Source: Methanosalsum natronophilum (GTDB lineage: Archaea > Halobacteriota > Methanosarcinia > Methanosarcinales > Methanosarcinaceae). Taken from it: 64,000 nt of DNA. Below the pieces are notes generated by a model. It worked only from the letters and a program-made list of their open reading frames with translations. It searched no databases and had not been told where the DNA came from. The first letter of the stretch is position 1. Each line of letters starts with the position of its first letter. The position numbers and the translations under genes were made by a program. The stretch is taken from positions 62,001-126,000 of the forward strand of contig NZ_JANUCS010000002.1 of assembly GCF_024808815.1 (NCBI RefSeq). Direction: 5' to 3'. Shown piece by piece: positions 1 through 64,000 of the stretch.

Positions 1-1128
1 TCCGGGAATTTGCCCACCACCTTCAATTCCCAAAAGATTCAAGCAGTCTGATTGGGTTTCTACAGATGTGCCTCCTCCGACAGTACCAACAGAAACTGCA
101 GGCATGGTAACAGTAGCATAAAGATTACCATGACTATCAACATCCATTGTAGTTATGCAATAACTTCCTTCAACAACGTGGGCAGGATCCTGACCACATG
201 CAATATATAGTGCAGCAACCACATTGGCTGCATGCGCATTGAAACCAAGGGAACCAGCCCTAGCAGATCCCAAAAGGTTTTTTCGATAATTTACTTCCAC
301 CATCTCTTCGGGAGTACATTTTAGTTTTCTGACCACAGTTTCACGAGAAATGGTTATCTCTGAAACAACTGTTTTCCCACGGCCATTTATAGACGAAATT
401 GCTGCTGGTTTCTTATCAGTACACATATTACCTGATAAAGATATTATTTTGACATCAAACATTTCAGATATAAGTTCAGCAATTGATTCTGTGGCAAGGG
501 TAACCATATTCATACCCATTGCATCTTTTGTATCAAATGAAAATCTAACGTAGACAGTATTTCCCAGAATATATGGTTCTATACCAACTAGTTCACCAAA
601 GCGAGTTACCTCTTTAATCTTTTCTTTCATTAGTTCCCTTGAAGAAGCTTTTTCTAACCAGTCTACAAAATCTTTAGCTTCATACAGATTTTTAAATTTA
701 AATACAGGTGCACGTGTCATTTCATTCTTGAATATTTTAACATTGGTTCCATTAGATTCTGTTATAACAGAAGTCCCTCTGTTAACACTAGCAACCAAAG
801 CTCCTTCGGTAGTAGCTAATGGGATATAGAAAGAGCCTTGAGCATGATCCCCATTTATTTTTAGGGGTCCTGCAACACCTAAAGGAACCTGCACAACACC
901 TATCATGTTTTCAATATTCTTTTGAACTACGGATGTAATATCAATTGAGTAATTTTGAATTTGATTAAATTCAATACCCATAACTTTTTCAACCGCATTT
1001 CTTCTGATTCTAATAGCGGATTCTTGAGATTCAGCAAGTTCTGAAGCTTTTCTGATGGATAAGCCATCATGAATAACCTTATCTACAATTTCCTTTTCAT
1101 ATGATGATAATTCATTCTTAGAATCCAT
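1..1128 (-). CDS. hmgA: HMG-CoA reductase, 3' end cut by window
   Basis: Class I hydroxymethylglutaryl-CoA reductase, which makes mevalonate for archaeal isoprenoid lipids. The visible 376 residues carry the family signatures: the substrate-loop Glu in TTEGA (E108), the NADPH motif DAMGMN (D202), TDKKPAA (catalytic K239), GQD (D314), and the second cofactor loop GTVGGGT near 349-354. The catalytic His near the C-terminus lies beyond the window edge, so roughly 30 residues are missing. The ATG at 1128 is preceded by GGTGG at about 8 nt; an in-frame GTG at 1140 is a weaker alternative. The gene is not closed here because of the window edge; nothing suggests it is broken. Confidence 0.96.
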   Translation of the reverse strand, partial: MDSKNELSSYEKEIVDKVIHDGLSIRKASELAESQESAIRIRRNAVEKVMGIEFNQIQNYSIDITSVVQKNIENMIGVVQVPLGVAGPLKINGDHAQGSFYIPLATTEGALVASVNRGTSVITESNGTNVKIFKNEMTRAPVFKFKNLYEAKDFVDWLEKASSRELMKEKIKEVTRFGELVGIEPYILGNTVYVRFSFDTKDAMGMNMVTLATESIAELISEMFDVKIISLSGNMCTDKKPAAISSINGRGKTVVSEITISRETVVRKLKCTPEEMVEVNYRKNLLGSARAGSLGFNAHAANVVAALYIACGQDPAHVVEGSYCITTMDVDSHGNLYATVTMPAVSVGTVGGGTSVETQSDCLNLLGIEGGGQIPG

Positions 1129-1187
1129 TAGTACGTCCACCAATTAAAAATTGTAATGATTAAATTTCTTTTTTAATAAATAAAACT

Positions 1188-1553
1188 TCAAAATGTTAAT
1201 ATGAGATTATTATTTTCATGATACTCTAAAAACAAGTCGGCTAGTTCATGAGAAGGTACTATTTCTATCCCTTTAATCAACTCTTCCTGTTTTAATCCAA
1301 CCATGGAAGCTGCAAGATCGCAACACTTTATTTCAACACCTATATCTATACATTCACTGATCTTTTCATCATATGAAGGAGCACCATGCTTATTTTTCTT
1401 GCCAAATATTGCACCCATTGGCCCAAATAATACCACAGTTACATCAATTCCTTTTTTTTGATAATATCTTGCCATCCGGATTATCTCTTGAGGAGATGTA
1501 CTCTCATAAACCATATTTTTCAGGATAAGAAGTACCTTACTAATGTTTCCCAT
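1188..1553 (-). CDS. DsrE/DsrF-like small protein
   Basis: A 121-residue single-domain protein resembling the DsrE/DsrF/YchN fold: an N-terminal beta strand (VLLILKN), a helix (PQEIIRMARYYQKKG), a hydrophobic strand (VTVVLFGPMGA) and a late cysteine cluster. C68, C77 and C78 are visible; the CC pair sits near where DsrE-type proteins carry their sulfur-accepting cysteine. Family members take part in sulfur relay or bind small thiols, but the substrate here is unknown. It lies between hmgA and valS on the same strand, with 59 nt to the hmgA start, so cotranscription with hmgA is possible. The functional assignment is inferred from fold-like features only. Confidence 0.7.
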   Translation of the reverse strand: MGNISKVLLILKNMVYESTSPQEIIRMARYYQKKGIDVTVVLFGPMGAIFGKKNKHGAPSYDEKISECIDIGVEIKCCDLAASMVGLKQEELIKGIEIVPSHELADLFLEYHENNNLILTF

Positions 1554-1678
1554 AATACCACCATTAACTCATAAATTTTTTATTTCGATTCCGATAATCC
1601 TGCTTATATTTAAAGGTTGACATATAATGTGAAACTTATTCCATTTTTTAAACCTAAACCATTTGATATGACCTTATT

Positions 1679-4279
1679 TCATTTTACAATAACTATAACA
1701 ATTCCTTTTACATCAAGTACATCTACCTCACGGCCTCCTGACATAACTTCTTTCTCTATAACCAAGGCCTCAGGTTCAAGTTCAACTTCTTCACCATCAA
1801 CCTCTATTACTAAATTACCATGACTAATTTGTTCATGGGCAACTTTTGGGTCTAGTTCATTGAGTTTACTAATTATGTTACCTGCCTTCTTCCTAAATTT
1901 AGGCCCAATTACACCCATATTAGCTTTAATTTCAACTGGTACATAATCAAAATCAGGTGTTCCAGGCATACATTCAACTTTCGAATTTGTTGCCCCAGCA
2001 ATATCTCTAATGTCAGGAATTGTAGCATATATCTCAATCTTTTTGAGCGGAGCATTTAAAGCTATACCTGCCTCGGATTTATATCTACGAACTGAAGCAA
2101 CAATATCTTTTATAAGTTCGCCTTGTTGTTCAATATCATCATCTATATCGCCCTTATAACCCACTGGCCATTCACTTAAGTGGACACTAGTCTCAAAGCC
2201 CATTCTTGAATACATCTCTTCTGAAATAAAAGGAACAAATGGAGCTAACATCCTAATCAAAATATTAAGTATAGTATAAAGTGTATATTGGGCTGATAAT
2301 TTATCATCTATATCTTCCCCATATAACCTTGATTTTACTAATTCTATATAATTATCAGCAACTACATCCCATATAAAACCACGTAGTTGCTTAAAAGCTT
2401 CATCGAATTGATACTGATCCATGCTTTTAGTTGTAGAAATTACAACCTTGTTAAGCCGACTTAGTACCCATTGATCAACTAAAGGTAACTCTTTCAAGTT
2501 CCTCTTATTTTTATCAAAATCAAAATTTTCTAGATGGGTCATTGAAAATCTATATATGCTCCACATTTTTTGTAAAAACCTTGAAGCAGATATAACATCT
2601 TTCCATCTGTACATCACATCAGAACCAGGAGTTCCACCTACAGCTGCCCATTGTCTAAAAGAATCTGCACCATAGTTTGCTATAACTTCATCCGGTGAAA
2701 TAATATTACCTGCAGATTTACTCATCTTGTGACCGTCTTCACCAAGTACCATTCCATTAATTAAAATTGTATCCCAAGGTTTTATTTTAGTCAAAGACAT
2801 CGATCTTAGAATTGTATAAAATGCCCATGTTCGAATTATATCATGACCCTGTGGCCTTAATTGTGTAGGAAGTAAAGTGTCATCTCTGGTAAGCCAGCCT
2901 GAAACATGCAGAGGAGTTATAGAAGAGTCCATCCAAGTGTCGAGAACATCTTCTTCAGCTTCAAAATCATTTGAACCACATTCACAGTTAACTGGTGGAT
3001 TATTTTGTGTTGGATCAAGTGGTAACCATTCTTCTTTAGCTACCATCGTTTGACCACACTTTCTGCAATACCAGACGGGTATAGGTGTAGCAAATATTCT
3101 TTGTCGAGAAATACACCAATCCCATTCCATAGTACCTGTCCAGTTTTGAAGACGTACTTTCATATGCTCTGGAATCCACTCTATTTGTTCAGCAGTTGAT
3201 AATATTTCATCAGGATTAATTCTAACAAACCACTGCTTTTCGGAAAGGATTTCTATTGGTGTTTTACACCTCCAGCACATACCAACATTCTGCTCCATAT
3301 GCTCTTGATCATACAGTAGAGATTTAGATTCAAGATCACCTATAATGGCTGCTTTACATTCGGATATCGTCATTCCCTCGTATTTGCCTGCAATAGCTGT
3401 CATATATCCATTTTTATCAATTGCTTTTCTTAATGGAAGATTATGTTCGCTCCACCACCTAACATCCTGTTTATCACCAAAAGTACATATCATAACTACG
3501 CCAGTACCAAACGAGGGATCCACGTTATCATCTGATATTACTTTTACTTCTTGACCAAAAACGGGTACTTTAATTGCCTTTCCGATATAATCATTATACC
3601 TTTTATCCTCTGGATTGATGGCTACAGCTACACATGCTGCAAGTAGTTCAGGTCTAGTTGTTGCAATTTTAAGTTTATCAAAGTGAAGATAGTTCAAATT
3701 GGTGTACCTCGACTCATATTCAACTTCAGCAAAGGCTATAGCAGTTTCACACCGTGGGCACCAATTAACTGGATGCTCTTCTTGATAGATATGATCCTTT
3801 TCATGCATTTTAACAAAAGAGCGTTGTGTCTTAACATAGTAAGAAGGATCCATGGTGACAAATTCATTGCTCCAATCTGTAGAAAAGCCTAGTTCCAGCA
3901 TAGTTTCACGCATTTTCTTAATATTTTCAGACGTCAGTTCCTCACAAAGACGTCTAAATTCTGCACGTGGAACCTGATTTTTAGTAATACCATTGATTTC
4001 TTCTACTTTTACTTCTGTAGGAAGTCCATGGCAATCCCAGCCTTGAGGAAACATAACATTATATCCTCTCATCCTTTTATATCGAGCAACGAAATCTATA
4101 TAACACCAATTCAAAGAATTTCCTATGTGAAAATTTCCTGTTGGATAAGGTGGTGGTGTATCAATGACATATTGAGGACGCTTGTTTTCATTCCAATCAA
4201 AATAGTAAATTGATTCATTCCATGCACTTTTCCATTTTGACTCAATTTCGTGGGGGATATACTCTTTAGGGATTGACAT
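1679..4279 (-). CDS. valS: valyl-tRNA synthetase
   Basis: Class I aminoacyl-tRNA synthetase charging tRNA-Val. The 866 residues have the usual order: the HIGH-type motif as HIGN at 51-54 inside [13 protein letters not shown], an editing (CP1) domain with several CXXC-type zinc clusters (CPRC near 174, CWRC, CRKC with CECG), the KMSKS loop as HKMSKSAGN near residue 520, and a helical anticodon-binding domain. Length is normal for archaeal ValRS. ATG at 4279 follows a GGAGTG Shine-Dalgarno at close range. A TATA-like AT-rich box lies about 50 nt upstream (around 4325-4335), which puts the nested inverted repeats at 4364-4530 upstream of the promoter. Confidence 0.97.
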
Positions 4280-4874
4280 TAAAACACTCCAATAATATTA
4301 GCATTAATTACATACAACAGATTAACCATATTTAAATTTGATACAAATGTAGTTAGGTAATAGTCAATTTAGAACATTAGTTTTATTATTTTCTTTTTAG
4401 TAGTTAAGAATACCAAAAAAAATCTCTCAAATCTACTGTTCTATTAACATAGAAATGTTGCCATTAAAATAACTAATATCAACGACCTGAAAATTTTAAT
4501 GGAAATAATTGATTAAATGTTCTAAATTGATAAAAAAAAAATAACTTGAAAATGATATTAAGTACAATATTTACTCACCATCAAAATACAAATGATAGTA
4601 ATAACCCTCCTTTCATAGTTCTGTGGTAAACCAGACAATCATCCAACAAAGAGTAGAGTAAAAGATTTATCTAAATTTATATGGATAGATGAATATCTTA
4701 ATTAAAGCCACATATTCTCAACATTATTCTTTTTAAAGCTGAATTCGTTTCGCATGTAAAACTGAAAATTCAATATATATGCTCATAAAAAGATTTATCA
4801 ATTTCATTATACAAATGATTGAATTGAAATGTATATAGATAAAGGAATTAACTCTTTCATAAATTAATCTTTAG
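4280..4874. other. intergenic region holding the valS promoter
   Basis: A stretch of 595 nt without a credible gene between two minus-strand genes. It is very AT-rich with A runs. It contains the valS promoter on its left side and a nested inverted-repeat element at 4364-4530, listed separately. No tRNA fold or conserved small reading frame was seen in the remainder (4531-4874). Confidence 0.6.
4364..4530. repeat. nested inverted repeats, MITE-like element
   Basis: Two 15-nt arms, at 4364-4378 and 4516-4530, are perfect reverse complements (left arm TCAATTTAGAACATT). Inside them, a second perfect 10-nt inverted repeat lies at 4461-4470 and 4493-4502 (CCATTAAAAT and its complement). AT-rich sequence just inside the outer arms (about 4385-4395 and 4501-4509) can extend the outer stem with wobble pairs. 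The element spans 167 bp, codes for nothing and lies upstream of the likely valS TATA box. No clear target-site duplication was seen. It could be a miniature transposable element, an operator array, or a structured RNA. Confidence 0.5.
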
Positions 4875-6077
4875 TTAAGACTTATTTTCGGAGCTAATTT
4901 CTTCTTCTGTCAGATAACATGCAGGGTCATCGGCCCATAAGTTGCCATGAACGGCTTCTGCACGAACTCTAAAATTAGCATTACATACATCAAGCCACCT
5001 ACATCTCGCACATCTATCTGCATTTTGCCTAATTAGACCTTTCCGATCTTTCAAGCCCTTCATGAGTTCATCAGAAGTATCTTTCCAAACATCACTGAAA
5101 TTTCTTTCACGTACATTACCAAAGCTGTAATGACGCCAAAATTGATCAGGGTGTATGGAGCCGTCCCATGATATGCAACCAATCCCAATTCCAGAAGAAT
5201 TACCTTGATTCATCTTCAATAATTCTAAAACTTCTTCTGCACGATTAGGATCTTTGTTTAATAATCTCATATAAATATATGGACCATCACAATGATTATC
5301 AACTGTAAGAACTTCAACTGGTAAACCTTTTTTATGTAACTCTTCTGTTCGATCCAATATCAAATCAACTGTTTTCCTACTTTCCTCATGTGAAAGATCA
5401 TGATCGATCATCTCAGAACCTCTACCAGAATAAACTAAATGATAAAAACATATTCTTGGAATTTTTTCAGCTTCTATCAAATCAAATATATCCGGTATTT
5501 CGTCCATATTATATTTATTAATAGTAAACCTAAGTCCTACCTTGATCCCTTCTTTCTGGCAGTTCCTGAGACCTTCAATCGCAGCTAAGAACGCACCTGA
5601 TATAGCTCTGAAATTATCGTTTGTTGGCATAGTTCCATCTATAGATATTCCAACATAGGATAAGCCTATCTCCTTCAACCTCCTAGCCATCTTTTCATCA
5701 ATAAGTGTACCGTTTGTAGAAATGACAGCACGTAGCCCTTTTGATCTAGCATAAGTTACCAGCTCTGGAAGGTCTTTTCTCATGAGTGGTTCTCCACCCG
5801 AAAACAAGATCACTGGTACACCAAAATCTGCAAGGTCATCAATCAGTTCCTTTCCTTCTTGGGTAGTAAGTTCATCACTATCATTCTCATCATCAGCATG
5901 AGCATAACAGTGAATACATTTAAGGTTACATTTTTTTGTTACATTCCAAACAACAACAGGTCTTTTATCTTTAGAGAATTGAAGAAGATGTGGTGGTAAT
6001 TTTTTAGAGTCGCGTCCATACCTCAACGCATCAGAGGGTTCAACGGTTCCACAATAAAGTTTTGAAATTCCAATCAT
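4875..6077 (-). CDS. ahbC: radical SAM/SPASM protein, AhbC-type heme synthesis enzyme
   Basis: Probable 12,18-didecarboxysiroheme deacetylase of the siroheme-dependent (Ahb) heme pathway, which removes acetate side chains to form Fe-coproporphyrin III. The 400 residues carry the radical-SAM CX3CX2C cluster at C50, C54 and C57, a SAM-binding GGEP motif (ILFSGGEPLM), and a C-terminal SPASM-like region (GIGCISWDG, CARCRWLDVC, DPACYL) for auxiliary iron-sulfur clusters. The N-terminus GISKLYCGTVEPSDALRYG is typical of AhbC rather than AhbD. HemD and CobA lie 1.2-2.8 kb upstream on the same strand, which fits a tetrapyrrole role. AhbA and AhbB were not seen in this window. Confidence 0.85.
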   Translation of the reverse strand: MIGISKLYCGTVEPSDALRYGRDSKKLPPHLLQFSKDKRPVVVWNVTKKCNLKCIHCYAHADDENDSDELTTQEGKELIDDLADFGVPVILFSGGEPLMRKDLPELVTYARSKGLRAVISTNGTLIDEKMARRLKEIGLSYVGISIDGTMPTNDNFRAISGAFLAAIEGLRNCQKEGIKVGLRFTINKYNMDEIPDIFDLIEAEKIPRICFYHLVYSGRGSEMIDHDLSHEESRKTVDLILDRTEELHKKGLPVEVLTVDNHCDGPYIYMRLLNKDPNRAEEVLELLKMNQGNSSGIGIGCISWDGSIHPDQFWRHYSFGNVRERNFSDVWKDTSDELMKGLKDRKGLIRQNADRCARCRWLDVCNANFRVRAEAVHGNLWADDPACYLTEEEISSENKS

Positions 6078-6319
6078 GATATCCCTAATCTTAAAAAAAT
6101 AAATAATGTACGAACTTTAATTCAATAAAATATTATTATATATCTGCCAATATATATTTACTATGTTTATTGCTGGATAGGTAATTAGTAATTCAGCAGG
6201 ATATAATTATTTCGGTTGAGTCATATAAAAATTTAGGGATTATAAGAAAATAAGTTGATTTACTTTAATCTTTAGATTTCTCAAAAATAATAAATCAAAT
6301 TACAGCTAGGTTTATACAC

Positions 6320-6730
6320 TTAAGGTACTACCATAACTGGTCGTTTTGAGTGTCTTACCACATTTTCAGCAACACTACCTAACATGAACTTCTTTATTCC
6401 TGATAGACCTTTTGTCCCTAGTACAATTAAATCAACCTTTATTCTATCAGCATAGTTTATAATCATCTCCGCAGGATTCCCTACTAAAACAGCATCATCT
6501 GCATGAATTCCCTGACTCTGAGCTTTTTGTTTTATTTCGGCTACAATCTTTTCACCTTTAGTTCGTGCGTCAGTATCTACCTCTGTACCCCATGCGGCTT
6601 GTATTACATGAACTATTTCAATAGAAGCGCCCATAGATTTGGCTAATTGCAAAGAAGCATCTACAGCTTTTGCAGAATTTTCAGAGCCATCTGTAGCAAG
6701 CAATATCTTGCTAAAAGGAACATTTTCCAT
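6320..6730 (-). CDS. universal stress protein, UspA family
   Basis: A 136-residue single UspA domain starting KILLATDGSENS and ending with the nucleotide-binding pattern G-2x-G-9x-G-S, here GTKG then LSGIKKFML then GS. This is the ATP-binding class of Usp proteins, whose cellular role is usually stress-linked but ill-defined. The longest frame would begin at 6805, but the ATG at 6730 has a clear GTGAGG Shine-Dalgarno 8 nt upstream and gives the usual family N-terminus. The GYD-domain gene ends 71 nt upstream on the same strand, so the two may be cotranscribed. A second Usp gene lies at 60348-60818. Confidence 0.9.
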   Translation of the reverse strand: MENVPFSKILLATDGSENSAKAVDASLQLAKSMGASIEIVHVIQAAWGTEVDTDARTKGEKIVAEIKQKAQSQGIHADDAVLVGNPAEMIINYADRIKVDLIVLGTKGLSGIKKFMLGSVAENVVRHSKRPVMVVP

Positions 6731-6801
6731 ATTAGAAACCTCACAAATTAAATCATAAATTGGAAAAAATAAAATTGGTTGTGGAATTATATATAAATAA
6801 T

Positions 6802-7086
6802 TCAATCAAAGTATGTACTAAACTCATCTACTGGAATTGCTGTAAATGTAGTCGTACGGATACTTCCACGAGATGCTAACTCCACGACAGCTTTAGATAT
6901 CGATTTTTCATCCTCAGCCTCAACGATATTAAGGAAATCAAATCTACCTAGTATGAAAAATTGTTCTAAAACAGTTACTCCCATGGATTTGAGTTCTTCA
7001 TTTACCTCTTTAATCCTTTTAGGATTCTTCTTTAATGTCTTTGCCCCGTCGTCCGTTAACTTAGATATTATAACATATTTTGTCAT
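6802..7086 (-). CDS. GYD-domain protein
   Basis: A 94-residue protein of the GYD family (named for a Gly-Tyr-Asp motif, here GRFD in FILGRFDFLNIVEA). It is a small ferredoxin-like alpha-beta fold with the typical start MTKYVIISKLTDDGAK and the SRGSIRTTTFTAI segment near the end. The biochemical role of this family is not established. A strong GGAGGT Shine-Dalgarno precedes ATG 7086. It sits just upstream of a Usp gene on the same strand, suggesting a two-gene stress-linked unit, which is inference. Confidence 0.85.
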   Translation of the reverse strand: MTKYVIISKLTDDGAKTLKKNPKRIKEVNEELKSMGVTVLEQFFILGRFDFLNIVEAEDEKSISKAVVELASRGSIRTTTFTAIPVDEFSTYFD

Positions 7087-7282
7087 ATCTGTACCTCCTA
7101 ATAAAAGTCCCCATGTTTGGATTGATCAAGCCAAATGTTGTATATCTATTCTGCATCAATCTTTGTTTTATGATTTATATCAGAACATTTCATTTTGCTC
7201 ATACCAACTATATATAAATGGTTTTCAATCTATTTAATATTTTATACAAATGTAAATATGTGATTAAATAACTGTTTTAGTT

Positions 7283-8083
7283 TTAGCTACCAATATACTG
7301 TTTAATCTTTATCAAAATTTCTCTGTAAACATAGTTTTCAGGTATTACATCCACAACAATATTATAAGATTCTAAAGTTTTTGCAGTTGGTGCCCCAATT
7401 GACGCAACAATTGAATTGTTTAAAGCATCAACTATAGTTTCATTGTGCCCCATTTTCTCTGAAAGTTTGAAGAAACTATGTACCATCATTGAGCTTGTAA
7501 AAGCAAATGCAGATATCTCTCCCCTAATAGCTGAATTTATTAGTTGTTTTTGTTTCTCACCTTCCAACATCTGAAGTGTATATACATGAATTTCATGCAC
7601 ATTTGCTCCACATGACTTTAATCCAGTTACTAGTTCTGGCGCTCCATATGAACTGCGTGGAATCTCAATATTTTTACCACTTACTTTGTTGCAAAGATGA
7701 TCGAGAAGCCCATGTGTACTATAAACATCAGGAATAGAATGGATCTTAATTCCATTCACTTCGAGCTCTTTTTTAGTATTTGGACCAATTGCAATAACTT
7801 TTGTCGAATTCAAGGCATTTATAAACCTCTTTTTTTGAGATAATTCAATTTGATTCAAAGTAAATATAATGCCATTCGCACTAGTAAATATAACATAATC
7901 TGATGATCCATCAATCACTCTAGTGACAAAGCCATCAAAATATTCACTTTCTTTTTCTATTAATTGAACCATTGGCACCAAAATTGGTTCAAATCCCATA
8001 TCTTCAGCCAATTTTGCAGATTCTTCAAGATACCTTTCAGGTCGCATTATTGCTATGACAGGTCTATTTCTTTGTGAAGTCAT
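7283..8083 (-). CDS. hemD: uroporphyrinogen-III synthase
   Basis: Cyclises hydroxymethylbilane with inversion of ring D to uroporphyrinogen III, the last common tetrapyrrole precursor. The 266 residues show the weakly conserved two-domain HemD pattern: VIAIMRPERYLEESAKLAEDMG at the start, SSDYVIFTSANGI near 79-92, KVIAIGPNTKKEL, then in domain two ISAFAFTSSMMVHSFF and SIGAPTAKTLESY, ending with a helix. ATG 8083 follows GGTGAGAT. It lies 32 nt downstream of cobA on the same strand, forming a cobA-hemD operon that produces and then methylates the same intermediate. Confidence 0.92.
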   Translation of the reverse strand: MTSQRNRPVIAIMRPERYLEESAKLAEDMGFEPILVPMVQLIEKESEYFDGFVTRVIDGSSDYVIFTSANGIIFTLNQIELSQKKRFINALNSTKVIAIGPNTKKELEVNGIKIHSIPDVYSTHGLLDHLCNKVSGKNIEIPRSSYGAPELVTGLKSCGANVHEIHVYTLQMLEGEKQKQLINSAIRGEISAFAFTSSMMVHSFFKLSEKMGHNETIVDALNNSIVASIGAPTAKTLESYNIVVDVIPENYVYREILIKIKQYIGS

Positions 8084-8115
8084 GTAATCTCACCATATCC
8101 ATCTATTGATCGCTT

Positions 8116-8874
8116 TTAGTTACAAGTACACATAATGCCCAACACTTCACTTATTTTCACAACATCCCCAATAACTGTAATTGCTGGAGCTTTTACTCCT
8201 TTTTCATTTGCCACATCCACTATATTAGCTAGATCAGATATGGTTACACGCTGATCTGGACGAGTACCTCTTTCTATTATTGCTATTGGTGTTTTTGGAT
8301 TTTTACCGTGTTCTATTAATGCTCCTATGTTTTTTTCGAGCATTTTTACACCCATTAGAATAACAATAGTACCTTCAAAACCAGCTAAAAATTCCCAGTC
8401 TAGACCTGATTCTTCTTTTGTAGGATCTTCGTGACCTGTCATGAATAAAGCCATAGAAGCATGATTTCTATGCGTTATTGGTATTCCTGCATAAGCAGGA
8501 ACAGCTATAGCGGATGTTATCCCGGGAACTACTTCAAACTCAATACCAGCTTTTATCAGTTCTTCGGCTTCTTCTGCTCCTCTACCAAAGATATATGGGT
8601 CCCCACCTTTTAGTCGAACAACCCTTTTTCCTTCTTGGGCTTTCTGGATTAAAATATTATTAATCTCATCCTGTGTAAGCTTATGATTACCAGCATATTT
8701 CCCAGCATCAACCTTTTCTGCTTTATCAGGAAGTGAATCTAGAATTTCTTTCCCAGGGAGCTGATCAAAGACAATTACATCGGCACTATCAATTAATTTC
8801 CTTGCTTTAATAGTCATAAGTTCAGGGTCACCAGGTCCTGAACCAATCAAATACACTTTACCTTGGTCAACCAT
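8116..8874 (-). CDS. cobA: uroporphyrinogen-III C-methyltransferase
   Basis: SAM-dependent SUMT that methylates uroporphyrinogen III at C2 and C7 to precorrin-2, the branch point to siroheme, Ahb heme, F430 and cobamides. The 252 residues hold the GSGPGDPELMTIKA motif near 12-25, VVRLKGGDPYIFGRGAEE, VVPGITSAIAVPAYAGIP and ITHRNHAS, all standard for CobA/SUMT. There is no fused HemD or CysG domain. It is the first gene of a two-gene unit with hemD. A triple TTACC/GGTAA half-site array lies 97-126 nt upstream in the divergent region shared with gpgS. Confidence 0.95.
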   Translation of the reverse strand: MVDQGKVYLIGSGPGDPELMTIKARKLIDSADVIVFDQLPGKEILDSLPDKAEKVDAGKYAGNHKLTQDEINNILIQKAQEGKRVVRLKGGDPYIFGRGAEEAEELIKAGIEFEVVPGITSAIAVPAYAGIPITHRNHASMALFMTGHEDPTKEESGLDWEFLAGFEGTIVILMGVKMLEKNIGALIEHGKNPKTPIAIIERGTRPDQRVTISDLANIVDVANEKGVKAPAITVIGDVVKISEVLGIMCTCN

Positions 8875-8970
8875 AATTATTTTCGTCCTTTTAAAATTGT
8901 TTCTTATATCTAATTCATGATTTCTAAACAGTTATATAACTATATTGTTTTTACAATATTGCATTATTAT

Positions 8971-9000
8971 ATTACCTTAATAGGTAATGTAAGTTACCTA
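8971..9000. promoter_or_regulatory. three phased TTACC/GGTAA half-sites upstream of cobA
   Basis: TTACC at 8972, GGTAA at 8983 and TTACC at 8994 start exactly 11 nt apart and form two overlapping inverted repeats: ATTACC-N6-GGTAAT and TAGGTAA-N6-TTACCTA. This looks like an operator for a dimeric or multimeric regulator in the divergent cobA/gpgS region. A single TAGGTAAT also occurs at 6178-6185, about 100 nt upstream of ahbC. The regulator is unknown. Confidence 0.5.
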
Positions 9001-9049
9001 AATAAGTCACTTTAAATTATTTGAACACAATATATAATATGCCAATACT

Positions 9050-9088
9050 CCCAGGCAAATTGTAACTATATATCACAATTTGCCAGGG
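9050..9088. promoter_or_regulatory. 14-bp inverted repeat between cobA and gpgS
   Basis: Arms CCCAGGCAAATTGT (9050-9063) and ACAATTTGCCAGGG (9075-9088) pair at 13 of 14 positions around an 11-nt AT loop. It is GC-richer than its surroundings. A TATA-like TATATAATAT lies just upstream (about 9030-9039), so the repeat would fall at the start of a gpgS transcript; another TATA-like stretch follows near 9109. No T run follows on either strand, so an operator or RNA leader hairpin is more likely than a terminator. The remainder of the 8875-9257 gap shows only AT-rich sequence and the half-site array at 8971-9000. Confidence 0.5.
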
Positions 9089-9257
9089 TACTCATTAATA
9101 AACATAAATTTATAATTGTTAAACTCATTTTTTAAGTTAGTCTACAATATCTAGTTAGCTCACATAGCTAGAACTTCGATTTAATGAATTATTAGAAAGA
9201 ATCGTACTATGTATCAAATTGATTTGAAATCTGTCAACATGATTTTGAGGGATTATA

Positions 9258-10496
9258 ATGGACTTTTTACAAGAAGAAATCACTACCATCCATAATTTCT
9301 GTCTTGATACTGAGAAAATGGAACAAAAGATGGTAGATTTAACGGTAACAAGACCAGTAACACTAGTCTTACCAATTTTATATAAAGAAATAAAAAACGA
9401 CCCATTATATGATATTGTTCTTAATTTAAATAGATGTAGTTTCATCAAAAAAATTATAATCCCACTTGCTGCAGAAACTGGTGAAGAATACACTGAGGTT
9501 ATAGACTTTTTCAAATTTTTAGAAGTTCCCCACATCGTTATTTGGTGTAACGGACCACGTATTGAGGCGATTATAGATGATATGAAAGAGAAAGACCTTG
9601 ATATTACTTCTTTTAAGGGTAAAGGTAGAGATGTTTGGATTGCTATAGGTGTAGCAAGTTTAAACAGTTACGCAATAGCCTTCCATGATGCAGATATTGT
9701 GAATTATTCTAAATCACATCCAGTAAGGTTACTATATCCAATTGTGGATCCAGAGCTAGATTTCTTTTTCAATAAAGGTTACTATGCAAGAATAGGCATA
9801 GATACAAAAATAATGTATGGAAGAGTCTACAGATTATTTGTGCGTCCTCTAATAGAGGCTTTAAGGGTAGAAGTCGGATATAATTCAAGCATATTACAAT
9901 ACATGCAAGCCTTTAGATATCTTCTCTCTGGTGAATTTGCAATGACAACTGATATGGCGATTAATATAAGAATTCCAGGTGATTGGGGTTTAGAAGTAGG
10001 AATCCTTGCTGAAATTTATAGAAATACAACACCAAAGCGGATATGTCAAATTGATCTAGATTTCTATGAACATAAGCACCAAAAACTGGGTCAAAGTTCT
10101 CAGGAAGGACTATGCAAAATGGCACATGATATATTAACTACATTCCTAAGAGTTATAACTGAGTCCACAAATGGAAGTTGTCGAGAGATCTCAGGTCCGT
10201 TCTTACATAGTGTCACAGTTAAATATAAGCGTATGGCACAAGATCTTATTAGGCAATACCATGCAGATGCTCTTTGTAATGGAATTAGTTATAACAGGCA
10301 CAAAGAAGAGCGATACGTTGACATTTTTGCTGATATCATTATGTCCGGTGGAGAACAATACCTAGAAGAGCCGGAGAATGTTCTCTTGCCTGACTGGAAA
10401 AGGGCACTTTCAGCTATCCCGAACATAAGAACAAAGATACAAGAAGCTGCACTTGAAGACATGAATGAATATAAATCTAATTCAAACAATCTATAA
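9258..10496 (+). CDS. gpgS: glucosyl-3-phosphoglycerate synthase (GT81)
   Basis: Transfers glucose from a nucleotide sugar to 3-phosphoglycerate, the first step to glucosylglycerate, a compatible solute. The 412 residues follow the GpgS pattern: TLVLPILYKEI near 35-45, a nucleotide-sugar strand (KKIIIPLAAETGEEY), KGKGRDVWIAIGVASL near 120-135, and the metal-binding DAD motif in AFHDADIV at 144-146, then a long helical C-terminal region with conserved RIPGDWGLEVG. ATG 9258 follows a GAGGG Shine-Dalgarno. The matching phosphatase gpgP is 5.3 kb downstream on the same strand beside mscS. The 3' end faces DUF1699 with only 18 nt between. Confidence 0.92.
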   Translation: MDFLQEEITTIHNFCLDTEKMEQKMVDLTVTRPVTLVLPILYKEIKNDPLYDIVLNLNRCSFIKKIIIPLAAETGEEYTEVIDFFKFLEVPHIVIWCNGPRIEAIIDDMKEKDLDITSFKGKGRDVWIAIGVASLNSYAIAFHDADIVNYSKSHPVRLLYPIVDPELDFFFNKGYYARIGIDTKIMYGRVYRLFVRPLIEALRVEVGYNSSILQYMQAFRYLLSGEFAMTTDMAINIRIPGDWGLEVGILAEIYRNTTPKRICQIDLDFYEHKHQKLGQSSQEGLCKMAHDILTTFLRVITESTNGSCREISGPFLHSVTVKYKRMAQDLIRQYHADALCNGISYNRHKEERYVDIFADIIMSGGEQYLEEPENVLLPDWKRALSAIPNIRTKIQEAALEDMNEYKSNSNNL

Positions 10497-10514
10497 AAAA
10501 ATAAAGAATGAAAT

Positions 10515-10913
10515 TCATTCAGTCTCTAGCATATATTTTACCATATCTTTACTTATTTTATTTTCGCGACTAATTAAATCAACTATTTCATCCTCACTTT
10601 TACCTTCAGATAAAAATGTATTAATATTCTCTTTTATGGAAGGAGCTATGCTATAATATTCATTAATATCTTTCCTATGGCCCCAAACATCACCTTCAAC
10701 CAATCGAATATTTTGCATTTCTAAAAACATCTTAACTGACTTGGAAACTGTACGTTTATATGATCCAGGTAATTGAATCATCACAATTTCGGGACATGTT
10801 TTTACGAGAGTGAAAACATCCATATCAGATGGCCTAAATGCCAAATGAACTATCTTTTCGTTGTGATCAAGTTCTTTGATCTCCTCTTTAGTACTCACTA
10901 TTCTAATTTTCAT
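10515..10913 (-). CDS. DUF1699 family protein
   Basis: A 132-residue acidic soluble protein matching my recollection of DUF1699, a family restricted to methanogens. It begins KIRIVSTKEEIKEL, has a conserved core HLAFRPSDMDVFTLVKTCP and IQLPGSYKRTVS, then EGDVWGHRKDINEYY and a helical tail. No catalytic motif or membrane segment is evident, and function is unknown. A strong GGGGGT Shine-Dalgarno precedes ATG 10913. It converges with gpgS, and a 15-nt palindrome (10506-10520, GAATGAA-A-TTCATTC) overlaps its stop codon. Confidence 0.75.
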   Translation of the reverse strand: MKIRIVSTKEEIKELDHNEKIVHLAFRPSDMDVFTLVKTCPEIVMIQLPGSYKRTVSKSVKMFLEMQNIRLVEGDVWGHRKDINEYYSIAPSIKENINTFLSEGKSEDEIVDLISRENKISKDMVKYMLETE

Positions 10914-11141
10914 GAGAAACCCCCTATATATGTTAACATTTTGGACTTATTAAACAATTGTATGAATCTGTATACTATATCTTTATTCAACCAAAAACCA
11001 AAAGACTATAGCTTTGTATAGACTAAAAAATTGATTTTGAGAAGTTGAACATCATACTATTATAACTATTATACTGCATAGTTTAAATAAGTTTAGTATG
11101 ATTGATTAGAAAACAACTGCTCAGATTTTAATTAGTAGACT

Positions 11142-12428
11142 TCAATCCTCTTCCATAAACCTCATCCTAACAGCATCTGCGTGTGCATACAGGCCTTCTT
11201 TTTCAGCTATTAAGATAATTGCATTTGATAATTTCTTCAAAGCTGGCTTATCGATCTTTTGTATAGTAGAATATTTCAAGAAATGGTTGACATTTAACCC
11301 AGAATACATCTTTGCATAGCCTGCTGTTGGTAAAACATGGTTTGTTCCAGATGTATAATCTCCTGCAGATACTGGAGCAAAGTTACCAACAAAGATAGAT
11401 CCAGCATTATCTATATTCTCTAAAACACTATCTGGTTCAGATACCATTATTTCTAAGTGTTCAGGTGCAAATTCATTTGAAAACTGGACACATTCCTCAA
11501 TGCTTGCAGCCACCAAAATAGCTGCGTTCTGAAGTGCTTCATCAATAATATTACGTCTTTTAGCACGCGTACTTTGAATGTTTACTTCTTGTTCAACTGC
11601 TTTTGCAAGTTTAGAAGAACTAGTAACAAGTACTGAAACAGCGCATGGGTCATGTTCAGACTGAGCTATTATGTCAGAGGCTACCATTTTTGGATCAGCT
11701 GTATCGTCTGCAATAATCAATACTTCACTAGGCCCAGCTGGAAAGTCTATCTCAGCATGATCTCTGATAAGCATTTTTGCAGTTGTAACATACACATTAC
11801 CAGGGCCCACAATCTTAGTCACCTTTTCAACAGATTCAGTACCAAAAGCCATCGCTGCTATGGCTTGTACGCCACCTATTGAATATACCTTATCCGCACC
11901 AGCTACTTTTGCAGCTGCTAATGTAAGTGGATTGATGTTACCATCTGGTCCAGGTGGTGTACACATGATCACTTTTTTAACTCCTGCTACTTTTGCAGGA
12001 ATTATAGTCATCAAGGCAGTTGAAGGATAAGATGCACTGCCGCCTGGAACATAGGCTCCTATTGATTCTAGAGGAGAACACTTTTGTCCTAATTTCACTC
12101 CGTCCCCCACATCAATATACCACAGTTTTTCAGGTACTTGAGCCTCGTGAAATTTTCTAATATTTGATGCAGATAATTGAATTGCCTCAATTATCTCTGA
12201 ATCTACCATACTATAAGCCTGCTCTATATCTTCTTTAGGAACCTCAAAACTATTGATTTCAACTCCATCAAATTTTTTTGTATAATATTTGATTGAAGTG
12301 TCACCCTTTTTTCTCACATCGTCCACAATAGTTTGAACATTAGCTTTGACTTCAAGTAATTCACAACCTCTATCCATCAGTCGAGATTTTTCCTCTCTGG
12401 TTAATTCTAAAATATTCTTGCATAACAT
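11142..12428 (-). CDS. hisD: histidinol dehydrogenase
   Basis: Catalyses the last two oxidations of histidine synthesis, histidinol to histidine, with zinc and NAD. The 428 residues include [71 protein letters not shown] and [10 protein letters not shown], the conserved blocks carrying the Zn ligands and catalytic His residues. An ATG at 12437 is in frame, but ATG 12428 has a GGAATGATT Shine-Dalgarno at the right distance. It starts 47 nt after hel308 on the same strand and may be cotranscribed. No other his genes of the pathway are seen nearby. Confidence 0.96.
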
Positions 12429-12475
12429 GATAATCATTCCAAATAAGTTAACTCGTTTAAAAATGAAATAATTTT

Positions 12476-14698
12476 TTAACTGAAATCGCTCATTGTCTTT
12501 TGTGTATTAGAGCTTAATGTCCTTTCTTCAGATCGACTCAATTTCAATTCAGATAAACTGACACTAATATCGAGCTGTTTGAATATATCTATAGTTATCT
12601 TTGAACCTATCAATTTTGATATATTGGAAGGATTGGCTTCTTTTAATTCATCTATACTTCTATATCCATTCTTGAAAAGTTTACGTGCCCTTGATCTTCC
12701 TACACGTTTCAAACTTACTAACTCTACTAGTTCTAACTTCACACCATATTTTATTCGTTTCTCAAGTTGTTTTGCCATCGTACTAACTTCAGGCTTTTTT
12801 GTGTAAGGTGCAAGTAAAGATAATGCGTGCATTAGCCATAAAGATGTTTCTGAAAACACTCGAATATCTCCTTCTCCAACATTATAATTACGTGCAATCT
12901 CATCAATATGTATCTCATTAATCCAGTCCATCAACAGCTTCGCGGTCTTGACCTCACCAAGAAACCATTCATATTCAGTAGCTTTAAATTCACTCGGTAT
13001 ACTTGTGAACTTTTCTTTATTCTTCATTACATACATAACTATATCTTGATAATCAGAAGAGCGCAGGTACAGTTTTCTCATATCCGGAGTACTACATACA
13101 AGATGTAACAGTGTAATGTCCTCAATCAAATTGCCATTTTTCAAGCCTTCTAGTATTTTAGAAGCTGAGAGAGGATCAATATAAAGCATTGAAGTTAGTT
13201 TACCAATCCTTGTAGGAATCAATGATGAGTCAAGAACGGATGTACCAGGACCCTCTAACTGAATCATTTCATTATCTTTTAAGAAATTCACACAATCTAA
13301 AACAATCGAATCAAGATCCTCAGCATTACCCTGATAAGCAAAAAATGTTTTCTCCATGAACTCAAGAAGTCCTTTGTATGTAGATGCTAATTTACTCACA
13401 ATTAAGGCAAGTATATGTGTTCTAAGTGCATTTTCGGCTCCTAGCTTTGACCAAATATCTTCTGGTCTTGCATTAATATATTTTTCAAGTAGGTAATCAT
13501 ACTCATCTTTACTTTTAGCTATAAGTACCGATTCCCCAAATGGATCAAGTGTTGGTCTACCAGCCCTACCAGCCATTTGCTTGTAGTCGAGTACGGGTAT
13601 TGGTACCATCCCAAAATTCGAGTCATACCTCTTGTAATTCCTAATAATTACACTTCTTGCAGGTAAATTCAATCCCGCAGCGAGTGTAGGTGTACTTGAA
13701 ATGACTTTTATTTGATTACTTCGAAAGCCATCTTCTACTATTTTCCTATGTTCAGCACTTAAACCGGCATGATGAAATGCAACACCTTGACGCACACACT
13801 TTGAAAGTACTTCAGAAATATCAGACTCACTAATTTCAGTAATATCTTCTGCCATTGATTCTAAAACGGTTTTTCCGTGATCGTCAAGTCTTGGAGCTAT
13901 TTTTCTGCCAGCTTTTTTAGCAAAGCTCATACAGTTTTTCCTGCTATTCTCAAAAACTAAACATTGTCCACCTGTATTGATAATATCTAAAGTTAAGTTA
14001 ATTGAATTATCATCTGTGAAACTTTTGATATCCCTTGCCTCATTATCATGATACAGTTTTCCAGCCCAGAATATCGACTCAAAAAGATTAATAGGTCGCC
14101 ATTCACTGACAATAAGGTTTGCATTAAGCCAGTTAGAAATATCTTCAGGATTACCAATAGTTGCAGATAATGCAATTATCTGAGCATTCGGGTTCAAATT
14201 CATTAATCTAGTTAATGTAATCTCTAAAGTAGGACCTCGGTTCCCTGAATCAAGTAAATGTACTTCATCAACAATCACAGTACTTATATCTTTAATCCAT
14301 GAAGTTTCGTTTCGAAGAAGAGAATCAGCTTTTTCAGATGTTGTCACTATAATATCATTATGACCTAACCATTCATCTTTAGAAGTGAAATCCCCTGTAG
14401 TTATTCCAACTTTAATACCTAACTTTGAGAATTCAGAGAAACGATTGTATTTTTCTGATGCCAGTGCTCTTAGAGGAACAATATATAAACATTTTTCTCC
14501 TTTTCCGATTGCTTTATGCATTGCAAGTTCGGCTATGAATGTCTTACCTGAAGCCGTTGGTATAGCGGCAACCAAGTTTTTACCCTCAAGTATACCATTT
14601 TCTACAGCTTGGGTCTGAGGAGGATATAGTTCTACTAACCCTGTGTCTCTATAAAATCCTTTTACTTGCTCAGGAATGTCTAGTTCGTTTATTTTCAT
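12476..14698 (-). CDS. hel308: ATP-dependent DNA helicase Hel308
   Basis: Superfamily 2 3'-5' DNA helicase of the archaeal Hel308/HelQ family, acting at stalled replication forks. Residue blocks in order: Q-motif region [11 protein letters not shown] at 25-35, Walker A PTASGKT at 47-53, motif Ia [14 protein letters not shown] box at 144-147, [53 protein letters not shown] (motif VI), a winged-helix and ratchet domain, and a C-terminal helix-hairpin-helix ([17 protein letters not shown]). The 740 residues match the family length. It is divergent from mscS; the 145-nt gap between them is AT-rich with no clear operator. Confidence 0.96.
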
Positions 14699-14843
14699 GT
14701 TTAATAAAGTAAGTTAAGCAAGAATGTAAATAAGTTACTATTATATATCAACATACTACAAAAATCGTCTACTAAAATACATCATTTAAATTAATAAACT
14801 ATATTTATAAAAACACTCATTTATTCATAATAAAACAGGTTAT

Positions 14844-15770
14844 ATGGACATTACAATAATGGATGAGATAAATACACTAATCCCCGATTGGCTCTCTTGG
14901 GACATAGTAAGTTTTCTTTTTATTTTCATAGTACTAATTGCCACTATAGTTTTAGCAAAGTTAGTCAACAAAATGTTACTTGCTTACTTTAAAGTAGCTA
15001 GCAAGAAAATGGATATTGATGAAACTGTTTATGCGCTTGTCCGTAGGATCATAATTGCCATCATCTATCTAATGGGTATAGTGACAATCGTAATGACCAT
15101 ACCAGTATTAAGGAATATTTCAATAGCACTTTTTGCAGGTGCCGGTTTTGCAGGTATTGTGGTAGGTCTTGCAGCTCAAAGCACACTATCTAATATCATA
15201 TCGGGTATTGCCCTTGCTACATTTAGACCATTCAGAGTTGGTGACTTAGTAACTCTTAGAGGTGATTATGGAAAAGTAGAAGATATCACCTTAGGTTATA
15301 CAGTTGTTAGAACTTGGGATAACCGTAGATTATTCATCCCAAACCATATCATTAGCGATGAAGCTATAATTAATTGGTCTATTGCTGATCCTACTGTTGT
15401 TTGGCCAGTAGATGTAGGTATAAGTTACGATTCTGATATAAAATTAGCTAGAAAAATTATGTTGGAAGAAGCTAAAAAACATCGTAAGGTAATGACTGGA
15501 GATCAGCTTAGAATTATTAAACAGGATTTCACTCCTGGTGACGAATATAATGTCCTTGTAACAGATCTTGGTGATTTTTCCATAAAACTCAGATTATTTG
15601 TCTGGATAGCTGACAGGTCCGAAGCATATGGAACAGGCTGTGACCTAAGAGAATCAATTAAAAGAAGATTTGATGCTGAAGGAATAGAAATACCATTCCC
15701 ATACCGTACAGTTGTGTATAAAAATGATCTACCAACTCCAAAAAAAGATAATAAGGAGAGTTTAAAATGA
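14844..15770 (+). CDS. mscS: MscS-family mechanosensitive channel
   Basis: Small-conductance mechanosensitive channel that opens under membrane tension and releases small solutes. The 308 residues contain about three transmembrane helices: residues 21-45, 67-90, and a Gly/Ala-rich pore helix (ALFAGAGFAGIVVGLAAQS) near 95-115. A beta domain follows (RPFRVGDLVTLRGDYGKVEDI, then RLFIPNHII) and a cytoplasmic alpha-beta domain. It overlaps gpgP by 4 nt (ATGA), so channel and osmolyte-synthesis phosphatase are translationally coupled. An AGGTT just before ATG 14844 is a modest ribosome-binding site. Confidence 0.93.
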   Translation: MDITIMDEINTLIPDWLSWDIVSFLFIFIVLIATIVLAKLVNKMLLAYFKVASKKMDIDETVYALVRRIIIAIIYLMGIVTIVMTIPVLRNISIALFAGAGFAGIVVGLAAQSTLSNIISGIALATFRPFRVGDLVTLRGDYGKVEDITLGYTVVRTWDNRRLFIPNHIISDEAIINWSIADPTVVWPVDVGISYDSDIKLARKIMLEEAKKHRKVMTGDQLRIIKQDFTPGDEYNVLVTDLGDFSIKLRLFVWIADRSEAYGTGCDLRESIKRRFDAEGIEIPFPYRTVVYKNDLPTPKKDNKESLK

Positions 15771-16600
15771 AATATATTATTTTTACGGATATGGATGGTA
15801 CTCTAATTGATCATGATACATATTCCTATAAAGAAGCTGAAGATGCATTACAGCTTATAAAAAAAAACAATATACCACTCATATTTTGTACAAGCAAAAC
15901 CAGAAAAGAAATAGAAACGTTTTGCAATAAAATGGAGGTAAACCATCCTTTCATTTCAGAAAATGGAGGTGCAATTTACATTCCAATAAATTACTTTGCA
16001 GCAGAATATGATTACGACATTGAATACGAAGGGTATAATGTTATTGAATTAGGTACACGTTACAATATATTAAGAAATGTTCTGAAAGATATTCAGAATG
16101 CTCTTGAAACGGAAATAGTTGGTTTTGGTGACCTTGATGCAACTCAAATAAGTCAACTTACAGGTCTGGATATTAAATCTGCAGAAAATGCCAGTGTTAG
16201 AGAGTATGATGAAGCGTTCACAATAAAAATACAAGATGAACAAAATATTGATGTAAATCAGATAATAGATATCATAACTTCAAAGATAACATCATCTGGT
16301 CTTACTTACACAAAAGGTGGCAGGTTTTGGCATATAATGGGCGACAATGATAAAGGAAAAGCTGTTGCAATTTTAACAGACATATACCAAAAGGAATTAG
16401 GTAATGTCAAAACTATTGGTTTAGGAGATAGTCTTAACGATTTACCTATGCTGCACTCTGTAGATATACCAATTCTCGTTCAAAAGCCTACGGGTTCACA
16501 TGATCCTGAGATAACTGATCCTTCAATCAATTATATTGACGGTATTGGTCCAGTTGGATGGAATAAGGCCATTACCAACATATTGATCAAAGATCGTTGA
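15767..16600 (+). CDS. gpgP: glucosyl/mannosyl-3-phosphoglycerate phosphatase
   Basis: HAD-superfamily phosphatase of the MpgP/GpgP family, which dephosphorylates glucosyl-3-phosphoglycerate to glucosylglycerate. The 277 residues have motif I FTDMDGTLID (nucleophile D8, acid D10), motif II CTSKTRKEIE, the family block PFISENGGAIYIP, GGRFWHIMGDNDKGKA with the motif III Lys, and motif IV GLGDSLNDLPML. Sugar specificity, glucosyl or mannosyl, cannot be read directly; the presence of gpgS in this window favours glucosyl. The start overlaps the mscS stop by 4 nt, and a GGAG lies in the end of mscS. Confidence 0.88.
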   Translation: MKYIIFTDMDGTLIDHDTYSYKEAEDALQLIKKNNIPLIFCTSKTRKEIETFCNKMEVNHPFISENGGAIYIPINYFAAEYDYDIEYEGYNVIELGTRYNILRNVLKDIQNALETEIVGFGDLDATQISQLTGLDIKSAENASVREYDEAFTIKIQDEQNIDVNQIIDIITSKITSSGLTYTKGGRFWHIMGDNDKGKAVAILTDIYQKELGNVKTIGLGDSLNDLPMLHSVDIPILVQKPTGSHDPEITDPSINYIDGIGPVGWNKAITNILIKDR

Positions 16601-16686
16601 TGAAGGTACTTCTATTAAAAACTGTTAAATATAGTTGATTACCACATTTTATATTAAATATATATTTACAAATATGGGGTTATATT

Positions 16687-17214
16687 ATGATCAGATTAGA
16701 AAATATGTTACCTAAGGCATTTCTTCTTGGAATAGTAGAAGTTGTTAATGAGGTAGGGCCTGAAAAGGCACATGATTGGTTAGTAAAAATTGCACAGAAA
16801 ATTGGAGAAAGTGAAGGTGGTGGGATTGAAGGGGCACGAGAAGGTGATTTACATTACCTACCAACTTCACCTTGTATAACTGACATTAGAGAATTTATAG
16901 AAATTTTTGGCCATCCAGATGAGTTTGACCAAATAGTAGAACATTCAAACAACCTGAAAGATAATTCTACCGAAGGATGGAAATATCCAGCATTAACAGA
17001 TATCCTAGGAATATTACACCATTGGTATAACTATAAAAGAGCAGAAATGATGGGTATAAGGTTGCTTAATGTTGGAACAAGATGTCCATTAAATGAAAAA
17101 TATGTATACAATGAAAAAGGAATGCAAAGAGCTAATATGACAAAAGAGGATGTTGATAAAGTTCTAGAAAAAGGTTATTATGTATATAAAATGGAAAAAA
17201 TCAAGCAGGAGTGA
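16687..17214 (+). CDS. unrecognised 175-residue protein coupled to a GH15 gene
   Basis: I do not recognise this family. The protein is soluble and acidic, with no signal peptide or membrane helix. Visible features are a helical N-terminus (LPKAFLLGIVEVVNEVGPEKA), a glycine-rich ESEGGGIEGAREGD at 41-54, two single cysteines (SPC63, TRC133), a His pair at 111-112 in LHHWYNYKRAEMMGIRLL, and a C-terminal EKGYYVYKMEKI. The general shape resembles small ligand-binding domains of the V4R type, but this is a weak impression. ATG 16687 follows GGGGTT. Its stop overlaps the possible GTG start of the GH15 gene, so the two are coupled. The gpgP gene ends 86 nt upstream. Confidence 0.8.
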   Translation: MIRLENMLPKAFLLGIVEVVNEVGPEKAHDWLVKIAQKIGESEGGGIEGAREGDLHYLPTSPCITDIREFIEIFGHPDEFDQIVEHSNNLKDNSTEGWKYPALTDILGILHHWYNYKRAEMMGIRLLNVGTRCPLNEKYVYNEKGMQRANMTKEDVDKVLEKGYYVYKMEKIKQE

Positions 17215-17219
17215 ACAGT

Positions 17220-18443
17220 TTGAACTTAGAAAAGGCACATAAGCTTTACCAAGAAAGTGTCGAGGTACTTAAAAAAAACCAACATGAAAATGGTGGATTC
17301 TATGCAAGTCCACCTGGTACACGATATCCTTTTATCTATCCAAGAGATCATTCAATAGCAATACTTGGATGCATATCTGCAGGGCTGATGGATCAAGCAA
17401 AACTTGCACTCAAATTCATTCTAGATGCCCAAAAACCTGTTGGTGAATTTTCACAAAGATATGATGTAGATGGAAATGATGCCAGTTACAAAGAACTTCA
17501 AATAGATGGTAATGGACTAGTATTGTACGCATTAGGACAATATTACAATGCAAGTGAAAAATATCACAAAGATGGATTGAAAGATAATAGTTTCATAAAA
17601 CAATACTGGGACACTATAGTAAAAGCTGTTGAATTCATAATCTCAAATAAAAATTCTGAAGTTAACTTGATCCATACAATTAATAGTATCCATGAGTACC
17701 CAGCATATGAACATGGATTTGAGATCTATGCCAACGCCACATGTTGTGCAGGCCTCTATTCAGCGATAGAAATGGGAGAAGTTCTTGGCAAAGATATATC
17801 TGGTTGGAGAAAAGAAGCTGATGAAATAAAATCAGCTATCCTTAAACGGTTATACAGCCCAAGAAGAAGGTCTTTTATCAAATGTATCCGAGTAAAGGAT
17901 AAAAGCAGTAAACCCATAGGTTATGACTCCTTTGCTTCAAATGTTATTGATGTTGACGTTGTTGAACATTCACCTGCTTATTTTGGCCTAATAGATGAAA
18001 ATGATATGAAAAATATCTCTACGGTTAAAAGAATACATGAAAATCTGTGGGATAAAGAAATTGGTGGTATGAACAGATACCCTGAACTTTGGAACCGAAA
18101 TAATGGTGGTTATGGACCTTGGTGCCATTTTACTGGTGAGATGGCAAGTCATTATATAGCAGTAGATAATCGTGACATGGCAGAACTATACCTCAGTTGG
18201 TTAGTTGATATAGCACACGATTATAAATTACCTGAGCATGTATCCACAATTGAAAGATTTGAACTCTGGCTCGAAGATTACACTAACAGTAAGATCTTAA
18301 GGAACAGTAAACTAGAAATGATCAAGCAAGCTAAAGAACATCCAAAATGGCAAGATGGTCTAGCATACATCACATTTCCACTTATATGGGCGCATGCTGA
18401 ATATATAAGAGCTTATAATAAATACATCAATAAATACTTTTAA
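17220..18443 (+). CDS. short GH15-like glycoside hydrolase
   Basis: A 407-residue (alpha/alpha)6-barrel hydrolase resembling the GH15 catalytic domain, without the N-terminal beta-sandwich of archaeal glucoamylases. Recognisable blocks: RYPFIYPRDHSIAI (substrate-site RD), EFSQRYDVDGND, ELQIDGNG, then YEHGFEIY around residue 165 whose first Glu aligns with the GH15 general acid, and LPEHVS near residue 340 carrying the general base. Substrate is unknown; family members act on alpha-glucans, trehalose or dextran. A TTG start at 17220 is preferred because GGAGTGA ends 5 nt upstream; a GTG at 17211 is also in frame. The setting beside gpgP and mscS points to osmolyte turnover, which is inference. 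Confidence 0.82.
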   Translation: MNLEKAHKLYQESVEVLKKNQHENGGFYASPPGTRYPFIYPRDHSIAILGCISAGLMDQAKLALKFILDAQKPVGEFSQRYDVDGNDASYKELQIDGNGLVLYALGQYYNASEKYHKDGLKDNSFIKQYWDTIVKAVEFIISNKNSEVNLIHTINSIHEYPAYEHGFEIYANATCCAGLYSAIEMGEVLGKDISGWRKEADEIKSAILKRLYSPRRRSFIKCIRVKDKSSKPIGYDSFASNVIDVDVVEHSPAYFGLIDENDMKNISTVKRIHENLWDKEIGGMNRYPELWNRNNGGYGPWCHFTGEMASHYIAVDNRDMAELYLSWLVDIAHDYKLPEHVSTIERFELWLEDYTNSKILRNSKLEMIKQAKEHPKWQDGLAYITFPLIWAHAEYIRAYNKYINKYF

Positions 18444-18498
18444 TCAGATATGTAAATTAGTCCACGATATTAAGTTGATAAGTAAGCAATGAAATGTT

Positions 18499-18528
18499 TT
18501 GATGTGATATTATACAATACCACATCAA
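18499..18528. terminator. bidirectional hairpin between GH15 and trpB2
   Basis: Stem 18499-18511 with 18516-18528 (TTGATGTGATATT and its near complement) pairs at 12 of 13 positions around a 4-nt loop. It lies between convergent stop codons at 18443 and 18538 and is followed by T-rich sequence on the plus strand, so it probably ends both transcripts. Confidence 0.6.
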
Positions 18529-18537
18529 TTTCACTTT

Positions 18538-19842
18538 TCAATCATCGCTAAGCATTTTAGTAAAATACTTATCATACGATGACATGTCAAAATGACCATG
18601 ACCGCTTAAATTGAATAGAATAGTTTTTTCTTCACCTGTTCTTTTACATTCCATAGCTTGATCAACTGCAGCCTTAATAGCATGAGATGATTCAGGTGCT
18701 GGTGCAATACCTTCAGTCCTTGCAAATTTTAAGGAAGCGTCAAATATCTCAATCTGGTGATATGAAGCAGCATCTATAAACCCATCATGAACAAGTTTAC
18801 TGAGAATAGGAGACTCACCGTGATACCTTAAGCCACCTGCGTGGATGGCTGGTGGTACAAAATCATGTCCTAGTGTATACATCTTAAGTAATGGTGTGGT
18901 TTCAGCTGTATCACCGAAATCGTACCTAAACTCTCCTTTTGTAAGTGTTGGACATGCTGAAGGTTCAGTTGCAAGGATTTTTACATCACTTTTACCATCG
19001 ATCTTATCCTTAACATATGGAAAACAAATTCCTGCAAGATTACTGCCTCCACCACAACATCCAATAATTACATCTGGATAATCTTCTACCATTTCCATCT
19101 GTTTTTGTGTCTCTAAACCAATGATTGTCTGATGTAACATCACGTGGTTTAGTACACTACCAAGAGTGTACTTGGTGTTCTCATTAAGTGCTGCATCCTC
19201 AACAGCTTCACTAATAGCTATACCTAAACTTCCTGTAGTGTCAGGATATTGTTCTAGTATTTTCCTACCAAAATTAGTCTCTGTACTTGGCGATGGAACT
19301 ACTGAAGCTCCCCATAAATTGATCAGAGATTTCCTATATGGTTTCTGCTCAAAACTTGATCTTACCATATAGACCTTGCACTCTAGATCAAAGTAATTAC
19401 AAGCAAATGAAAGTGAACTACCCCATTGACCAGCACCCGTTTCTGTTGTTAAACGTTCAGTACCATCTTTCATGTTATAGTAGGCCTGTGGTAATGACGT
19501 GTTTGGTTTATGGCTCCCTGGTGGACTAACACCCTCATATTTATAATATATTTTCGCAGGAGTATCCAAATGTTTTTCTAGCCTTCTTGCCCTAAACAAT
19601 GGAGCTGGCCTCCATAATTTATATATCTCCAGTATCTCTTCAGGAATTCGAATATATCTTTCATTACTCATTTCTTGTTTGATGAGCTCTGTTGAAAAAA
19701 TAGGCTCCAGTTCCTCAAAAGTAATAGGTTCATTTGTACCTGGGTTTAAGGGTGGGTCTAAAGGTGTTGGTAAATCTGGTAAAATATTATACCAACTTTT
19801 TGGCATTTCATTTTCATCTAGTATAATTTTTGTTAATTCCAT
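18538..19842 (-). CDS. trpB2: tryptophan synthase beta chain, TrpB2 type
   Basis: PLP enzyme joining indole and serine to tryptophan. The 434 residues and N-terminal extension ([16 protein letters not shown]) mark the TrpB2 subgroup, which works without TrpA. The PLP lysine is K112 in GSHKPNTS, followed by TETGAGQWG at 133-141 and the phosphate-binding GGGS at 264-267. The last part has [12 protein letters not shown] and [13 protein letters not shown]. No trpA lies beside it. The promoter carries three GTAC boxes, listed separately, resembling the TrpY operator known for trpB2 of Methanothermobacter. SD GAGAGGT precedes the ATG. Confidence 0.95.
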
Positions 19843-19870
19843 GATGTAAAACCTCTCATTATTTTAAACA

Positions 19871-19894
19871 GTACTATATAGTACATAAATGTAC
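19871..19894. promoter_or_regulatory. three GTAC boxes in the trpB2 promoter, TRP-box-like
   Basis: GTAC occurs at 19871, 19881 and 19891, exactly one helical turn apart. The first two form a perfect 14-nt palindrome GTACTATATAGTAC. The array lies 29-52 nt upstream of the trpB2 ATG, at the expected transcription start downstream of an AT-rich TATA-like stretch (about 19903-19915). TrpY, the tryptophan repressor of methanogens, binds TRP boxes with consensus TGTACA, and one trpB2 gene is a known target. Here the boxes read AGTACT, AGTACA and TGTACT. Confidence 0.65.
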
Positions 19895-19930
19895 TACTTT
19901 CAATAATATATATCCATTTTGATTAAATTT

Positions 19931-21259
19931 TCATACTTGATCAGCAATATTCATTGCTATATTTACTACTGCAACTGCATCCTTACCAATAATCCTTATC
20001 ATAGGCTCTTTCCCCATACCACCTTCATCATATATAATATCGGGAACAACACCATCAAAGGCTTTAATGGCTTCTGAAACACCCCAATCCATTGTACTAA
20101 CATTATCTGGTTCCAAGCTGCGATCAAAACTTGAGATATTCAGATTCATTTCATTACAAACCTTAAGAATTTTTCTTGAATATTTTATATTAAGGCAAGA
20201 TGTTTTTGTGGGATCGAAACTCATAGATGTTAGGATGATCCTTCCCACATGACTACTCTTCCCAAAACCAATACAGCCCACAGCTTTTGGTATATTGTTC
20301 ATTTTAACTATCCTACCTTCCACTGCAGCTATATCTGAAAGCTCATAAGCGTTCTCTTTACCCATTGCAAGGTTACTTCCTACCTCTGGTATTAAATTAA
20401 CAAATGAAGGGTTTTTCAGAAGTCTGGAGAGAGCCAAGTTCATTTTTTTGAGCACATAATAGCGCTTCGAGTTATCTAGGATGTAATAACTTTGGTCAAC
20501 TGGAGCTACTCCTTTGCCAACATCACTGCTGTTAAAGATAGCTCTTTCCACAAATTCTTTTGATAATGTTGCAGCTTCAACCAATGAATATTCTTTTGCT
20601 AAATAAGAGATTAGAGCAGAAGAATAAGTACATCCTGATCCATGTGTACCGCCTTGCAATAATTCACCTGGGACTACATGAGTATCGTTGGTACTGGTTT
20701 CGTATATCAAGTCCGAACCTTCTAAATGTCCTCCAGTAACAATAACATATCTTGGTCCTTTCTTACCAATAATTCTAGCTGCCTTGATAGCATCATCTAC
20801 TGTATTTATAGAAATTCCTGAAATTGCTTGGGCTTCTTGTACGTTTGGTGTAATTACATCACAAATAGGCAGAAGCTTATCTATGAGAGTACTTAAAGCC
20901 TCCATTCTCATTAATGAACCGCCAGCTTCAGCTGACATAACTGGATCAACTACTAAGCCAAATCCGTACCTTTTAGCACATTTAGCTACAAACTCAATAA
21001 TTTCGGATGTGGGGAGCATACCCGTTTTGGCCCATGATGGATGCATGTCATCGCATACTACTTTAATCTGGCTCGAAACTACATCAGGTGGTAAATCAAA
21101 ACTATCTATAACACCTGTAGTATTTTGAGACGTGACTGAGGTTATGGCACAGGTTCCATGTACATCTAGTGCAGAAAATGTTTTCAAATCGGCCTCTATC
21201 CCAGCACCTCCGCCTGAATCTGAGCCTGCAATCGACATAACAACTGGTTTCTTTTTCAT
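19931..21259 (-). CDS. thiDN: bifunctional HMP(-P) kinase / thiamine-phosphate synthase ThiDN
   Basis: N-terminal ThiD phosphorylates hydroxymethylpyrimidine and its phosphate; C-terminal ThiN joins HMP-PP with thiazole phosphate to thiamine phosphate, replacing ThiE in many archaea. The ThiD half starts SIAGSDSGGGAGIEADLKTF and has ITPNVQEAQAISG and GGTHGSGCTYSSALISYLA. The ThiN half has LIPEVGSNLAMG, VGCIGFGKSSHVGRI and DWGVSEAIKAFDGVVPDIIYDEGG. The start is ATG 21259 because GGTGAG sits 8 nt upstream; the frame extends 69 nt further without a ribosome-binding site. It is divergent from lsm. Confidence 0.94.
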   Translation of the reverse strand: MKKKPVVMSIAGSDSGGGAGIEADLKTFSALDVHGTCAITSVTSQNTTGVIDSFDLPPDVVSSQIKVVCDDMHPSWAKTGMLPTSEIIEFVAKCAKRYGFGLVVDPVMSAEAGGSLMRMEALSTLIDKLLPICDVITPNVQEAQAISGISINTVDDAIKAARIIGKKGPRYVIVTGGHLEGSDLIYETSTNDTHVVPGELLQGGTHGSGCTYSSALISYLAKEYSLVEAATLSKEFVERAIFNSSDVGKGVAPVDQSYYILDNSKRYYVLKKMNLALSRLLKNPSFVNLIPEVGSNLAMGKENAYELSDIAAVEGRIVKMNNIPKAVGCIGFGKSSHVGRIILTSMSFDPTKTSCLNIKYSRKILKVCNEMNLNISSFDRSLEPDNVSTMDWGVSEAIKAFDGVVPDIIYDEGGMGKEPMIRIIGKDAVAVVNIAMNIADQV

Positions 21260-21326
21260 TTCAAACTCACCTACTTTATTCCTATCTCTGTGTTTATATA
21301 CTTCGAGATATATATAAGCAAAGCAC

Positions 21327-21352
21327 AAAACTATTGCTTATTCGATAGTTTT
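21327..21352. promoter_or_regulatory. perfect 8-bp inverted repeat upstream of thiDN
   Basis: AAAACTAT (21327-21334) and ATAGTTTT (21345-21352) are separated by 10 nt, about 70-90 nt upstream of the thiDN start and near the divergent lsm promoter. A related AACTA/TAGTT pair precedes thi4. It may be an operator for thiamine genes; the AT-rich background makes this tentative. Confidence 0.35.
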
Positions 21353-21415
21353 ATATATTGTATTTGCAACATTCATGCATCATAAAACAATATCATTTAA
21401 TTAAATTTATTTTAA

Positions 21416-21658
<243 letters not shown>

Positions 21659-21737
21659 ATCAACATAATAACAGTACAACATAAGATTAATAAAACTACT
21701 TATACAACAAATCCTATTTTCAAACAGGTGATAATTA

Positions 21738-21896
21738 ATGACAAAAGGAACTCCATCAAAAGGTAAAAGACAAAAAAGAACTCATGCGAAATGTAGAAGA
21801 TGTGGAAGTGTTTCACGCAACATTCATACAAAAATATGTACTTCATGTGGTTTTGGAAAAAGCAGTCGTATGAGAAAATATAGTTGGAGCAAATAA
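21738..21896 (+). CDS. rpl37e: 50S ribosomal protein L37e
   Basis: A 52-residue basic zinc-binding protein of the large subunit. It reads [16 protein letters not shown], then a zinc site CRRCG ... CTSCGFG (C19, C22, C34, C37), and a basic tail RMRKYSWSK. This is the full family length. A GGTGAT Shine-Dalgarno lies 5 nt before ATG 21738. LSm is upstream and purF downstream, the familiar archaeal context, so it is probably cotranscribed with both. Confidence 0.97.
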
Positions 21897-21935
21897 AAAA
21901 CTTAATTCCTAAAAATTTCTTTTTTGGAGATACAA

Positions 21936-23321
21936 ATGGAAGAAGAATGCGGTGTTTTGGGAATCTCTGTTACTCAGAACGAATTTTCACAGCCTGACAT
22001 CGCACTCCAAATGTATTATGCATTATATGCACTCCAACACAGAGGACAAGAATCTACTGGTATTGCTTTATTTGATGGGAATGAGATACACTCCATTAAA
22101 GGAATGGGGCTCGTTCCTGAAGTATATTCCAAAGATGACTTACTAAACCTTACAGGTGATGTGGGTATTGGTCATGTTAGATACTCTACCACTGGTGATT
22201 CTCGACTAGAAAACTGTCAACCTTTCATAATCAATTACAAAAACGGTAATATCGCTCTAGCACATAACGGTAATCTGATCAACAGTGAAAAACTAAGAGA
22301 AGAGCTAGAATCACAGGGACATATTTTTACTACCGAATCTGATACTGAAGTAATAGTTCATCTTCTTGTTAAAGAGTTTCTGTACCATGATCCTGTAGAG
22401 GCTATAAAAAAAGTTATGTCACGCCTTGAAGGTTCCTTTTCATTAGCTATTATGATCGATTCCATGATTATAGCCATCAGAGATCCACATGGATTCAAAC
22501 CCCTTTGTTTTGGGAAAATAGATGGTGGTTATGTAGTTGCTTCTGAAAGTGTTGCTATCGATACATTAAACGGCAAGTTAATTAGAGAACTAGAGCCTGG
22601 AGAAATCATCATATTCAAAGATGGAACATATGAAAGCTCTAAAATCCCAGTTAAAAAAAGAATTTCTCACTGTGTATTTGAATTCATTTATTTCGCAAGG
22701 CCCGATTCAATAATAGATGGACAATTAGTTTATGACGTTCGTGAAAAGATTGGACGTGAACTTGCAAAAGAACATCCTATTGATGCAGACATAGTATCAC
22801 CAGTCCCTGATTCAGGAATAACTTCGGCTGTAGGTTACTCTGATGAATCCAAAATAAAGTATCGTGAAGGACTAATGAAAAACCGATATATTGGTAGGAC
22901 TTTTATTTTACCAGGACAATCACTGCGTGAAACTGCTGTAAGGCTGAAAATGAACACAATATCACAAAATCTTAGTGGAAAGAAAGTAGTGCTAATTGAT
23001 GATAGTATTGTAAGAGGTACTACATCTAAAAGAATTATTAACATGGTTCGTTCAGCGGGTGCAAAAGAAGTTCATGCTCGAATAGGTAGCCCACCTATAA
23101 TTGCTCCTTGTTACATGGGTATTAATATGGCAAGCAGAGACGAACTAGTTGCATCTTGCAGAGACATTGATGGAATTGGAGAACTAATTAATGCGGATAC
23201 ACTTGGATATTTAAGTATCGAAGGTTTAGTAAAAGCAATCGGGATTGAAAAAAGTAAACTTTGTATTGGATGCATAACCGGACTTTATCCACTAAAAATT
23301 GAATGCGAACAATGCGAATAA
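21936..23321 (+). CDS. purF: amidophosphoribosyltransferase
   Basis: First committed step of purine synthesis: PRPP and glutamine give phosphoribosylamine. The 461 residues begin MEEECGVLGI; by homology a short propeptide MEEE is removed so that C5 becomes the N-terminal nucleophile of the glutaminase domain. Further blocks are ALQHRGQESTGIA, GHVRYSTTG, NGNLIN, and in the PRTase domain VVLIDDSIVRGTT. C-terminal cysteines (C441-type CIGCITG, ECEQCE) suggest the Fe-S or metal-binding class of PurF. ATG 21936 has GGAG 6 nt upstream; an in-frame TTG at 21924 would lack one. Confidence 0.96.
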   Translation: MEEECGVLGISVTQNEFSQPDIALQMYYALYALQHRGQESTGIALFDGNEIHSIKGMGLVPEVYSKDDLLNLTGDVGIGHVRYSTTGDSRLENCQPFIINYKNGNIALAHNGNLINSEKLREELESQGHIFTTESDTEVIVHLLVKEFLYHDPVEAIKKVMSRLEGSFSLAIMIDSMIIAIRDPHGFKPLCFGKIDGGYVVASESVAIDTLNGKLIRELEPGEIIIFKDGTYESSKIPVKKRISHCVFEFIYFARPDSIIDGQLVYDVREKIGRELAKEHPIDADIVSPVPDSGITSAVGYSDESKIKYREGLMKNRYIGRTFILPGQSLRETAVRLKMNTISQNLSGKKVVLIDDSIVRGTTSKRIINMVRSAGAKEVHARIGSPPIIAPCYMGINMASRDELVASCRDIDGIGELINADTLGYLSIEGLVKAIGIEKSKLCIGCITGLYPLKIECEQCE

Positions 23322-23509
23322 ATGTTATTCTTAATTAGGTTTTTATATAAACTCTCTTTTACTTAATAGTAAGTATTTTACATTAAGTATATTGCATTTT
23401 CTACTTAGCTGTTTCCAAATCTTATAATACTTTGTTTAGATCAACTTGATAATAAACCATCTATACTTTACAGTATGGAGCAAAATCATATTTATTGTTT
23501 ATAGAAAAG

Positions 23510-23581
23510 GGCCGGGACCGAGAATCGAACTCGGATCTTAGCCTCCACAGGGCTAAAGGATAACCGCTACCCTACCCCGGC
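23510..23581 (-). tRNA. tRNA-His (anticodon GTG)
   Basis: On the minus strand the 72 nt fold as a cloverleaf: acceptor GCCGGGG with TCCCGGC, D arm with A14, GG and A21, anticodon stem TAGCC/GGCTA around loop CTGTGGA (anticodon GTG, T33), and T arm CCGAG-TTCGATT-CTCGG. The discriminator is C73, as required for tRNA-His. The base before G1 is T, so the identity element G-1 is not encoded, and the 3' CCA is not encoded either. G-1 would have to be added after transcription, as Thg1 does in Methanosarcina. It lies between purF and thi4. Confidence 0.95.
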
Positions 23582-23753
23582 ATTTAAGGGTTCTAGGTTT
23601 AAAGCATTCTATAGATGTACCTCTGTTAAATAAACTTTTCCTTTATTTATTGGAGTTCCAAAAAATGGTTCATATGTATTCTGAATAGAATTTTATTATA
23701 AGTTCTTATGATAAAAAAATAAAATAAACCATTTCAATAAATAATCAAATGAT

Positions 23754-24530
23754 TTATTTCAGTTTAGAGATTGCAATCTGAGCTGCTTTTTCTCCTGAAA
23801 GGAGCATCCCACCAAATACGGGACCCATTCTTGGTGCACCTGCAGCAGCGTTTGCAGCCATCCCCGTTACAACCAAGCCTGGGTATATCTCTTTAGTAGT
23901 TTCCATTAACAAATTCTCCCCTACATCAGCCCACATTGGCTTTTCACCCACAACTCCAAGTTCACCTATCTGTGCACCTGGAACTTTTCTTTGAACAATA
24001 TCACAGATGCTTGCATCGTGTCCAGTACCATCAATAACAACCTTTGATCTAATTGTTAAGGGATCCACGTGAAGTTTGTTTAGACCTACAGGAGTCCAGT
24101 TAATTACTAGCCCACAAACAGTATCATTTTCGCGTATCATTACATCTTCTACACTAACTAGATTAAGAATCTGTGCACCTGCTGAAGTTGCTCCTGCTGC
24201 CAGTTTAGAAACCGATTCTATTGAATTTGCTACATAATAACCTTTTTCGTATTCCTTATAAGAAATATCGTATTCATCAAGTATTCTTTTGGCATCTTCT
24301 TGTACAACTATGCGTGGAAACATCATCCCTCCTCCCCACATACCGCCACCTATTGCCAATTTTTTCTCAAATAAAACTGTTTTATAGCCAGCTTCTGCAA
24401 GATGCTTCGCCGCAACAAGGTTTGCAGGTCCACCTCCAGCTAGAGCTACATCAACATCTGTATATTCCATGAACATTTTTGAGAATTCATCTACAATTGC
24501 TCTTGTAATTATTACTTCATCAAGTTCCAT
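23754..24530 (-). CDS. thi4: Thi4-type thiazole synthase, sulfide-dependent class
   Basis: FAD/NAD-fold enzyme making the adenylated thiazole of thiamine. The 258 residues contain the dinucleotide motif DVALAGGGPANLVAAKHLAEAG near 27-48, EKKLAIGGGMWGGGMMFPRI, VVIDGTGHDA, and C-terminal GMAANAAAGAPRMGPVFGGML. The position of the suicidal Cys of yeast Thi4 is His here (NKLHVDPLTI), as in the catalytic, sulfide-using archaeal enzymes. ATG 24530 has GAGGT upstream. Together with thiDN it covers two thiamine steps in this window. An alternative annotation as ribulose-bisphosphate synthetase is an older name for the same family. Confidence 0.93.
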   Translation of the reverse strand: MELDEVIITRAIVDEFSKMFMEYTDVDVALAGGGPANLVAAKHLAEAGYKTVLFEKKLAIGGGMWGGGMMFPRIVVQEDAKRILDEYDISYKEYEKGYYVANSIESVSKLAAGATSAGAQILNLVSVEDVMIRENDTVCGLVINWTPVGLNKLHVDPLTIRSKVVIDGTGHDASICDIVQRKVPGAQIGELGVVGEKPMWADVGENLLMETTKEIYPGLVVTGMAANAAAGAPRMGPVFGGMLLSGEKAAQIAISKLK

Positions 24531-24551
24531 TAATATCTACCTCATAACAAC

Positions 24552-24571
24552 AACTAAATAATTATCTAGTT
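24552..24571. promoter_or_regulatory. AACTA/TAGTT inverted pair upstream of thi4
   Basis: AACTA (24552-24556) and TAGTT (24567-24571) are separated by 10 nt, 22-41 nt before the thi4 start. It resembles the inverted repeat before thiDN, but with a spacer 2 nt shorter between the common 5-nt cores. Tentative. Confidence 0.3.
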
Positions 24572-24763
24572 AATATGTTCTTCACATAATTATCAGTATC
24601 TAACTTAAATCTAATGAATTAGTCAAAACCTATGGAACAATTTGCATTGTAACAAAAAAACTGTGTAGAACTCGAATTTAGCTCAAATTAAACTTAACAC
24701 ACGTTTTTTCATTTTATCAGAATGGAATTATAAGTGCAATAAAGTAATATTCCGTTAAGGTCA

Positions 24764-24770
24764 TATATAA
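24764..24770 (+). promoter_or_regulatory. TATA box for the homoaconitase operon
   Basis: TATATAA at 24764 stands 58 nt before the aksD start, which would place transcription start near 24793 with a leader of about 35 nt carrying the GGTGAATAT ribosome-binding site. Confidence 0.45.
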
Positions 24771-24827
24771 AAAAGAAAATTATCGCATAACATACTAATC
24801 AAATAAAGCATTTTTTTAGGTGAATAT

Positions 24828-26084
24828 ATGGGAAAAACTATTTCAGAAAAAATTATAGGAGAACATGCTGGAAAAGAAGTTTCAGCTGGTGATATAGTTG
24901 TTGCTAATGTCGATGTGACTGCAGTACAAGATGGTACAGGGCCATTAGCTGTACAGCAACTGAACAAAATTAATCTAGTGCAAGCAGCTAATCCAAAAAG
25001 TACAGTTTTATTCATTGACCATGCTGCACCGAGTCCTCATAAAGATTTATCTAACGCACATGGATTATTACGAGACTTTGCTAAAAAGACAGGAGTGGTT
25101 CTTTCAGAAGTAGGTGAAGGTGTATGCCATCAACGTCTTGTAGAATCATATGTTAAACCTGGAGATATACTAATAGGTGCAGATTCGCATACATGTACAT
25201 CAGGTGCGCTTGGTGCATTTTCTACGGGTATGGGATCGACTGATGTTGCTATAGGTATAGCGTTAGGAAAAACCTGGCTTAGAGTTCCTGAGACGTTCAA
25301 GATCAATGTAACGGGTCAATTTCAAAAGGGTGTATATGCTAAAGACCTTATCTTGTATGTAATTGGACAAATTGGAGCTGATGGAGCAACCTATAAAGCA
25401 CTCGAATTCACTGGAGATACGATTAAAGCCATGACCATGTCTGAAAGGTTCACTCTCTCTAACATGGCTGTAGAGGCTGGAGCCAAGACCGGCCTAATTG
25501 AAGCTGATGATGTAACTAAGCAGTACCTTGAAGAGCTTGGAAGAGGTGATGAGTTCAGGTACATACAAGCTGATGAGGATGCGGAATATGAGAAGGTTTT
25601 TGATATAGACGCTTCAAAGCTTGAACCCGTGATTTCAGCACCACATACTGTAGATAATGTCAAAAGCTTAAATGAACTAATGGGCACTAAAGTAGACCAA
25701 GTGTTCATAGGAACTTGTACTAATGGTAGACTTGATGATCTAGAAATTGCAGCTAGTGTACTTAAAGGAAAACAGAGGCACCCCGATACAAGATTGATAG
25801 TTACACCCGCATCAAAGCAAGTATACATACAAGCAATGGAAAAAGGATATATTCAAACTCTAGTAGAAGCCGGAGCTGCAGTCATGGCACCTGGATGTGG
25901 ACCATGTGTAGGAGTACATCAAGGAATATTAGGGGATGAAGAAGTATGTATTGCAACACAGAACAGAAACTTCAAAGGAAGAATGGGTAACCCTAACAGC
26001 TATATCTACTTATCATCACCAGCTACAGCAGCAGCAGCTGCGATTACTGGTAAAATCACCGACCCGAGGGAGGTACTGGTATGA
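24828..26084 (+). CDS. aksD: homoaconitase / isopropylmalate isomerase large subunit
   Basis: Aconitase-superfamily large subunit with a 4Fe-4S cluster. The cluster ligands are C297 in GTCTNGR and C357 and C360 in APGCGPCVG. Other blocks are DHAAPSPHKD, GADSHTCTSGALGAFSTGMGSTD and GRMGNPNSYIYLSSPAT. The 418 residues fit the short archaeal type. In methanogens such pairs serve leucine synthesis (LeuCD) or 2-oxosuberate synthesis for coenzyme B (AksDE); the small subunit's loop favours the latter. The stop overlaps the small-subunit start by 4 nt. ATG follows GGTGAAT. Confidence 0.85.
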   Translation: MGKTISEKIIGEHAGKEVSAGDIVVANVDVTAVQDGTGPLAVQQLNKINLVQAANPKSTVLFIDHAAPSPHKDLSNAHGLLRDFAKKTGVVLSEVGEGVCHQRLVESYVKPGDILIGADSHTCTSGALGAFSTGMGSTDVAIGIALGKTWLRVPETFKINVTGQFQKGVYAKDLILYVIGQIGADGATYKALEFTGDTIKAMTMSERFTLSNMAVEAGAKTGLIEADDVTKQYLEELGRGDEFRYIQADEDAEYEKVFDIDASKLEPVISAPHTVDNVKSLNELMGTKVDQVFIGTCTNGRLDDLEIAASVLKGKQRHPDTRLIVTPASKQVYIQAMEKGYIQTLVEAGAAVMAPGCGPCVGVHQGILGDEEVCIATQNRNFKGRMGNPNSYIYLSSPATAAAAAITGKITDPREVLV

Positions 26085-26590
26085 AAGAAGAATTAAACGG
26101 CAATTCATGGAAGTTTGGAGACGATATTAGCACAGACTTAATTGCTCCTGGCCGCTATTTCCATCTAAGAACCAATCTACCAGAACTTGCAAAACACGTA
26201 TTAGAAGATGCAGATCCAGAATTCCCTGCTAAAGTAAAATCAGGAGATTTTGTAGTGGCCGGTAGGAACTTTGGACTAGGATCTAGTAGAGAACATGCAC
26301 CTACGATAATAAAGTTGGCTGGAGTTAATGCAGTACTAGCAAAGTCATTTGCACGGATATTTTATAGGAATGCAATTAATGTAGGCTTACCTGTATTAAT
26401 ATGTGATACTGATAAAATCGATGAAGGTGATAAACTCAGTATCGAGCTTTCTAATGGTGTCATACATAACCAAACAAAAGGAACTGAGATTACATTTAAT
26501 CCATTACCTAATGTCATGATACGCATACTAAATGACGGTGGTTTAGCATCACATATTGAAAAACATGGTGACTTTAAGTTAGAGGATTGA
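26081..26590 (+). CDS. aksE: homoaconitase / isopropylmalate isomerase small subunit
   Basis: Swivelling domain that completes the active site of the large subunit encoded immediately upstream (ATGA overlap). The 169 residues have WKFGDDISTDLIAPGRY, then the specificity loop, GRNFGLGSSREHAP, and KSFARIFYRNAINVGLP. The loop reads FHLRTN (27-32) with LRT, as in methanogen homoaconitase; isopropylmalate isomerases typically show a YLV-type loop. On this basis I favour homoaconitase for coenzyme B synthesis, at moderate certainty. The 3' side has no strong terminator hairpin. Confidence 0.82.
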   Translation: MKEELNGNSWKFGDDISTDLIAPGRYFHLRTNLPELAKHVLEDADPEFPAKVKSGDFVVAGRNFGLGSSREHAPTIIKLAGVNAVLAKSFARIFYRNAINVGLPVLICDTDKIDEGDKLSIELSNGVIHNQTKGTEITFNPLPNVMIRILNDGGLASHIEKHGDFKLED

Positions 26591-26940
26591 ATTATATCCT
26601 CTCAACCCTCTCCCGCCTATAATAGCTCTTCTGGAAATCAAGTTTAATTACCTTATTTCTTTATATGAAAAATAACTCTACAAAAACACATAATCTATAT
26701 ATAAATTGAAAATCAAATGACTAAATTAGTGGAATTTAATAAGATACTTTCATTTACTATATCAACATATTAAATGCACATTCGAGGGACAGGGGTTTAT
26801 GTTTAAATAATCACTTTAATTTGATTTTCTACTAAAACTATCTTATATGTAGCGTACTTATAATAATCAAAGCCATTTTCTGTAGCTAATATACTATTCC
26901 CAAAAATAAAACTATATAGGACGTTCTAAAATTGCGATCG
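26591..26940. other. intergenic region before the AAA ATPase gene
   Basis: 350 nt without a credible gene. The left part is a C-rich stretch (about 26598-26622) just after aksE; the rest is AT-rich and presumably holds the AAA gene promoter. No RNA fold or repeat was recognised. Confidence 0.5.
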
Positions 26941-28044
26941 ATGCAGCGAACAAACAAGAAGATAAAAAGAGAAGACTATCCCGATTTCAGTGACTCTACT
27001 GCAGAGTATATAGTTTTAAAACCAATCGGATATCCACTTACGAGTATATTAGAAGAATATCCAGAGATAGAAAATGAAGAACTTTTCCAGTTTTATGCAA
27101 GAGAACAATGGAACGGATACGTTGCGTATAAAAACGAATTCTTGTTCGATCGCAGAATGTATCCTGACTTCGCATACAAAATCCTTGAGGTAGAACCACC
27201 TGAATCCATTATTGGTATGGAAACTAGGATATTCGTCAAAGATGAAAAGACATTATCTAAACCGATTGAGTTCAAGAGTCGTATCACTATGGATAATGTG
27301 GTTGGCCAGTCACTTGCCAGAAAGAAATGTAAATTAATTGAAAAGTATCTCGAGAACCCTTTAGGATTTGGTAAGTGGGCTCCAAGAAACGTTCTTTTCC
27401 ATGGCCCTTCAGGAACTGGAAAAACAATGTTTGCTAAAGCATTAGCTAACAAAACAAACTCACCTATAATCCCTGTGAAAGCAACACAACTTATTGGGGA
27501 GTTTGTTGGTGAAGGTGCTAGGCAGATACATCAATTATATGAAAAAGCAAGTAATATGGCACCATGTATTATTTTTATTGATGAGCTGGATGCTATTGCT
27601 TTAGATAGAAGACATCAGGAGCTTAGAGGAGATGTATCAGAGATTGTAAATGCGCTTTTAACCGAAATGGACGGAATTATCGAACATGAAGGAATCTGTA
27701 CAATTGGTGCTACAAATAGAATAGACGTGTTAGATAGCGCTATAAGAAGTAGATTTGAAGAAGAAATCGAATTTGTCCTGCCAGATGAAAGTGAAAGAGC
27801 AGAAATAATTCAAAAGAACATAACTACATTCCCAATACCTATTACAGAAATTGACATTTCACGAATTGCTAAATATACTTCTGGTCTATCAGGAAGGGAC
27901 TTGGTTGAAAAACTTTTAAAATCTGTGCTACATTCAGCCATAGTAGAAGATAAAAAATATATAGATCAAAACGATTTTGATACAGCTATAAACAAACTTA
28001 TGAAAACCGAAAAAGGAACTGCATTAGATACAATGTATTCTTAA
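26941..28044 (+). CDS. single-domain AAA ATPase with unusual N-terminal region
   Basis: A 367-residue AAA protein. Residues 1 to about 115 form an acidic region I do not recognise (SDSTAEYIVLKPIGYPLTSI, FYAREQWNGYVAYKN). The AAA core follows: DNVVGQSLARKKC, Walker A GPSGTGKT near 155-162, Walker B IIFIDELDA near 209, sensor 1 GATNR, arginine finger region IRSRFEEEIEF, and lid GLSGRDLVEKL. There is no HEXXH protease motif and no second AAA domain, so it is not FtsH or Cdc48, and no coiled-coil start as in PAN. It could remodel a specific partner. An 88-residue protein gene follows after 17 nt. The start is uncertain: ATG 26941 lacks a clear Shine-Dalgarno, and TTG 26932 is in frame. Confidence 0.85.
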   Translation: MQRTNKKIKREDYPDFSDSTAEYIVLKPIGYPLTSILEEYPEIENEELFQFYAREQWNGYVAYKNEFLFDRRMYPDFAYKILEVEPPESIIGMETRIFVKDEKTLSKPIEFKSRITMDNVVGQSLARKKCKLIEKYLENPLGFGKWAPRNVLFHGPSGTGKTMFAKALANKTNSPIIPVKATQLIGEFVGEGARQIHQLYEKASNMAPCIIFIDELDAIALDRRHQELRGDVSEIVNALLTEMDGIIEHEGICTIGATNRIDVLDSAIRSRFEEEIEFVLPDESERAEIIQKNITTFPIPITEIDISRIAKYTSGLSGRDLVEKLLKSVLHSAIVEDKKYIDQNDFDTAINKLMKTEKGTALDTMYS

Positions 28045-28061
28045 ATAGTAGGATGATTACA

Positions 28062-28328
28062 ATGGTAGAATTGAACGAGACTGATAGATTTGAATGTAAA
28101 GTCATTAATGTATTCGATAACAAAAATTGGAAAGGTGTCGTAGTAGAACACGGTGAATCAAAAAGTAGAGTATATTTTGGAAGGATCAGATCAAAAATAG
28201 ATCATATTAAACCCGGAGATACTTTATACCTAGGTGCAAAACCAGTTAACTTTGATATCGGGGACAGAAGTATGGAAGTTTCTCTATACGATGAGGATAA
28301 TAACAAACTTGACTGGACATTTCTATAA
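28062..28328 (+). CDS. small beta-rich protein next to the AAA ATPase
   Basis: An 88-residue protein I do not recognise by name. It begins MVELNETDRFECKVINVFDNK and alternates strands and turns (KGVVVEHGESKSRVYFG, KPGDTLYLGAK, RSMEVSLYDED), with the look of an OB or SH3-like barrel. ATG 28062 is chosen over ATG 28053 because GGATGATT serves as ribosome-binding site. The 17-nt gap to the AAA gene suggests one transcript and perhaps one complex. It converges with rnz, with 5 nt between stops. Confidence 0.75.
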   Translation: MVELNETDRFECKVINVFDNKNWKGVVVEHGESKSRVYFGRIRSKIDHIKPGDTLYLGAKPVNFDIGDRSMEVSLYDEDNNKLDWTFL

Positions 28329-28333
28329 CCCTT

Positions 28334-29263
28334 TTATTCAGATGCCTTATTTATTTTGTAAGGTATATCTATTTCCATTAGGTCACTAGCTATAATAACC
28401 GATTTGAAATGCTGTTTTGCCTCATTATAGATTGGTGAAATATCATCTGTATATCTTGAACTTATATGAGTTAATATCAATCGTTCTACATTAGCATCGG
28501 CGGCAAGTCTAGCAGCTTCAACTGATGTTGAATGCATTGATTCTCTAGCCCACTCTTTTTTATCTTCGGCTAATGTTGCTTCATGGATTAAAAGGTCAGC
28601 TCCTTTAGATGCTCTTTCAACATCTTCTGTAGGTCTAGTATCACCACTATAAACTACAGTCCTACCTGGCCGAGATGGACCTAATACGTCTTGTGGAGTT
28701 ATACGATTCCCATTTACTATAACATTAAATCCTTTTTGTAATTGTGAAAACATGGGGCCTACTGGTACCCCTAGTTCAATCGCTTTATCACGGTCAAATT
28801 TACCTGGCCTTACATGTTCACGCAATACATACCCTACACTGGGTACACTGTGTTTTGTCTTAATTATCTCTATATCATATCCATTCTTGTGTATTATTTC
28901 ACCTGGAGCGACTTCTCTTGAACGTACATCAAATCTTAACTTATAATAACCAATACCGATCAGCATTTTAACAAAATCATGTATATGAGGCGGGCCATAG
29001 ATATCCAGTGGTTCAGTCCTACCTTGGAAAGACATTGTTTGAACTAAACCCGGGATACCTAGTATATGATCTGCATGAAAGTGGGTAAGATATATCGAAG
29101 ATAGCGCCATCATACCCGTTTTAGCTTTCATCATCTGTTTTTGTGATCCTTCACCACAATCAAAAAACAAAAGTTCACCATCTCGATTTATCAAAATTGA
29201 TGAGGGGTTTCTATTACGAGTTGGAAGAGAACCGCCTGTACCAAGAAATATTACACGAAGCAT
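28334..29263 (-). CDS. rnz: ribonuclease Z
   Basis: Metallo-beta-lactamase endonuclease that trims the 3' trailer of tRNA precursors. This matters because the one tRNA gene here lacks an encoded CCA. The 309 residues have LGTGGSLPTRNRNPSS, DCGEGSQKQM, the zinc motif HFHADH at 61-66, YSGDTRPTE, and LTHISSRYTD with the C-terminal ligand His. Length fits the short RNase Z form. The ATG at 29263 gives the family start MLRVIFLGTGG; the longer frame would start at a TTG. No Shine-Dalgarno is visible, so the mRNA may be leaderless. Confidence 0.95.
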   Translation of the reverse strand: MLRVIFLGTGGSLPTRNRNPSSILINRDGELLFFDCGEGSQKQMMKAKTGMMALSSIYLTHFHADHILGIPGLVQTMSFQGRTEPLDIYGPPHIHDFVKMLIGIGYYKLRFDVRSREVAPGEIIHKNGYDIEIIKTKHSVPSVGYVLREHVRPGKFDRDKAIELGVPVGPMFSQLQKGFNVIVNGNRITPQDVLGPSRPGRTVVYSGDTRPTEDVERASKGADLLIHEATLAEDKKEWARESMHSTSVEAARLAADANVERLILTHISSRYTDDISPIYNEAKQHFKSVIIASDLMEIDIPYKINKASE

Positions 29264-29607
29264 ATTGGTCAAATATCTGTTTAAACTATTATTTAAGTGA
29301 TCTACTGTCTGTACTATCTATACAACCAACTATAACCATTAAAAGGATTATCCTATGTAATTTGATCTAAAGCACATGGTTACCATGTTTTAAATTTAGC
29401 TTTATATATAAGTTATACTCTAATGAACTAAAAACAATTACCTTAAACTTAAATGCATAACTATTGTTTTTCAGAAAAATTTAAATTTAAACTATTCGAA
29501 ACCTTAATATAGAATCCTATTAGTAAGGATAAATCCATAAAATTATACATTTAACTAAAATCATTATTAACAAGCAATAAACTATGTACTACCAATGAGG
29601 TTAAACT
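29264..29607. other. divergent promoter region rnz / rps8e
   Basis: 344 nt without a gene. The right part has a TATA-like TTTAAATTTAAAC near 29481-29493 suitable for rps8e. The rest is AT-rich, with no fold or repeat recognised. Confidence 0.5.
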
Positions 29608-29985
29608 ATGAAATGGCAAGGAAGATCTAAAAGGAAATACACAAGTGCTAAACTCAAGTTCGCTAGAGGTAAAAGAAAGTTCGAAATTGGTCGAGAATCT
29701 GCTGAAACTGTGGCCAATAAGACAAAAAGAAAGATAGTTTCTACACGTGGCGGTAACAGTAAAGTCAGATTATTACAATGCGATGTAGCAAATGTAACAA
29801 ACACTTCAGATGGTACCACCAAAACCGCAAGTATAGAATCAGTTGACCAAAACTCTGCAAATGACCACTATGTAAGAAGGAACATAATCACAAAAGGTGC
29901 TATTATAAAAACCGAATTAGGTAATGCTAGAGTTACAAGTAGACCAGGTCAAGATGGTGTTGTGAACGCAGTTCTAATAGAGTAA
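29608..29985 (+). CDS. rps8e: 30S ribosomal protein S8e
   Basis: A 125-residue basic ribosomal protein of the archaeal/eukaryotic S8e family. It starts [20 protein letters not shown] and has the conserved [50 protein letters not shown] and VNAVLIE. ATG 29608 follows GAGGT. The 3' end is followed by T- and C-rich sequence typical of archaeal transcript ends. The Lrp regulator gene begins 58 nt downstream. Confidence 0.97.
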
Positions 29986-30043
29986 GGTTTTATTTCCTTC
30001 ATCACACCACCTTATTCATTTCCAAGATATGAGAGCATCAAAA

Positions 30044-30535
30044 ATGGATAATGTAGATAAGAACATACTTGAGATCTTAGAACAAGATGCAAGGACCAAA
30101 CCTGATGAAATAGCTAAACTTACTGGCATATCTGGTGAAGAGATCCAGGAAAAAATTAAACGTTTCGAACAAGCAGGAATTATTCGGAAATACAAAACTA
30201 TTGTCGATTGGGACGTTGCCGGGGAAGATTACGTTTATGCTATAATCGAACTTAAGGTCACTCTACAAAGACGGCAAGGATATCAGGTCATCGCAGAAAG
30301 GTTATACAAATTCGATGAGGTCAGGTCTGTCAGACTCATTTCGGGTGATCACGATATTTCATTGACAGTACGTGGTAAATCAATGAAACAAGTAGCTTTT
30401 TTTGTAGCTGAAAAAATAGCTACATTAGAGAACATACAAAGTACATCTACACATTTTGTGCTCAAAACTTACAAAGAGGACGGAGTTATTCTTTCAGAAA
30501 CTGAGCAGGTCAAGAGATTACCAATAACTCCATGA
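30044..30535 (+). CDS. Lrp/AsnC family transcriptional regulator
   Basis: A 163-residue regulator with an N-terminal winged helix (DNVDKNILEILEQDARTKPDEIAKLTG, then a recognition helix EIQEKIKRFEQAGII) and a C-terminal RAM-type ligand domain (YVYAIIELKV, VRSVRLISGDHDISLTV). ATG 30044 is preferred because family members begin close to the D-x-x-D-K helix; ATG 30029 is in frame. It lies 34 nt upstream of an aminotransferase gene, so it may control amino acid metabolism through that enzyme. The related siroheme decarboxylases AhbA/B share this fold but are unlikely here, given the aminotransferase partner and the distance from heme genes. Confidence 0.9.
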   Translation: MDNVDKNILEILEQDARTKPDEIAKLTGISGEEIQEKIKRFEQAGIIRKYKTIVDWDVAGEDYVYAIIELKVTLQRRQGYQVIAERLYKFDEVRSVRLISGDHDISLTVRGKSMKQVAFFVAEKIATLENIQSTSTHFVLKTYKEDGVILSETEQVKRLPITP

Positions 30536-30569
30536 ACAAACACTTCTTACTTTTTCGAGAGAAACATAG

Positions 30570-31748
30570 ATGTTAAACAATTGTGATCCTTCCAGGTTTC
30601 TTGCGAGTAAATTAGAAAATGTACCCCCTTCTGGAATAAGAAGGTTCTTTGACCTTGTATCAGATATTGACGATGTCGTCTCTTTAGGGGTAGGAGAACC
30701 TGATTTTCATACTCCTTGGCATATTAGAGAAGCTTGTATTCATGCTATCGAGGAAGGAGAAACATCATATACATCTAATTTTGGATTAAAGGAACTTCGG
30801 GAAGAGATATCTAATCTTTACTTATTAAGACATAGTACACACTATAATCCTGAAAATGAGGTTCTTATAACCACTGGAGTAAGTGAAGCCCTAGATATAG
30901 CTATACGCACAATAGTGAACCCTGGAGACGAAATAATTATTGTTGAACCTTCTTATGTAGCTTATACTCCTTCGGTCATCTTTTCTGGAGGTACACCAGT
31001 TCCTGTGAAAACTCATGTCGAAAATAATTTCAAGTTAGTGCCAGAGGACCTGAGATCTGCAATCAGTGATAAAACAAAAGCAATAATTCTGAACTACCCT
31101 AACAACCCCACTGGAGCAGCAATGGGCAAAAAGGAGCTGGAGTTAATAGCCGATATTGTTGAGGAGAACGATCTTTTAGTGATATCTGACGAAATCTATG
31201 AATGTTTAACATATAACAAAAAACATACATGTTTTGCAACACTTGAAGGCATGAAAGAAAGGACTATTTTACTTAACGGTTTCTCAAAAGCATACTCAAT
31301 GACAGGGTTCAGAGTAGCTTATGCACTTGCTCCACCTGAACTAATCAATGCAATGATGTTAATACACCAATATACTATGCTCTGTGCACCCACAATTGCA
31401 CAAATTGGAGCAATTGAAGCATTAAAGTACGGTAATTCTTCAATGGACAAAATGGTTCGAGAATATGATAGAAGAAGAAGACTTATAGTAAATGGCTTCA
31501 ATGACATTGGTCTATCTTGTTTTGAACCTGAAGGCGCATTCTATGCATTCCCAAGTGTTAGATCTACAGGTCTCACCTCTGAACATTTTGCAGAAAAATT
31601 ATTAAATGAACAAAAGGTAGCTACAGTACCGGGTGATGTTTTTGGTGAGTCTGGGGAAGGGTTCCTTAGATGTTCGTATGCAGCATCTACTGAAAATATA
31701 AAAATTGCACTTGAAAGAATAGAACAATTCATATCTGATTTAGAATAA
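30570..31748 (+). CDS. class I/II aminotransferase
   Basis: Fold-type I PLP aminotransferase of 392 residues. Seen are VSLGVGEPDFHTPWHI, ITTGVSEALDIAIRT, LNYPNNPTGAAM (Asn and PLP phosphate region), VISDEIYECLTY, and the PLP lysine in LNGFSKAYSMTGFRV, with the carboxylate-binding Arg in GFLRCSYAAS. Archaeal members act on aspartate, aromatic or branched substrates, and specificity cannot be read here. It is cotranscribed with the Lrp regulator upstream. Confidence 0.93.
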   Translation: MLNNCDPSRFLASKLENVPPSGIRRFFDLVSDIDDVVSLGVGEPDFHTPWHIREACIHAIEEGETSYTSNFGLKELREEISNLYLLRHSTHYNPENEVLITTGVSEALDIAIRTIVNPGDEIIIVEPSYVAYTPSVIFSGGTPVPVKTHVENNFKLVPEDLRSAISDKTKAIILNYPNNPTGAAMGKKELELIADIVEENDLLVISDEIYECLTYNKKHTCFATLEGMKERTILLNGFSKAYSMTGFRVAYALAPPELINAMMLIHQYTMLCAPTIAQIGAIEALKYGNSSMDKMVREYDRRRRLIVNGFNDIGLSCFEPEGAFYAFPSVRSTGLTSEHFAEKLLNEQKVATVPGDVFGESGEGFLRCSYAASTENIKIALERIEQFISDLE

Positions 31749-31771
31749 AATTATAGAACTGAGTGTAAAAA

Positions 31772-32134
31772 ATGAAAAAAGAAATTAAAGGTGCATTTAT
31801 CGCGATTCTTTCAACTCTAATATTATACACAATCCCTGGAATTGATTTCATTGCTCCCTTTGCAGGTGGGTTTATTGGCAGTTACTTCACAGTTTCCAAC
31901 TCCTCTGAAGGGTTTAGTGTAGGTTTTTGGATGACCATTATAATGATAATTCCAAGCATACTATTAGCAGCTCTGGTAGCTATAGGTCTTATATATTCAG
32001 GTATGGTATTTTTAGGATACCTTGGTGCATTCTCTATCATAATAATAACTTTGATTCTCCTAACACATATAGCTATATTAGGTACTATAGGTTCAATATT
32101 AGGCGGCTGGTTCAATTCAAGACAAGCTAGCTGA
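31772..32134 (+). CDS. small integral membrane protein (DUF5518-like)
   Basis: A 120-residue protein with four hydrophobic segments: about 8-25, 26-42 (with glycine-rich FAGGFIGSYF), 50-77, and 80-112 with a final GSILGGWFNSR. The alternating glycine-rich hairpins resemble DUF5518 membrane proteins found in methanogens and haloarchaea. No function is known. It follows the aminotransferase gene by 23 nt on the same strand. Confidence 0.7.
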   Translation: MKKEIKGAFIAILSTLILYTIPGIDFIAPFAGGFIGSYFTVSNSSEGFSVGFWMTIIMIIPSILLAALVAIGLIYSGMVFLGYLGAFSIIIITLILLTHIAILGTIGSILGGWFNSRQAS

Positions 32135-32262
32135 CTAATCAATATACTAAAATTTAAATAGTTAGAACAAGTTATTATATTATGTCAATGCTGGATATTA
32201 TGTAAATACCAGATATGACATTAATTGATGTGGGGACTCGATTTAAAAGGAGGATATAAGAT

Positions 32263-32445
32263 ATGCAATCATTTATAGTAGAACACTATCTATACAAAGA
32301 TGTAGACATTTATGCCGGTGGACCAGATGTATTTCGTGGAAAAATCGAAGCATGTGCCGATGGTGTAGTAACTCTAAAAACAGAAGAAGATAAATTAACT
32401 CATATTGCAATTGATAAGATCATAGCCGTATGGGCAAAAGACTGA
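32263..32445 (+). CDS. 60-residue beta-rich protein
   Basis: A small acidic protein with three or four beta strands: VEHYLYKDVDIYAGG, FRGKIEACADGVVTLKTEE, THIAIDKIIAVWAKD. The pattern is that of a minimal SH3/Sm-like barrel. It resembles small proteins of Methanosarcina annotated as the MM0924 family, from memory and unverified. A strong GGAGG Shine-Dalgarno precedes ATG 32263, and a terminator hairpin follows, so it looks like an independently expressed gene. Confidence 0.75.
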   Translation: MQSFIVEHYLYKDVDIYAGGPDVFRGKIEACADGVVTLKTEEDKLTHIAIDKIIAVWAKD

Positions 32446-32455
32446 TTATCCTTAA

Positions 32456-32493
32456 AAGTCCTTAACCTAAAAATAAAGGACTTATACTTTTTT
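32456..32493 (+). terminator. hairpin and T-run after the 60-residue gene
   Basis: AAGTCCTT (32456-32463) and AAGGACTT (32476-32483) form a perfect 8-bp stem with a 12-nt loop, followed by ATAC and a run of seven T. It is a bacterial-style intrinsic terminator 10 nt after the stop codon. Confidence 0.65.
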
Positions 32494-32568
32494 TCTAAAC
32501 CAAATACCTATTTCTTTAAGGTACCAACATCGTTACTCTTATATACGAAGTAAAGTGATTTTTCTCCC

Positions 32569-33252
32569 GTGACCCCGATAATACCAGAACATGAAAGGTC
32601 AGATGAACCTTTAGATACAGAACAAATTATTTATCATCCAGACATGAAAAAAGCAAACGACTGGATTTTAAATGAATACGAACCGCCACACAGAGATTAT
32701 TGTATATTCGTACCTTGTTCTAAAAAGAAACCATATCATACAAGCCCATCTCACAAGATGTATGATAGAATAATCTTTGAAATACTTAATCCATCCGATG
32801 TTCATATAGTAACTTTTGGAACATGTGGAGTTACACCTAGAGAACTAGACACAGAATATCCTTTCACAGACTACAAGTTCATGATGGGACGATGTAATGT
32901 AGCTAAAATTAAAAGGGATTTTATAAAGATGGAAAGTGAAAGGTTAGCAACCTATCTAGATAAAACAAGGTCAAATTACAAGTATCGAGTAGCATATTGT
33001 CTTGGTGATTTCAGAAAAGCTATGGACATAGCAGTAAAAAAGGTTGATATTGATGTTGATATATGTCCAGATGAAAAAACTCTTGAACAGAACATTCAAC
33101 CTGACAAAAGCTTCATCTACGGAAGTCTGAGTAGAAGACCCTACTTACAGGACTTGGCAGATGTTTTAAGTAAACTCAGTGGTAAACCAAAAAGAAAGGT
33201 GGGCGTAGATGAAAATCATTCTATTAATGATACGGACTGGTACCTACTTTGA
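32569..33252 (+). CDS. free-standing ArcS-like (DUF5591) protein
   Basis: A 227-residue protein with the signature of archaeosine synthase ArcS, PC-X3-KPY-X2-S-X2-H, here PCSKKKPYHTSPSH at 49-62. ArcS moves lysine onto preQ0 in tRNA as part of archaeosine formation. Full ArcS proteins are much longer and carry a TGT-like domain and a C-terminal PUA domain; neither is present here, and the C-terminus ends soon after RRPYLQDLADVLSK. It may be the catalytic half of a split enzyme or a paralogue. It starts with GTG at 32569, with a GTGAT element about 9 nt upstream. Confidence 0.78.
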   Translation: MTPIIPEHERSDEPLDTEQIIYHPDMKKANDWILNEYEPPHRDYCIFVPCSKKKPYHTSPSHKMYDRIIFEILNPSDVHIVTFGTCGVTPRELDTEYPFTDYKFMMGRCNVAKIKRDFIKMESERLATYLDKTRSNYKYRVAYCLGDFRKAMDIAVKKVDIDVDICPDEKTLEQNIQPDKSFIYGSLSRRPYLQDLADVLSKLSGKPKRKVGVDENHSINDTDWYLL

Positions 33253-33639
33253 AAAATAAGCTATATTTAACTAATTTCTTTTTGTTTAGCACATTGAATT
33301 AAGAATTTAATGAAAAGCCCATTTCTTCGAATGAATCAGGGGGTGTGAAATACAACTCCTGTAGAAACTATAGCTAAAGTATTAGAAATTGAACAATTTG
33401 TTTCTATAATAAAGTAGGAAATTACTTCTTTTAATGGATGGTAGTTCATTACAAGAAAATCATACAGTTTTTAAACCTGGAAGCTAATCTAGTTATAATA
33501 ATCCCACCCAAGTTATCAGCAGATAAGCAATTATATACATTAATAAAGTTCTATAATATAAGTTAAAAGAATATTATTTATTCAAAGACTGCAATTGGTT
33601 ACAATTTTATTTGGGGGCCTTAGAATAAAAAATAGTGAA
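33253..33639. other. intergenic region before the glycogen cluster
   Basis: 387 nt with no supported gene. A 22-codon stretch ending in TAG (about 33351-33418) reads like protein (TPVETIAKVLEIEQFVSIIK) but has no start codon in frame, so it may be a decayed remnant or chance. The right end carries a TATA-like AATTATATACATT near 33530 for the GT4 gene. Confidence 0.45.
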
Positions 33640-34797
33640 ATGAAAATTGGTGTTTTCACATGGGAAAGTCTCTATTCAGTAAAGGTAGGCGGCATTGCAC
33701 CACATGTTACCGAACTTTCTGAATCTATTGCTAAAAAAGGTATTCAAGTACATATTTTCACCCGGAGTAGTGGTGAAACTAATGATCATGATATTATAAA
33801 CGGTGTACATTACCATAGAGTTTCGTTTGATCAGTCTGGAAGCATAATACACCAGATGGATAAAATGTGTGATGCAATGTATCACATGTACTTACAAGTT
33901 GTTCACGAGTTTGGCCAATTTGATATACTACATGGACATGATTGGCACCCTGTTAACGTTTTATGTCAAATCAAAGCTGAATTCAAGGTTCCTTTCATTC
34001 TCACATACCATAGTACAGAATGGGGACGCAACGGAAACAAACACGCTAGCTGGTGGGAAGCTACTGAGATATCACATCGTGAATGGTTAGGAGGTTATGA
34101 AGCCTCAGAAGTAATAATCACTTCCAATATTCTTAGAGATGAAGTACAATATCTTTATCAGATCCCGGATTACAAAATTTCAATTGTACCTAATGGAATA
34201 TATAAAGGAAAAATTAAGAGGGATATAGATCCTGGTAAAATAAAACAAAAATATGGAATTCATCCATTCACTCCAGTAATATTATTTATAGGACGTATGA
34301 GTTATCAAAAAGGTCCTGACCTTATGGTACAATCAATTCCCCATATCCTATCACATAGAGGAGACCCTGAGTTCGTTTTTATTGGTGAAGGTGAAATGAG
34401 AATGCCTTGTCAAAAACTAGCTAATGAGCTGGGAATTGGTCATAAATGTCATTTTTTGGGTTATGCACCAGATGAAACTGCAATCGAATGGAATAATGCC
34501 TGCGATATTGTCTGTGTACCCAGTAGGAACGAGCCTTTTGGGATAGTTGTATTAGAGGCTTGGGATGCAGCTAAAACTGTAGTAGCTACTGATGCCGTTA
34601 AGATCATTAAAGGATTCAAGAATGGAATATCAGTTTATAGGGACCCATACTCTATAGCATGGGGAATAAATTATGTACTTGATGGAAATGGATCAAATAA
34701 GCTAGGACTGGAAGGAAAAAGACTTGTTGAAACTATCTATAACTGGAACTCGATTTCAAGTTCAACTATAGATATCTATCAAAAATGTGTAAAATAA
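33640..34797 (+). CDS. GT4-type glycogen synthase-like glycosyltransferase
   Basis: A GT-B fold glycosyltransferase of 385 residues. The N-domain begins MKIGVFTWESLYSVKVGGIAPHVTEL with a glycine-rich loop for the nucleotide sugar, then ILHGHDWHPV and TYHSTEWGRNG. The C-domain has LFIGRMSYQKGPDLMVQS and the E-X7-E motif in SRNEPFGIVVLEAWD. First of seven same-strand genes, five of them glucan enzymes, so it probably elongates glycogen, by analogy with the archaeal glycogen synthase next to GH15 and GH57 genes in Methanocaldococcus. ATG 33640 gives the family start; 15 further codons upstream are in frame. Confidence 0.87.
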   Translation: MKIGVFTWESLYSVKVGGIAPHVTELSESIAKKGIQVHIFTRSSGETNDHDIINGVHYHRVSFDQSGSIIHQMDKMCDAMYHMYLQVVHEFGQFDILHGHDWHPVNVLCQIKAEFKVPFILTYHSTEWGRNGNKHASWWEATEISHREWLGGYEASEVIITSNILRDEVQYLYQIPDYKISIVPNGIYKGKIKRDIDPGKIKQKYGIHPFTPVILFIGRMSYQKGPDLMVQSIPHILSHRGDPEFVFIGEGEMRMPCQKLANELGIGHKCHFLGYAPDETAIEWNNACDIVCVPSRNEPFGIVVLEAWDAAKTVVATDAVKIIKGFKNGISVYRDPYSIAWGINYVLDGNGSNKLGLEGKRLVETIYNWNSISSSTIDIYQKCVK

Positions 34798-34807
34798 ATA
34801 CAATACC

Positions 34808-36796
34808 ATGTTAAGCCTAAAAATGAGTTCAAATACTTATGATATGAACTACAATAATGGATTATATCATGAGTGGATCATTACCAACGGTATAGGTGGA
34901 TATGCCTCATCTACACTGACATTAACTAACTCACGAACTTATCATGGATTACTTATAGCTTCTCTTAATCCACCTGTAGATAGAACATTATTATTATCAT
35001 CAATAGATGAAATAATTACTATAAATGACCAGGATTTCGAATTAGCGGTACACAAATATCCAGGTGTAGTTCACCCACAAGGCAATAAATACTTAACATC
35101 AGTTCAATTTACACCATCACCGATCTATAATTATGAAGTAAATAATATTATCATAAATAAACGAATCTTCATGCATTATGGCCATAACACCACCATCATA
35201 GAATATGAAATAGATAACAATGTGTCTGAGCAAGAAGTTAGCTTTAAACTAATACCATTAACAAACTCAAGAAATTTTCATCATACATCGAACGCTAAAA
35301 ACACCATAATTGAACAGTCTAGTAGAGAGTACGGTACTGATATTTTCACGGAGCTATCTAACCTTTATCTTGATTCAAACATAGAATATGTTAAAGATCC
35401 ATACTGGTTTTACAACTTTGAATACGAATGCGAGATCAGACGTGGAACTGGTCACCTTGATGATAATTTCAATCCTGGTTACTTTAAATCCCAGCTAAAA
35501 AAAGGAAAAAATCATATCTTTATAGTAGCGTCAACTAAAAATGAATCTGATTGGTCTTTAAATGATATAAAAACAATTTATGAAAACGAAACTGAAAGAC
35601 AAAAGCAGATTGAGCATAGCTTCAACTACTATAAGGATCCGTTCATATCACAGCTCTATCCCGCTATAGATTCTTTTCTGGTTAGTAGAAGATCTACTAA
35701 TTCTCTATCATTGATAGCTGGATATCATTGGTTCTCGGATTGGGGTCGAGATTCAATGATATCGCTTCCAGGCCTAACATTAGTAACTGGAAGATACGAT
35801 GCTGCTAGAAGTATCCTTAAAACATTTTCACAATATTGTAAAGATGGCTTGATCCCAAACCAATTTTCGGATAATAGTACCAAACCACCAGCATATAACA
35901 CTGTAGATGCTCCTTTATGGTTCATTCATGCAACTATGAAATATTACGAATATACTAAAGACATTCACTTTTTAAAAGATATCTGGGCCACTTTAGAAAA
36001 TATAATTAGGTCATATATTAATGGAACACATTACGACATAAAAATGGATGATGATGGTCTCTTGAACCATGGTCCACAATTAACATGGATGGATGCAATG
36101 GTTGGAGATACACCGGTAACACCTAGAGAAGGAAAAGCTGTGGAGGTCAATGCATTATGGTATAATTCACTAAATATAGCTTTAGACTTTTCCCATATAT
36201 TGGATAAGGAAATTTCTATTAGTTCAGAAGATATTAAAAGAACAAAGAAATCATTTCAAGATAAGTTCTGGAATAACAGCAAGAACTGCCTTTTTGATAC
36301 AATTGGTTATGGAGTTGATAACCATCTCAAAGATGATTCTATTAGACCTAATCAAATTTTTTCCATATCACTCCCCTACAAACTACTTGATGTTAAAAAA
36401 AGTAGAGGTGTACTAAATAATGTCTGTGAAGAACTATTAACTCCATTTGGACTACGTACTCTTTCTCCAAAAAACACAAATTATCAAGGACGTTATCATG
36501 GAAATCATTTCCAGCGTGATAAAGCGTATCATAACGGTACAGTCTGGCCATGGCTTATGGGTCCATTTATCTCAGCATACACTAAAATGAACAGTTATTC
36601 TCAGTCCAGTATAGAATTTTCAAAGGAACTTGTACTTAACTTTGAGCCACACCTTTTAGAAGCATGTATTGGATCTATATCCGAAATATTCGATGGTGAC
36701 CATCCACATTTACCACGAGGCTGTGTGTCCCAATCTTGGAGTGTCGCCGAGGTATTGCGGGCTTACGTTGAAGACATAGTACCACATTATTATTAA
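34808..36796 (+). CDS. glycogen debranching enzyme, amylo-1,6-glucosidase (GH133)
   Basis: Removes alpha-1,6 branch glucoses from glycogen. The 662 residues have the N-terminal GDE domain (YHEWIITNGIGGYASST, RTYHGLLIASLNPPVDR) and a C-terminal (alpha/alpha)6 barrel with GYHWFSDWGRDSMISLPGL near 305-323, DAPLWFIHA, LTWMDAMVGDTPVTPREGKAVE with acidic active-site residues, and the end HNGTVWPWLMGPFISAY. Length is typical of archaeal debranchers. It starts 10 nt after the GT4 gene; a second in-frame ATG at 34823 is possible, as neither has a clear Shine-Dalgarno. Confidence 0.93.
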   Translation: MLSLKMSSNTYDMNYNNGLYHEWIITNGIGGYASSTLTLTNSRTYHGLLIASLNPPVDRTLLLSSIDEIITINDQDFELAVHKYPGVVHPQGNKYLTSVQFTPSPIYNYEVNNIIINKRIFMHYGHNTTIIEYEIDNNVSEQEVSFKLIPLTNSRNFHHTSNAKNTIIEQSSREYGTDIFTELSNLYLDSNIEYVKDPYWFYNFEYECEIRRGTGHLDDNFNPGYFKSQLKKGKNHIFIVASTKNESDWSLNDIKTIYENETERQKQIEHSFNYYKDPFISQLYPAIDSFLVSRRSTNSLSLIAGYHWFSDWGRDSMISLPGLTLVTGRYDAARSILKTFSQYCKDGLIPNQFSDNSTKPPAYNTVDAPLWFIHATMKYYEYTKDIHFLKDIWATLENIIRSYINGTHYDIKMDDDGLLNHGPQLTWMDAMVGDTPVTPREGKAVEVNALWYNSLNIALDFSHILDKEISISSEDIKRTKKSFQDKFWNNSKNCLFDTIGYGVDNHLKDDSIRPNQIFSISLPYKLLDVKKSRGVLNNVCEELLTPFGLRTLSPKNTNYQGRYHGNHFQRDKAYHNGTVWPWLMGPFISAYTKMNSYSQSSIEFSKELVLNFEPHLLEACIGSISEIFDGDHPHLPRGCVSQSWSVAEVLRAYVEDIVPHYY

Positions 36797-36846
36797 TACT
36801 CAAAAATCCAATATACAGTAATAAAAGCATTGGGAGTGAAAACTAA

Positions 36847-37059
36847 TTGATTGAAGATTATAGTATAGATATAGGATTGGCTGCAGGTATCATATACCAT
36901 GAACTAAGTAACAAGAAGATGAACTTATCAACCTTGGAAAAAAGCTTGCATGAGAAAGGATATAATACCACAACTGCACTAATGGCACTTGGTTGGCTTG
37001 CTAGAGAAGATAAGGTTCATATATGTAAATCTAACAAGTGGTCGATTTCTTTGAAATAA
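36847..37059 (+). CDS. small winged-helix protein (DUF2582-like)
   Basis: A 70-residue winged-helix domain: IDIGLAAGIIYHELSNKKMNLSTLEKSL, then a helix (NTTTALMALGWLAREDKV) and a short wing (HICKSNKWSISLK). It resembles the DUF2582 winged-helix family. DNA binding has not been shown for the family, to my knowledge. The start is TTG 36847, supported by GGGAGTGA 8 nt upstream. It sits between the debrancher and corA in the glycogen cluster and could regulate it, which is inference. Confidence 0.72.
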   Translation: MIEDYSIDIGLAAGIIYHELSNKKMNLSTLEKSLHEKGYNTTTALMALGWLAREDKVHICKSNKWSISLK

Positions 37060-37091
37060 TCATACTGTTTCTTTATCCTAGAAAAATAACT

Positions 37092-38138
37092 ATGAACCGA
37101 ACTTCCCAAAAATTAGGTTGTCCCCCAGGATCTCTTATCCATGTAGGAAACAAAATATCTGAAGATGTACAAATATCTTATATACATTATAATAAAGATC
37201 ACATTATAGAAAAAAGTGCAGATGATATAGAAGAATGTTTAGAACATATTAAAGAAAATACAATAACTTGGATCAACGTTTCGGGTATACATAATACTAA
37301 AATTATCGAGAAGATTGGACATGAACTTGGAATAAATAGCCTTACACTTGAAGATATATTACACACTCGACAAAGACCAAAGATTGAAGAATATGATAAC
37401 TACATCTATATAGTCTTAAAAAAAATATATCTTGTTAATGAAGAAATCAATTATGAACAACTTAGCTTAATTCTAGGCCAAAATTATGTCATCTCATTCC
37501 AGGAAAGTGAAACAGGTACGTTGAATCCCATTAAAAAGCGGTTACATAACAATAAGAGCAAAATTCGTGTTTCAACGACAGACTACTTAACCTATTCGTT
37601 AATAGATACGATCATAGATAATTATTTCATCTTTTTAGAGTTAATTGAGGATAGAATAGACAGTATAGAAGATGAACTCATTTCCAATCCAACCCATAAT
37701 GTCTTAAAAGAAATCCATGACCTCAAAAGAGAAATGACATTACTCTTAAAGTCTGTCTGGCCACTGCGGGATGTTATCAGTACAATGCTACGAACTGAAT
37801 CTATGCTAATTCACGATTCAACCAAGATATATTTCCATGACCTTTATGACCATACAATACAAGTGATCGATACAATTCAAACATTTAAGGAAATAGTAGC
37901 AAGTATGCTAGATGTCTATCTATCAAGCATAAGCAATAAAATGAACGAGATCATGAAAGTATTGACAATAATTGCAACTATATTCATTCCACTAACTTTT
38001 ATAGCGGGCATCTATGGTATGAACTTCGAATATATGCCAGAACTTGGATGGAAGTATGGTTATCCACTAGTCCTTTCAGTCATGTTACTTACTATTTTAG
38101 GGATGTTATCTTATTTCAAAATAAAAAAGTGGATATGA
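37092..38138 (+). CDS. corA: CorA-type magnesium/cobalt transporter
   Basis: Pentameric divalent-cation channel. The 348 residues contain a large soluble N-domain (TITWINVSGIHNTKIIEKIG, LEDILHTRQRPKIEEYDNYIYIVLK), a long helix, and two C-terminal transmembrane helices: one ending in the signature GMN (GIYGMNFEYMPEL) and a second (PLVLSVMLLTILGMLSYF) with a basic tail KIKKW. ATG 37092 is used; the reading frame extends 54 nt upstream only because the wHTH gene overlaps it. Its place inside a glycogen cluster is unusual. The metal could be Mg or Co; a cobamide operon lies 4.5 kb away. Confidence 0.92.
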   Translation: MNRTSQKLGCPPGSLIHVGNKISEDVQISYIHYNKDHIIEKSADDIEECLEHIKENTITWINVSGIHNTKIIEKIGHELGINSLTLEDILHTRQRPKIEEYDNYIYIVLKKIYLVNEEINYEQLSLILGQNYVISFQESETGTLNPIKKRLHNNKSKIRVSTTDYLTYSLIDTIIDNYFIFLELIEDRIDSIEDELISNPTHNVLKEIHDLKREMTLLLKSVWPLRDVISTMLRTESMLIHDSTKIYFHDLYDHTIQVIDTIQTFKEIVASMLDVYLSSISNKMNEIMKVLTIIATIFIPLTFIAGIYGMNFEYMPELGWKYGYPLVLSVMLLTILGMLSYFKIKKWI

Positions 38139-38213
38139 ATTCAAATTCAAAGCATATCAATTTGCAACAACTGACCAATATACTAAAATAAAGCTTTCCT
38201 GCATTTAAGTATT

Positions 38214-39332
38214 ATGAAAAGAGTTTGTATTTGTTGGGAACTTACCAGTCCATATAAATTAAAATGGTACTGGCCATCGGAGGGGTATAAGAAACCTAGT
38301 TTTGACATTTATTTCGAGTCAAACACAGATAATCACGATCTTGTTAACAATATTTTAAAATTGAATGAGATAATTAAAAATTCTATCAACTCCGGTGCTA
38401 AATATACTTTTAACATTTCTGGACCTTGCTTAGAACAAATCGTAGCTAATAAAGAACTACTTAAATCGTTCAAAGATATAACAAATACAAACTGTGTAGA
38501 GTTTACAGCATCACCTTACTATCAATCAGTTAGTTTTATGTTTCACGATAAGTCTGAGTTCATATCTCAGATAGAAAAACACGTTAATTTGATCAAAAAC
38601 ACATTTCATCAAAATCCTCAAACTCTTATAAACACACAGTTATTCATTTCCGATGAAATTACAAAATTAGGTGAAGAACTTGGTTTTAAGTGTATGATCG
38701 GTGAAGGATCTCATAACATTCTACAAAAAGATGATCCTACATACCTCTATAAGAACCACATACCTCTACTTCTTCGACACATTAATCTTAGTGAAGATAT
38801 TGAAAAAAGATTTACTAACCATACATGGTCAGGTTACCCTCTTATAGCAGACAAGTTCACTGCTTGGATCGATAGTATAGAGGGAGATATAATTACACTT
38901 TATTTAGATTACGATTCCATTATAAAACATTTAAATCAAAGTGACCTTATAATCAAATTCATTGAAGAATTACCAAAAAGTTTAGCTAAAGCTGGTATTG
39001 AAATGGTAAATCCTCTTGATGTAACTACACGTTGTAAGACATATCCACTCTCTGCACTCAAGAAAGAAATGACAGCTAGATATGGTGTGAACAGTCTTGT
39101 GGGCAATCATGTCCAGCATATATACATGCACGAGCTAGAACATACACTATATCAAATCAATAAAACCGATAATAAAGGATACCAAGATCTACACCGATGT
39201 TTTCAGCAGAATAGCATTTTTTTGGATATGAACTCAACAAATTATCCATTAGCATATGAGAATGCAGTAAACTTATTTTCTATATTCTCTGACTTTAAAA
39301 GAGGGTTGATCATAGGGGAGAAAGATAAATGA
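38214..39332 (+). CDS. GH57-fold protein lacking catalytic residues
   Basis: A 372-residue paralogue of the GH57 enzyme encoded next to it, with the same start pattern (CICWELTSPYKLKWYWP against CLYFEIHQPYRLKWFWP). The family's key residues are gone: motif 1 HQP is TSP at 11-13, the motif 2 His is Gln (YYQSV, Q104), the nucleophile Glu is Gln (INTQLFIS, Q142), and motif 4 DYETFGEH is DYDSIIKH at 232-239, keeping the Asp but losing GE. The W-containing motif 5 (TSWADIERDTSAW in the partner) is absent. It is not frameshifted and ends with an ATGA overlap onto the active gene, so a non-catalytic role such as glucan binding or complex formation is likely. Confidence 0.85.
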   Translation: MKRVCICWELTSPYKLKWYWPSEGYKKPSFDIYFESNTDNHDLVNNILKLNEIIKNSINSGAKYTFNISGPCLEQIVANKELLKSFKDITNTNCVEFTASPYYQSVSFMFHDKSEFISQIEKHVNLIKNTFHQNPQTLINTQLFISDEITKLGEELGFKCMIGEGSHNILQKDDPTYLYKNHIPLLLRHINLSEDIEKRFTNHTWSGYPLIADKFTAWIDSIEGDIITLYLDYDSIIKHLNQSDLIIKFIEELPKSLAKAGIEMVNPLDVTTRCKTYPLSALKKEMTARYGVNSLVGNHVQHIYMHELEHTLYQINKTDNKGYQDLHRCFQQNSIFLDMNSTNYPLAYENAVNLFSIFSDFKRGLIIGEKDK

Positions 39333-40591
39333 ACTCAATTTGCCTTTATTTTGAAATACATCAACCATATCGTTTAAAGTGGTTCTGGCCAGGTGATCAA
39401 ACTGAAGGGTTTGAAAGATATTTTGATAATAATGTAAATAAAGAAATATTTGAAAAAGTTGCCACGAAATGTTATATCCCTGCAAACAGATTACTTTTAG
39501 AACTTATAGATGAACATCGTAATGAGTTCAAGTTTAGTATATCTATCACAGGTACTTTACTAGACCAATGTGAGAAATGGGGACCAGAAGTACTAGATAC
39601 ATTTATACAACTAGCAGAATCTGGCTCTGTAGAATTTATAGATGAAACTAATTATCATTCAATATCAAGCCTTTTTGAAGATAGGAATGAGTTCATTGAA
39701 GAGGTTAAGCAACATCGAGATAATATATATTCTCAGTTCTCTATTCTACCAACCACATTTAGAAATACTGAACTGATCTATAACAACAGTATCGCAGAAA
39801 CTGTTTTTGATATGGGGTATAATTGTATTCTTGCAGAAGGTGCAGATCACATCATTAATTCGGCATCAAACCATATCCAGTCATTTCATACAAGAAATAT
39901 ATTTGAAGGTACTAATTTTTCACCGAATTACGTTTATAAATCCAATAATTGCGATATTAAAGTATTATTAAGAAACTATAAATTAAGTGATGATATTGGA
40001 TATAGATTCTCATCAAGTTCATGGCCCGAACATCCATTAACTGCAGAAAAATGGGCGAATTGGGCATCTAATGCCCAAGGTGATACTCTAAATATTTTCA
40101 TGGACTATGAGACATTTGGTGAGCATCAGTGGGCAGATACTGGTATTTTCGAGTTTCTCAAAGCATATCCCTATGAAATAAAAGACAATGGTCTAACTTT
40201 CAAAACTCCTAGTGAAACTATCAGGGACTACCAGCCTGTAGGCACAATAGATATTGGAGATTATTCTACCACCTCGTGGGCGGATATCGAACGCGATACA
40301 AGTGCTTGGATTGGTAATGATATGCAATTGCGTTGTTTCGAGGAAGCAAGACTTATTGAACCTTATGTTAAAAAAACAAGGGATCAGAACCTCATCCATA
40401 TCTGGAAACATTTTCTTACATCTGACCACTATTATTACATGTCAACTAAATGGCTGGATGATGCTGATGTACATTCCTATTTCAGTATCCATTCATCACC
40501 ATACGATGCATCAATTAATTTCATGAGCGCGTTCTTAGACTTCAAATCATTGGTTTTCAGAACACTTAAAGAGAAGAATCTTACCAATTAA
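39329..40591 (+). CDS. GH57 alpha-amylase-like glycoside hydrolase
   Basis: A retaining glucan hydrolase or transferase of family GH57, 420 residues. All five family motifs can be placed: HQP at 11-13, EFIDETNYHSI around 102-112, nucleophile E148 in FRNTELIY, acid/base D259 in MDYETFGEH, and TSWADIERDTSAWIGN near 315-330. It is predicted cytoplasmic, with no signal peptide. Known members are alpha-amylase, 4-alpha-glucanotransferase and branching enzyme; the short length favours the amylase-like group. It overlaps the degenerate paralogue upstream by 4 nt and precedes the GH15 glucoamylase by 16 nt. SD GGGGAG precedes the ATG. Confidence 0.9.
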   Translation: MNSICLYFEIHQPYRLKWFWPGDQTEGFERYFDNNVNKEIFEKVATKCYIPANRLLLELIDEHRNEFKFSISITGTLLDQCEKWGPEVLDTFIQLAESGSVEFIDETNYHSISSLFEDRNEFIEEVKQHRDNIYSQFSILPTTFRNTELIYNNSIAETVFDMGYNCILAEGADHIINSASNHIQSFHTRNIFEGTNFSPNYVYKSNNCDIKVLLRNYKLSDDIGYRFSSSSWPEHPLTAEKWANWASNAQGDTLNIFMDYETFGEHQWADTGIFEFLKAYPYEIKDNGLTFKTPSETIRDYQPVGTIDIGDYSTTSWADIERDTSAWIGNDMQLRCFEEARLIEPYVKKTRDQNLIHIWKHFLTSDHYYYMSTKWLDDADVHSYFSIHSSPYDASINFMSAFLDFKSLVFRTLKEKNLTN

Positions 40592-40607
40592 TGGAGAAAC
40601 TTCAATT

Positions 40608-42632
40608 ATGGTCACATTAACAAACGCAATCCTTGGTAATCCTAACATCTTAGTAACCATGGGTCAAAAAGCAGAGATCAATGGAATATTCTATCCACAA
40701 AGAGATCATGCACAGAATGTAGATGAATCCCTTTTATGTTTTTATTCCGAAGAATTTGTTAATATAAATAAGGAGAAAGGGTCTGAGTACCTTTTATGGC
40801 TTGATGATGATAGTTGGAGACATGACCAAAAATATGTGAATGATACATATACAGTTACAACGCATCTTAGCCACGAATGTGGACTCAATGTAACAATAAT
40901 AGATACAGTACACCCATATCTACCTACGATCATTAGAAGGTTCAATATATCTAGCACACATGATTTTGACTTCCAGGTATTCTATTATTCCAGCTTCAAT
41001 GCAGGTGATTCAAGGAAACAAAATACATGTTATGTTGATGCTGATAGTAAGACTGTCATTCAATACTGGAAAAATTATCATGTCGGACTAAGCACAATAC
41101 CCGAATTCGAAAGTTGGCAAGTTAGTAAATTAGCTGGGAACAGTTGGTGGAATAACCCACAATATGATATGCAAGATGGACACCTTCAGAACAACCGTGA
41201 AGATATTGGAGACCTTGGTTTTGTAGTTGGTTGGAACCGTGCGATTAATAAAAATAAGCGTTTCGAGCTTACAGTATACATAGGACTCAATAATAATAAA
41301 AAAAACCTGTATAAAATGATGCGAGGTTTGATCACAGATTCACTTAACATGATCTCAGAAACCGTTGAATCTAACTGTGAAACTAAATTAGCTACTAAAA
41401 AACCACTTAAATCAGTTCCTCTTCTCCAGAAAATACACGATATTGACCTGATAACCATATATAACAGGTCCTTATTGACACTTGATCTTCTTTATGAGCC
41501 AACTAAAGGTTCTTTTATTGCATCCCCTGAATTCGACCCCGATTTTGAGATGAGCGGGGGGTACGGCTTTTGTTGGAACCGTGATTCTGTAGATATGGCT
41601 CAATCATTACTTAATGCTGGTTATCCAGAATATGCAAACGAATTCATTAACTGGTGTATTACCACTCAATTACCTGAAGGTTCCTGGTTCCAAAGATATT
41701 GGACCGATGGAAAACATGCTCCTTCATGGAGCAATTTCAGGGATACCACACAAATAGATGAAACTGCATGTACCTTATTCCTGATAGGTAGCTATTATTC
41801 GACACTTACAGGTATTGATCGTACAGAATTTCTTGACCGTATCTGGATAACTGTATTAAGGGGTGCAGAATATCTAATCAAAAGAAGTAAAGACCATTTA
41901 CATGAACTCTGCATGGACCTCTGGGAAACTCATGTTGGTACCTTTACATACACTAATACTTCCATCTATTCAGGACTAATGTTCTCATCACAAATCGCAA
42001 GGGATCATGATCAACATGAGCTTGCTGCTAGATGGGAAGATCATGCACTACAGATAAAAAGGAGGGTATTATCACACCTCTGGTTAAAAGATAAACAGTT
42101 TTTTGCAAGATGTTTTGATGAGAATGGTAACATCGACAACACTGTAGATGCAAGCATTCTTGGTACAATTACACCATTTGCTCTTTTATCATTATCCAAC
42201 AATGATGAATGGGAAAAAGCTTGCTCTATCATAGAAACAATTGAACATAAGCTAAGTTTAGATATTAATGGTTATCACGGTATCAAACGTTACGAGAAAG
42301 ATAAATACATCAATGGAAATCCATGGACAGTAACTACACTGTGGCTTGCAAAATCTATGTTGATCTTAGCTAAATCAATTGAAGATAATAAAGAATGCAC
42401 TGAAACTAAACATAGTTTAGTTAGCAAAGCACTTAAACTTATACAATGGTGTATTAGAGGAACAAATACTACTAATCTATTACCAGAACAAGTTGACCAA
42501 GATAAAGGAACTCCTGCATGGGCAATACCCCTTGGATGGAGCTGTGCTTTAATGATAGATACAATACTTTTACTTGATGAACTATTATGTCATGATAAAG
42601 AGCTGGTACACAAGCTAGAAACGCTTTACTGA
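40608..42632 (+). CDS. GH15 glucoamylase-type hydrolase
   Basis: Inverting exo-hydrolase releasing glucose from alpha-1,4-glucan. The 674 residues have an N-terminal super-beta-sandwich (about 1-270; ILVTMGQKAEINGIFYPQRDHAQ) and a C-terminal (alpha/alpha)6 barrel with GYGFCWNRDSVDMAQSLLNAGY, FQRYWTDGKHAP, TQIDETACTLF, the general-acid region MDLWETHVGTFTYTN, and the base in LLPEQVDQDKGTPAW. This is the common archaeal/bacterial glucoamylase plan and lacks a signal peptide, so it acts in the cytoplasm on stored glycogen. A GGAG precedes the ATG. The 3' end overlaps the convergent cobY stop by 7 nt. Confidence 0.93.
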   Translation: MVTLTNAILGNPNILVTMGQKAEINGIFYPQRDHAQNVDESLLCFYSEEFVNINKEKGSEYLLWLDDDSWRHDQKYVNDTYTVTTHLSHECGLNVTIIDTVHPYLPTIIRRFNISSTHDFDFQVFYYSSFNAGDSRKQNTCYVDADSKTVIQYWKNYHVGLSTIPEFESWQVSKLAGNSWWNNPQYDMQDGHLQNNREDIGDLGFVVGWNRAINKNKRFELTVYIGLNNNKKNLYKMMRGLITDSLNMISETVESNCETKLATKKPLKSVPLLQKIHDIDLITIYNRSLLTLDLLYEPTKGSFIASPEFDPDFEMSGGYGFCWNRDSVDMAQSLLNAGYPEYANEFINWCITTQLPEGSWFQRYWTDGKHAPSWSNFRDTTQIDETACTLFLIGSYYSTLTGIDRTEFLDRIWITVLRGAEYLIKRSKDHLHELCMDLWETHVGTFTYTNTSIYSGLMFSSQIARDHDQHELAARWEDHALQIKRRVLSHLWLKDKQFFARCFDENGNIDNTVDASILGTITPFALLSLSNNDEWEKACSIIETIEHKLSLDINGYHGIKRYEKDKYINGNPWTVTTLWLAKSMLILAKSIEDNKECTETKHSLVSKALKLIQWCIRGTNTTNLLPEQVDQDKGTPAWAIPLGWSCALMIDTILLLDELLCHDKELVHKLETLY

Positions 42633-43243
42633 TCCTTTCTGTTTTTGATCATTTCTTTACACATCTTCAGATCATCAACGGTATTTACATTAAGTGACAG
42701 TTCTGGTAATTTCAATACGAGTGTCATGTACTCTTGTTCTGTCCTTATTTTATATGAATCAAGTATATTGATCCCCGTTGGTACTATCAGTTCTCCATCC
42801 TTATTGAATATCGTGTCTGGTCTGGTACCAATGTTCTTGCAAACCGAAATTGGCACAAATACTGACATTGCAGGTTTATCCGAACTCTCATAACTATCAA
42901 TTATCTCATCTATTACAGATGCTGTAAGTACAGGCAAGTCCGCCATAACTATCATTACAGGTCCCTCTATTTTAGCCGTCTCAACCGCCTGTACCATATC
43001 TTTTACATAATTCCCTCCTTCTGTGGGAATTACCCTAACATGTTCACCATATAACTTATTTACAATAATCCCTGTGTTAGGGGTTGCAGGAGACGTTGCA
43101 ACATATACTTTATCAATCTTTTCAGAAGTTACAAGTGCATCTATAACATATGTTACAAGAGGTTTTCCCAACAACTCCACACAGGGTTTTTCTCCCATAC
43201 CTAATCTTGTCCCAAGTCCCCCTGCCATTACAATAGCATCCAT
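42626..43243 (-). CDS. cobY: adenosylcobinamide-phosphate guanylyltransferase CobY
   Basis: Archaeal replacement for CobU: transfers GMP to adenosylcobinamide phosphate. The 205 residues show the nucleotidyltransferase signature GGLGTRLGMGEKP at 8-20 and a metal Asp D102 in MADLP. The SD GGAGG lies inside the end of cobS, which overlaps this gene by 16 nt. Last gene of the minus-strand cobamide operon; a diverged paralogue lies at the other end of the cluster. Confidence 0.92.
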   Translation of the reverse strand: MDAIVMAGGLGTRLGMGEKPCVELLGKPLVTYVIDALVTSEKIDKVYVATSPATPNTGIIVNKLYGEHVRVIPTEGGNYVKDMVQAVETAKIEGPVMIVMADLPVLTASVIDEIIDSYESSDKPAMSVFVPISVCKNIGTRPDTIFNKDGELIVPTGINILDSYKIRTEQEYMTLVLKLPELSLNVNTVDDLKMCKEMIKNRKDQ

Positions 43244-44058
43244 TCAAATCCTCCTGATACTAATTTTATACAAATAGCTAGTATAATAAGAGATACTACA
43301 CGCCCAATTTCATTAGCAGTTCCTATCCCATCACCATTAAGTCCACCAAAATGCCTATTACTCACATTTAAAATGAAAAGTGAAACGACCATTGTCATTA
43401 TAAAAGATACTAGTCCAATTATACCTAGATCCAATAACCAAAATGCTATAAATGATATTATCGATCCGAAAACGAAACCTATCAAATACTTTGAAGGTGT
43501 CGTGCTTTTAATTGTTATTACACCCATTCCATCATGGATAGGTCTGCCAAACGCTGCTACTGTCAACATTGCCTGTTTAGAACTCATTTCAGCCACAATA
43601 AATGAACTGAATACAATGAGTCCAGTATAATAAGTATCTTGACTAAAAGCTGTGATCTCTGCCTTAACTGTCAATATAGATACAAATAACCCAAGTATCA
43701 GTATTGTACAGAAAGCTGCTCCACCAATCCCAAGAGATACATCTTTCATTGCCTGTATTTTCTTTTCAATCGATCCGTGGGCAGTGATTCCATCACCCAT
43801 ATCAGCAAGTCCATCCAAATGATTGAATCCAGTGAAATAGTATATTACCACAACAATAAGAAACGCACTAATAAGTGATGGTAATAAGAAATCAAGAATA
43901 ACTGCAGATAGACCTATTATTACACCTAATAAAAAACCAACTACAGTATACAAATAGATATGAGCATTGAATGAATCAAATCCGTTCTGATCAACTTTCA
44001 CGGGTATTGTTGAAAGAAAACCAATACTGGCTTTCACTCCACTTAAAAAAGAAATCAT
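43228..44058 (-). CDS. cobS: adenosylcobinamide-GDP ribazoletransferase CobS
   Basis: Integral membrane cobalamin synthase joining adenosylcobinamide-GDP with alpha-ribazole (or its phosphate). The 276 residues show FLSTIPV near the start, the family motif HLDGLADMGDGITAHGS (acidic, metal-binding) around residues 95-112, and about six to seven hydrophobic segments; RHFGGLNGDGIGTANEIGR near the end is also typical. Gene order cobZ-cobS-cobY with short gaps or overlaps supports one operon. Confidence 0.94.
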   Translation of the reverse strand: MISFLSGVKASIGFLSTIPVKVDQNGFDSFNAHIYLYTVVGFLLGVIIGLSAVILDFLLPSLISAFLIVVVIYYFTGFNHLDGLADMGDGITAHGSIEKKIQAMKDVSLGIGGAAFCTILILGLFVSILTVKAEITAFSQDTYYTGLIVFSSFIVAEMSSKQAMLTVAAFGRPIHDGMGVITIKSTTPSKYLIGFVFGSIISFIAFWLLDLGIIGLVSFIMTMVVSLFILNVSNRHFGGLNGDGIGTANEIGRVVSLIILAICIKLVSGGFEWMLL

Positions 44059-44093
44059 TCAGGTTCCCATTCCTTAAAACAAGAATACCAATA

Positions 44094-44630
44094 TTACATG
44101 TTCAGTTCAGCTATAGCTCTTGTATACATGTTAGCTGAAACACCACCAATAAGGCCTGCTAAAACATCGTCCATGAAAGGACCCATTTTAGCCAGTATCC
44201 CAGGTTTTGATTTATCAAGACGGACAAACTCAAACATTCCTTTATCGCCACTGATATATTTAGCAATACTCATCCCAATAACTTCATCTGCCACTATGAA
44301 TGTCAGATCCTTATCAAAGGAGTCCTTACTAACACCTGGAAGGTTGCCCACCTTTCCCTCTCGTTCAAGCAATATCCCTGAATATATTAGTAGTGACAAG
44401 TTTGGGTCAGAAACTGCGATCTTCAATTCCCTTTTAAAGATACTTTCAGCCTTCTCCTGCGTCTCAAGTCCTGGGTGTGGAACATACATTTCCATCGCAG
44501 ATTCCACTAACATATCAACAGTTATACCTTCTTTTTCGAGCACGTCCATTATATCATACTCTGCCGGTTCATCAATTGTTTCGGGCTGATCACCCTTAAA
44601 ATCCTTTGAATCCATATCAGACAATTTCAT
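44094..44630 (-). CDS. cobZ: alpha-ribazole phosphate phosphatase CobZ
   Basis: PgpA-like phosphatase that replaces CobC in methanogens and removes phosphate from alpha-ribazole phosphate or adenosylcobamide phosphate. The 178 residues have an acidic N-terminal stretch, then DVLEKEGITVDMLVESAMEMY, ADEVIGMSIAKYISGDKG and a C-terminal PFMDDVLAGLIGGVSANMYTRA, matching the CobZ of Methanosarcina mazei in pattern. Membrane helices of true PgpA are largely missing. ATG 44630 has GGATGGTT upstream; ATG 44639 is in frame. Confidence 0.85.
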   Translation of the reverse strand: MKLSDMDSKDFKGDQPETIDEPAEYDIMDVLEKEGITVDMLVESAMEMYVPHPGLETQEKAESIFKRELKIAVSDPNLSLLIYSGILLEREGKVGNLPGVSKDSFDKDLTFIVADEVIGMSIAKYISGDKGMFEFVRLDKSKPGILAKMGPFMDDVLAGLIGGVSANMYTRAIAELNM

Positions 44631-44650
44631 AATAACCATCCATTAAGTAT

Positions 44651-45655
44651 TTAGTACCATATCCATGCAAAGTTTATCGCAGCTGCAAATGCAGCAAATG
44701 AAAGTATAGAAGCAATGAATATAAGTTGGGATACACGGTTTATATCTTCAGGTTTTGGTAGAGCATATTGTTCTCCAAGTACATAGTTATTTGGTTTTTC
44801 CAAACGAACCTTTATGGCACCAGATGCTGCAGCCATGGGATAACCAGAATTAGGTGACGGTGTCCTCTTCGACTGAGTTGAAGCCAGTCTTAGAGACGAA
44901 CGCACATCCATAGTACCTTTCTTTGCAGGGAAAAGTAACCATATTATTGCAGCAGACCCTGCTATAAACAGAATAGATAATCTTGCAGGTACCCAATTTA
45001 GAACATCGTCCATTTTAGCTGAAAAGTATCCAAGTTCGATATGTTCTTCATCCTTATAACCAATCATTGAATCTAGTGTATTCACACCTTTGTATACATA
45101 AGCTGCTACCAACCCTAGTGGTCCCAGCAGCATGTAATAGAAAAGTGGAGTGATTATGCCATCAACATAATTCTCAGAAACTGATTCTATTACTGCAGAA
45201 GATACCTGTTCTTCAGATAGAGTAGAGGGATCTCTACTAACGAATATAGGTAACTTCTCCCTTGCCTGCGCATATCTTTCGTTCAGTATATCTGAAGCTA
45301 TTGATTTTGCTGGATTTAATAGACTCTGGATAGCAAAAGTAGATTTCAAGAAATATGCACCTATAAGAAGCCTTACAGCCTCTGGTATAATTACAGACGT
45401 GAGCACTAGAAGGATCATGACAGCTATCAATGACGAAAATATCATCGTTAAAACAGCCAATATTACTCCATACAGTTTCCTGTTGTTAACCGGTGCTCTC
45501 TCCTTAAAAAACTGGACAAAGCGACCTATCCAAACTACCGGATGAACTGCTGCCGGTGGCTCACCGAGCAAAATATCAAACACAAAAGCTAAAATAAGTA
45601 CATATATCAAAAAAGTACCATCAATAGAAAATATTGGAATGATCAAATCTAACAT
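44651..45655 (-). CDS. cbiB: adenosylcobinamide-phosphate synthase CbiB
   Basis: Membrane enzyme attaching aminopropanol phosphate to adenosylcobyric acid. The 334 residues show FDILLGEPPAAVHPVVWIGR near the N-terminus, SRDPSTLSEEQVSSAVIESVSENYVDG, ADMI-type KGVNTLDSMIGYKDE, and LNWVPARLSILFIAG, with several membrane helices. ATG 45655 is preferred: GGAG lies 9 nt upstream, and it overlaps the cobD stop by 7 nt. A longer frame begins at 45682. Its substrate is supplied by CobD just upstream. Confidence 0.94.
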   Translation of the reverse strand: MLDLIIPIFSIDGTFLIYVLILAFVFDILLGEPPAAVHPVVWIGRFVQFFKERAPVNNRKLYGVILAVLTMIFSSLIAVMILLVLTSVIIPEAVRLLIGAYFLKSTFAIQSLLNPAKSIASDILNERYAQAREKLPIFVSRDPSTLSEEQVSSAVIESVSENYVDGIITPLFYYMLLGPLGLVAAYVYKGVNTLDSMIGYKDEEHIELGYFSAKMDDVLNWVPARLSILFIAGSAAIIWLLFPAKKGTMDVRSSLRLASTQSKRTPSPNSGYPMAAASGAIKVRLEKPNNYVLGEQYALPKPEDINRVSQLIFIASILSFAAFAAAINFAWIWY

Positions 45656-47142
45656 AGATATGGCTCCATGACCCTCTTCCAAGCCGACTTAAGATTTTCT
45701 TCATTATCGCCTTCATTCATTAGAATATCCAATACATCTTGTGCAACGTCCTTATAATGAATAACATGACATCCTTGACAACTCCAAATCTTACCACCAC
45801 TGGATCGATCTACCATCTTTCCACCAGTCCTCTCATCCTCACATGGATAAAACGGACAAAAACAAAATATACAATCTTGATCCTCGAAGTGACAAGGATA
45901 ATACTCACACGTGGTCCTACCAAGAGATGCACCTTCAGCAACCTTTTCCATAGTATCCCTGAGTTCAGCCCTTGCTTGTTCCTTTCCCCATCCCGTCAAT
46001 ACATCACCTATAGATTCAGCTAACTTCTCATTCTCTTCACGTGTTCTGACAGCAAAACGAGCATAAGAAGTGCCAAGCTCTTTAAAAGAAGCACAATCTC
46101 TGATCAAAATACCTTTTACAGCAAGTCTTTTAAACAGTTCAGTAGAATCCATTAGAAAATTATCGAGATTAACACAAATATAATTAACATCACTAGGAAT
46201 AGGCTCAAAACCCCTTATATTAGAGAACCTTTCAAATAAATATTCGCGTTCCTGAGCAATAAGCTCCCTTGACTCCACAAGGTACTCGTTATTGTATCCA
46301 CCCGGCATACTTAAGAGCTCAGTCGCAATAGTGTCCGGTATGGACCCCAAATTCCATGATAATCTTGCATCGTTCAGGAATGCAGCCATTTTGTGAGTGG
46401 TCACACCAAACCCCATCCTGATACCCGGTATTGCAAACGATTTGGTAAGTGATCTTAATACAAAGACATGATCGTTATTTAAAGCAATATCTACAATACT
46501 TTGAGTTGGATCAGATAATTCACTAAAAGCCTCATCTACAAACAAAAGAACATTATTTTCCATACATTTCTCTGCAAGAACTTCTAGTTCTTCATGAGGT
46601 CTTAATATACCAGTAGGATTGTTTGGATTACACAAAAACAATATTTTTATATCTTTGAGCTGCTCATCCGTGAGTTCATTCACATCTTCTTGTTTTATAT
46701 TTACAATATCAGCTCCAAATATATTGCATTGGACCTCATATTCACTAAAAGTGGGTTCGGGAATCAATACTTTATCTCCAGGACCAACAACAGATTCGAC
46801 CACTAACCTGATTATTTCGGATGAGCCATTACCAGGAACTATATTCTCAGGAGTTGTTAAATAATCCACCAAAAAGTCTGAAGCAGCTTTCCTAAACTCA
46901 TAATATCTATTATCAGGGTACTGATGAATCTTTTTCAACGCTTTTGCTAACAGATGATCAATATTATATTTAGTACTGAAATAGTCAAATGGGGTACCCA
47001 TTGGATTTAAACTCGCACTAAAATCAAGTATTTCAGATTCATCAAATCCATGTTTCTGTGCATATTTCTTGATCAAACCACCATGAACTGCAGGTGAAAG
47101 TCTTTGAATAGATTCTTTTAATGGTAAATTATGTTCCAACAC
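45649..47142 (-). CDS. cobD: CobD threonine-phosphate decarboxylase with Cys-rich C-terminal domain
   Basis: PLP enzyme forming (R)-1-amino-2-propanol phosphate. The first ~370 residues are aminotransferase-fold: GNGSSEIIRLVVESV, LCNPNNPTG, FVDEAFSELSD, PLP lysine in SLTKSFAIPGIRMGFG. The last ~110 residues are a cysteine-rich domain (CEYYPC, DCIFCFCPFYPC, WSCQGCHVIHY), suited to metal or Fe-S binding. A homologue with this extension in Methanosarcina mazei was reported to be a bifunctional threonine kinase/decarboxylase, so this protein may replace PduX. The start is GTG 47142, with an AGG-containing leader; it is the first gene of the core cob operon. Confidence 0.92.
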   Translation of the reverse strand: MLEHNLPLKESIQRLSPAVHGGLIKKYAQKHGFDESEILDFSASLNPMGTPFDYFSTKYNIDHLLAKALKKIHQYPDNRYYEFRKAASDFLVDYLTTPENIVPGNGSSEIIRLVVESVVGPGDKVLIPEPTFSEYEVQCNIFGADIVNIKQEDVNELTDEQLKDIKILFLCNPNNPTGILRPHEELEVLAEKCMENNVLLFVDEAFSELSDPTQSIVDIALNNDHVFVLRSLTKSFAIPGIRMGFGVTTHKMAAFLNDARLSWNLGSIPDTIATELLSMPGGYNNEYLVESRELIAQEREYLFERFSNIRGFEPIPSDVNYICVNLDNFLMDSTELFKRLAVKGILIRDCASFKELGTSYARFAVRTREENEKLAESIGDVLTGWGKEQARAELRDTMEKVAEGASLGRTTCEYYPCHFEDQDCIFCFCPFYPCEDERTGGKMVDRSSGGKIWSCQGCHVIHYKDVAQDVLDILMNEGDNEENLKSAWKRVMEPYLC

Positions 47143-47268
47143 ACGTATCGCCTACTTCTTATTAGGAATATTAAGATATTAGATGGATCTTATTAATTAA
47201 TGAATGATTTTTGAATATAACATTGAGTAGTAAATTGAAATATAAATTAAACGATTTAAATATACAAC

Positions 47269-47883
47269 TTAACCTCTACGTGTAGCCATTATTCTCTCAC
47301 ACACATCTAGATCATACACTGTATTTAAGTTGTACGCAAGTTCTTTCCGATCTATTATCAAATTACAGTCCTCCTGTTCTCGATCTATATCTTTACCATC
47401 CATCACATTAATACCTGCAGGTGAGATAAATCGACCATTTCTGTTAAACACAGTTTCAGGTTTTGATTCTACGTCTTTGAATATGGATAAGGGAACATGT
47501 ACTGACATAGAAGGTTTTTCGCATTTATTGTACTCTTCTATCACAAACTCGATAATATCCGGAGTTATCATTGCCAGATCATACATCACAATAAGTACAG
47601 GATCTAGTATATTAGATTGTTTTACTGCATGTACCATATCAGTAACATAATTGGTACCAGGAGTAACTATCACTTTAATCCGTTCACCGTATATTTCCTC
47701 GATTCTTTCTTTGGTCTTCAAAGACAAAGGAGATAATGCTATCACAATATCATCTACATGCTCAGCTAGTTCAAGAGCATCTATGACATGACAGATCAGT
47801 GGTTTATCTAACAACAATAATGTCGGTTTTTCCTCAATACCTATATCACCGCCTCTACCACCAACCATTACAATAGCATCCAT
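47269..47883 (-). CDS. diverged CobY paralogue
   Basis: A 204-residue homologue of CobY, co-linear over the whole length (MDAIVMVGG, HVIDALELAEHVDDIVIA, NYVTDMVHAVK, EFVIEEYNKCEKPSMSVHVPLSIFKDVESKPETVFNRNG). The nucleotidyltransferase signature is altered: GGLGTRLGMGEKP becomes GGRGGDIGIEEKP, with Thr12 and Arg13 replaced by Gly and Asp, and MADLP becomes MYDLA while D102 and K19 remain. It is intact and has its own upstream region, 126 nt before cobD. It may have lost GTP transfer, changed its nucleotide or substrate, or act as a partner of CobY. Confidence 0.85.
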   Translation of the reverse strand: MDAIVMVGGRGGDIGIEEKPTLLLLDKPLICHVIDALELAEHVDDIVIALSPLSLKTKERIEEIYGERIKVIVTPGTNYVTDMVHAVKQSNILDPVLIVMYDLAMITPDIIEFVIEEYNKCEKPSMSVHVPLSIFKDVESKPETVFNRNGRFISPAGINVMDGKDIDREQEDCNLIIDRKELAYNLNTVYDLDVCERIMATRRG

Positions 47884-48222
47884 TCGAAATATGCACCTCT
47901 TTTATCTGATATTATGTTCCCTCAAATTTTGATATTGCATTCAAAGACATTCATTATATAACTCATATTCCCTTAATCTAGTAATAGAACAAAATAATCT
48001 TTTCATCCTTAACTCCTACTATTTGCCAAACCATAACCCTTAAAGTTTTAAATCGAGTTTATGCAACTGCACTTTAATATACAAACAATTCAAATGACAA
48101 CAGGTATATTAATTAATTTTGGATTTATCCCATAAAACAAATATACTTTACTAAAACATTTTGTTCCTAAAATACATTTAGGCTAGCTGGAAATATGAAT
48201 TGTGCTTGGACAGGGATTGCAA
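47884..48222. other. intergenic region between cobY paralogue and RHH gene
   Basis: 339 nt of divergent promoter DNA. It holds one copy of a 20-nt sequence at 48027-48046 (CAAACCATAACCCTTAAAGT) that recurs nearly unchanged at 48565-48585 beyond the RHH gene, and a short CCTAAA/TTTAGG hairpin at about 48166-48182. No cobalamin riboswitch was recognised. Confidence 0.45.
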
Positions 48223-48552
48223 ATGAAAAGAATAACTGTGAACATTTCAAATGAAGCTTATAGTACCTTAAATGAATATAAAGCAATTAATGATCTAGAA
48301 ACTGTAGATGACGCCTTAGATCAGATCATATTAACTCACACCGAACATATCTTACCAAAAAAGCGAATATACAAGGACATCTACTACGAAATTGTAAAAG
48401 AAGATAATATATGGACAGTTAAGTACTACAAATTAAATTCTTCCGAGAACTTAGAACAATTACCTACAGTACACAGACACATTAATAGACCACCCGAAGA
48501 AGAAATAAAGGAAGACATTGACAGGTCATTCTATTCTAAAGAAAGTAGCTGA
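48223..48552 (+). CDS. ribbon-helix-helix-like small protein
   Basis: A 109-residue protein with a likely N-terminal ribbon-helix-helix fold: KRITVNISNEAYSTLNEYK (strand and first helix), then TVDDALDQIILTHTEHI (second helix). The C-terminal part (YYEIVKEDNIWTVKYYKL, PPEEEIKEDIDRSFY) is not recognised. Such folds bind DNA as regulators or antitoxins, but no toxin gene lies beside it. ATG 48223 is chosen over GTG 48202 because it gives the usual RHH start. Near-identical 20-nt repeats flank the gene. Confidence 0.72.
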   Translation: MKRITVNISNEAYSTLNEYKAINDLETVDDALDQIILTHTEHILPKKRIYKDIYYEIVKEDNIWTVKYYKLNSSENLEQLPTVHRHINRPPEEEIKEDIDRSFYSKESS

Positions 48553-48666
48553 GTAATTAAGGATCAAACCATAACACTTTAAAGTAAAAATCAGAATAAT
48601 CAGAGCATTACCATATAACAATGAAATAATACTTGTTAACAACAAATCAATCAGGATACGATCGAG

Positions 48667-49899
48667 ATGAGCATAACAAAACCCAGAGGTACCCGTGATT
48701 TTCTGCCTGAAGATATGGAGCAAAGGCGGTATATCGAAAGCATAATGAGAGACATAGTGAAAAAATGGGGCTATCGCGAAATAATGACACCAACATTTGA
48801 ACATCTTGATCTCTTCACATTAAAGTCCGGTGAAACTATCGTTGATGAGCTCTATAATTTTACAGATAAAGGGAATAGAGAAATGGCATTACGCCCAGAA
48901 CTCACTGCCCCTGTTATGAGAATGTACACAAACGAACTTCAAGCTACCTCCAAACCCCTAAAACTATATTATTTCGAAAACTGTTTTCGATACGAAAGAC
49001 CTCAAAAAGGAAGATACCGTGAATTCTGGCAATTCGGTGTCGAGTTAATAGGTAGCAAAAAAGAAGATGCTGATGCTGAAGTTATCGCATTAGCAATGTC
49101 TATACTGGATGCAATCAAAGTAAATGGTACACTAAACGTTGGACATCTAGGAGTCATAAGACATATCCTTAAAGAACTTGATACTGAACACCAGTCAAAC
49201 ATTATGAGATACGTTGATAAAAAAGATGATACTGGCTTAGATGATTATTTAGAGAATATTAATGCAACTGCCTCTTTAAGGCGTAACCTGTTCGAACTTA
49301 TAAGTATTCAAGGAGATGATGCGCTAGAAAAAGCAAAAGAAGTAGTAGGAGACATTGAAGAACTCCAATATTTCAAGAACGTACTCAATATCCTGGATAT
49401 TTACGAAATTCCTTACAATATCGATTTTGGTATTGCAAGAGGACTCGATTATTATACTGGTATAGTCTTTGAAATTTATGCAGATAATCTTGGTGCTCAG
49501 AACCAGGTGTGTGGCGGTGGATCATATCAACTGATAAAACTATTCGGTGGAGGTGATGTCCCATCAACTGGGTTCGGGATCGGATTTGATAGATTAATGC
49601 AAATATGCGATCTGGTATGCCCTAAACCAAAGAATCTAATGATCATCTCTACGGATAATACGCGATCAGAAGCTATCAAAATAGGACAAAGATTACGTGA
49701 AATAGTACCCACACAAGTAGATCTAATGCATCGTAACTTCAAGGCACAGTTATCCCATGCTAATAATATAGGTGCAGACCATGTCCTGATAGTAGGTGAG
49801 AAGGAACTAGAACTGGGTAAATTCACATTGAAGGATATGAATACAGGTTACCAGGAGACTATCCACATAGATGATATTATAGATAGACTAACCTCATGA
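48667..49899 (+). CDS. hisS: histidyl-tRNA synthetase
   Basis: Class II synthetase for tRNA-His, 410 residues. Motif 1 region [13 protein letters not shown] and [13 protein letters not shown], motif 2 [22 protein letters not shown], the His-specific [14 protein letters not shown], and motif 3 [14 protein letters not shown] are all present, followed by an anticodon-binding domain ([18 protein letters not shown]). It recognises G-1:C73 of tRNA-His; the tRNA-His gene at 23.5 kb does not encode G-1. Confidence 0.96.
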
Positions 49900-49998
49900 A
49901 TGAGAATATTAGTTATATACACCTCAGGTACCATCAAAAAATATATAACTAATAATTACTTTACTTCAACCACTTCGCCAAAGTAAAAGAAAATCTAT

Positions 49999-50061
49999 TT
50001 CAGGTTGCTCTCCCCTCGTTCATATCAACCTGGACTCGAGCTCAATCTTGACTATTGAGTC
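49999..50061. other. pair of hairpins between hisS and rps15
   Basis: CAGGTTG (50001-50007) pairs perfectly with CAACCTG (50026-50032) and extends by two further pairs. Directly after it, CTCAAT (50041-50046) pairs with ATTGAG (50054-50059), or alternatively GACTC (50033-50037) with GAGTC (50057-50061). The segment is GC-richer than its surroundings and 90-150 nt before rps15. It could be a small RNA, an S15 leader control element, or a hisS transcript end. No T run follows. Confidence 0.4.
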
Positions 50062-50150
50062 ACAAAAAAATAAAAATTAAATAATGACAATAAACCATAC
50101 TTAAGAACAAAAATATCATCAATATCACATATCAGGAGGATATAAACTAA

Positions 50151-50609
50151 ATGGCAAAAATGCATACTCGTAAAAAGGGGAAGTCAATGGCAACCCGTCC
50201 ATATAGGACCGAAGCACCGTCATGGTCACAAATGGAAGAAGATGAATTGACAACTATTATCGTAAACCTGTGGAACGAAGGTAATTCCACAAGTGAAATA
50301 GGTATGATTCTAAGAGATAGGTACGGTATACCAGATTCCACACTAATTACTAGCAAGAAAATTACAACTGTACTTAAAGAAAATGATGTTGATTTACCAT
50401 TACCTGAAGATCTTGAGAACCTAATCATCAAGGCTATCAGAATGAGGAAACATCTTGCCCTGAACAATCATGATGTACATAATAAAAGAGCACTTCAGAA
50501 TACAGAGTCGAAGATAAGAAGACTTGTGAAATATTATAAGGCATCAAAGGTCTTACCGGAAGATTGGAAATACAAACCAGCTACTGCAGAAATGCTTATC
50601 ACAAGGTAA
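50151..50609 (+). CDS. rps15: 30S ribosomal protein S15 (S13e type)
   Basis: A 152-residue archaeal S15 with the typical start [12 protein letters not shown], an N-terminal extension ([29 protein letters not shown]), and the S15 core [27 protein letters not shown] with the basic RNA-binding helix. ATG 50151 has GGAGG 11 nt upstream, a slightly long spacing; the next ATG (50160) is also in frame but would remove conserved residues. A strong terminator hairpin follows. Confidence 0.97.
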
Positions 50610-50640
50610 GCAACTGATAAAGCTCTTTTTTACAACAAAA

Positions 50641-50690
50641 AATACCGGGATTAACAGTACCGGTATTGCTTTTTTTCTTTGTTCTTTTTC
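50641..50690 (+). terminator. hairpin and long T-run after rps15
   Basis: AATACCGG (50641-50648) and CCGGTATT (50660-50667) form a perfect 8-bp stem, extended by flanking A and T runs, and followed by GC, seven T, and further T-rich sequence. It looks like a bacterial-style intrinsic terminator and isolates rps15 from the RecJ-like gene. Confidence 0.75.
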
Positions 50691-50864
50691 TTCCATTTAA
50701 GAATTAAATAAAGCTGCTTCAACAAAATATATATCGCTTTATTGCATTTAATACAAAAATAAAATAATGATTCTTTTAATAACCATCTCACCCACAAGAG
50801 AACATATATATTTATTAAAAACCAGCCTCTACTTACATAACCGCAATTTAACAGAGTGGTATAA

Positions 50865-52190
50865 TTGACCTCAGATGACGAACAGATCGAAAAAATAGTA
50901 GAACTTGCCAGAGAAGGTGCAAGTCTAATCAAGAACCAAGATTTTATTCGCTTGATCTCGCATAATGATTCCGACGGGATAACATCGGCAGCCATTTTAA
51001 TACAAGCATTAAATAGGATCGAGATTCCTTTCCATGCGAGTATCGTAAGTAGATTAAACGAATCCGTTGTAAACGATGTAAATAACAGCATAAAAGAAAA
51101 CGATCTCGTGATATTCTGTGATATGGGGTCAGGTCAGCCTGAGCTTATCAAGCAAATCAATACAGATGTTTTGGTCATTGATCATCACCAACCTGTAGGA
51201 AACTCACCTTCAAAGGTCATGGTCAATCCACATATGGCAGGAATTGAAGGGTCATATTACCTTTCAGCTTCTGGTACTACTTATCTTGTATGCAAAGAGT
51301 TAAGTTCAGATAATATTGACCTTGCAGGCCTAGCGATAACAGGTGCAATCGGAGATAAACAATTATTTGAATCCGCTAATGCTACCATATTAAAAGAAGC
51401 TATAGAAAACAATGTCATATCTATCCAAAAGGGGTTAAAGGTCGGTAGTGGGGAGATAGGTGACGTACTTGAGAACACACTTGAACCTTTCCTTGATATT
51501 ACAGGTGACAGGGAGAAAATAAACAAATTCCTCGATTTTCTCAATCTTAGTGGAGATATAAGTGAACTTAGTTATGAGGATATGAAAAAACTTACCTCCT
51601 CAATTGCATTGAAATTAGCTAAACGTGCAAGTCCAGAAGCTGTAGATGCTGTTATTGGTGAAATATATTATTTAAATAATGAAGTGGTCCCTAACGTCTA
51701 CGACCTAGTATCGATCCTTGATACATGTGGCAAACAAGATAAAAGCAGTTTAGCTATCGCATTATGCCTAAGAGACAAAAGTGTTGTTCAGGAAGCCAGT
51801 GCAGTCACTAAAGAAAGCCAGAAACGAATCATACAAGAGATCAAAGAATGTGAATCTCTAGTCAAGGATATGGAGAATATAAAATACCTTCAAGCTGAAA
51901 ACCTTGATTCCATTGGTTCTATTTCAGGTATAATGGTACGCTATTTGTATCCAAATAAGCCTTTTATTGGAATGAATGAAACTGAGGGTATAGTTAAAGT
52001 CTCAGGTCGAGCTACACGTTCACTTATAGGTAAAGGTGTGGATCTTGCTACTGCATTTCGTGATGCTGCAACCAATGTTGGCGGGAATGGAGGAGGACAT
52101 AGCATTGCCTCGGGTGCAACCATACCTCCAGGTAAGCAAGAAGAGTTTGTTACAAAGGTTAATGAGATAGTAGGTATACAGACCAAATGA
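50865..52190 (+). CDS. archaeal RecJ-like DHH exonuclease
   Basis: DHH-family single-strand nuclease of the archaeal RecJ/GAN group, associated with the replisome. The 441 residues show metal-binding HNDSDGITSA near 34-43, CDMGSG, the DHH motif VIDHHQP near 106-112, NPHMAGIEG, TGAIGDKQ, and the DHHA1 motif GGNGGGHSIASGATIP near 405-420. The start is TTG 50865, with GTGG upstream. It is followed 21 nt later by pcc1; the run S15, RecJ, Pcc1, S3Ae is a recurring archaeal neighbourhood. Confidence 0.92.
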   Translation: MTSDDEQIEKIVELAREGASLIKNQDFIRLISHNDSDGITSAAILIQALNRIEIPFHASIVSRLNESVVNDVNNSIKENDLVIFCDMGSGQPELIKQINTDVLVIDHHQPVGNSPSKVMVNPHMAGIEGSYYLSASGTTYLVCKELSSDNIDLAGLAITGAIGDKQLFESANATILKEAIENNVISIQKGLKVGSGEIGDVLENTLEPFLDITGDREKINKFLDFLNLSGDISELSYEDMKKLTSSIALKLAKRASPEAVDAVIGEIYYLNNEVVPNVYDLVSILDTCGKQDKSSLAIALCLRDKSVVQEASAVTKESQKRIIQEIKECESLVKDMENIKYLQAENLDSIGSISGIMVRYLYPNKPFIGMNETEGIVKVSGRATRSLIGKGVDLATAFRDAATNVGGNGGGHSIASGATIPPGKQEEFVTKVNEIVGIQTK

Positions 52191-52211
52191 TCACTTTTAG
52201 CTCTGATCCCC

Positions 52212-52448
52212 ATGAAAATACAATTTACATTAACTTTTAAAGATATAAATGAACCAGAATTCACAGAAATGATAGTTAGAGCTTTGGAACCAGATAATTT
52301 AGATAATATGTCTACTACCATCACCAAAGATAATATTTCAATGGAAATAAAGACTGAAAAAATAGGTTCACTTATCGCAACTGTTGATGATTATTTAATT
52401 AATGCTAAAATAGCAGAAGATATTGTCAAAAAAACAAAACAGAAATAA
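52212..52448 (+). CDS. pcc1: KEOPS complex subunit Pcc1
   Basis: A 78-residue subunit of the KEOPS complex that makes t6A37 in tRNA; Pcc1 dimers bridge the catalytic Kae1. The sequence has the small alpha-beta fold: FTLTFKDINEPEFTEMIVRALEPDN, SMEIKTEKIGSLIATVDDYLINAKIAEDI. It is cotranscribed with the RecJ-like gene and ends 6 nt from the convergent cation efflux gene. Confidence 0.88.
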   Translation: MKIQFTLTFKDINEPEFTEMIVRALEPDNLDNMSTTITKDNISMEIKTEKIGSLIATVDDYLINAKIAEDIVKKTKQK

Positions 52449-52454
52449 AACCCG

Positions 52455-53342
52455 TTATTTTTCCTTTTTAGTACCCTTGGTAGAGAGCTCGGGTTCTACA
52501 TGTACAACAACATCAGTAACTTCCTGAAAACTCGTTTCTAACATATTTTCTACCTCATTTGCTATTTCATGTGCTTCATCTGTCCTGAGTGCAGGTGATA
52601 CCGTAACATGGAGGTCCACATGTACATCATTCGAAAATCCTCTAGTCCTAACATTATGACAGTCCTCTACACCATCCACCAACTCGGCCAAGCATTTTAT
52701 TGACCTATTATCAAGTTTAGATGCGTCACAGAGACTCTCAGAATTTTGCCTGATTATATTATATGCTGCATTAATTATTAAAATAGCAATGATAATAGCT
52801 ATAATTGGGTCTATTAAAGGATAGCCTGCATAGATCACACCCAAACCAAGGATAACTGCCACTGAAGAATATACATCACTTCTTGTATGTACCGAATCTG
52901 CTAATAAGAACTCGCTATTAAGTTCTTTTCCTTTCTTAAGCTCATATACAGATATAATAATACTTATTGTCATTGCAATTAACATTACCAGAAAACTTAT
53001 ACTTGTAATCGTAGGTATAGCACCGGTAACAAATCGTTCATATGCACCATGTATAATTGTTAAACTAATGAACACCAACATCATAGCTACAACAATGGAT
53101 GCAAGGTTCTCATACTTCTTATGACCATACGGATGGTCCTTATCAGGCGGCTTTGATGCTATCTGTATCCCGATAATTCCTACTATGTTCGCAATACCGT
53201 CGGATAGAGAATGATAACCATCGGCTTGGATACTCAAAGTATCTGTATAATAGCCATAAAATATCTTACTCATAGCAACCAAGAAGTTTATGAACAGGAT
53301 AGCTATCAGAATATTGCGCACTTTTCCGAAATAAGTTGTCAA
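52455..53342 (-). CDS. cation diffusion facilitator transporter
   Basis: CDF-family metal/proton antiporter with 295 residues. Six membrane segments are apparent, with metal sites ADGYHSLSDGIAN in TM2 (H..D) and DSVHTRSDVYSS in TM5 (H..D), the HPYGHKKYENL loop, and a C-terminal cytoplasmic domain with VHVDLHVTVSPALRTDEAHEIANEVE. The substrate is most often Zn, Fe, Mn or Co and cannot be told here. The start is TTG 53342 with GGAG 8 nt upstream. It converges with pcc1. Confidence 0.92.
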   Translation of the reverse strand: MTTYFGKVRNILIAILFINFLVAMSKIFYGYYTDTLSIQADGYHSLSDGIANIVGIIGIQIASKPPDKDHPYGHKKYENLASIVVAMMLVFISLTIIHGAYERFVTGAIPTITSISFLVMLIAMTISIIISVYELKKGKELNSEFLLADSVHTRSDVYSSVAVILGLGVIYAGYPLIDPIIAIIIAILIINAAYNIIRQNSESLCDASKLDNRSIKCLAELVDGVEDCHNVRTRGFSNDVHVDLHVTVSPALRTDEAHEIANEVENMLETSFQEVTDVVVHVEPELSTKGTKKEK

Positions 53343-53574
53343 GCAATTACTCCAAGTTAATTATCATATCTAAGTTAGTACCATTAATATTAGGATAAGC
53401 AGTTATATATTCTACTGTTTAAACTACTCTACCCTTATATCAAGTTGCATAACAAATTATTAAAATAATAGAACAATAGTACTCAATCATCAAAGTAAAT
53501 ACTGAGTATCAATTTTCTATATTCTACAAGACCTAGACCTACATTGAATTAAACCTGTAACTCGAGGAAAATAT

Positions 53575-55080
53575 ATGGACTTGGAATTTAAACTTAACGC
53601 ATCATTAAAAACTAGTGCAGATGCATCCAATGCGAAAGATGTCATATCACAGATACTTAAAAGTTCATCTGATATCCTATCAAAAGGTGCCCCTGAAGGA
53701 CAGGGTGCAAAGATAGATAGCTGGAGTATAGATGATAATAAGATCAATTTAGAACTTTCATCCGGAAGATATGTACGTGTACATGACGCTATTTTCAGAT
53801 TAAAGAAAAAGATCACTCCCGAACTTGGAAAACAGTTTCGTATAGGTGTTAGGGGTATCGAAATAAATTCATTTAATATTAATGTGCCTTCTACTACCGA
53901 TCTGAGCCACTTAAAGATTCCTTTCGTTTCAAGTATAGTTCATGAAAATGATGTACTCTACCTCGATCTGAATGTAACCGAATCCGAACTCCAGAACAGA
54001 ATACCTGATAGGATCCTAAACCTGATCGAAGATAAGATCAATGCACTCACCTACGGTGGTAAAGCAGAACATTGGGACCTATTATGGCAAAGTGATAAAA
54101 AAGAACATCAGTTCAATAAAGATCCTACCCAGGAACTTGTAAAACAAGGTTGGATCAAAAGAGGTGCAAGTCGAGGCCAATGGATCCATGGGCCAGAGTC
54201 CACTAAATTTTTCAGAACACTTGAAAAAATAGTCATTGAAGAACTATTGGAACCACTTGGATACAAGGAAATGATATTCCCAAAACTCGTACCTTGGGAA
54301 GTATGGAAACGGTCTGGACATGCTAAAGGTGTCTATCCCGAAATATATTATGTATGTCCACCAAAAACAAGGGACCCTGAATATTGGGAAGAAGTAAGTG
54401 ATTATTATAAGGTCACCCATGAAGTACCAGTAGATAAGATCAAAGATAAGATTGGTGACCCTATAGGAGGTCTCTGTTACGCACAATGTCCACCCTTCTG
54501 GGTTTTCCTTCAAGGAGAAACCATCGCGAACGATCAATTCCCTATAAAGGTGTTTGATAAATCAGGTACATCTCACCGTTATGAAAGTGGGGGCATACAT
54601 GGAATGGAGCGTGTAGATGAATTCCACCGTATAGAGATATTATGGACAGGAACACCTGAACAAGTAGTATCTGATTCAAAAGAACTCCAAGAAAGATTTA
54701 AACATATTTTCAACAATATACTTGATCTCGAGTGGAGAATGGCATGGGTCACACCATGGTTCATGGCACAAGAAGGGCTTGCAGGTACTTCTCAGCAAAC
54801 AGATGTAGGTACTATTGATTACGAAGCACCTTTACCTTACCGAGGTGAAGATGGTGAATGGTTAGAGTTTCAAAACGTTAGTGTGAATGGTAATAAGTAT
54901 CCATCAGGGTTTAATGTAAAATCTCAGTCAGGAGAAGAACTTTGGTCAGGTTGTTCTGGGGTTGGACTCGAGAGATGGGCATCTGCATTCCTTGCACAAA
55001 AGGGACTTGATCCCGAGAATTGGCCAGATGAGTTCAGGAAAAGAATGGGAGAGTTACCTAAAGGCTTCAGCTTTTTATAA
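53575..55080 (+). CDS. serS: seryl-tRNA synthetase, methanogen (type 2) form
   Basis: The rare archaeal SerRS found only in methanogens. The 501 residues have a distinctive N-terminal tRNA-binding domain ([14 protein letters not shown] ... [13 protein letters not shown]) and a class II core in which serine binds through zinc. The zinc ligands are C305 (CYAQCPP), E354 ([10 protein letters not shown]) and C460 ([12 protein letters not shown]), each one residue earlier than the C306, E355, C461 of the Methanosarcina barkeri enzyme. Motif 3 is GVGLERW. The start ATG follows GAGGAAA. The bacterial-type SerRS, which also occurs in some Methanosarcina, is not in this window. Confidence 0.96.
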
Positions 55081-55125
55081 CATTAGTGCATATAGTCCCT
55101 GCCACATTAACAAATGAGCGAATTA

Positions 55126-55136
55126 TTTATATATAG
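55126..55136 (+). promoter_or_regulatory. TATA box for rps3ae
   Basis: TTTATATATAG lies about 90 nt before the rps3ae start codon, between serS and rps3ae, which suggests that rps3ae has its own promoter. Confidence 0.45.
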
Positions 55137-55217
55137 ATATGTAGACTATAGGCGAGAAATAGAGATACAAATCATTAACAAATAATATCCTTTTATTATT
55201 ATCATTGGAGGAATATC

Positions 55218-55808
55218 TTGGCAAGAAAAGTACAGAGAAAAATTGATAAATGGAAGTCAAAACAGTGGTACACCATGGAAACACCTGATTACATGGGCCG
55301 TATTACTATTGGACAAACACCTGCAGACGAACCACAAAAACTTGTTGGAAGAATCATAGAAACTACAGTTGGTGAACTCACTAATGATTTCTCCAAACAT
55401 AACATCAAATTAAAACTTCGAGTGGATGATGTTGTAGGAGAAGTTGCTAACACTAAATTCTTAGGTCACGAGATAACTACAGATTACTTAAGGTCAATAG
55501 TTAAACGTCAAACTTCTAGAATTGATTCAAACCTTAACGTTACTACAAAAGACGGTATGAAGATCAGAGTAAAACCTATCTGTTTCACTGTGAAAAGAGC
55601 ACGTTCAAGCCAAATTAAAGCCATTAGGGGCATTATGGACGATGTAGTAAGAAAACGTGCATCAGAAGTAGAATTTGAACAGTTCGTTGAAGAAATAGTT
55701 GGTGGTAAACTTTCAGCAAATATTTACCGAAATGTGAAGACAATCTATCCTATCAGAAGAGTCGAGATCAGGAAAACAGAAGTTTTAGCAGCACGTGTAG
55801 CTGCTTGA
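55218..55808 (+). CDS. rps3ae: 30S ribosomal protein S3Ae
   Basis: Archaeal/eukaryotic S1e/S3Ae family, 196 residues. It has [69 protein letters not shown] and [14 protein letters not shown]. The start is TTG 55218, fixed by GGAGG 6 nt upstream and the normal family N-terminus. The 3' side is T-rich, as expected for archaeal termination. Confidence 0.97.
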
Positions 55809-55900
55809 ACTCCATTTTTTATTTCATATTAATTTATTTTTATCAGAAATAAGCCTTTTTTTAAAATTCAGAATATTACTTTCGATTAGATATTACCCTT

Positions 55901-56128
55901 TCATTCAGACGTATTATCATCATCTTCTTTAACATCATCATCATCAGTTGATTCATATTCTTCCCTTATCTGATCGATCATCTCTTGGTTAGCTTCAACT
56001 ACAAGTGCTCCAATATAATCACAGTTCTTACAATGATATATCATGCCCATATATCCTCCGACCTCATAGTACAGGTCAGAACTACCACAAACAGGACATA
56101 CTTTTTTCATTTTTTCATCGTAGTCCAT
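55901..56128 (-). CDS. zinc-ribbon protein with acidic tail
   Basis: A 75-residue protein with one zinc ribbon, CPVCG ... YHCKNCDYIG, similar to TFIIS/RPB9-type ribbons, and an acidic C-terminal tail (ESTDDDDVKEDDDNTSE). Its role is unknown. The frame extends to 56206, but ATG 56128 has GAGG close upstream and gives a compact domain; the longer form of 101 residues cannot be excluded. The membrane protein gene ends at 56210 on the same strand, so the two are probably cotranscribed. Confidence 0.75.
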   Translation of the reverse strand: MDYDEKMKKVCPVCGSSDLYYEVGGYMGMIYHCKNCDYIGALVVEANQEMIDQIREEYESTDDDDVKEDDDNTSE

Positions 56129-56209
56129 CTCATCCTCGTCATAACCGATATTAAATCCCCCATCTATTGACTTGAAAGAAATTATGTTTACATTGTTATA
56201 TATCACTTA

Positions 56210-57070
56210 TCATATCGGTATTCTTGCAGAGAATGTACGGACATTAAGAACTAAGAAATATAATGATAATATCACCATACCTACAATCAAAGGGGATACT
56301 GCAACTAGACCATCCACACCATAGAAAATAAGAGACATCAGAACAACCTTTAATAATATCAAGCGAGTTAACTGAATACTTTTACTACTAATTTTATTAG
56401 TCCCCATATCATTCTTACTCCTAACATCATCCATGAAAATTATTGATATTAAATAGATCAATATTAGAGGGGATATTAACCACATATATAACATTGAATC
56501 TACTTGAACTGAAATTTCATGTGTCCCAACTAACATGTAAATAAGTGATATGAGCAAGCCAGCTAGACCATAATACAAATATGTCACCTGATATCCAGGT
56601 AATTTACTAACAATAAGATATACAGCTGATAAAACTGGCCCGTATATCCAACTATAGTACCACATTAAAGCCAAACCTGAAATAAACAGTATAGTAGAAT
56701 CAAAGAATGTAGGTTTTAAGCCAGTAGAAATGTTCATTATACGAAATAGGAGCATTAACCACAATAATGGAATAATAGAGGGTGTTGTGATAAAATCAAC
56801 AATGATCAAAATAAGTATGGTGAGAGAACAAATAAGTGCACTAGAATCGTGGTCAGGATCAAGTTCACGCAGAATTGTCCATGTAATAAAGACTGTTACC
56901 CCTACTTGTCCACTTAATACAATACTCTCAACAAAAGTATAACCCTGAACTAATTGAAATATAGTACCGCCAACCAACACCAATACTGTCATGAGAGTTA
57001 TCAAGACGTTTGGTAAATAGTTTAGGTCAATTGGTCTGCCTAAAGTACTAGCTATATTTTTATTAGACAT
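56210..57070 (-). CDS. polytopic membrane protein of unknown function
   Basis: A 286-residue protein with about eight hydrophobic helices (for example NVLITLMTVLVLVGGTIF, ALICSLTILILIIVDF, YYGLAGLLISLIYMLVG, LISPLILIYLISIIFM, FYGVDGLVAVSPLIVGMV). There are few charged residues inside and no recognisable transporter motif. A cytoplasmic loop (DDVRSKNDMGTNKISSKSIQ) separates the last two helices from the rest. It is not recognised. It lies directly upstream of the zinc-ribbon gene and downstream of gltX, all on the minus strand. Confidence 0.75.
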   Translation of the reverse strand: MSNKNIASTLGRPIDLNYLPNVLITLMTVLVLVGGTIFQLVQGYTFVESIVLSGQVGVTVFITWTILRELDPDHDSSALICSLTILILIIVDFITTPSIIPLLWLMLLFRIMNISTGLKPTFFDSTILFISGLALMWYYSWIYGPVLSAVYLIVSKLPGYQVTYLYYGLAGLLISLIYMLVGTHEISVQVDSMLYMWLISPLILIYLISIIFMDDVRSKNDMGTNKISSKSIQLTRLILLKVVLMSLIFYGVDGLVAVSPLIVGMVILSLYFLVLNVRTFSARIPI

Positions 57071-57139
57071 ACCAAAACCTAACCTTCATACCTTTAACAA
57101 GGATTATTTTTTTATAATAAGATATATTCAGCAAATATA

Positions 57140-58852
57140 TCATTTATGTGTATAGTAGGCTATTATTTCAGGTTCGATCGTATCCACTCTACAAAATGCG
57201 AAACGTTCAAATTGTACAACCTTACCCAGCTCGTTCAAGATACCAGGTTCACATATTCCTTTAAACTCTTTATCAGGTGAACGTACAGTTACATCAACGC
57301 CATTTAAAGAACACCAATGAATTATACGCATTTTTTGTTTCTTTATATCATCTACAGAATCACCGATATATCTTCCTACTAAAGGTTCTATTGACATGAT
57401 CTCTACATTATAAAGGTCCTTGAGCCTTACCTTATCACCAATTTTTATTAGATTAAGATCATCTGAACATATATAGATAGAAGAACCTACCTGAATATCT
57501 CTTGTACCCCTTTTCTCAAATGGGTGTAGTGCAGGGTTCACTATAATATCATCTGGCCCATCTTCGATGCTCATTTCAACAGGATCCCAGACATAAAAGT
57601 ATCTGTTAGCTATCGGGTCTATCACTTTCCGATTCTCTGCATATAAAGAATCAAGGCTAACACTTATATCAGTCTCACCTACCCCCATATCTATCATGAA
57701 CTTGCGGATAGCTTCAGGTTGGATTCCACGACGTCTAAAAGCACGTAGAGTAGGTAATTTCGGGTCCGCCCAGTCCTCGTATACTCCATCCTCTATATCC
57801 TTTCTTATCTGACTGGTACTAAAACTTCCAAGTTCATGTATTTTTATACGACCCCAATGTGTTGTTTTAGGATACTCCCAACCAAGGTAATCATAGATAT
57901 ACTTCTGGCGCTTCTCGCTATCCATTAAATCCTTTCCACGTATAATATGGGTCATACCAAGTTCATGATCCTCAATAGCACCTTCAAAATCGAGTAATGG
58001 CCAGACAACATACCTGTCACTAATCTCAGGGCGAGGATGTGGTGTTTTAACGATCCTAAACGCACCAAAATCCCTAAGTGCAGGGTCAGGATGTTGAATA
58101 TCGGTTTTTATTCTTAAAACAGCTTCTTTTTCATCATATTCCCCATCGATCATCTTTTCCCAATTATCAAGATTTGATTCAGGGGATATGTCACGGTGTG
58201 GACACGGTTCTTTTGAATCTTTGTATTGCTTGAATTCAGAGCCTTCACAGAAACAAACATAAGCTTTATCCATCTCGATCAGCTGCTCAGCATACTTATA
58301 ATACGTCTCGATATTATCAGATGCCAGTACTACACGGTCAGGTTTAGCATCGAGCCATTCACAGTCCTGGATATACCAGTCATAAGCCTCAAGCATAGGC
58401 CGTTTTGTTTGAGGGTCAGTATCATCGAATCTGATAATAAACTTTCCACCATACCTTTTCACATACTCCGAATTAACAACTATACCCCGAGTACTACCAA
58501 GAGTTGGCGGACCGTTAGGATTTGGTGCAAACCGCATAACAACTTTTTCAGTCTCGGATACGTCCAAGTCCTTTAATCCTTTTGTAGGTTCCTTTTTAAC
58601 ACTAAGTTCATCGATCAGTTCAGGTGCAAGTTCTTCTAATCTACTTCTCCATCCTTCAGGGTCACCATTAGTTATTTCATCAATTACCAATTTTATCTGA
58701 GATGAAACTTGTTTAGCATTTTTTCTAAGATGAGGACATTCACCCATAACTTTACCCATCACAGCTCCCATCTGAGGAGGTTTCCCATACTTTACAGCGT
58801 TTTGGAGTGCATACTTTTCAATAATCTCAATTTCCTCATCACTAACTGTCAT
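57140..58852 (-). CDS. gltX: glutamyl-tRNA synthetase, archaeal type
   Basis: Class I synthetase of the archaeal GlxRS type, 570 residues, with a GatE/GlnRS-like N-terminal region, a Rossmann core (RFAPNPNGP at 107-115, RFDDTDPQTKRP at 141-152, WPLLDFEGAIEDHELGMTHIIRGKDL) and a GlnRS-like beta-barrel anticodon domain. The usual HIGH tetrad reads TLGS (117-120), and the KMSKS-equivalent loop reads FSTSQIRK (about 344-351) with Gln where Lys is common. Nothing else looks degraded. ATG 58852 is used. It is the first of three same-strand genes with the membrane and zinc-ribbon proteins. Confidence 0.94.
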   Translation of the reverse strand: MTVSDEEIEIIEKYALQNAVKYGKPPQMGAVMGKVMGECPHLRKNAKQVSSQIKLVIDEITNGDPEGWRSRLEELAPELIDELSVKKEPTKGLKDLDVSETEKVVMRFAPNPNGPPTLGSTRGIVVNSEYVKRYGGKFIIRFDDTDPQTKRPMLEAYDWYIQDCEWLDAKPDRVVLASDNIETYYKYAEQLIEMDKAYVCFCEGSEFKQYKDSKEPCPHRDISPESNLDNWEKMIDGEYDEKEAVLRIKTDIQHPDPALRDFGAFRIVKTPHPRPEISDRYVVWPLLDFEGAIEDHELGMTHIIRGKDLMDSEKRQKYIYDYLGWEYPKTTHWGRIKIHELGSFSTSQIRKDIEDGVYEDWADPKLPTLRAFRRRGIQPEAIRKFMIDMGVGETDISVSLDSLYAENRKVIDPIANRYFYVWDPVEMSIEDGPDDIIVNPALHPFEKRGTRDIQVGSSIYICSDDLNLIKIGDKVRLKDLYNVEIMSIEPLVGRYIGDSVDDIKKQKMRIIHWCSLNGVDVTVRSPDKEFKGICEPGILNELGKVVQFERFAFCRVDTIEPEIIAYYTHK

Positions 58853-59073
58853 AATTTCACCATTAAACTTGAAAATGAATTAAAAAACCCAACTTAATAT
58901 TTCCTAATAATATGAAATCTGGTTTTACACTAGATGAATAATACAAATATTTATCGAATTGGAACAAACTGAAAATTTAGTATTGATCTTCCAATACCAA
59001 AATTGAATGTTGTTAGAATTTGGAGTCAGCTTATTGCAATACAACTTTTTAAAAAGACACTTTTAAAATAATC

Positions 59074-59373
59074 TCATTTTGAACTGCCAAGTTCCTGTAT
59101 ACTTTTGGTACGGTTCATTATCTCTTGTAGATCAGTGTCAAAGTTCTTGAAGAACTCGTCCACTTTATCTCCAGCTATAGCACCCTGTGAAGAAGGTTTG
59201 ATCAGGTTCTGTTGTTCAAGTACCCTTAATGAATATCTAACCTTATGTGTAGGCATACCGATCTCTTCTGCCAATCGAAGTATACCTATAGGTTCCTCAT
59301 CAACTACTTTCTTCAATACCCTAAGATGACGAATACAAATATCCAATTCTTTATTGACCTGGTCAAAAAGCAT
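59074..59373 (-). CDS. winged-helix regulator-like protein
   Basis: A 99-residue protein with a winged helix-turn-helix: IGILRLAEEIGMPTHKVRYSLRVLEQQNLIKPSSQGAIAGD, preceded by a helix (VNKELDICIRHLRVLKKVVDEEP) and followed by a C-terminal helix, FKNFDTDLQEIMNRTKSI. Methanogens have several such small putative transcription factors. It starts immediately after the stop of the FAH-family gene (TGAATG), so the two are coupled. A short hairpin at 58980-58997 in the downstream gap may end the transcript. Confidence 0.82.
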   Translation of the reverse strand: MLFDQVNKELDICIRHLRVLKKVVDEEPIGILRLAEEIGMPTHKVRYSLRVLEQQNLIKPSSQGAIAGDKVDEFFKNFDTDLQEIMNRTKSIQELGSSK

Positions 59374-60108
59374 TCAAATTACCTCATTTGAAAGTGTACC
59401 AATTCCTTCAATTTTCACTTTTACATTATCCCCAACATGGAGTTCACCTACACCTGGTGGAGTACCTGTTGCTATAATATCTCCAACTTCCAGTGTCATA
59501 ATTGAAGATATGAACTCTACAAGTCTTGGAACATCGGCAATCAAATTCGACGTGTTTGAACTCTGACATATTTCGTCATTCACATATGTGTATATCATAG
59601 AGTTTTTTGGATCAAACTCGTCAGGCCGTGCAATGTAGGGTCCAATTGGCGCAAATGTATCAAAGCTCTTAGCTCGAGTCCACTGACCATCACGCCGTTG
59701 TAAGTCACGCGCAGTTATGTCATTAAAACAGGTATAGCCTGCAATTACATCACTCGCATTTTTAGCCTCAATGTTCCTGCATTTCTTCCCAATAATTACA
59801 GCAAGTTCACCCTCATAATCCAACTGTTCCACACCAGCCGGATATACTATCTTCTCCCCATGAGCAATTATTGAAGATGTGGGTTTCATGAAAAGTACTG
59901 GTTCTTTTGGGATAGGCATATCGAACTCCTTTGCATGATCCTCATAGTTAAGTCCAACACATATTATCTTGGATGGTGTGCTGGGTGGTAATATCTCTAC
60001 GTCTTCTATAGCAAAGTTCCAACCTTCGTAACCATAATTACCATATACATCTTTACCTACAACATCTCCATAGAAGATATTCTTGTCATATTTGAATCGA
60101 CCATACAT
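59374..60108 (-). CDS. fumarylacetoacetate hydrolase family protein
   Basis: A 244-residue FAH-fold enzyme, metal dependent, acting on oxo-acids (hydratase, isomerase or decarboxylase). Motifs: ICVGLNYEDHAKEFDM, PVLFMKPTSSII, LDYEGELAVIIGKKCR (metal-ligand E..E), FNDITARDLQRRDGQW, FDTFAPIGP and DIIATGTPPGVGEL. The substrate in archaea is unknown; oxaloacetate decarboxylase or tautomerase activity is common in the family. ATG 60108 gives the family start; GTG 60117 is also in frame. Operon with the winged-helix gene. Confidence 0.9.
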   Translation of the reverse strand: MYGRFKYDKNIFYGDVVGKDVYGNYGYEGWNFAIEDVEILPPSTPSKIICVGLNYEDHAKEFDMPIPKEPVLFMKPTSSIIAHGEKIVYPAGVEQLDYEGELAVIIGKKCRNIEAKNASDVIAGYTCFNDITARDLQRRDGQWTRAKSFDTFAPIGPYIARPDEFDPKNSMIYTYVNDEICQSSNTSNLIADVPRLVEFISSIMTLEVGDIIATGTPPGVGELHVGDNVKVKIEGIGTLSNEVI

Positions 60109-60347
60109 AATTAACACGCATGAATAATTATAACTAATTTATAATAGAATCAAATTAATTGAATTGTATTAACTGATGAAAATCTCTCGTATCATCATTT
60201 AATTAAAGTATCAGATCACTGTTTTTTGTTAAATATATTATACTACCATACCTTATTAGAACAAACATGGAAGATACTTTCTAAAAACAAAGGCCATTAC
60301 CCTTTTATTTGTAGTATTATACCGGTATTAATACATTTATGTTCCGG

Positions 60348-60818
60348 TTAATCATCCTCTTTCTTCTTTTTAGATGAGGGTACAACAAGAACTTTTATCT
60401 TTGAATGACGAACAACTTTTTCTGCTACACTACCAATTAGAAACCGTTCGAACCCTGTTCTACCAAGCGATCCTAACACAATTAGATCGAAATCATTGGC
60501 ATGTGCATAGCATGTTAACTGGTCAGGTGGATGGCCTTCAAGAATTACACCTTTCACATGAATATCTTCTTTTTTACCAATATCGATTACATGCCCTATT
60601 GCCTTGTTTGCTACTTGTTTTATTGTGCAGTATGGACTATCAAGCTCTTCAATATGTGTTTTCATCTGTGTTGGTAACGATAACGAAGGAACAACTGTGA
60701 CCGCATGAACTTCTGCACCTGTAGATTTTGCTATTTGTATGCCTAATTTTACAGAGTTACGAGAATTCTCAGAACCATCAGTTGCAATCAATATTTTCTT
60801 GTATAGGTTATTTTCCAA
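60348..60818 (-). CDS. universal stress protein, UspA family
   Basis: A 156-residue Usp domain with KKILIATDGSENSRNS and the ATP-type pattern GSLG then RTGFERFLI then GS, close to the Usp at 6.3 kb. The end is lysine- and acid-rich (SSKKKKEDD). The TTG at 60818 is preferred as start because GGAGGT lies 8 nt upstream; the longer frame begins with a TTG (60833) that overlaps that ribosome-binding site. Confidence 0.9.
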   Translation of the reverse strand: MENNLYKKILIATDGSENSRNSVKLGIQIAKSTGAEVHAVTVVPSLSLPTQMKTHIEELDSPYCTIKQVANKAIGHVIDIGKKEDIHVKGVILEGHPPDQLTCYAHANDFDLIVLGSLGRTGFERFLIGSVAEKVVRHSKIKVLVVPSSKKKKEDD

Positions 60819-61263
60819 AAAGGTAACCTCCAATTAACTTACTAGTATATTGATTAATATCACTTATTTAACTTTTACTTTAAACCAATATTAGTTTATA
60901 GAACATAAATGCACTTTATAAATAAAAAAATTGTTCATGCATGTACATGACTTAGTATCTATTTAACCAAATCATGTCCACAAACTTATTTATACATATA
61001 TATTCTTATTTGTAGTATCTAAGATTCTAATGTAAACTACATATCTTAGCTTAGATAAGAACATAAAAAATCGTGTGATTAGACTAATGAAAACTGTACA
61101 TGGTCCCAAAAATATACATTCTAATTCAATAATCAATTGTTTTCAAGTTCATGTGCAATATATGAAGTCTAATAACTATATGTAGTGACACTTGTAGAAC
61201 AAAACTTAGTACATATACATACTAAAATAATAGCTAAATAATAATTATATTGGAGGGAAATAA
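60819..61263. other. divergent region upstream of the pilin gene
   Basis: 445 nt, AT-rich, without a gene. It holds TATA-like stretches (about 60998-61004 and 61246-61250) and the pilin ribosome-binding site GGAGGG at 61252-61257. No repeat or RNA fold was recognised. Confidence 0.5.
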
Positions 61264-61767
61264 GTGCATAAGCTTAAAGAACTAATCGAAAGAAAAGAAG
61301 CGGTTTCACCGGTCATCGGCGTTATCCTAATGGTAGCCATCACCGTGATCCTTGCAGCAGTAATCGCAGCGTTCGTGTTTGGACTCGGTGGTGAGGTCGA
61401 ATCGGCACCACAGGCAAGTCTGAGCGCAAGTGCAGCAACAACAGATGAGGGTGGCAATGCAATTGCTTTGAGCCATCGTGGTGGACAAACAGTTGGCCTA
61501 GGTGATGAAACAAGAATTCAGCTTTCTTACTCGAATAATGGATCTACTATAAATGATAATATCGCATCAACCGATGATGTAGATTCAATCTCTGTTGGAG
61601 ATACATTAATAGTGTTTGAGGATGATGGCACTATCGAAATAGGTACTGTAGAAGATTCTGAAGAGACTGATGGGAATGTTACAGAATCTGGCACAACAGT
61701 TAGGCTACTATTAATTGATACGCAGACTGACCAGTTAATATCTGACCAAAATATTAGATTCGTCTAA
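61264..61767 (+). CDS. archaeal type IV pilin-like protein
   Basis: A 167-residue secreted protein with a class III signal peptide: charged leader [13 protein letters not shown], predicted cleavage before V14, then the H-domain [27 protein letters not shown]. This matches the archaeal pilin N-terminal domain, where the hydrophobic helix builds the filament core. The rest is hydrophilic, acidic and rich in Ser, Thr, Asp and Gly (acid-adapted surface), with no known motif. The start is GTG 61264 after GGAGGG. A terminator follows, so it is a single-gene unit. No pilus ATPase or platform gene is nearby. Confidence 0.88.
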
Positions 61768-61771
61768 ACCT

Positions 61772-61812
61772 AACAGCACACACCTGTGTGTTGTTACCTT
61801 TTTTTCTTTTTT
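61772..61812 (+). terminator. hairpin and T-run after the pilin gene
   Basis: AACAGCACAC (61772-61781) and GTGTGTTGTT (61786-61795) form a 10-bp stem with one G-U pair and a 4-nt loop, followed by ACC and two T runs. It begins 5 nt after the stop codon. Confidence 0.75.
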
Positions 61813-62414
61813 AAAATCACCAATTGTTCCCTGTGCACACAGTATACATACTCGAATTTTCACATGCTTTGGAATGCCGTACAAAGCCGAAGTACTGTTT
61901 TTTGCTTATAGCATGAATTCAATAGAACTCATGTTTCAGAGTAGAATTAACTAATTAATTTCACTAATCACCTCTTTTTATATACCACGACAATTGTGTT
62001 TGTTGAACCGTGGATAATGAACATACTTAAACTCTATAATATGCTCTATTAAAATATAGCTAATAAGCTTCATCTCTAATTTTGAAAAAATATTAAATTT
62101 AGTTTAACATTTTTTTAGCAAATAGGGTTTTGGAACCAACATATTGATATCTGCAGGCTATTAAAAGTTCAAATACAGATTCTAAGACTTTAGAAAAAGC
62201 AAGTTAATCTTGTTGATCTTTATAGGATACTAACTAATTTCTATAACCCTTTATTTGTACATATAATTCTACTTTTGTTCTGAAACTTAATTCAGGAACC
62301 TTAATTCGCGATTTATTTAACAATTGAAGAAGTAACTCACATAGGAGATATTTTTTAAGGCTTATCTGAAAAATTATATCTCAGTATATATAAAATATTT
62401 AATGGGGGTTAATT
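61813..62414. other. intergenic region before the beta-helix gene
   Basis: 602 nt without a supported gene. A CCACG/CGTGG inverted repeat (61985-61989 and 62009-62013) spans a 19-nt loop. The right end has a TATA-like TATATATAAAAT near 62385-62396 and GGGGGTT before the next start. Nothing else was recognised. Confidence 0.5.
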
Positions 62415-64000
62415 ATGAATAAAATATTATGCTTATGTATTGCAGTGGGAACAATTTTGATTGCATTTTCAGGTTTGGCAGCTGCAACTTCAACTATCTA
62501 TGTTGATGCGAGTGCGACTTGCCCTGGAGTCGGAACATCTAGTGATCCTTTCTGCACAATTCAAGGTGCGATTGATGCAGCAGATAATGGAGATACTGTT
62601 CTGGTAAGACCTGGTGTTTATGAAGAAAACCTTGTGATCAACAAGAACATTATACTTTTATCATCGGAAGGAGCTTCTGAAACGACTATCGAGGGAATAT
62701 CGAATGGTGCACTAGGAACAATTATACTTGAAGGAACAACTGAAAATGTACAGATTGGAGCCTCGAGTCAGGGTTTTACCATAATAGGTTTTGATGATGG
62801 AAGCCCAGGAATAGAAAATGCAGCAATTTATTTAAAAGACTCACATTTCAATACCTACATCGGAGGTAATGATATAGTTGCTGATGGTGAAACTGGACTT
62901 TTATCGGAATGGGGTGCTGTGATTGACGGTCTTGTGATTACAGGGAATGAATTTTCAGGTCAAACTTTTTTAGGAGATAATCCTGCGGGTGAGGGTACAG
63001 GAGAACAGTTCGACCTCTCTAATGTACCACGTCATCTGATATATATTGGAGGAGATGATAAAGCAAACATAACATTCACACACAATCTTATCACCGGTAT
63101 AGCCGGTGGAATTAATCCGGAAGGAAATCCACAGGGTAATACACTGGCTACTATTGATGCAAATGGTGCCAATGTATCATATAATACATTCAGTGGTGAA
63201 ACTGACAGATATGCAAACAGTTTAAGATGCAGAGGTACAGATACTGAGATTGTCGGTAATGAGTTTAACAGTGACAGATTAAACCTGACCAATTACCATC
63301 TGCTGATAGGAAATGATACACTCAAAGACAATCTTGAGATCGATGAAATAGTAAATATGAACAGCTTTGACAAAGGAGCTTACATATCAAGCGGATCATT
63401 TGTATCCGTTGGAATAAATATGGCAGTGTCTGAATCAGAAAATGAAGATACAATCTTTGTACTACCGGGCATTTATGAAGAGAGTGTAGTCATCAACAAA
63501 CAATTAACAGTTATATCCACAGATGGTCCTGAAGAAACTATTATAGACAGGGGCAATATTGATACAATACTTGTAAATATAAATTCTGAGGGAGTGATTT
63601 TCTCAGGATTTACAGTACAAAATGCAGAAAACGGAGTCAGAGTCGGAAATTCGAATAACACCATTGAAAATAATATTGTAAAAGATATTAAAAGGTGGTC
63701 TATAAATGTTAGAGGACAAGATCACCTAGTGAAAGATAATATTGTGCGCGACCAGGGTAGCTGGGGCACTGAAAGGCAACCACGTGGATTATTCCTTTAC
63801 CATGCTGAAAATATTACTGTTCGTAATAATCAGCTTATTAATGCAGGATTATCCTTTGCTGATATAATTGATGGTATTGAAATACTACGATCACATGATA
63901 TCGACGAATCCAATAATGTAAATGACAAGCCACTGATTTACTGGAAAGATGAATCGCATAAATCAGTTCCAGAGAATGCAGGTGCTGTGTTCTTGTTTGG
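62415..64000 (+). CDS. secreted parallel beta-helix protein, 3' end cut by window
   Basis: The first 528 residues of a surface or secreted protein. A signal peptide is clear (MNKILCLCIAVGTILIAFSGLAAA, cleavage near 24). Two similar modules follow: STIYVDASATCPGVG ... DTVLVRPGVYEENLVINKNI near 26-80 and DTIFVLPGIYEESVVINKQL near 345-365, each leading into right-handed beta-helix repeats (GLVITGNEFSGQ, NITFTHNLITGI, ANVSYNTFSGE, NTIENNIVKDI, HLVKDNIVRDQ, NITVRNNQLINA). This resembles NosD/CASH-type carbohydrate-binding or S-layer-associated proteins of Methanosarcinales. The C-terminal anchor, if any, lies outside. ATG 62415 has GGGGGTT upstream. It is not recognised beyond the fold. Confidence 0.85.
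   Translation, partial: MNKILCLCIAVGTILIAFSGLAAATSTIYVDASATCPGVGTSSDPFCTIQGAIDAADNGDTVLVRPGVYEENLVINKNIILLSSEGASETTIEGISNGALGTIILEGTTENVQIGASSQGFTIIGFDDGSPGIENAAIYLKDSHFNTYIGGNDIVADGETGLLSEWGAVIDGLVITGNEFSGQTFLGDNPAGEGTGEQFDLSNVPRHLIYIGGDDKANITFTHNLITGIAGGINPEGNPQGNTLATIDANGANVSYNTFSGETDRYANSLRCRGTDTEIVGNEFNSDRLNLTNYHLLIGNDTLKDNLEIDEIVNMNSFDKGAYISSGSFVSVGINMAVSESENEDTIFVLPGIYEESVVINKQLTVISTDGPEETIIDRGNIDTILVNINSEGVIFSGFTVQNAENGVRVGNSNNTIENNIVKDIKRWSINVRGQDHLVKDNIVRDQGSWGTERQPRGLFLYHAENITVRNNQLINAGLSFADIIDGIEILRSHDIDESNNVNDKPLIYWKDESHKSVPENAGAVFLF

Follow-up and report, generated by a model that had tools for sequence, protein, structure and literature searches.

GH57 homologues that lie near the alpha-amylase group and lack one or both catalytic residues have been described as alpha-amylase-like GH57 proteins; the accessible part of the source lists 126 of them (60 archaeal), defines the group by these residues alone and contains no mention of near-obligate pairing or gene overlap. 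The type GH57 alpha-amylase is that of Methanocaldococcus jannaschii, and to our knowledge just one GH57 alpha-amylase has been characterised, with the protein examined on its own. The plant isoamylases ISA1 and ISA2 form an enzyme/pseudoenzyme heteromer of alpha-glucan metabolism; they belong to GH13, their genes do not overlap, and the complex is proven.

The locus described here lies in the window, the whole 64,000-nucleotide stretch of Methanosalsum natronophilum DNA that was analysed, and consists of two adjacent GH57 genes designated GH57p and GH57a. GH57p is like the alpha-amylase-like group in having one or both catalytic residues substituted (Q142/D232 in the window copy; 66 of 74 orthologues overall). 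Unlike in that definition by residues, some GH57p proteins have lost the W-motif and the CSR-5 signature but still carry both catalytic residues. GH57a is like the M. jannaschii enzyme in its CSR-3 position 12 Arg, CSR-4 position 23 Thr, CSR-5 end tyrosines and Glu/Asp pair. As a pair, GH57p and GH57a recall ISA1/ISA2, a catalytically dead paralogue apparently being kept beside an active partner in storage-glucan metabolism, but they are GH57 proteins, their genes overlap and their complex is putative. No account of GH57 pseudoenzymes or of the Methanosarcina GH57 pair was found in the open literature searched, with the 2011 defining paper outside it. Catalytically incomplete alpha-amylase-like GH57 proteins are thus already known, and it is the near-obligate coupled pair, its single origin, its depth and its distribution that look new.

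Gene organization and protein features

Features of the pair are as follows (window positions).

38214..39332, + strand: GH57p, predicted GH57 pseudoenzyme, 372 aa (PF03065 match, motif alignment, AlphaFold model)
38637-38639, + strand: GH57p nucleophile position, Q142
38907-38909, + strand: GH57p acid/base Asp position, D232
39314..39320, + strand: AGGGGAG, Shine-Dalgarno-like, within the end of GH57p and 8 nt before the GH57a ATG (GGAG/GAGG-type site in 73/74 loci)
39329..39332, + strand: ATGA, 4-nt overlap of GH57p stop and GH57a start (exactly 4 nt in 65/74 loci)
39329..40591, + strand: GH57a, predicted complete GH57 alpha-amylase-type enzyme, 420 aa (PF03065 match, motif alignment)
39770-39772, + strand: GH57a E148
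40103-40105, + strand: GH57a D259

The initial annotation had described two adjacent GH57 paralogues overlapping by 4 nt, and the coordinates, open frame and ATGA all proved exact. Both proteins were assigned to GH57 by PF03065 (161 bits for GH57p and 273 bits for GH57a, against a cut-off of 21.2 bits), and no further GH57 gene was found in the whole genome (2.03 Mb, 98.9% complete). NCBIfam gave no family name to GH57p, and a PDB search by sequence returned no match for either protein. Promoter and terminator consensus matches were of bacterial type and did not exceed chance level.

The AlphaFold model of GH57p (pLDDT 86.9, pTM 0.87) had only GH57 structures among its 21 best PDB matches (TM-score by query length 0.53-0.69), and the predicted model and these structural matches place the protein in the GH57 (beta/alpha)7-barrel fold. 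In the model, Q142 follows strand 4 and D232 lies at the end of strand 7, where the catalytic pair is found in GH57 enzymes. Confidence was lower for the GH57a model (pLDDT 76.7, pTM 0.81), in which three loops near the catalytic motifs (262-266, 312-330 and 372-381) were poorly predicted; this may reflect a shallower, more uniform alignment, and was not counted as evidence for a partner.

Catalytic motifs

Motifs were compared in an alignment of 148 sequences, comprising 74 GH57p and 74 GH57a. GH57a retains every catalytic motif, the W-motif and CSR-5 included, as had been claimed: H11, Q12, E148, D259, G264, E265, H266, W317 and W327 are present in 74/74. Under the fingerprint scheme (Arg or Glu at position 12, Glu 15, Asp 20, Thr 23, Tyr-Tyr 35-36), the alpha-amylase pattern was found in R145, E148, D259, T262 and Y370 (each 74/74) and Y369 (72/74), and by this fingerprint GH57a is a GH57 alpha-amylase of predicted activity.

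A canonical GH57 enzyme has five CSRs with the catalytic Glu in CSR-3 and Asp in CSR-4, and GH57p does not have this set. The substitutions read earlier in the window copy are all borne out: the CSR-1 His is lost (Thr at the H11 column, with Ser at the Q12 column in addition), the CSR-2-region His is replaced by Gln (Q104), the nucleophile Glu is replaced by Gln (Q142), and the CSR-4 Asp (D232) is present with the following Gly and Glu gone. This GE is also missing from most GH57p copies. The earlier description of motif 5 as absent held in part. The W-motif (SWADxERDTSAW in the enzyme) is partly deleted, by five residues in all 74 copies, but CSR-5 can still be aligned in register, though it is unrecognisable (TSDHYYYM in the enzyme, QQNSIFLDM... 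in the window GH57p). At two further enzyme positions GH57p orthologues differ, E106 being replaced by Ser in 73 and R145 by Val or Ile in 68, and they have no HYY in CSR-5.

The catalytic residues themselves vary. The Gln nucleophile, which the initial annotation had emphasised, is real in the window copy but typical of the genus Methanosalsum only, where the window GH57p has Gln + Asp and two congeners have Gln + Asn; across the family the position is Glu in 68/74, Gln in 4 and Asp in 2. The acid/base position is Asp in 11/74, Asn in 37, Lys in 23, Arg in 2 and Ser in 1. Both residues are retained in 8/74 orthologues, which are of the Argoarchaeum/GoM-Arc1 type or from the genus that includes Methanomethylovorans, and at least one is missing in 66/74; a residual or different activity is therefore conceivable in those eight. 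On the GH57p tree (26-species subset) the Asp position changed at least five times and the Glu position at least twice. Judged from the alignment, the conserved old defect of GH57p is in the W-motif, CSR-5 and neighbouring substrate-side residues rather than in the nucleophile, and the catalytic residues appear to have been lost repeatedly later, as would be expected once selection on catalysis had gone. GH57p is thus a GH57 homologue and not a canonical GH57 enzyme, no orthologue (0/74) having a complete motif set. Part of the sugar-facing surface is retained in most copies (CSR-1 His in 70/74, CSR-2-region His in 61/74, and Arg, Lys and Trp residues in common with the enzyme).

Distribution and origin of the pair

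Loci were read from Methanosarcinaceae, ANME-2 and GoM-Arc1/Argoarchaeum (74 loci). GH57p precedes GH57a in 74/74, a recurrence that argues against chance; in the loci without the 4-nt overlap, a distance of 2-5 nt separates the genes with the start codons adopted. In the Methanosarcina-group methanogens and their methane- and ethane-oxidising relatives, the GH57 gene is near-always preceded, and usually overlapped, by GH57p. Two apparent cases of the enzyme without GH57p (G001 and G111) were discarded, as both lie at contig edges with the end of GH57p visible, and GH57p without the enzyme was not seen among the loci read. Within the family, GH57 is present in 94/112 genomes; in the other 18 genomes a search for GH57p gave nothing either, except for one 4e-4 match (G002).

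In contrast to the constant pairing in Methanosarcinales, GH57 singletons elsewhere are unpaired: enzyme-type GH57 without GH57p was found outside the clade of the pair, and in the loci read from elsewhere in the phylum, from DPANN, Bacteroidales and others, each GH57 protein stood alone, almost always with complete motifs. Three lone proteins with altered catalytic residues appear to be independent alpha-amylase-like cases with no paired enzyme in the stretch read, two with Asp replaced by Ala (Porphyromonas, L167:7980-9293; Akkermansiaceae, L179:7902-9194) and one with both residues altered (a Halobacteriota genome, L228:5587-7041).

In an 89-row tree, GH57p formed one clade (support 100/100) and GH57a another (100/99), and the main splits of the two match. 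The Argoarchaeum/Ethanoperedens type diverges first in both; ANME-2 is next in GH57p and is poorly resolved relative to Methanosarcinaceae in GH57a. The GH57p clade, which has a single old origin, predates the divergence between Methanosarcinaceae on one side and ANME-2 and Argoarchaeum on the other. GH57p is probably derived from a GH57 alpha-amylase. A constraint joining the GH57p and GH57a clades was unrejected (p-AU 0.35) in a tree without other GH57 specificities; duplication within this lineage fits, and an older separation of the two is also possible.

Selection on GH57p

The open frame claimed for the window GH57p was confirmed, and every full-length copy read is also open. Median dN/dS was 0.088 for GH57p and 0.063 for GH57a, with a maximum of 0.21, over 175 non-independent within-genus pairs (Nei-Gojobori, enzyme dS 0.03-1). 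Because dS between the window genome and its congeners is saturated, the window branch was judged by tree lengths. With a GH57p/GH57a root-to-tip ratio of 2.25 it is the highest of 20 lineages (range 1.29-2.25), five further lineages being at about 2.2, among them G070, G032, G096 and G006 at 2.22-2.23. A special relaxation of the window GH57p was rejected, as its ratio, though the highest, is level with several others.

GH57p has 66 near-invariant columns, and the window copy departs from seven of them, the most of any full-length copy. Near-invariant residues unlike the usual enzyme residue (H189, R289, Q331, Q332, S356, S359 and R363) indicate that GH57p is under constraints different from those on the enzyme. 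H11, W78 and F138, retained by nearly all orthologues, are missing from the window copy, so pocket binding may be weaker in this protein; several pocket residues are gone, and in the C-terminal helical region the residues specific to GH57p are retained.

Genomic neighbourhood and glycogen pathway

Four neighbouring genes bear on the context of the pair.

33595..34797, + strand: GT4/GT5-like glycosyltransferase, candidate glucan synthase, sole PF08323 match in the genome
34808..36796, + strand: GH133 amylo-alpha-1,6-glucosidase (archaeal debranching enzyme)
37038..38138, + strand: CorA-type Mg2+ transporter, immediately upstream of GH57p
40608..42632, + strand: GH15 (oligosaccharide amylase/glucoamylase-like), 16 nt downstream of GH57a, in an operon-like unit with the pair

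GH15 is encoded downstream of the pair in 35/39 loci, the window included, the four exceptions being of the Argoarchaeum/Ethanoperedens type; GH133 and GT4 genes are often near it in the neighbourhood loci read. CorA is probably outside the GH57 system. Its gene is directly upstream of the pair in Methanosalsum and one other genus (g11) only, and in a congener (G073, L241:10148-11754) genes for a DUF432 protein and an MscS channel separate CorA from GH57p, where the window has 75 bp.

The window genome has GH15, GH133, phosphorylase and one GT4/GT5-like transferase; GH13 and GT3 were not found in it. In the same congener (L241:2589-5440), genes for a glycogen synthase of GT3 type (605 aa) and a GalT-like protein (334 aa) are inserted between the DUF5591 and GT4 genes, which adjoin in the window (33252-33595), with no GT3 or GalT-like gene found elsewhere in the window genome. 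The window strain thus seems to have lost the GT3 synthase yet retains the GH57 pair. A GH13 match was found in 31/112 family genomes, one of them without GH57, and GH13 is absent from 64/94 GH57-bearing genomes. Glycogen has been reported from Methanosarcina (PMC6355812). A 2024 review raises the question of whether the missing branching enzymes are GH57 amylases in archaea, and reports a low glycogen content for a GH57 mutant of Sulfolobus acidocaldarius (PMC11046441).

Discussion

The earlier proposal that selection has kept a non-catalytic GH57 fold beside its enzyme agrees with the adjacency in 74/74 loci, dN/dS of about 0.09, the single origin and the lack of any complete motif set, and GH57p is almost certainly a conserved pseudoenzyme; the glucan-binding or regulatory subunit role suggested with that proposal is putative. 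The most probable role, favoured with some reserve, is that of a non-catalytic paralogous partner subunit of GH57a, the pair working on intracellular glycogen together with GH15 and GH133. For the pair we infer translational coupling, physical association, a glucan substrate and a regulatory or positioning role. Since the genes overlap, the two proteins are probably translated together. GH57a would supply the active site on alpha-1,4-glucan (glycogen), GH57p would position the substrate or stabilise or regulate GH57a, GH15 would finish the chains and GH133 would remove the branches.

Gene overlap and a constant order are compatible, too, with a mere need for equal dosage of the two proteins. 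GH57p might then act by itself on the glycogen particle, binding glucan or serving as a scaffold, and be translated along with GH57a for dosage only; the sugar-binding surface retained by most copies (Glu in 68/74 besides the two His positions and the Arg, Lys and Trp residues) is in its favour; we regard this as rather unlikely, given that no locus read has GH57p without the enzyme and that the window copy has lost pocket residues while keeping those of its own C-terminal helical region. Catalysis kept or gained by GH57p itself, such as transfer or cleavage of a different bond by the retained Glu with or without Asp, could be entertained for the eight orthologues with both residues, yet seems improbable where Asp has become Asn, Lys, Arg or Ser in 63/74 through at least five changes on the tree, Glu has also been lost in Methanosalsum, and the W-motif and CSR-5 signature are absent from all GH57p. 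Simple decay of a duplicate of GH57a would account for the lost catalytic residues and for a rate about 1.3-2.3 times that of the enzyme, but we give it very little credence: frames are open in all full-length copies, dN/dS is far below 1, GH57p has near-invariant columns of its own, and its clade predates the split of Methanosarcinaceae, ANME-2 and Argoarchaeum, so that decay is already contradicted at the level of the family. The initial annotation had proposed that an alignment of orthologues with dN/dS would expose a decaying copy by complete catalytic sets in close relatives and relaxed selection here; the sets found were 0/74 and the window copy has no disproportionate acceleration, and on dN/dS, clade structure and GH57p-specific constraint a decaying copy was rejected.

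A further reading, which we consider unlikely, is that GH57p and GH57a together are an unrecognised glycogen-branching enzyme of Methanosarcinales. GH57p would hold the acceptor chain and so turn an amylase-type site towards alpha-1,6 branches. This would fit the window genome, which has no GH13 and no other GH57, and the family, in which about two thirds of GH57-bearing genomes are without GH13, yet Methanosarcina is reported to contain glycogen.

The pair bears on how branched glycogen is made in archaea without GH13 or a classical GH57 branching enzyme. GH57p provides many independent substitutions that show how catalytic residues drift once a fold serves another job. If the Methanosarcinales enzyme works only with its dead paralogue, single-enzyme assays would overlook what it really does. 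Since the pair is old and compact and occurs in Methanosarcina, which is genetically tractable, this can be tested directly.
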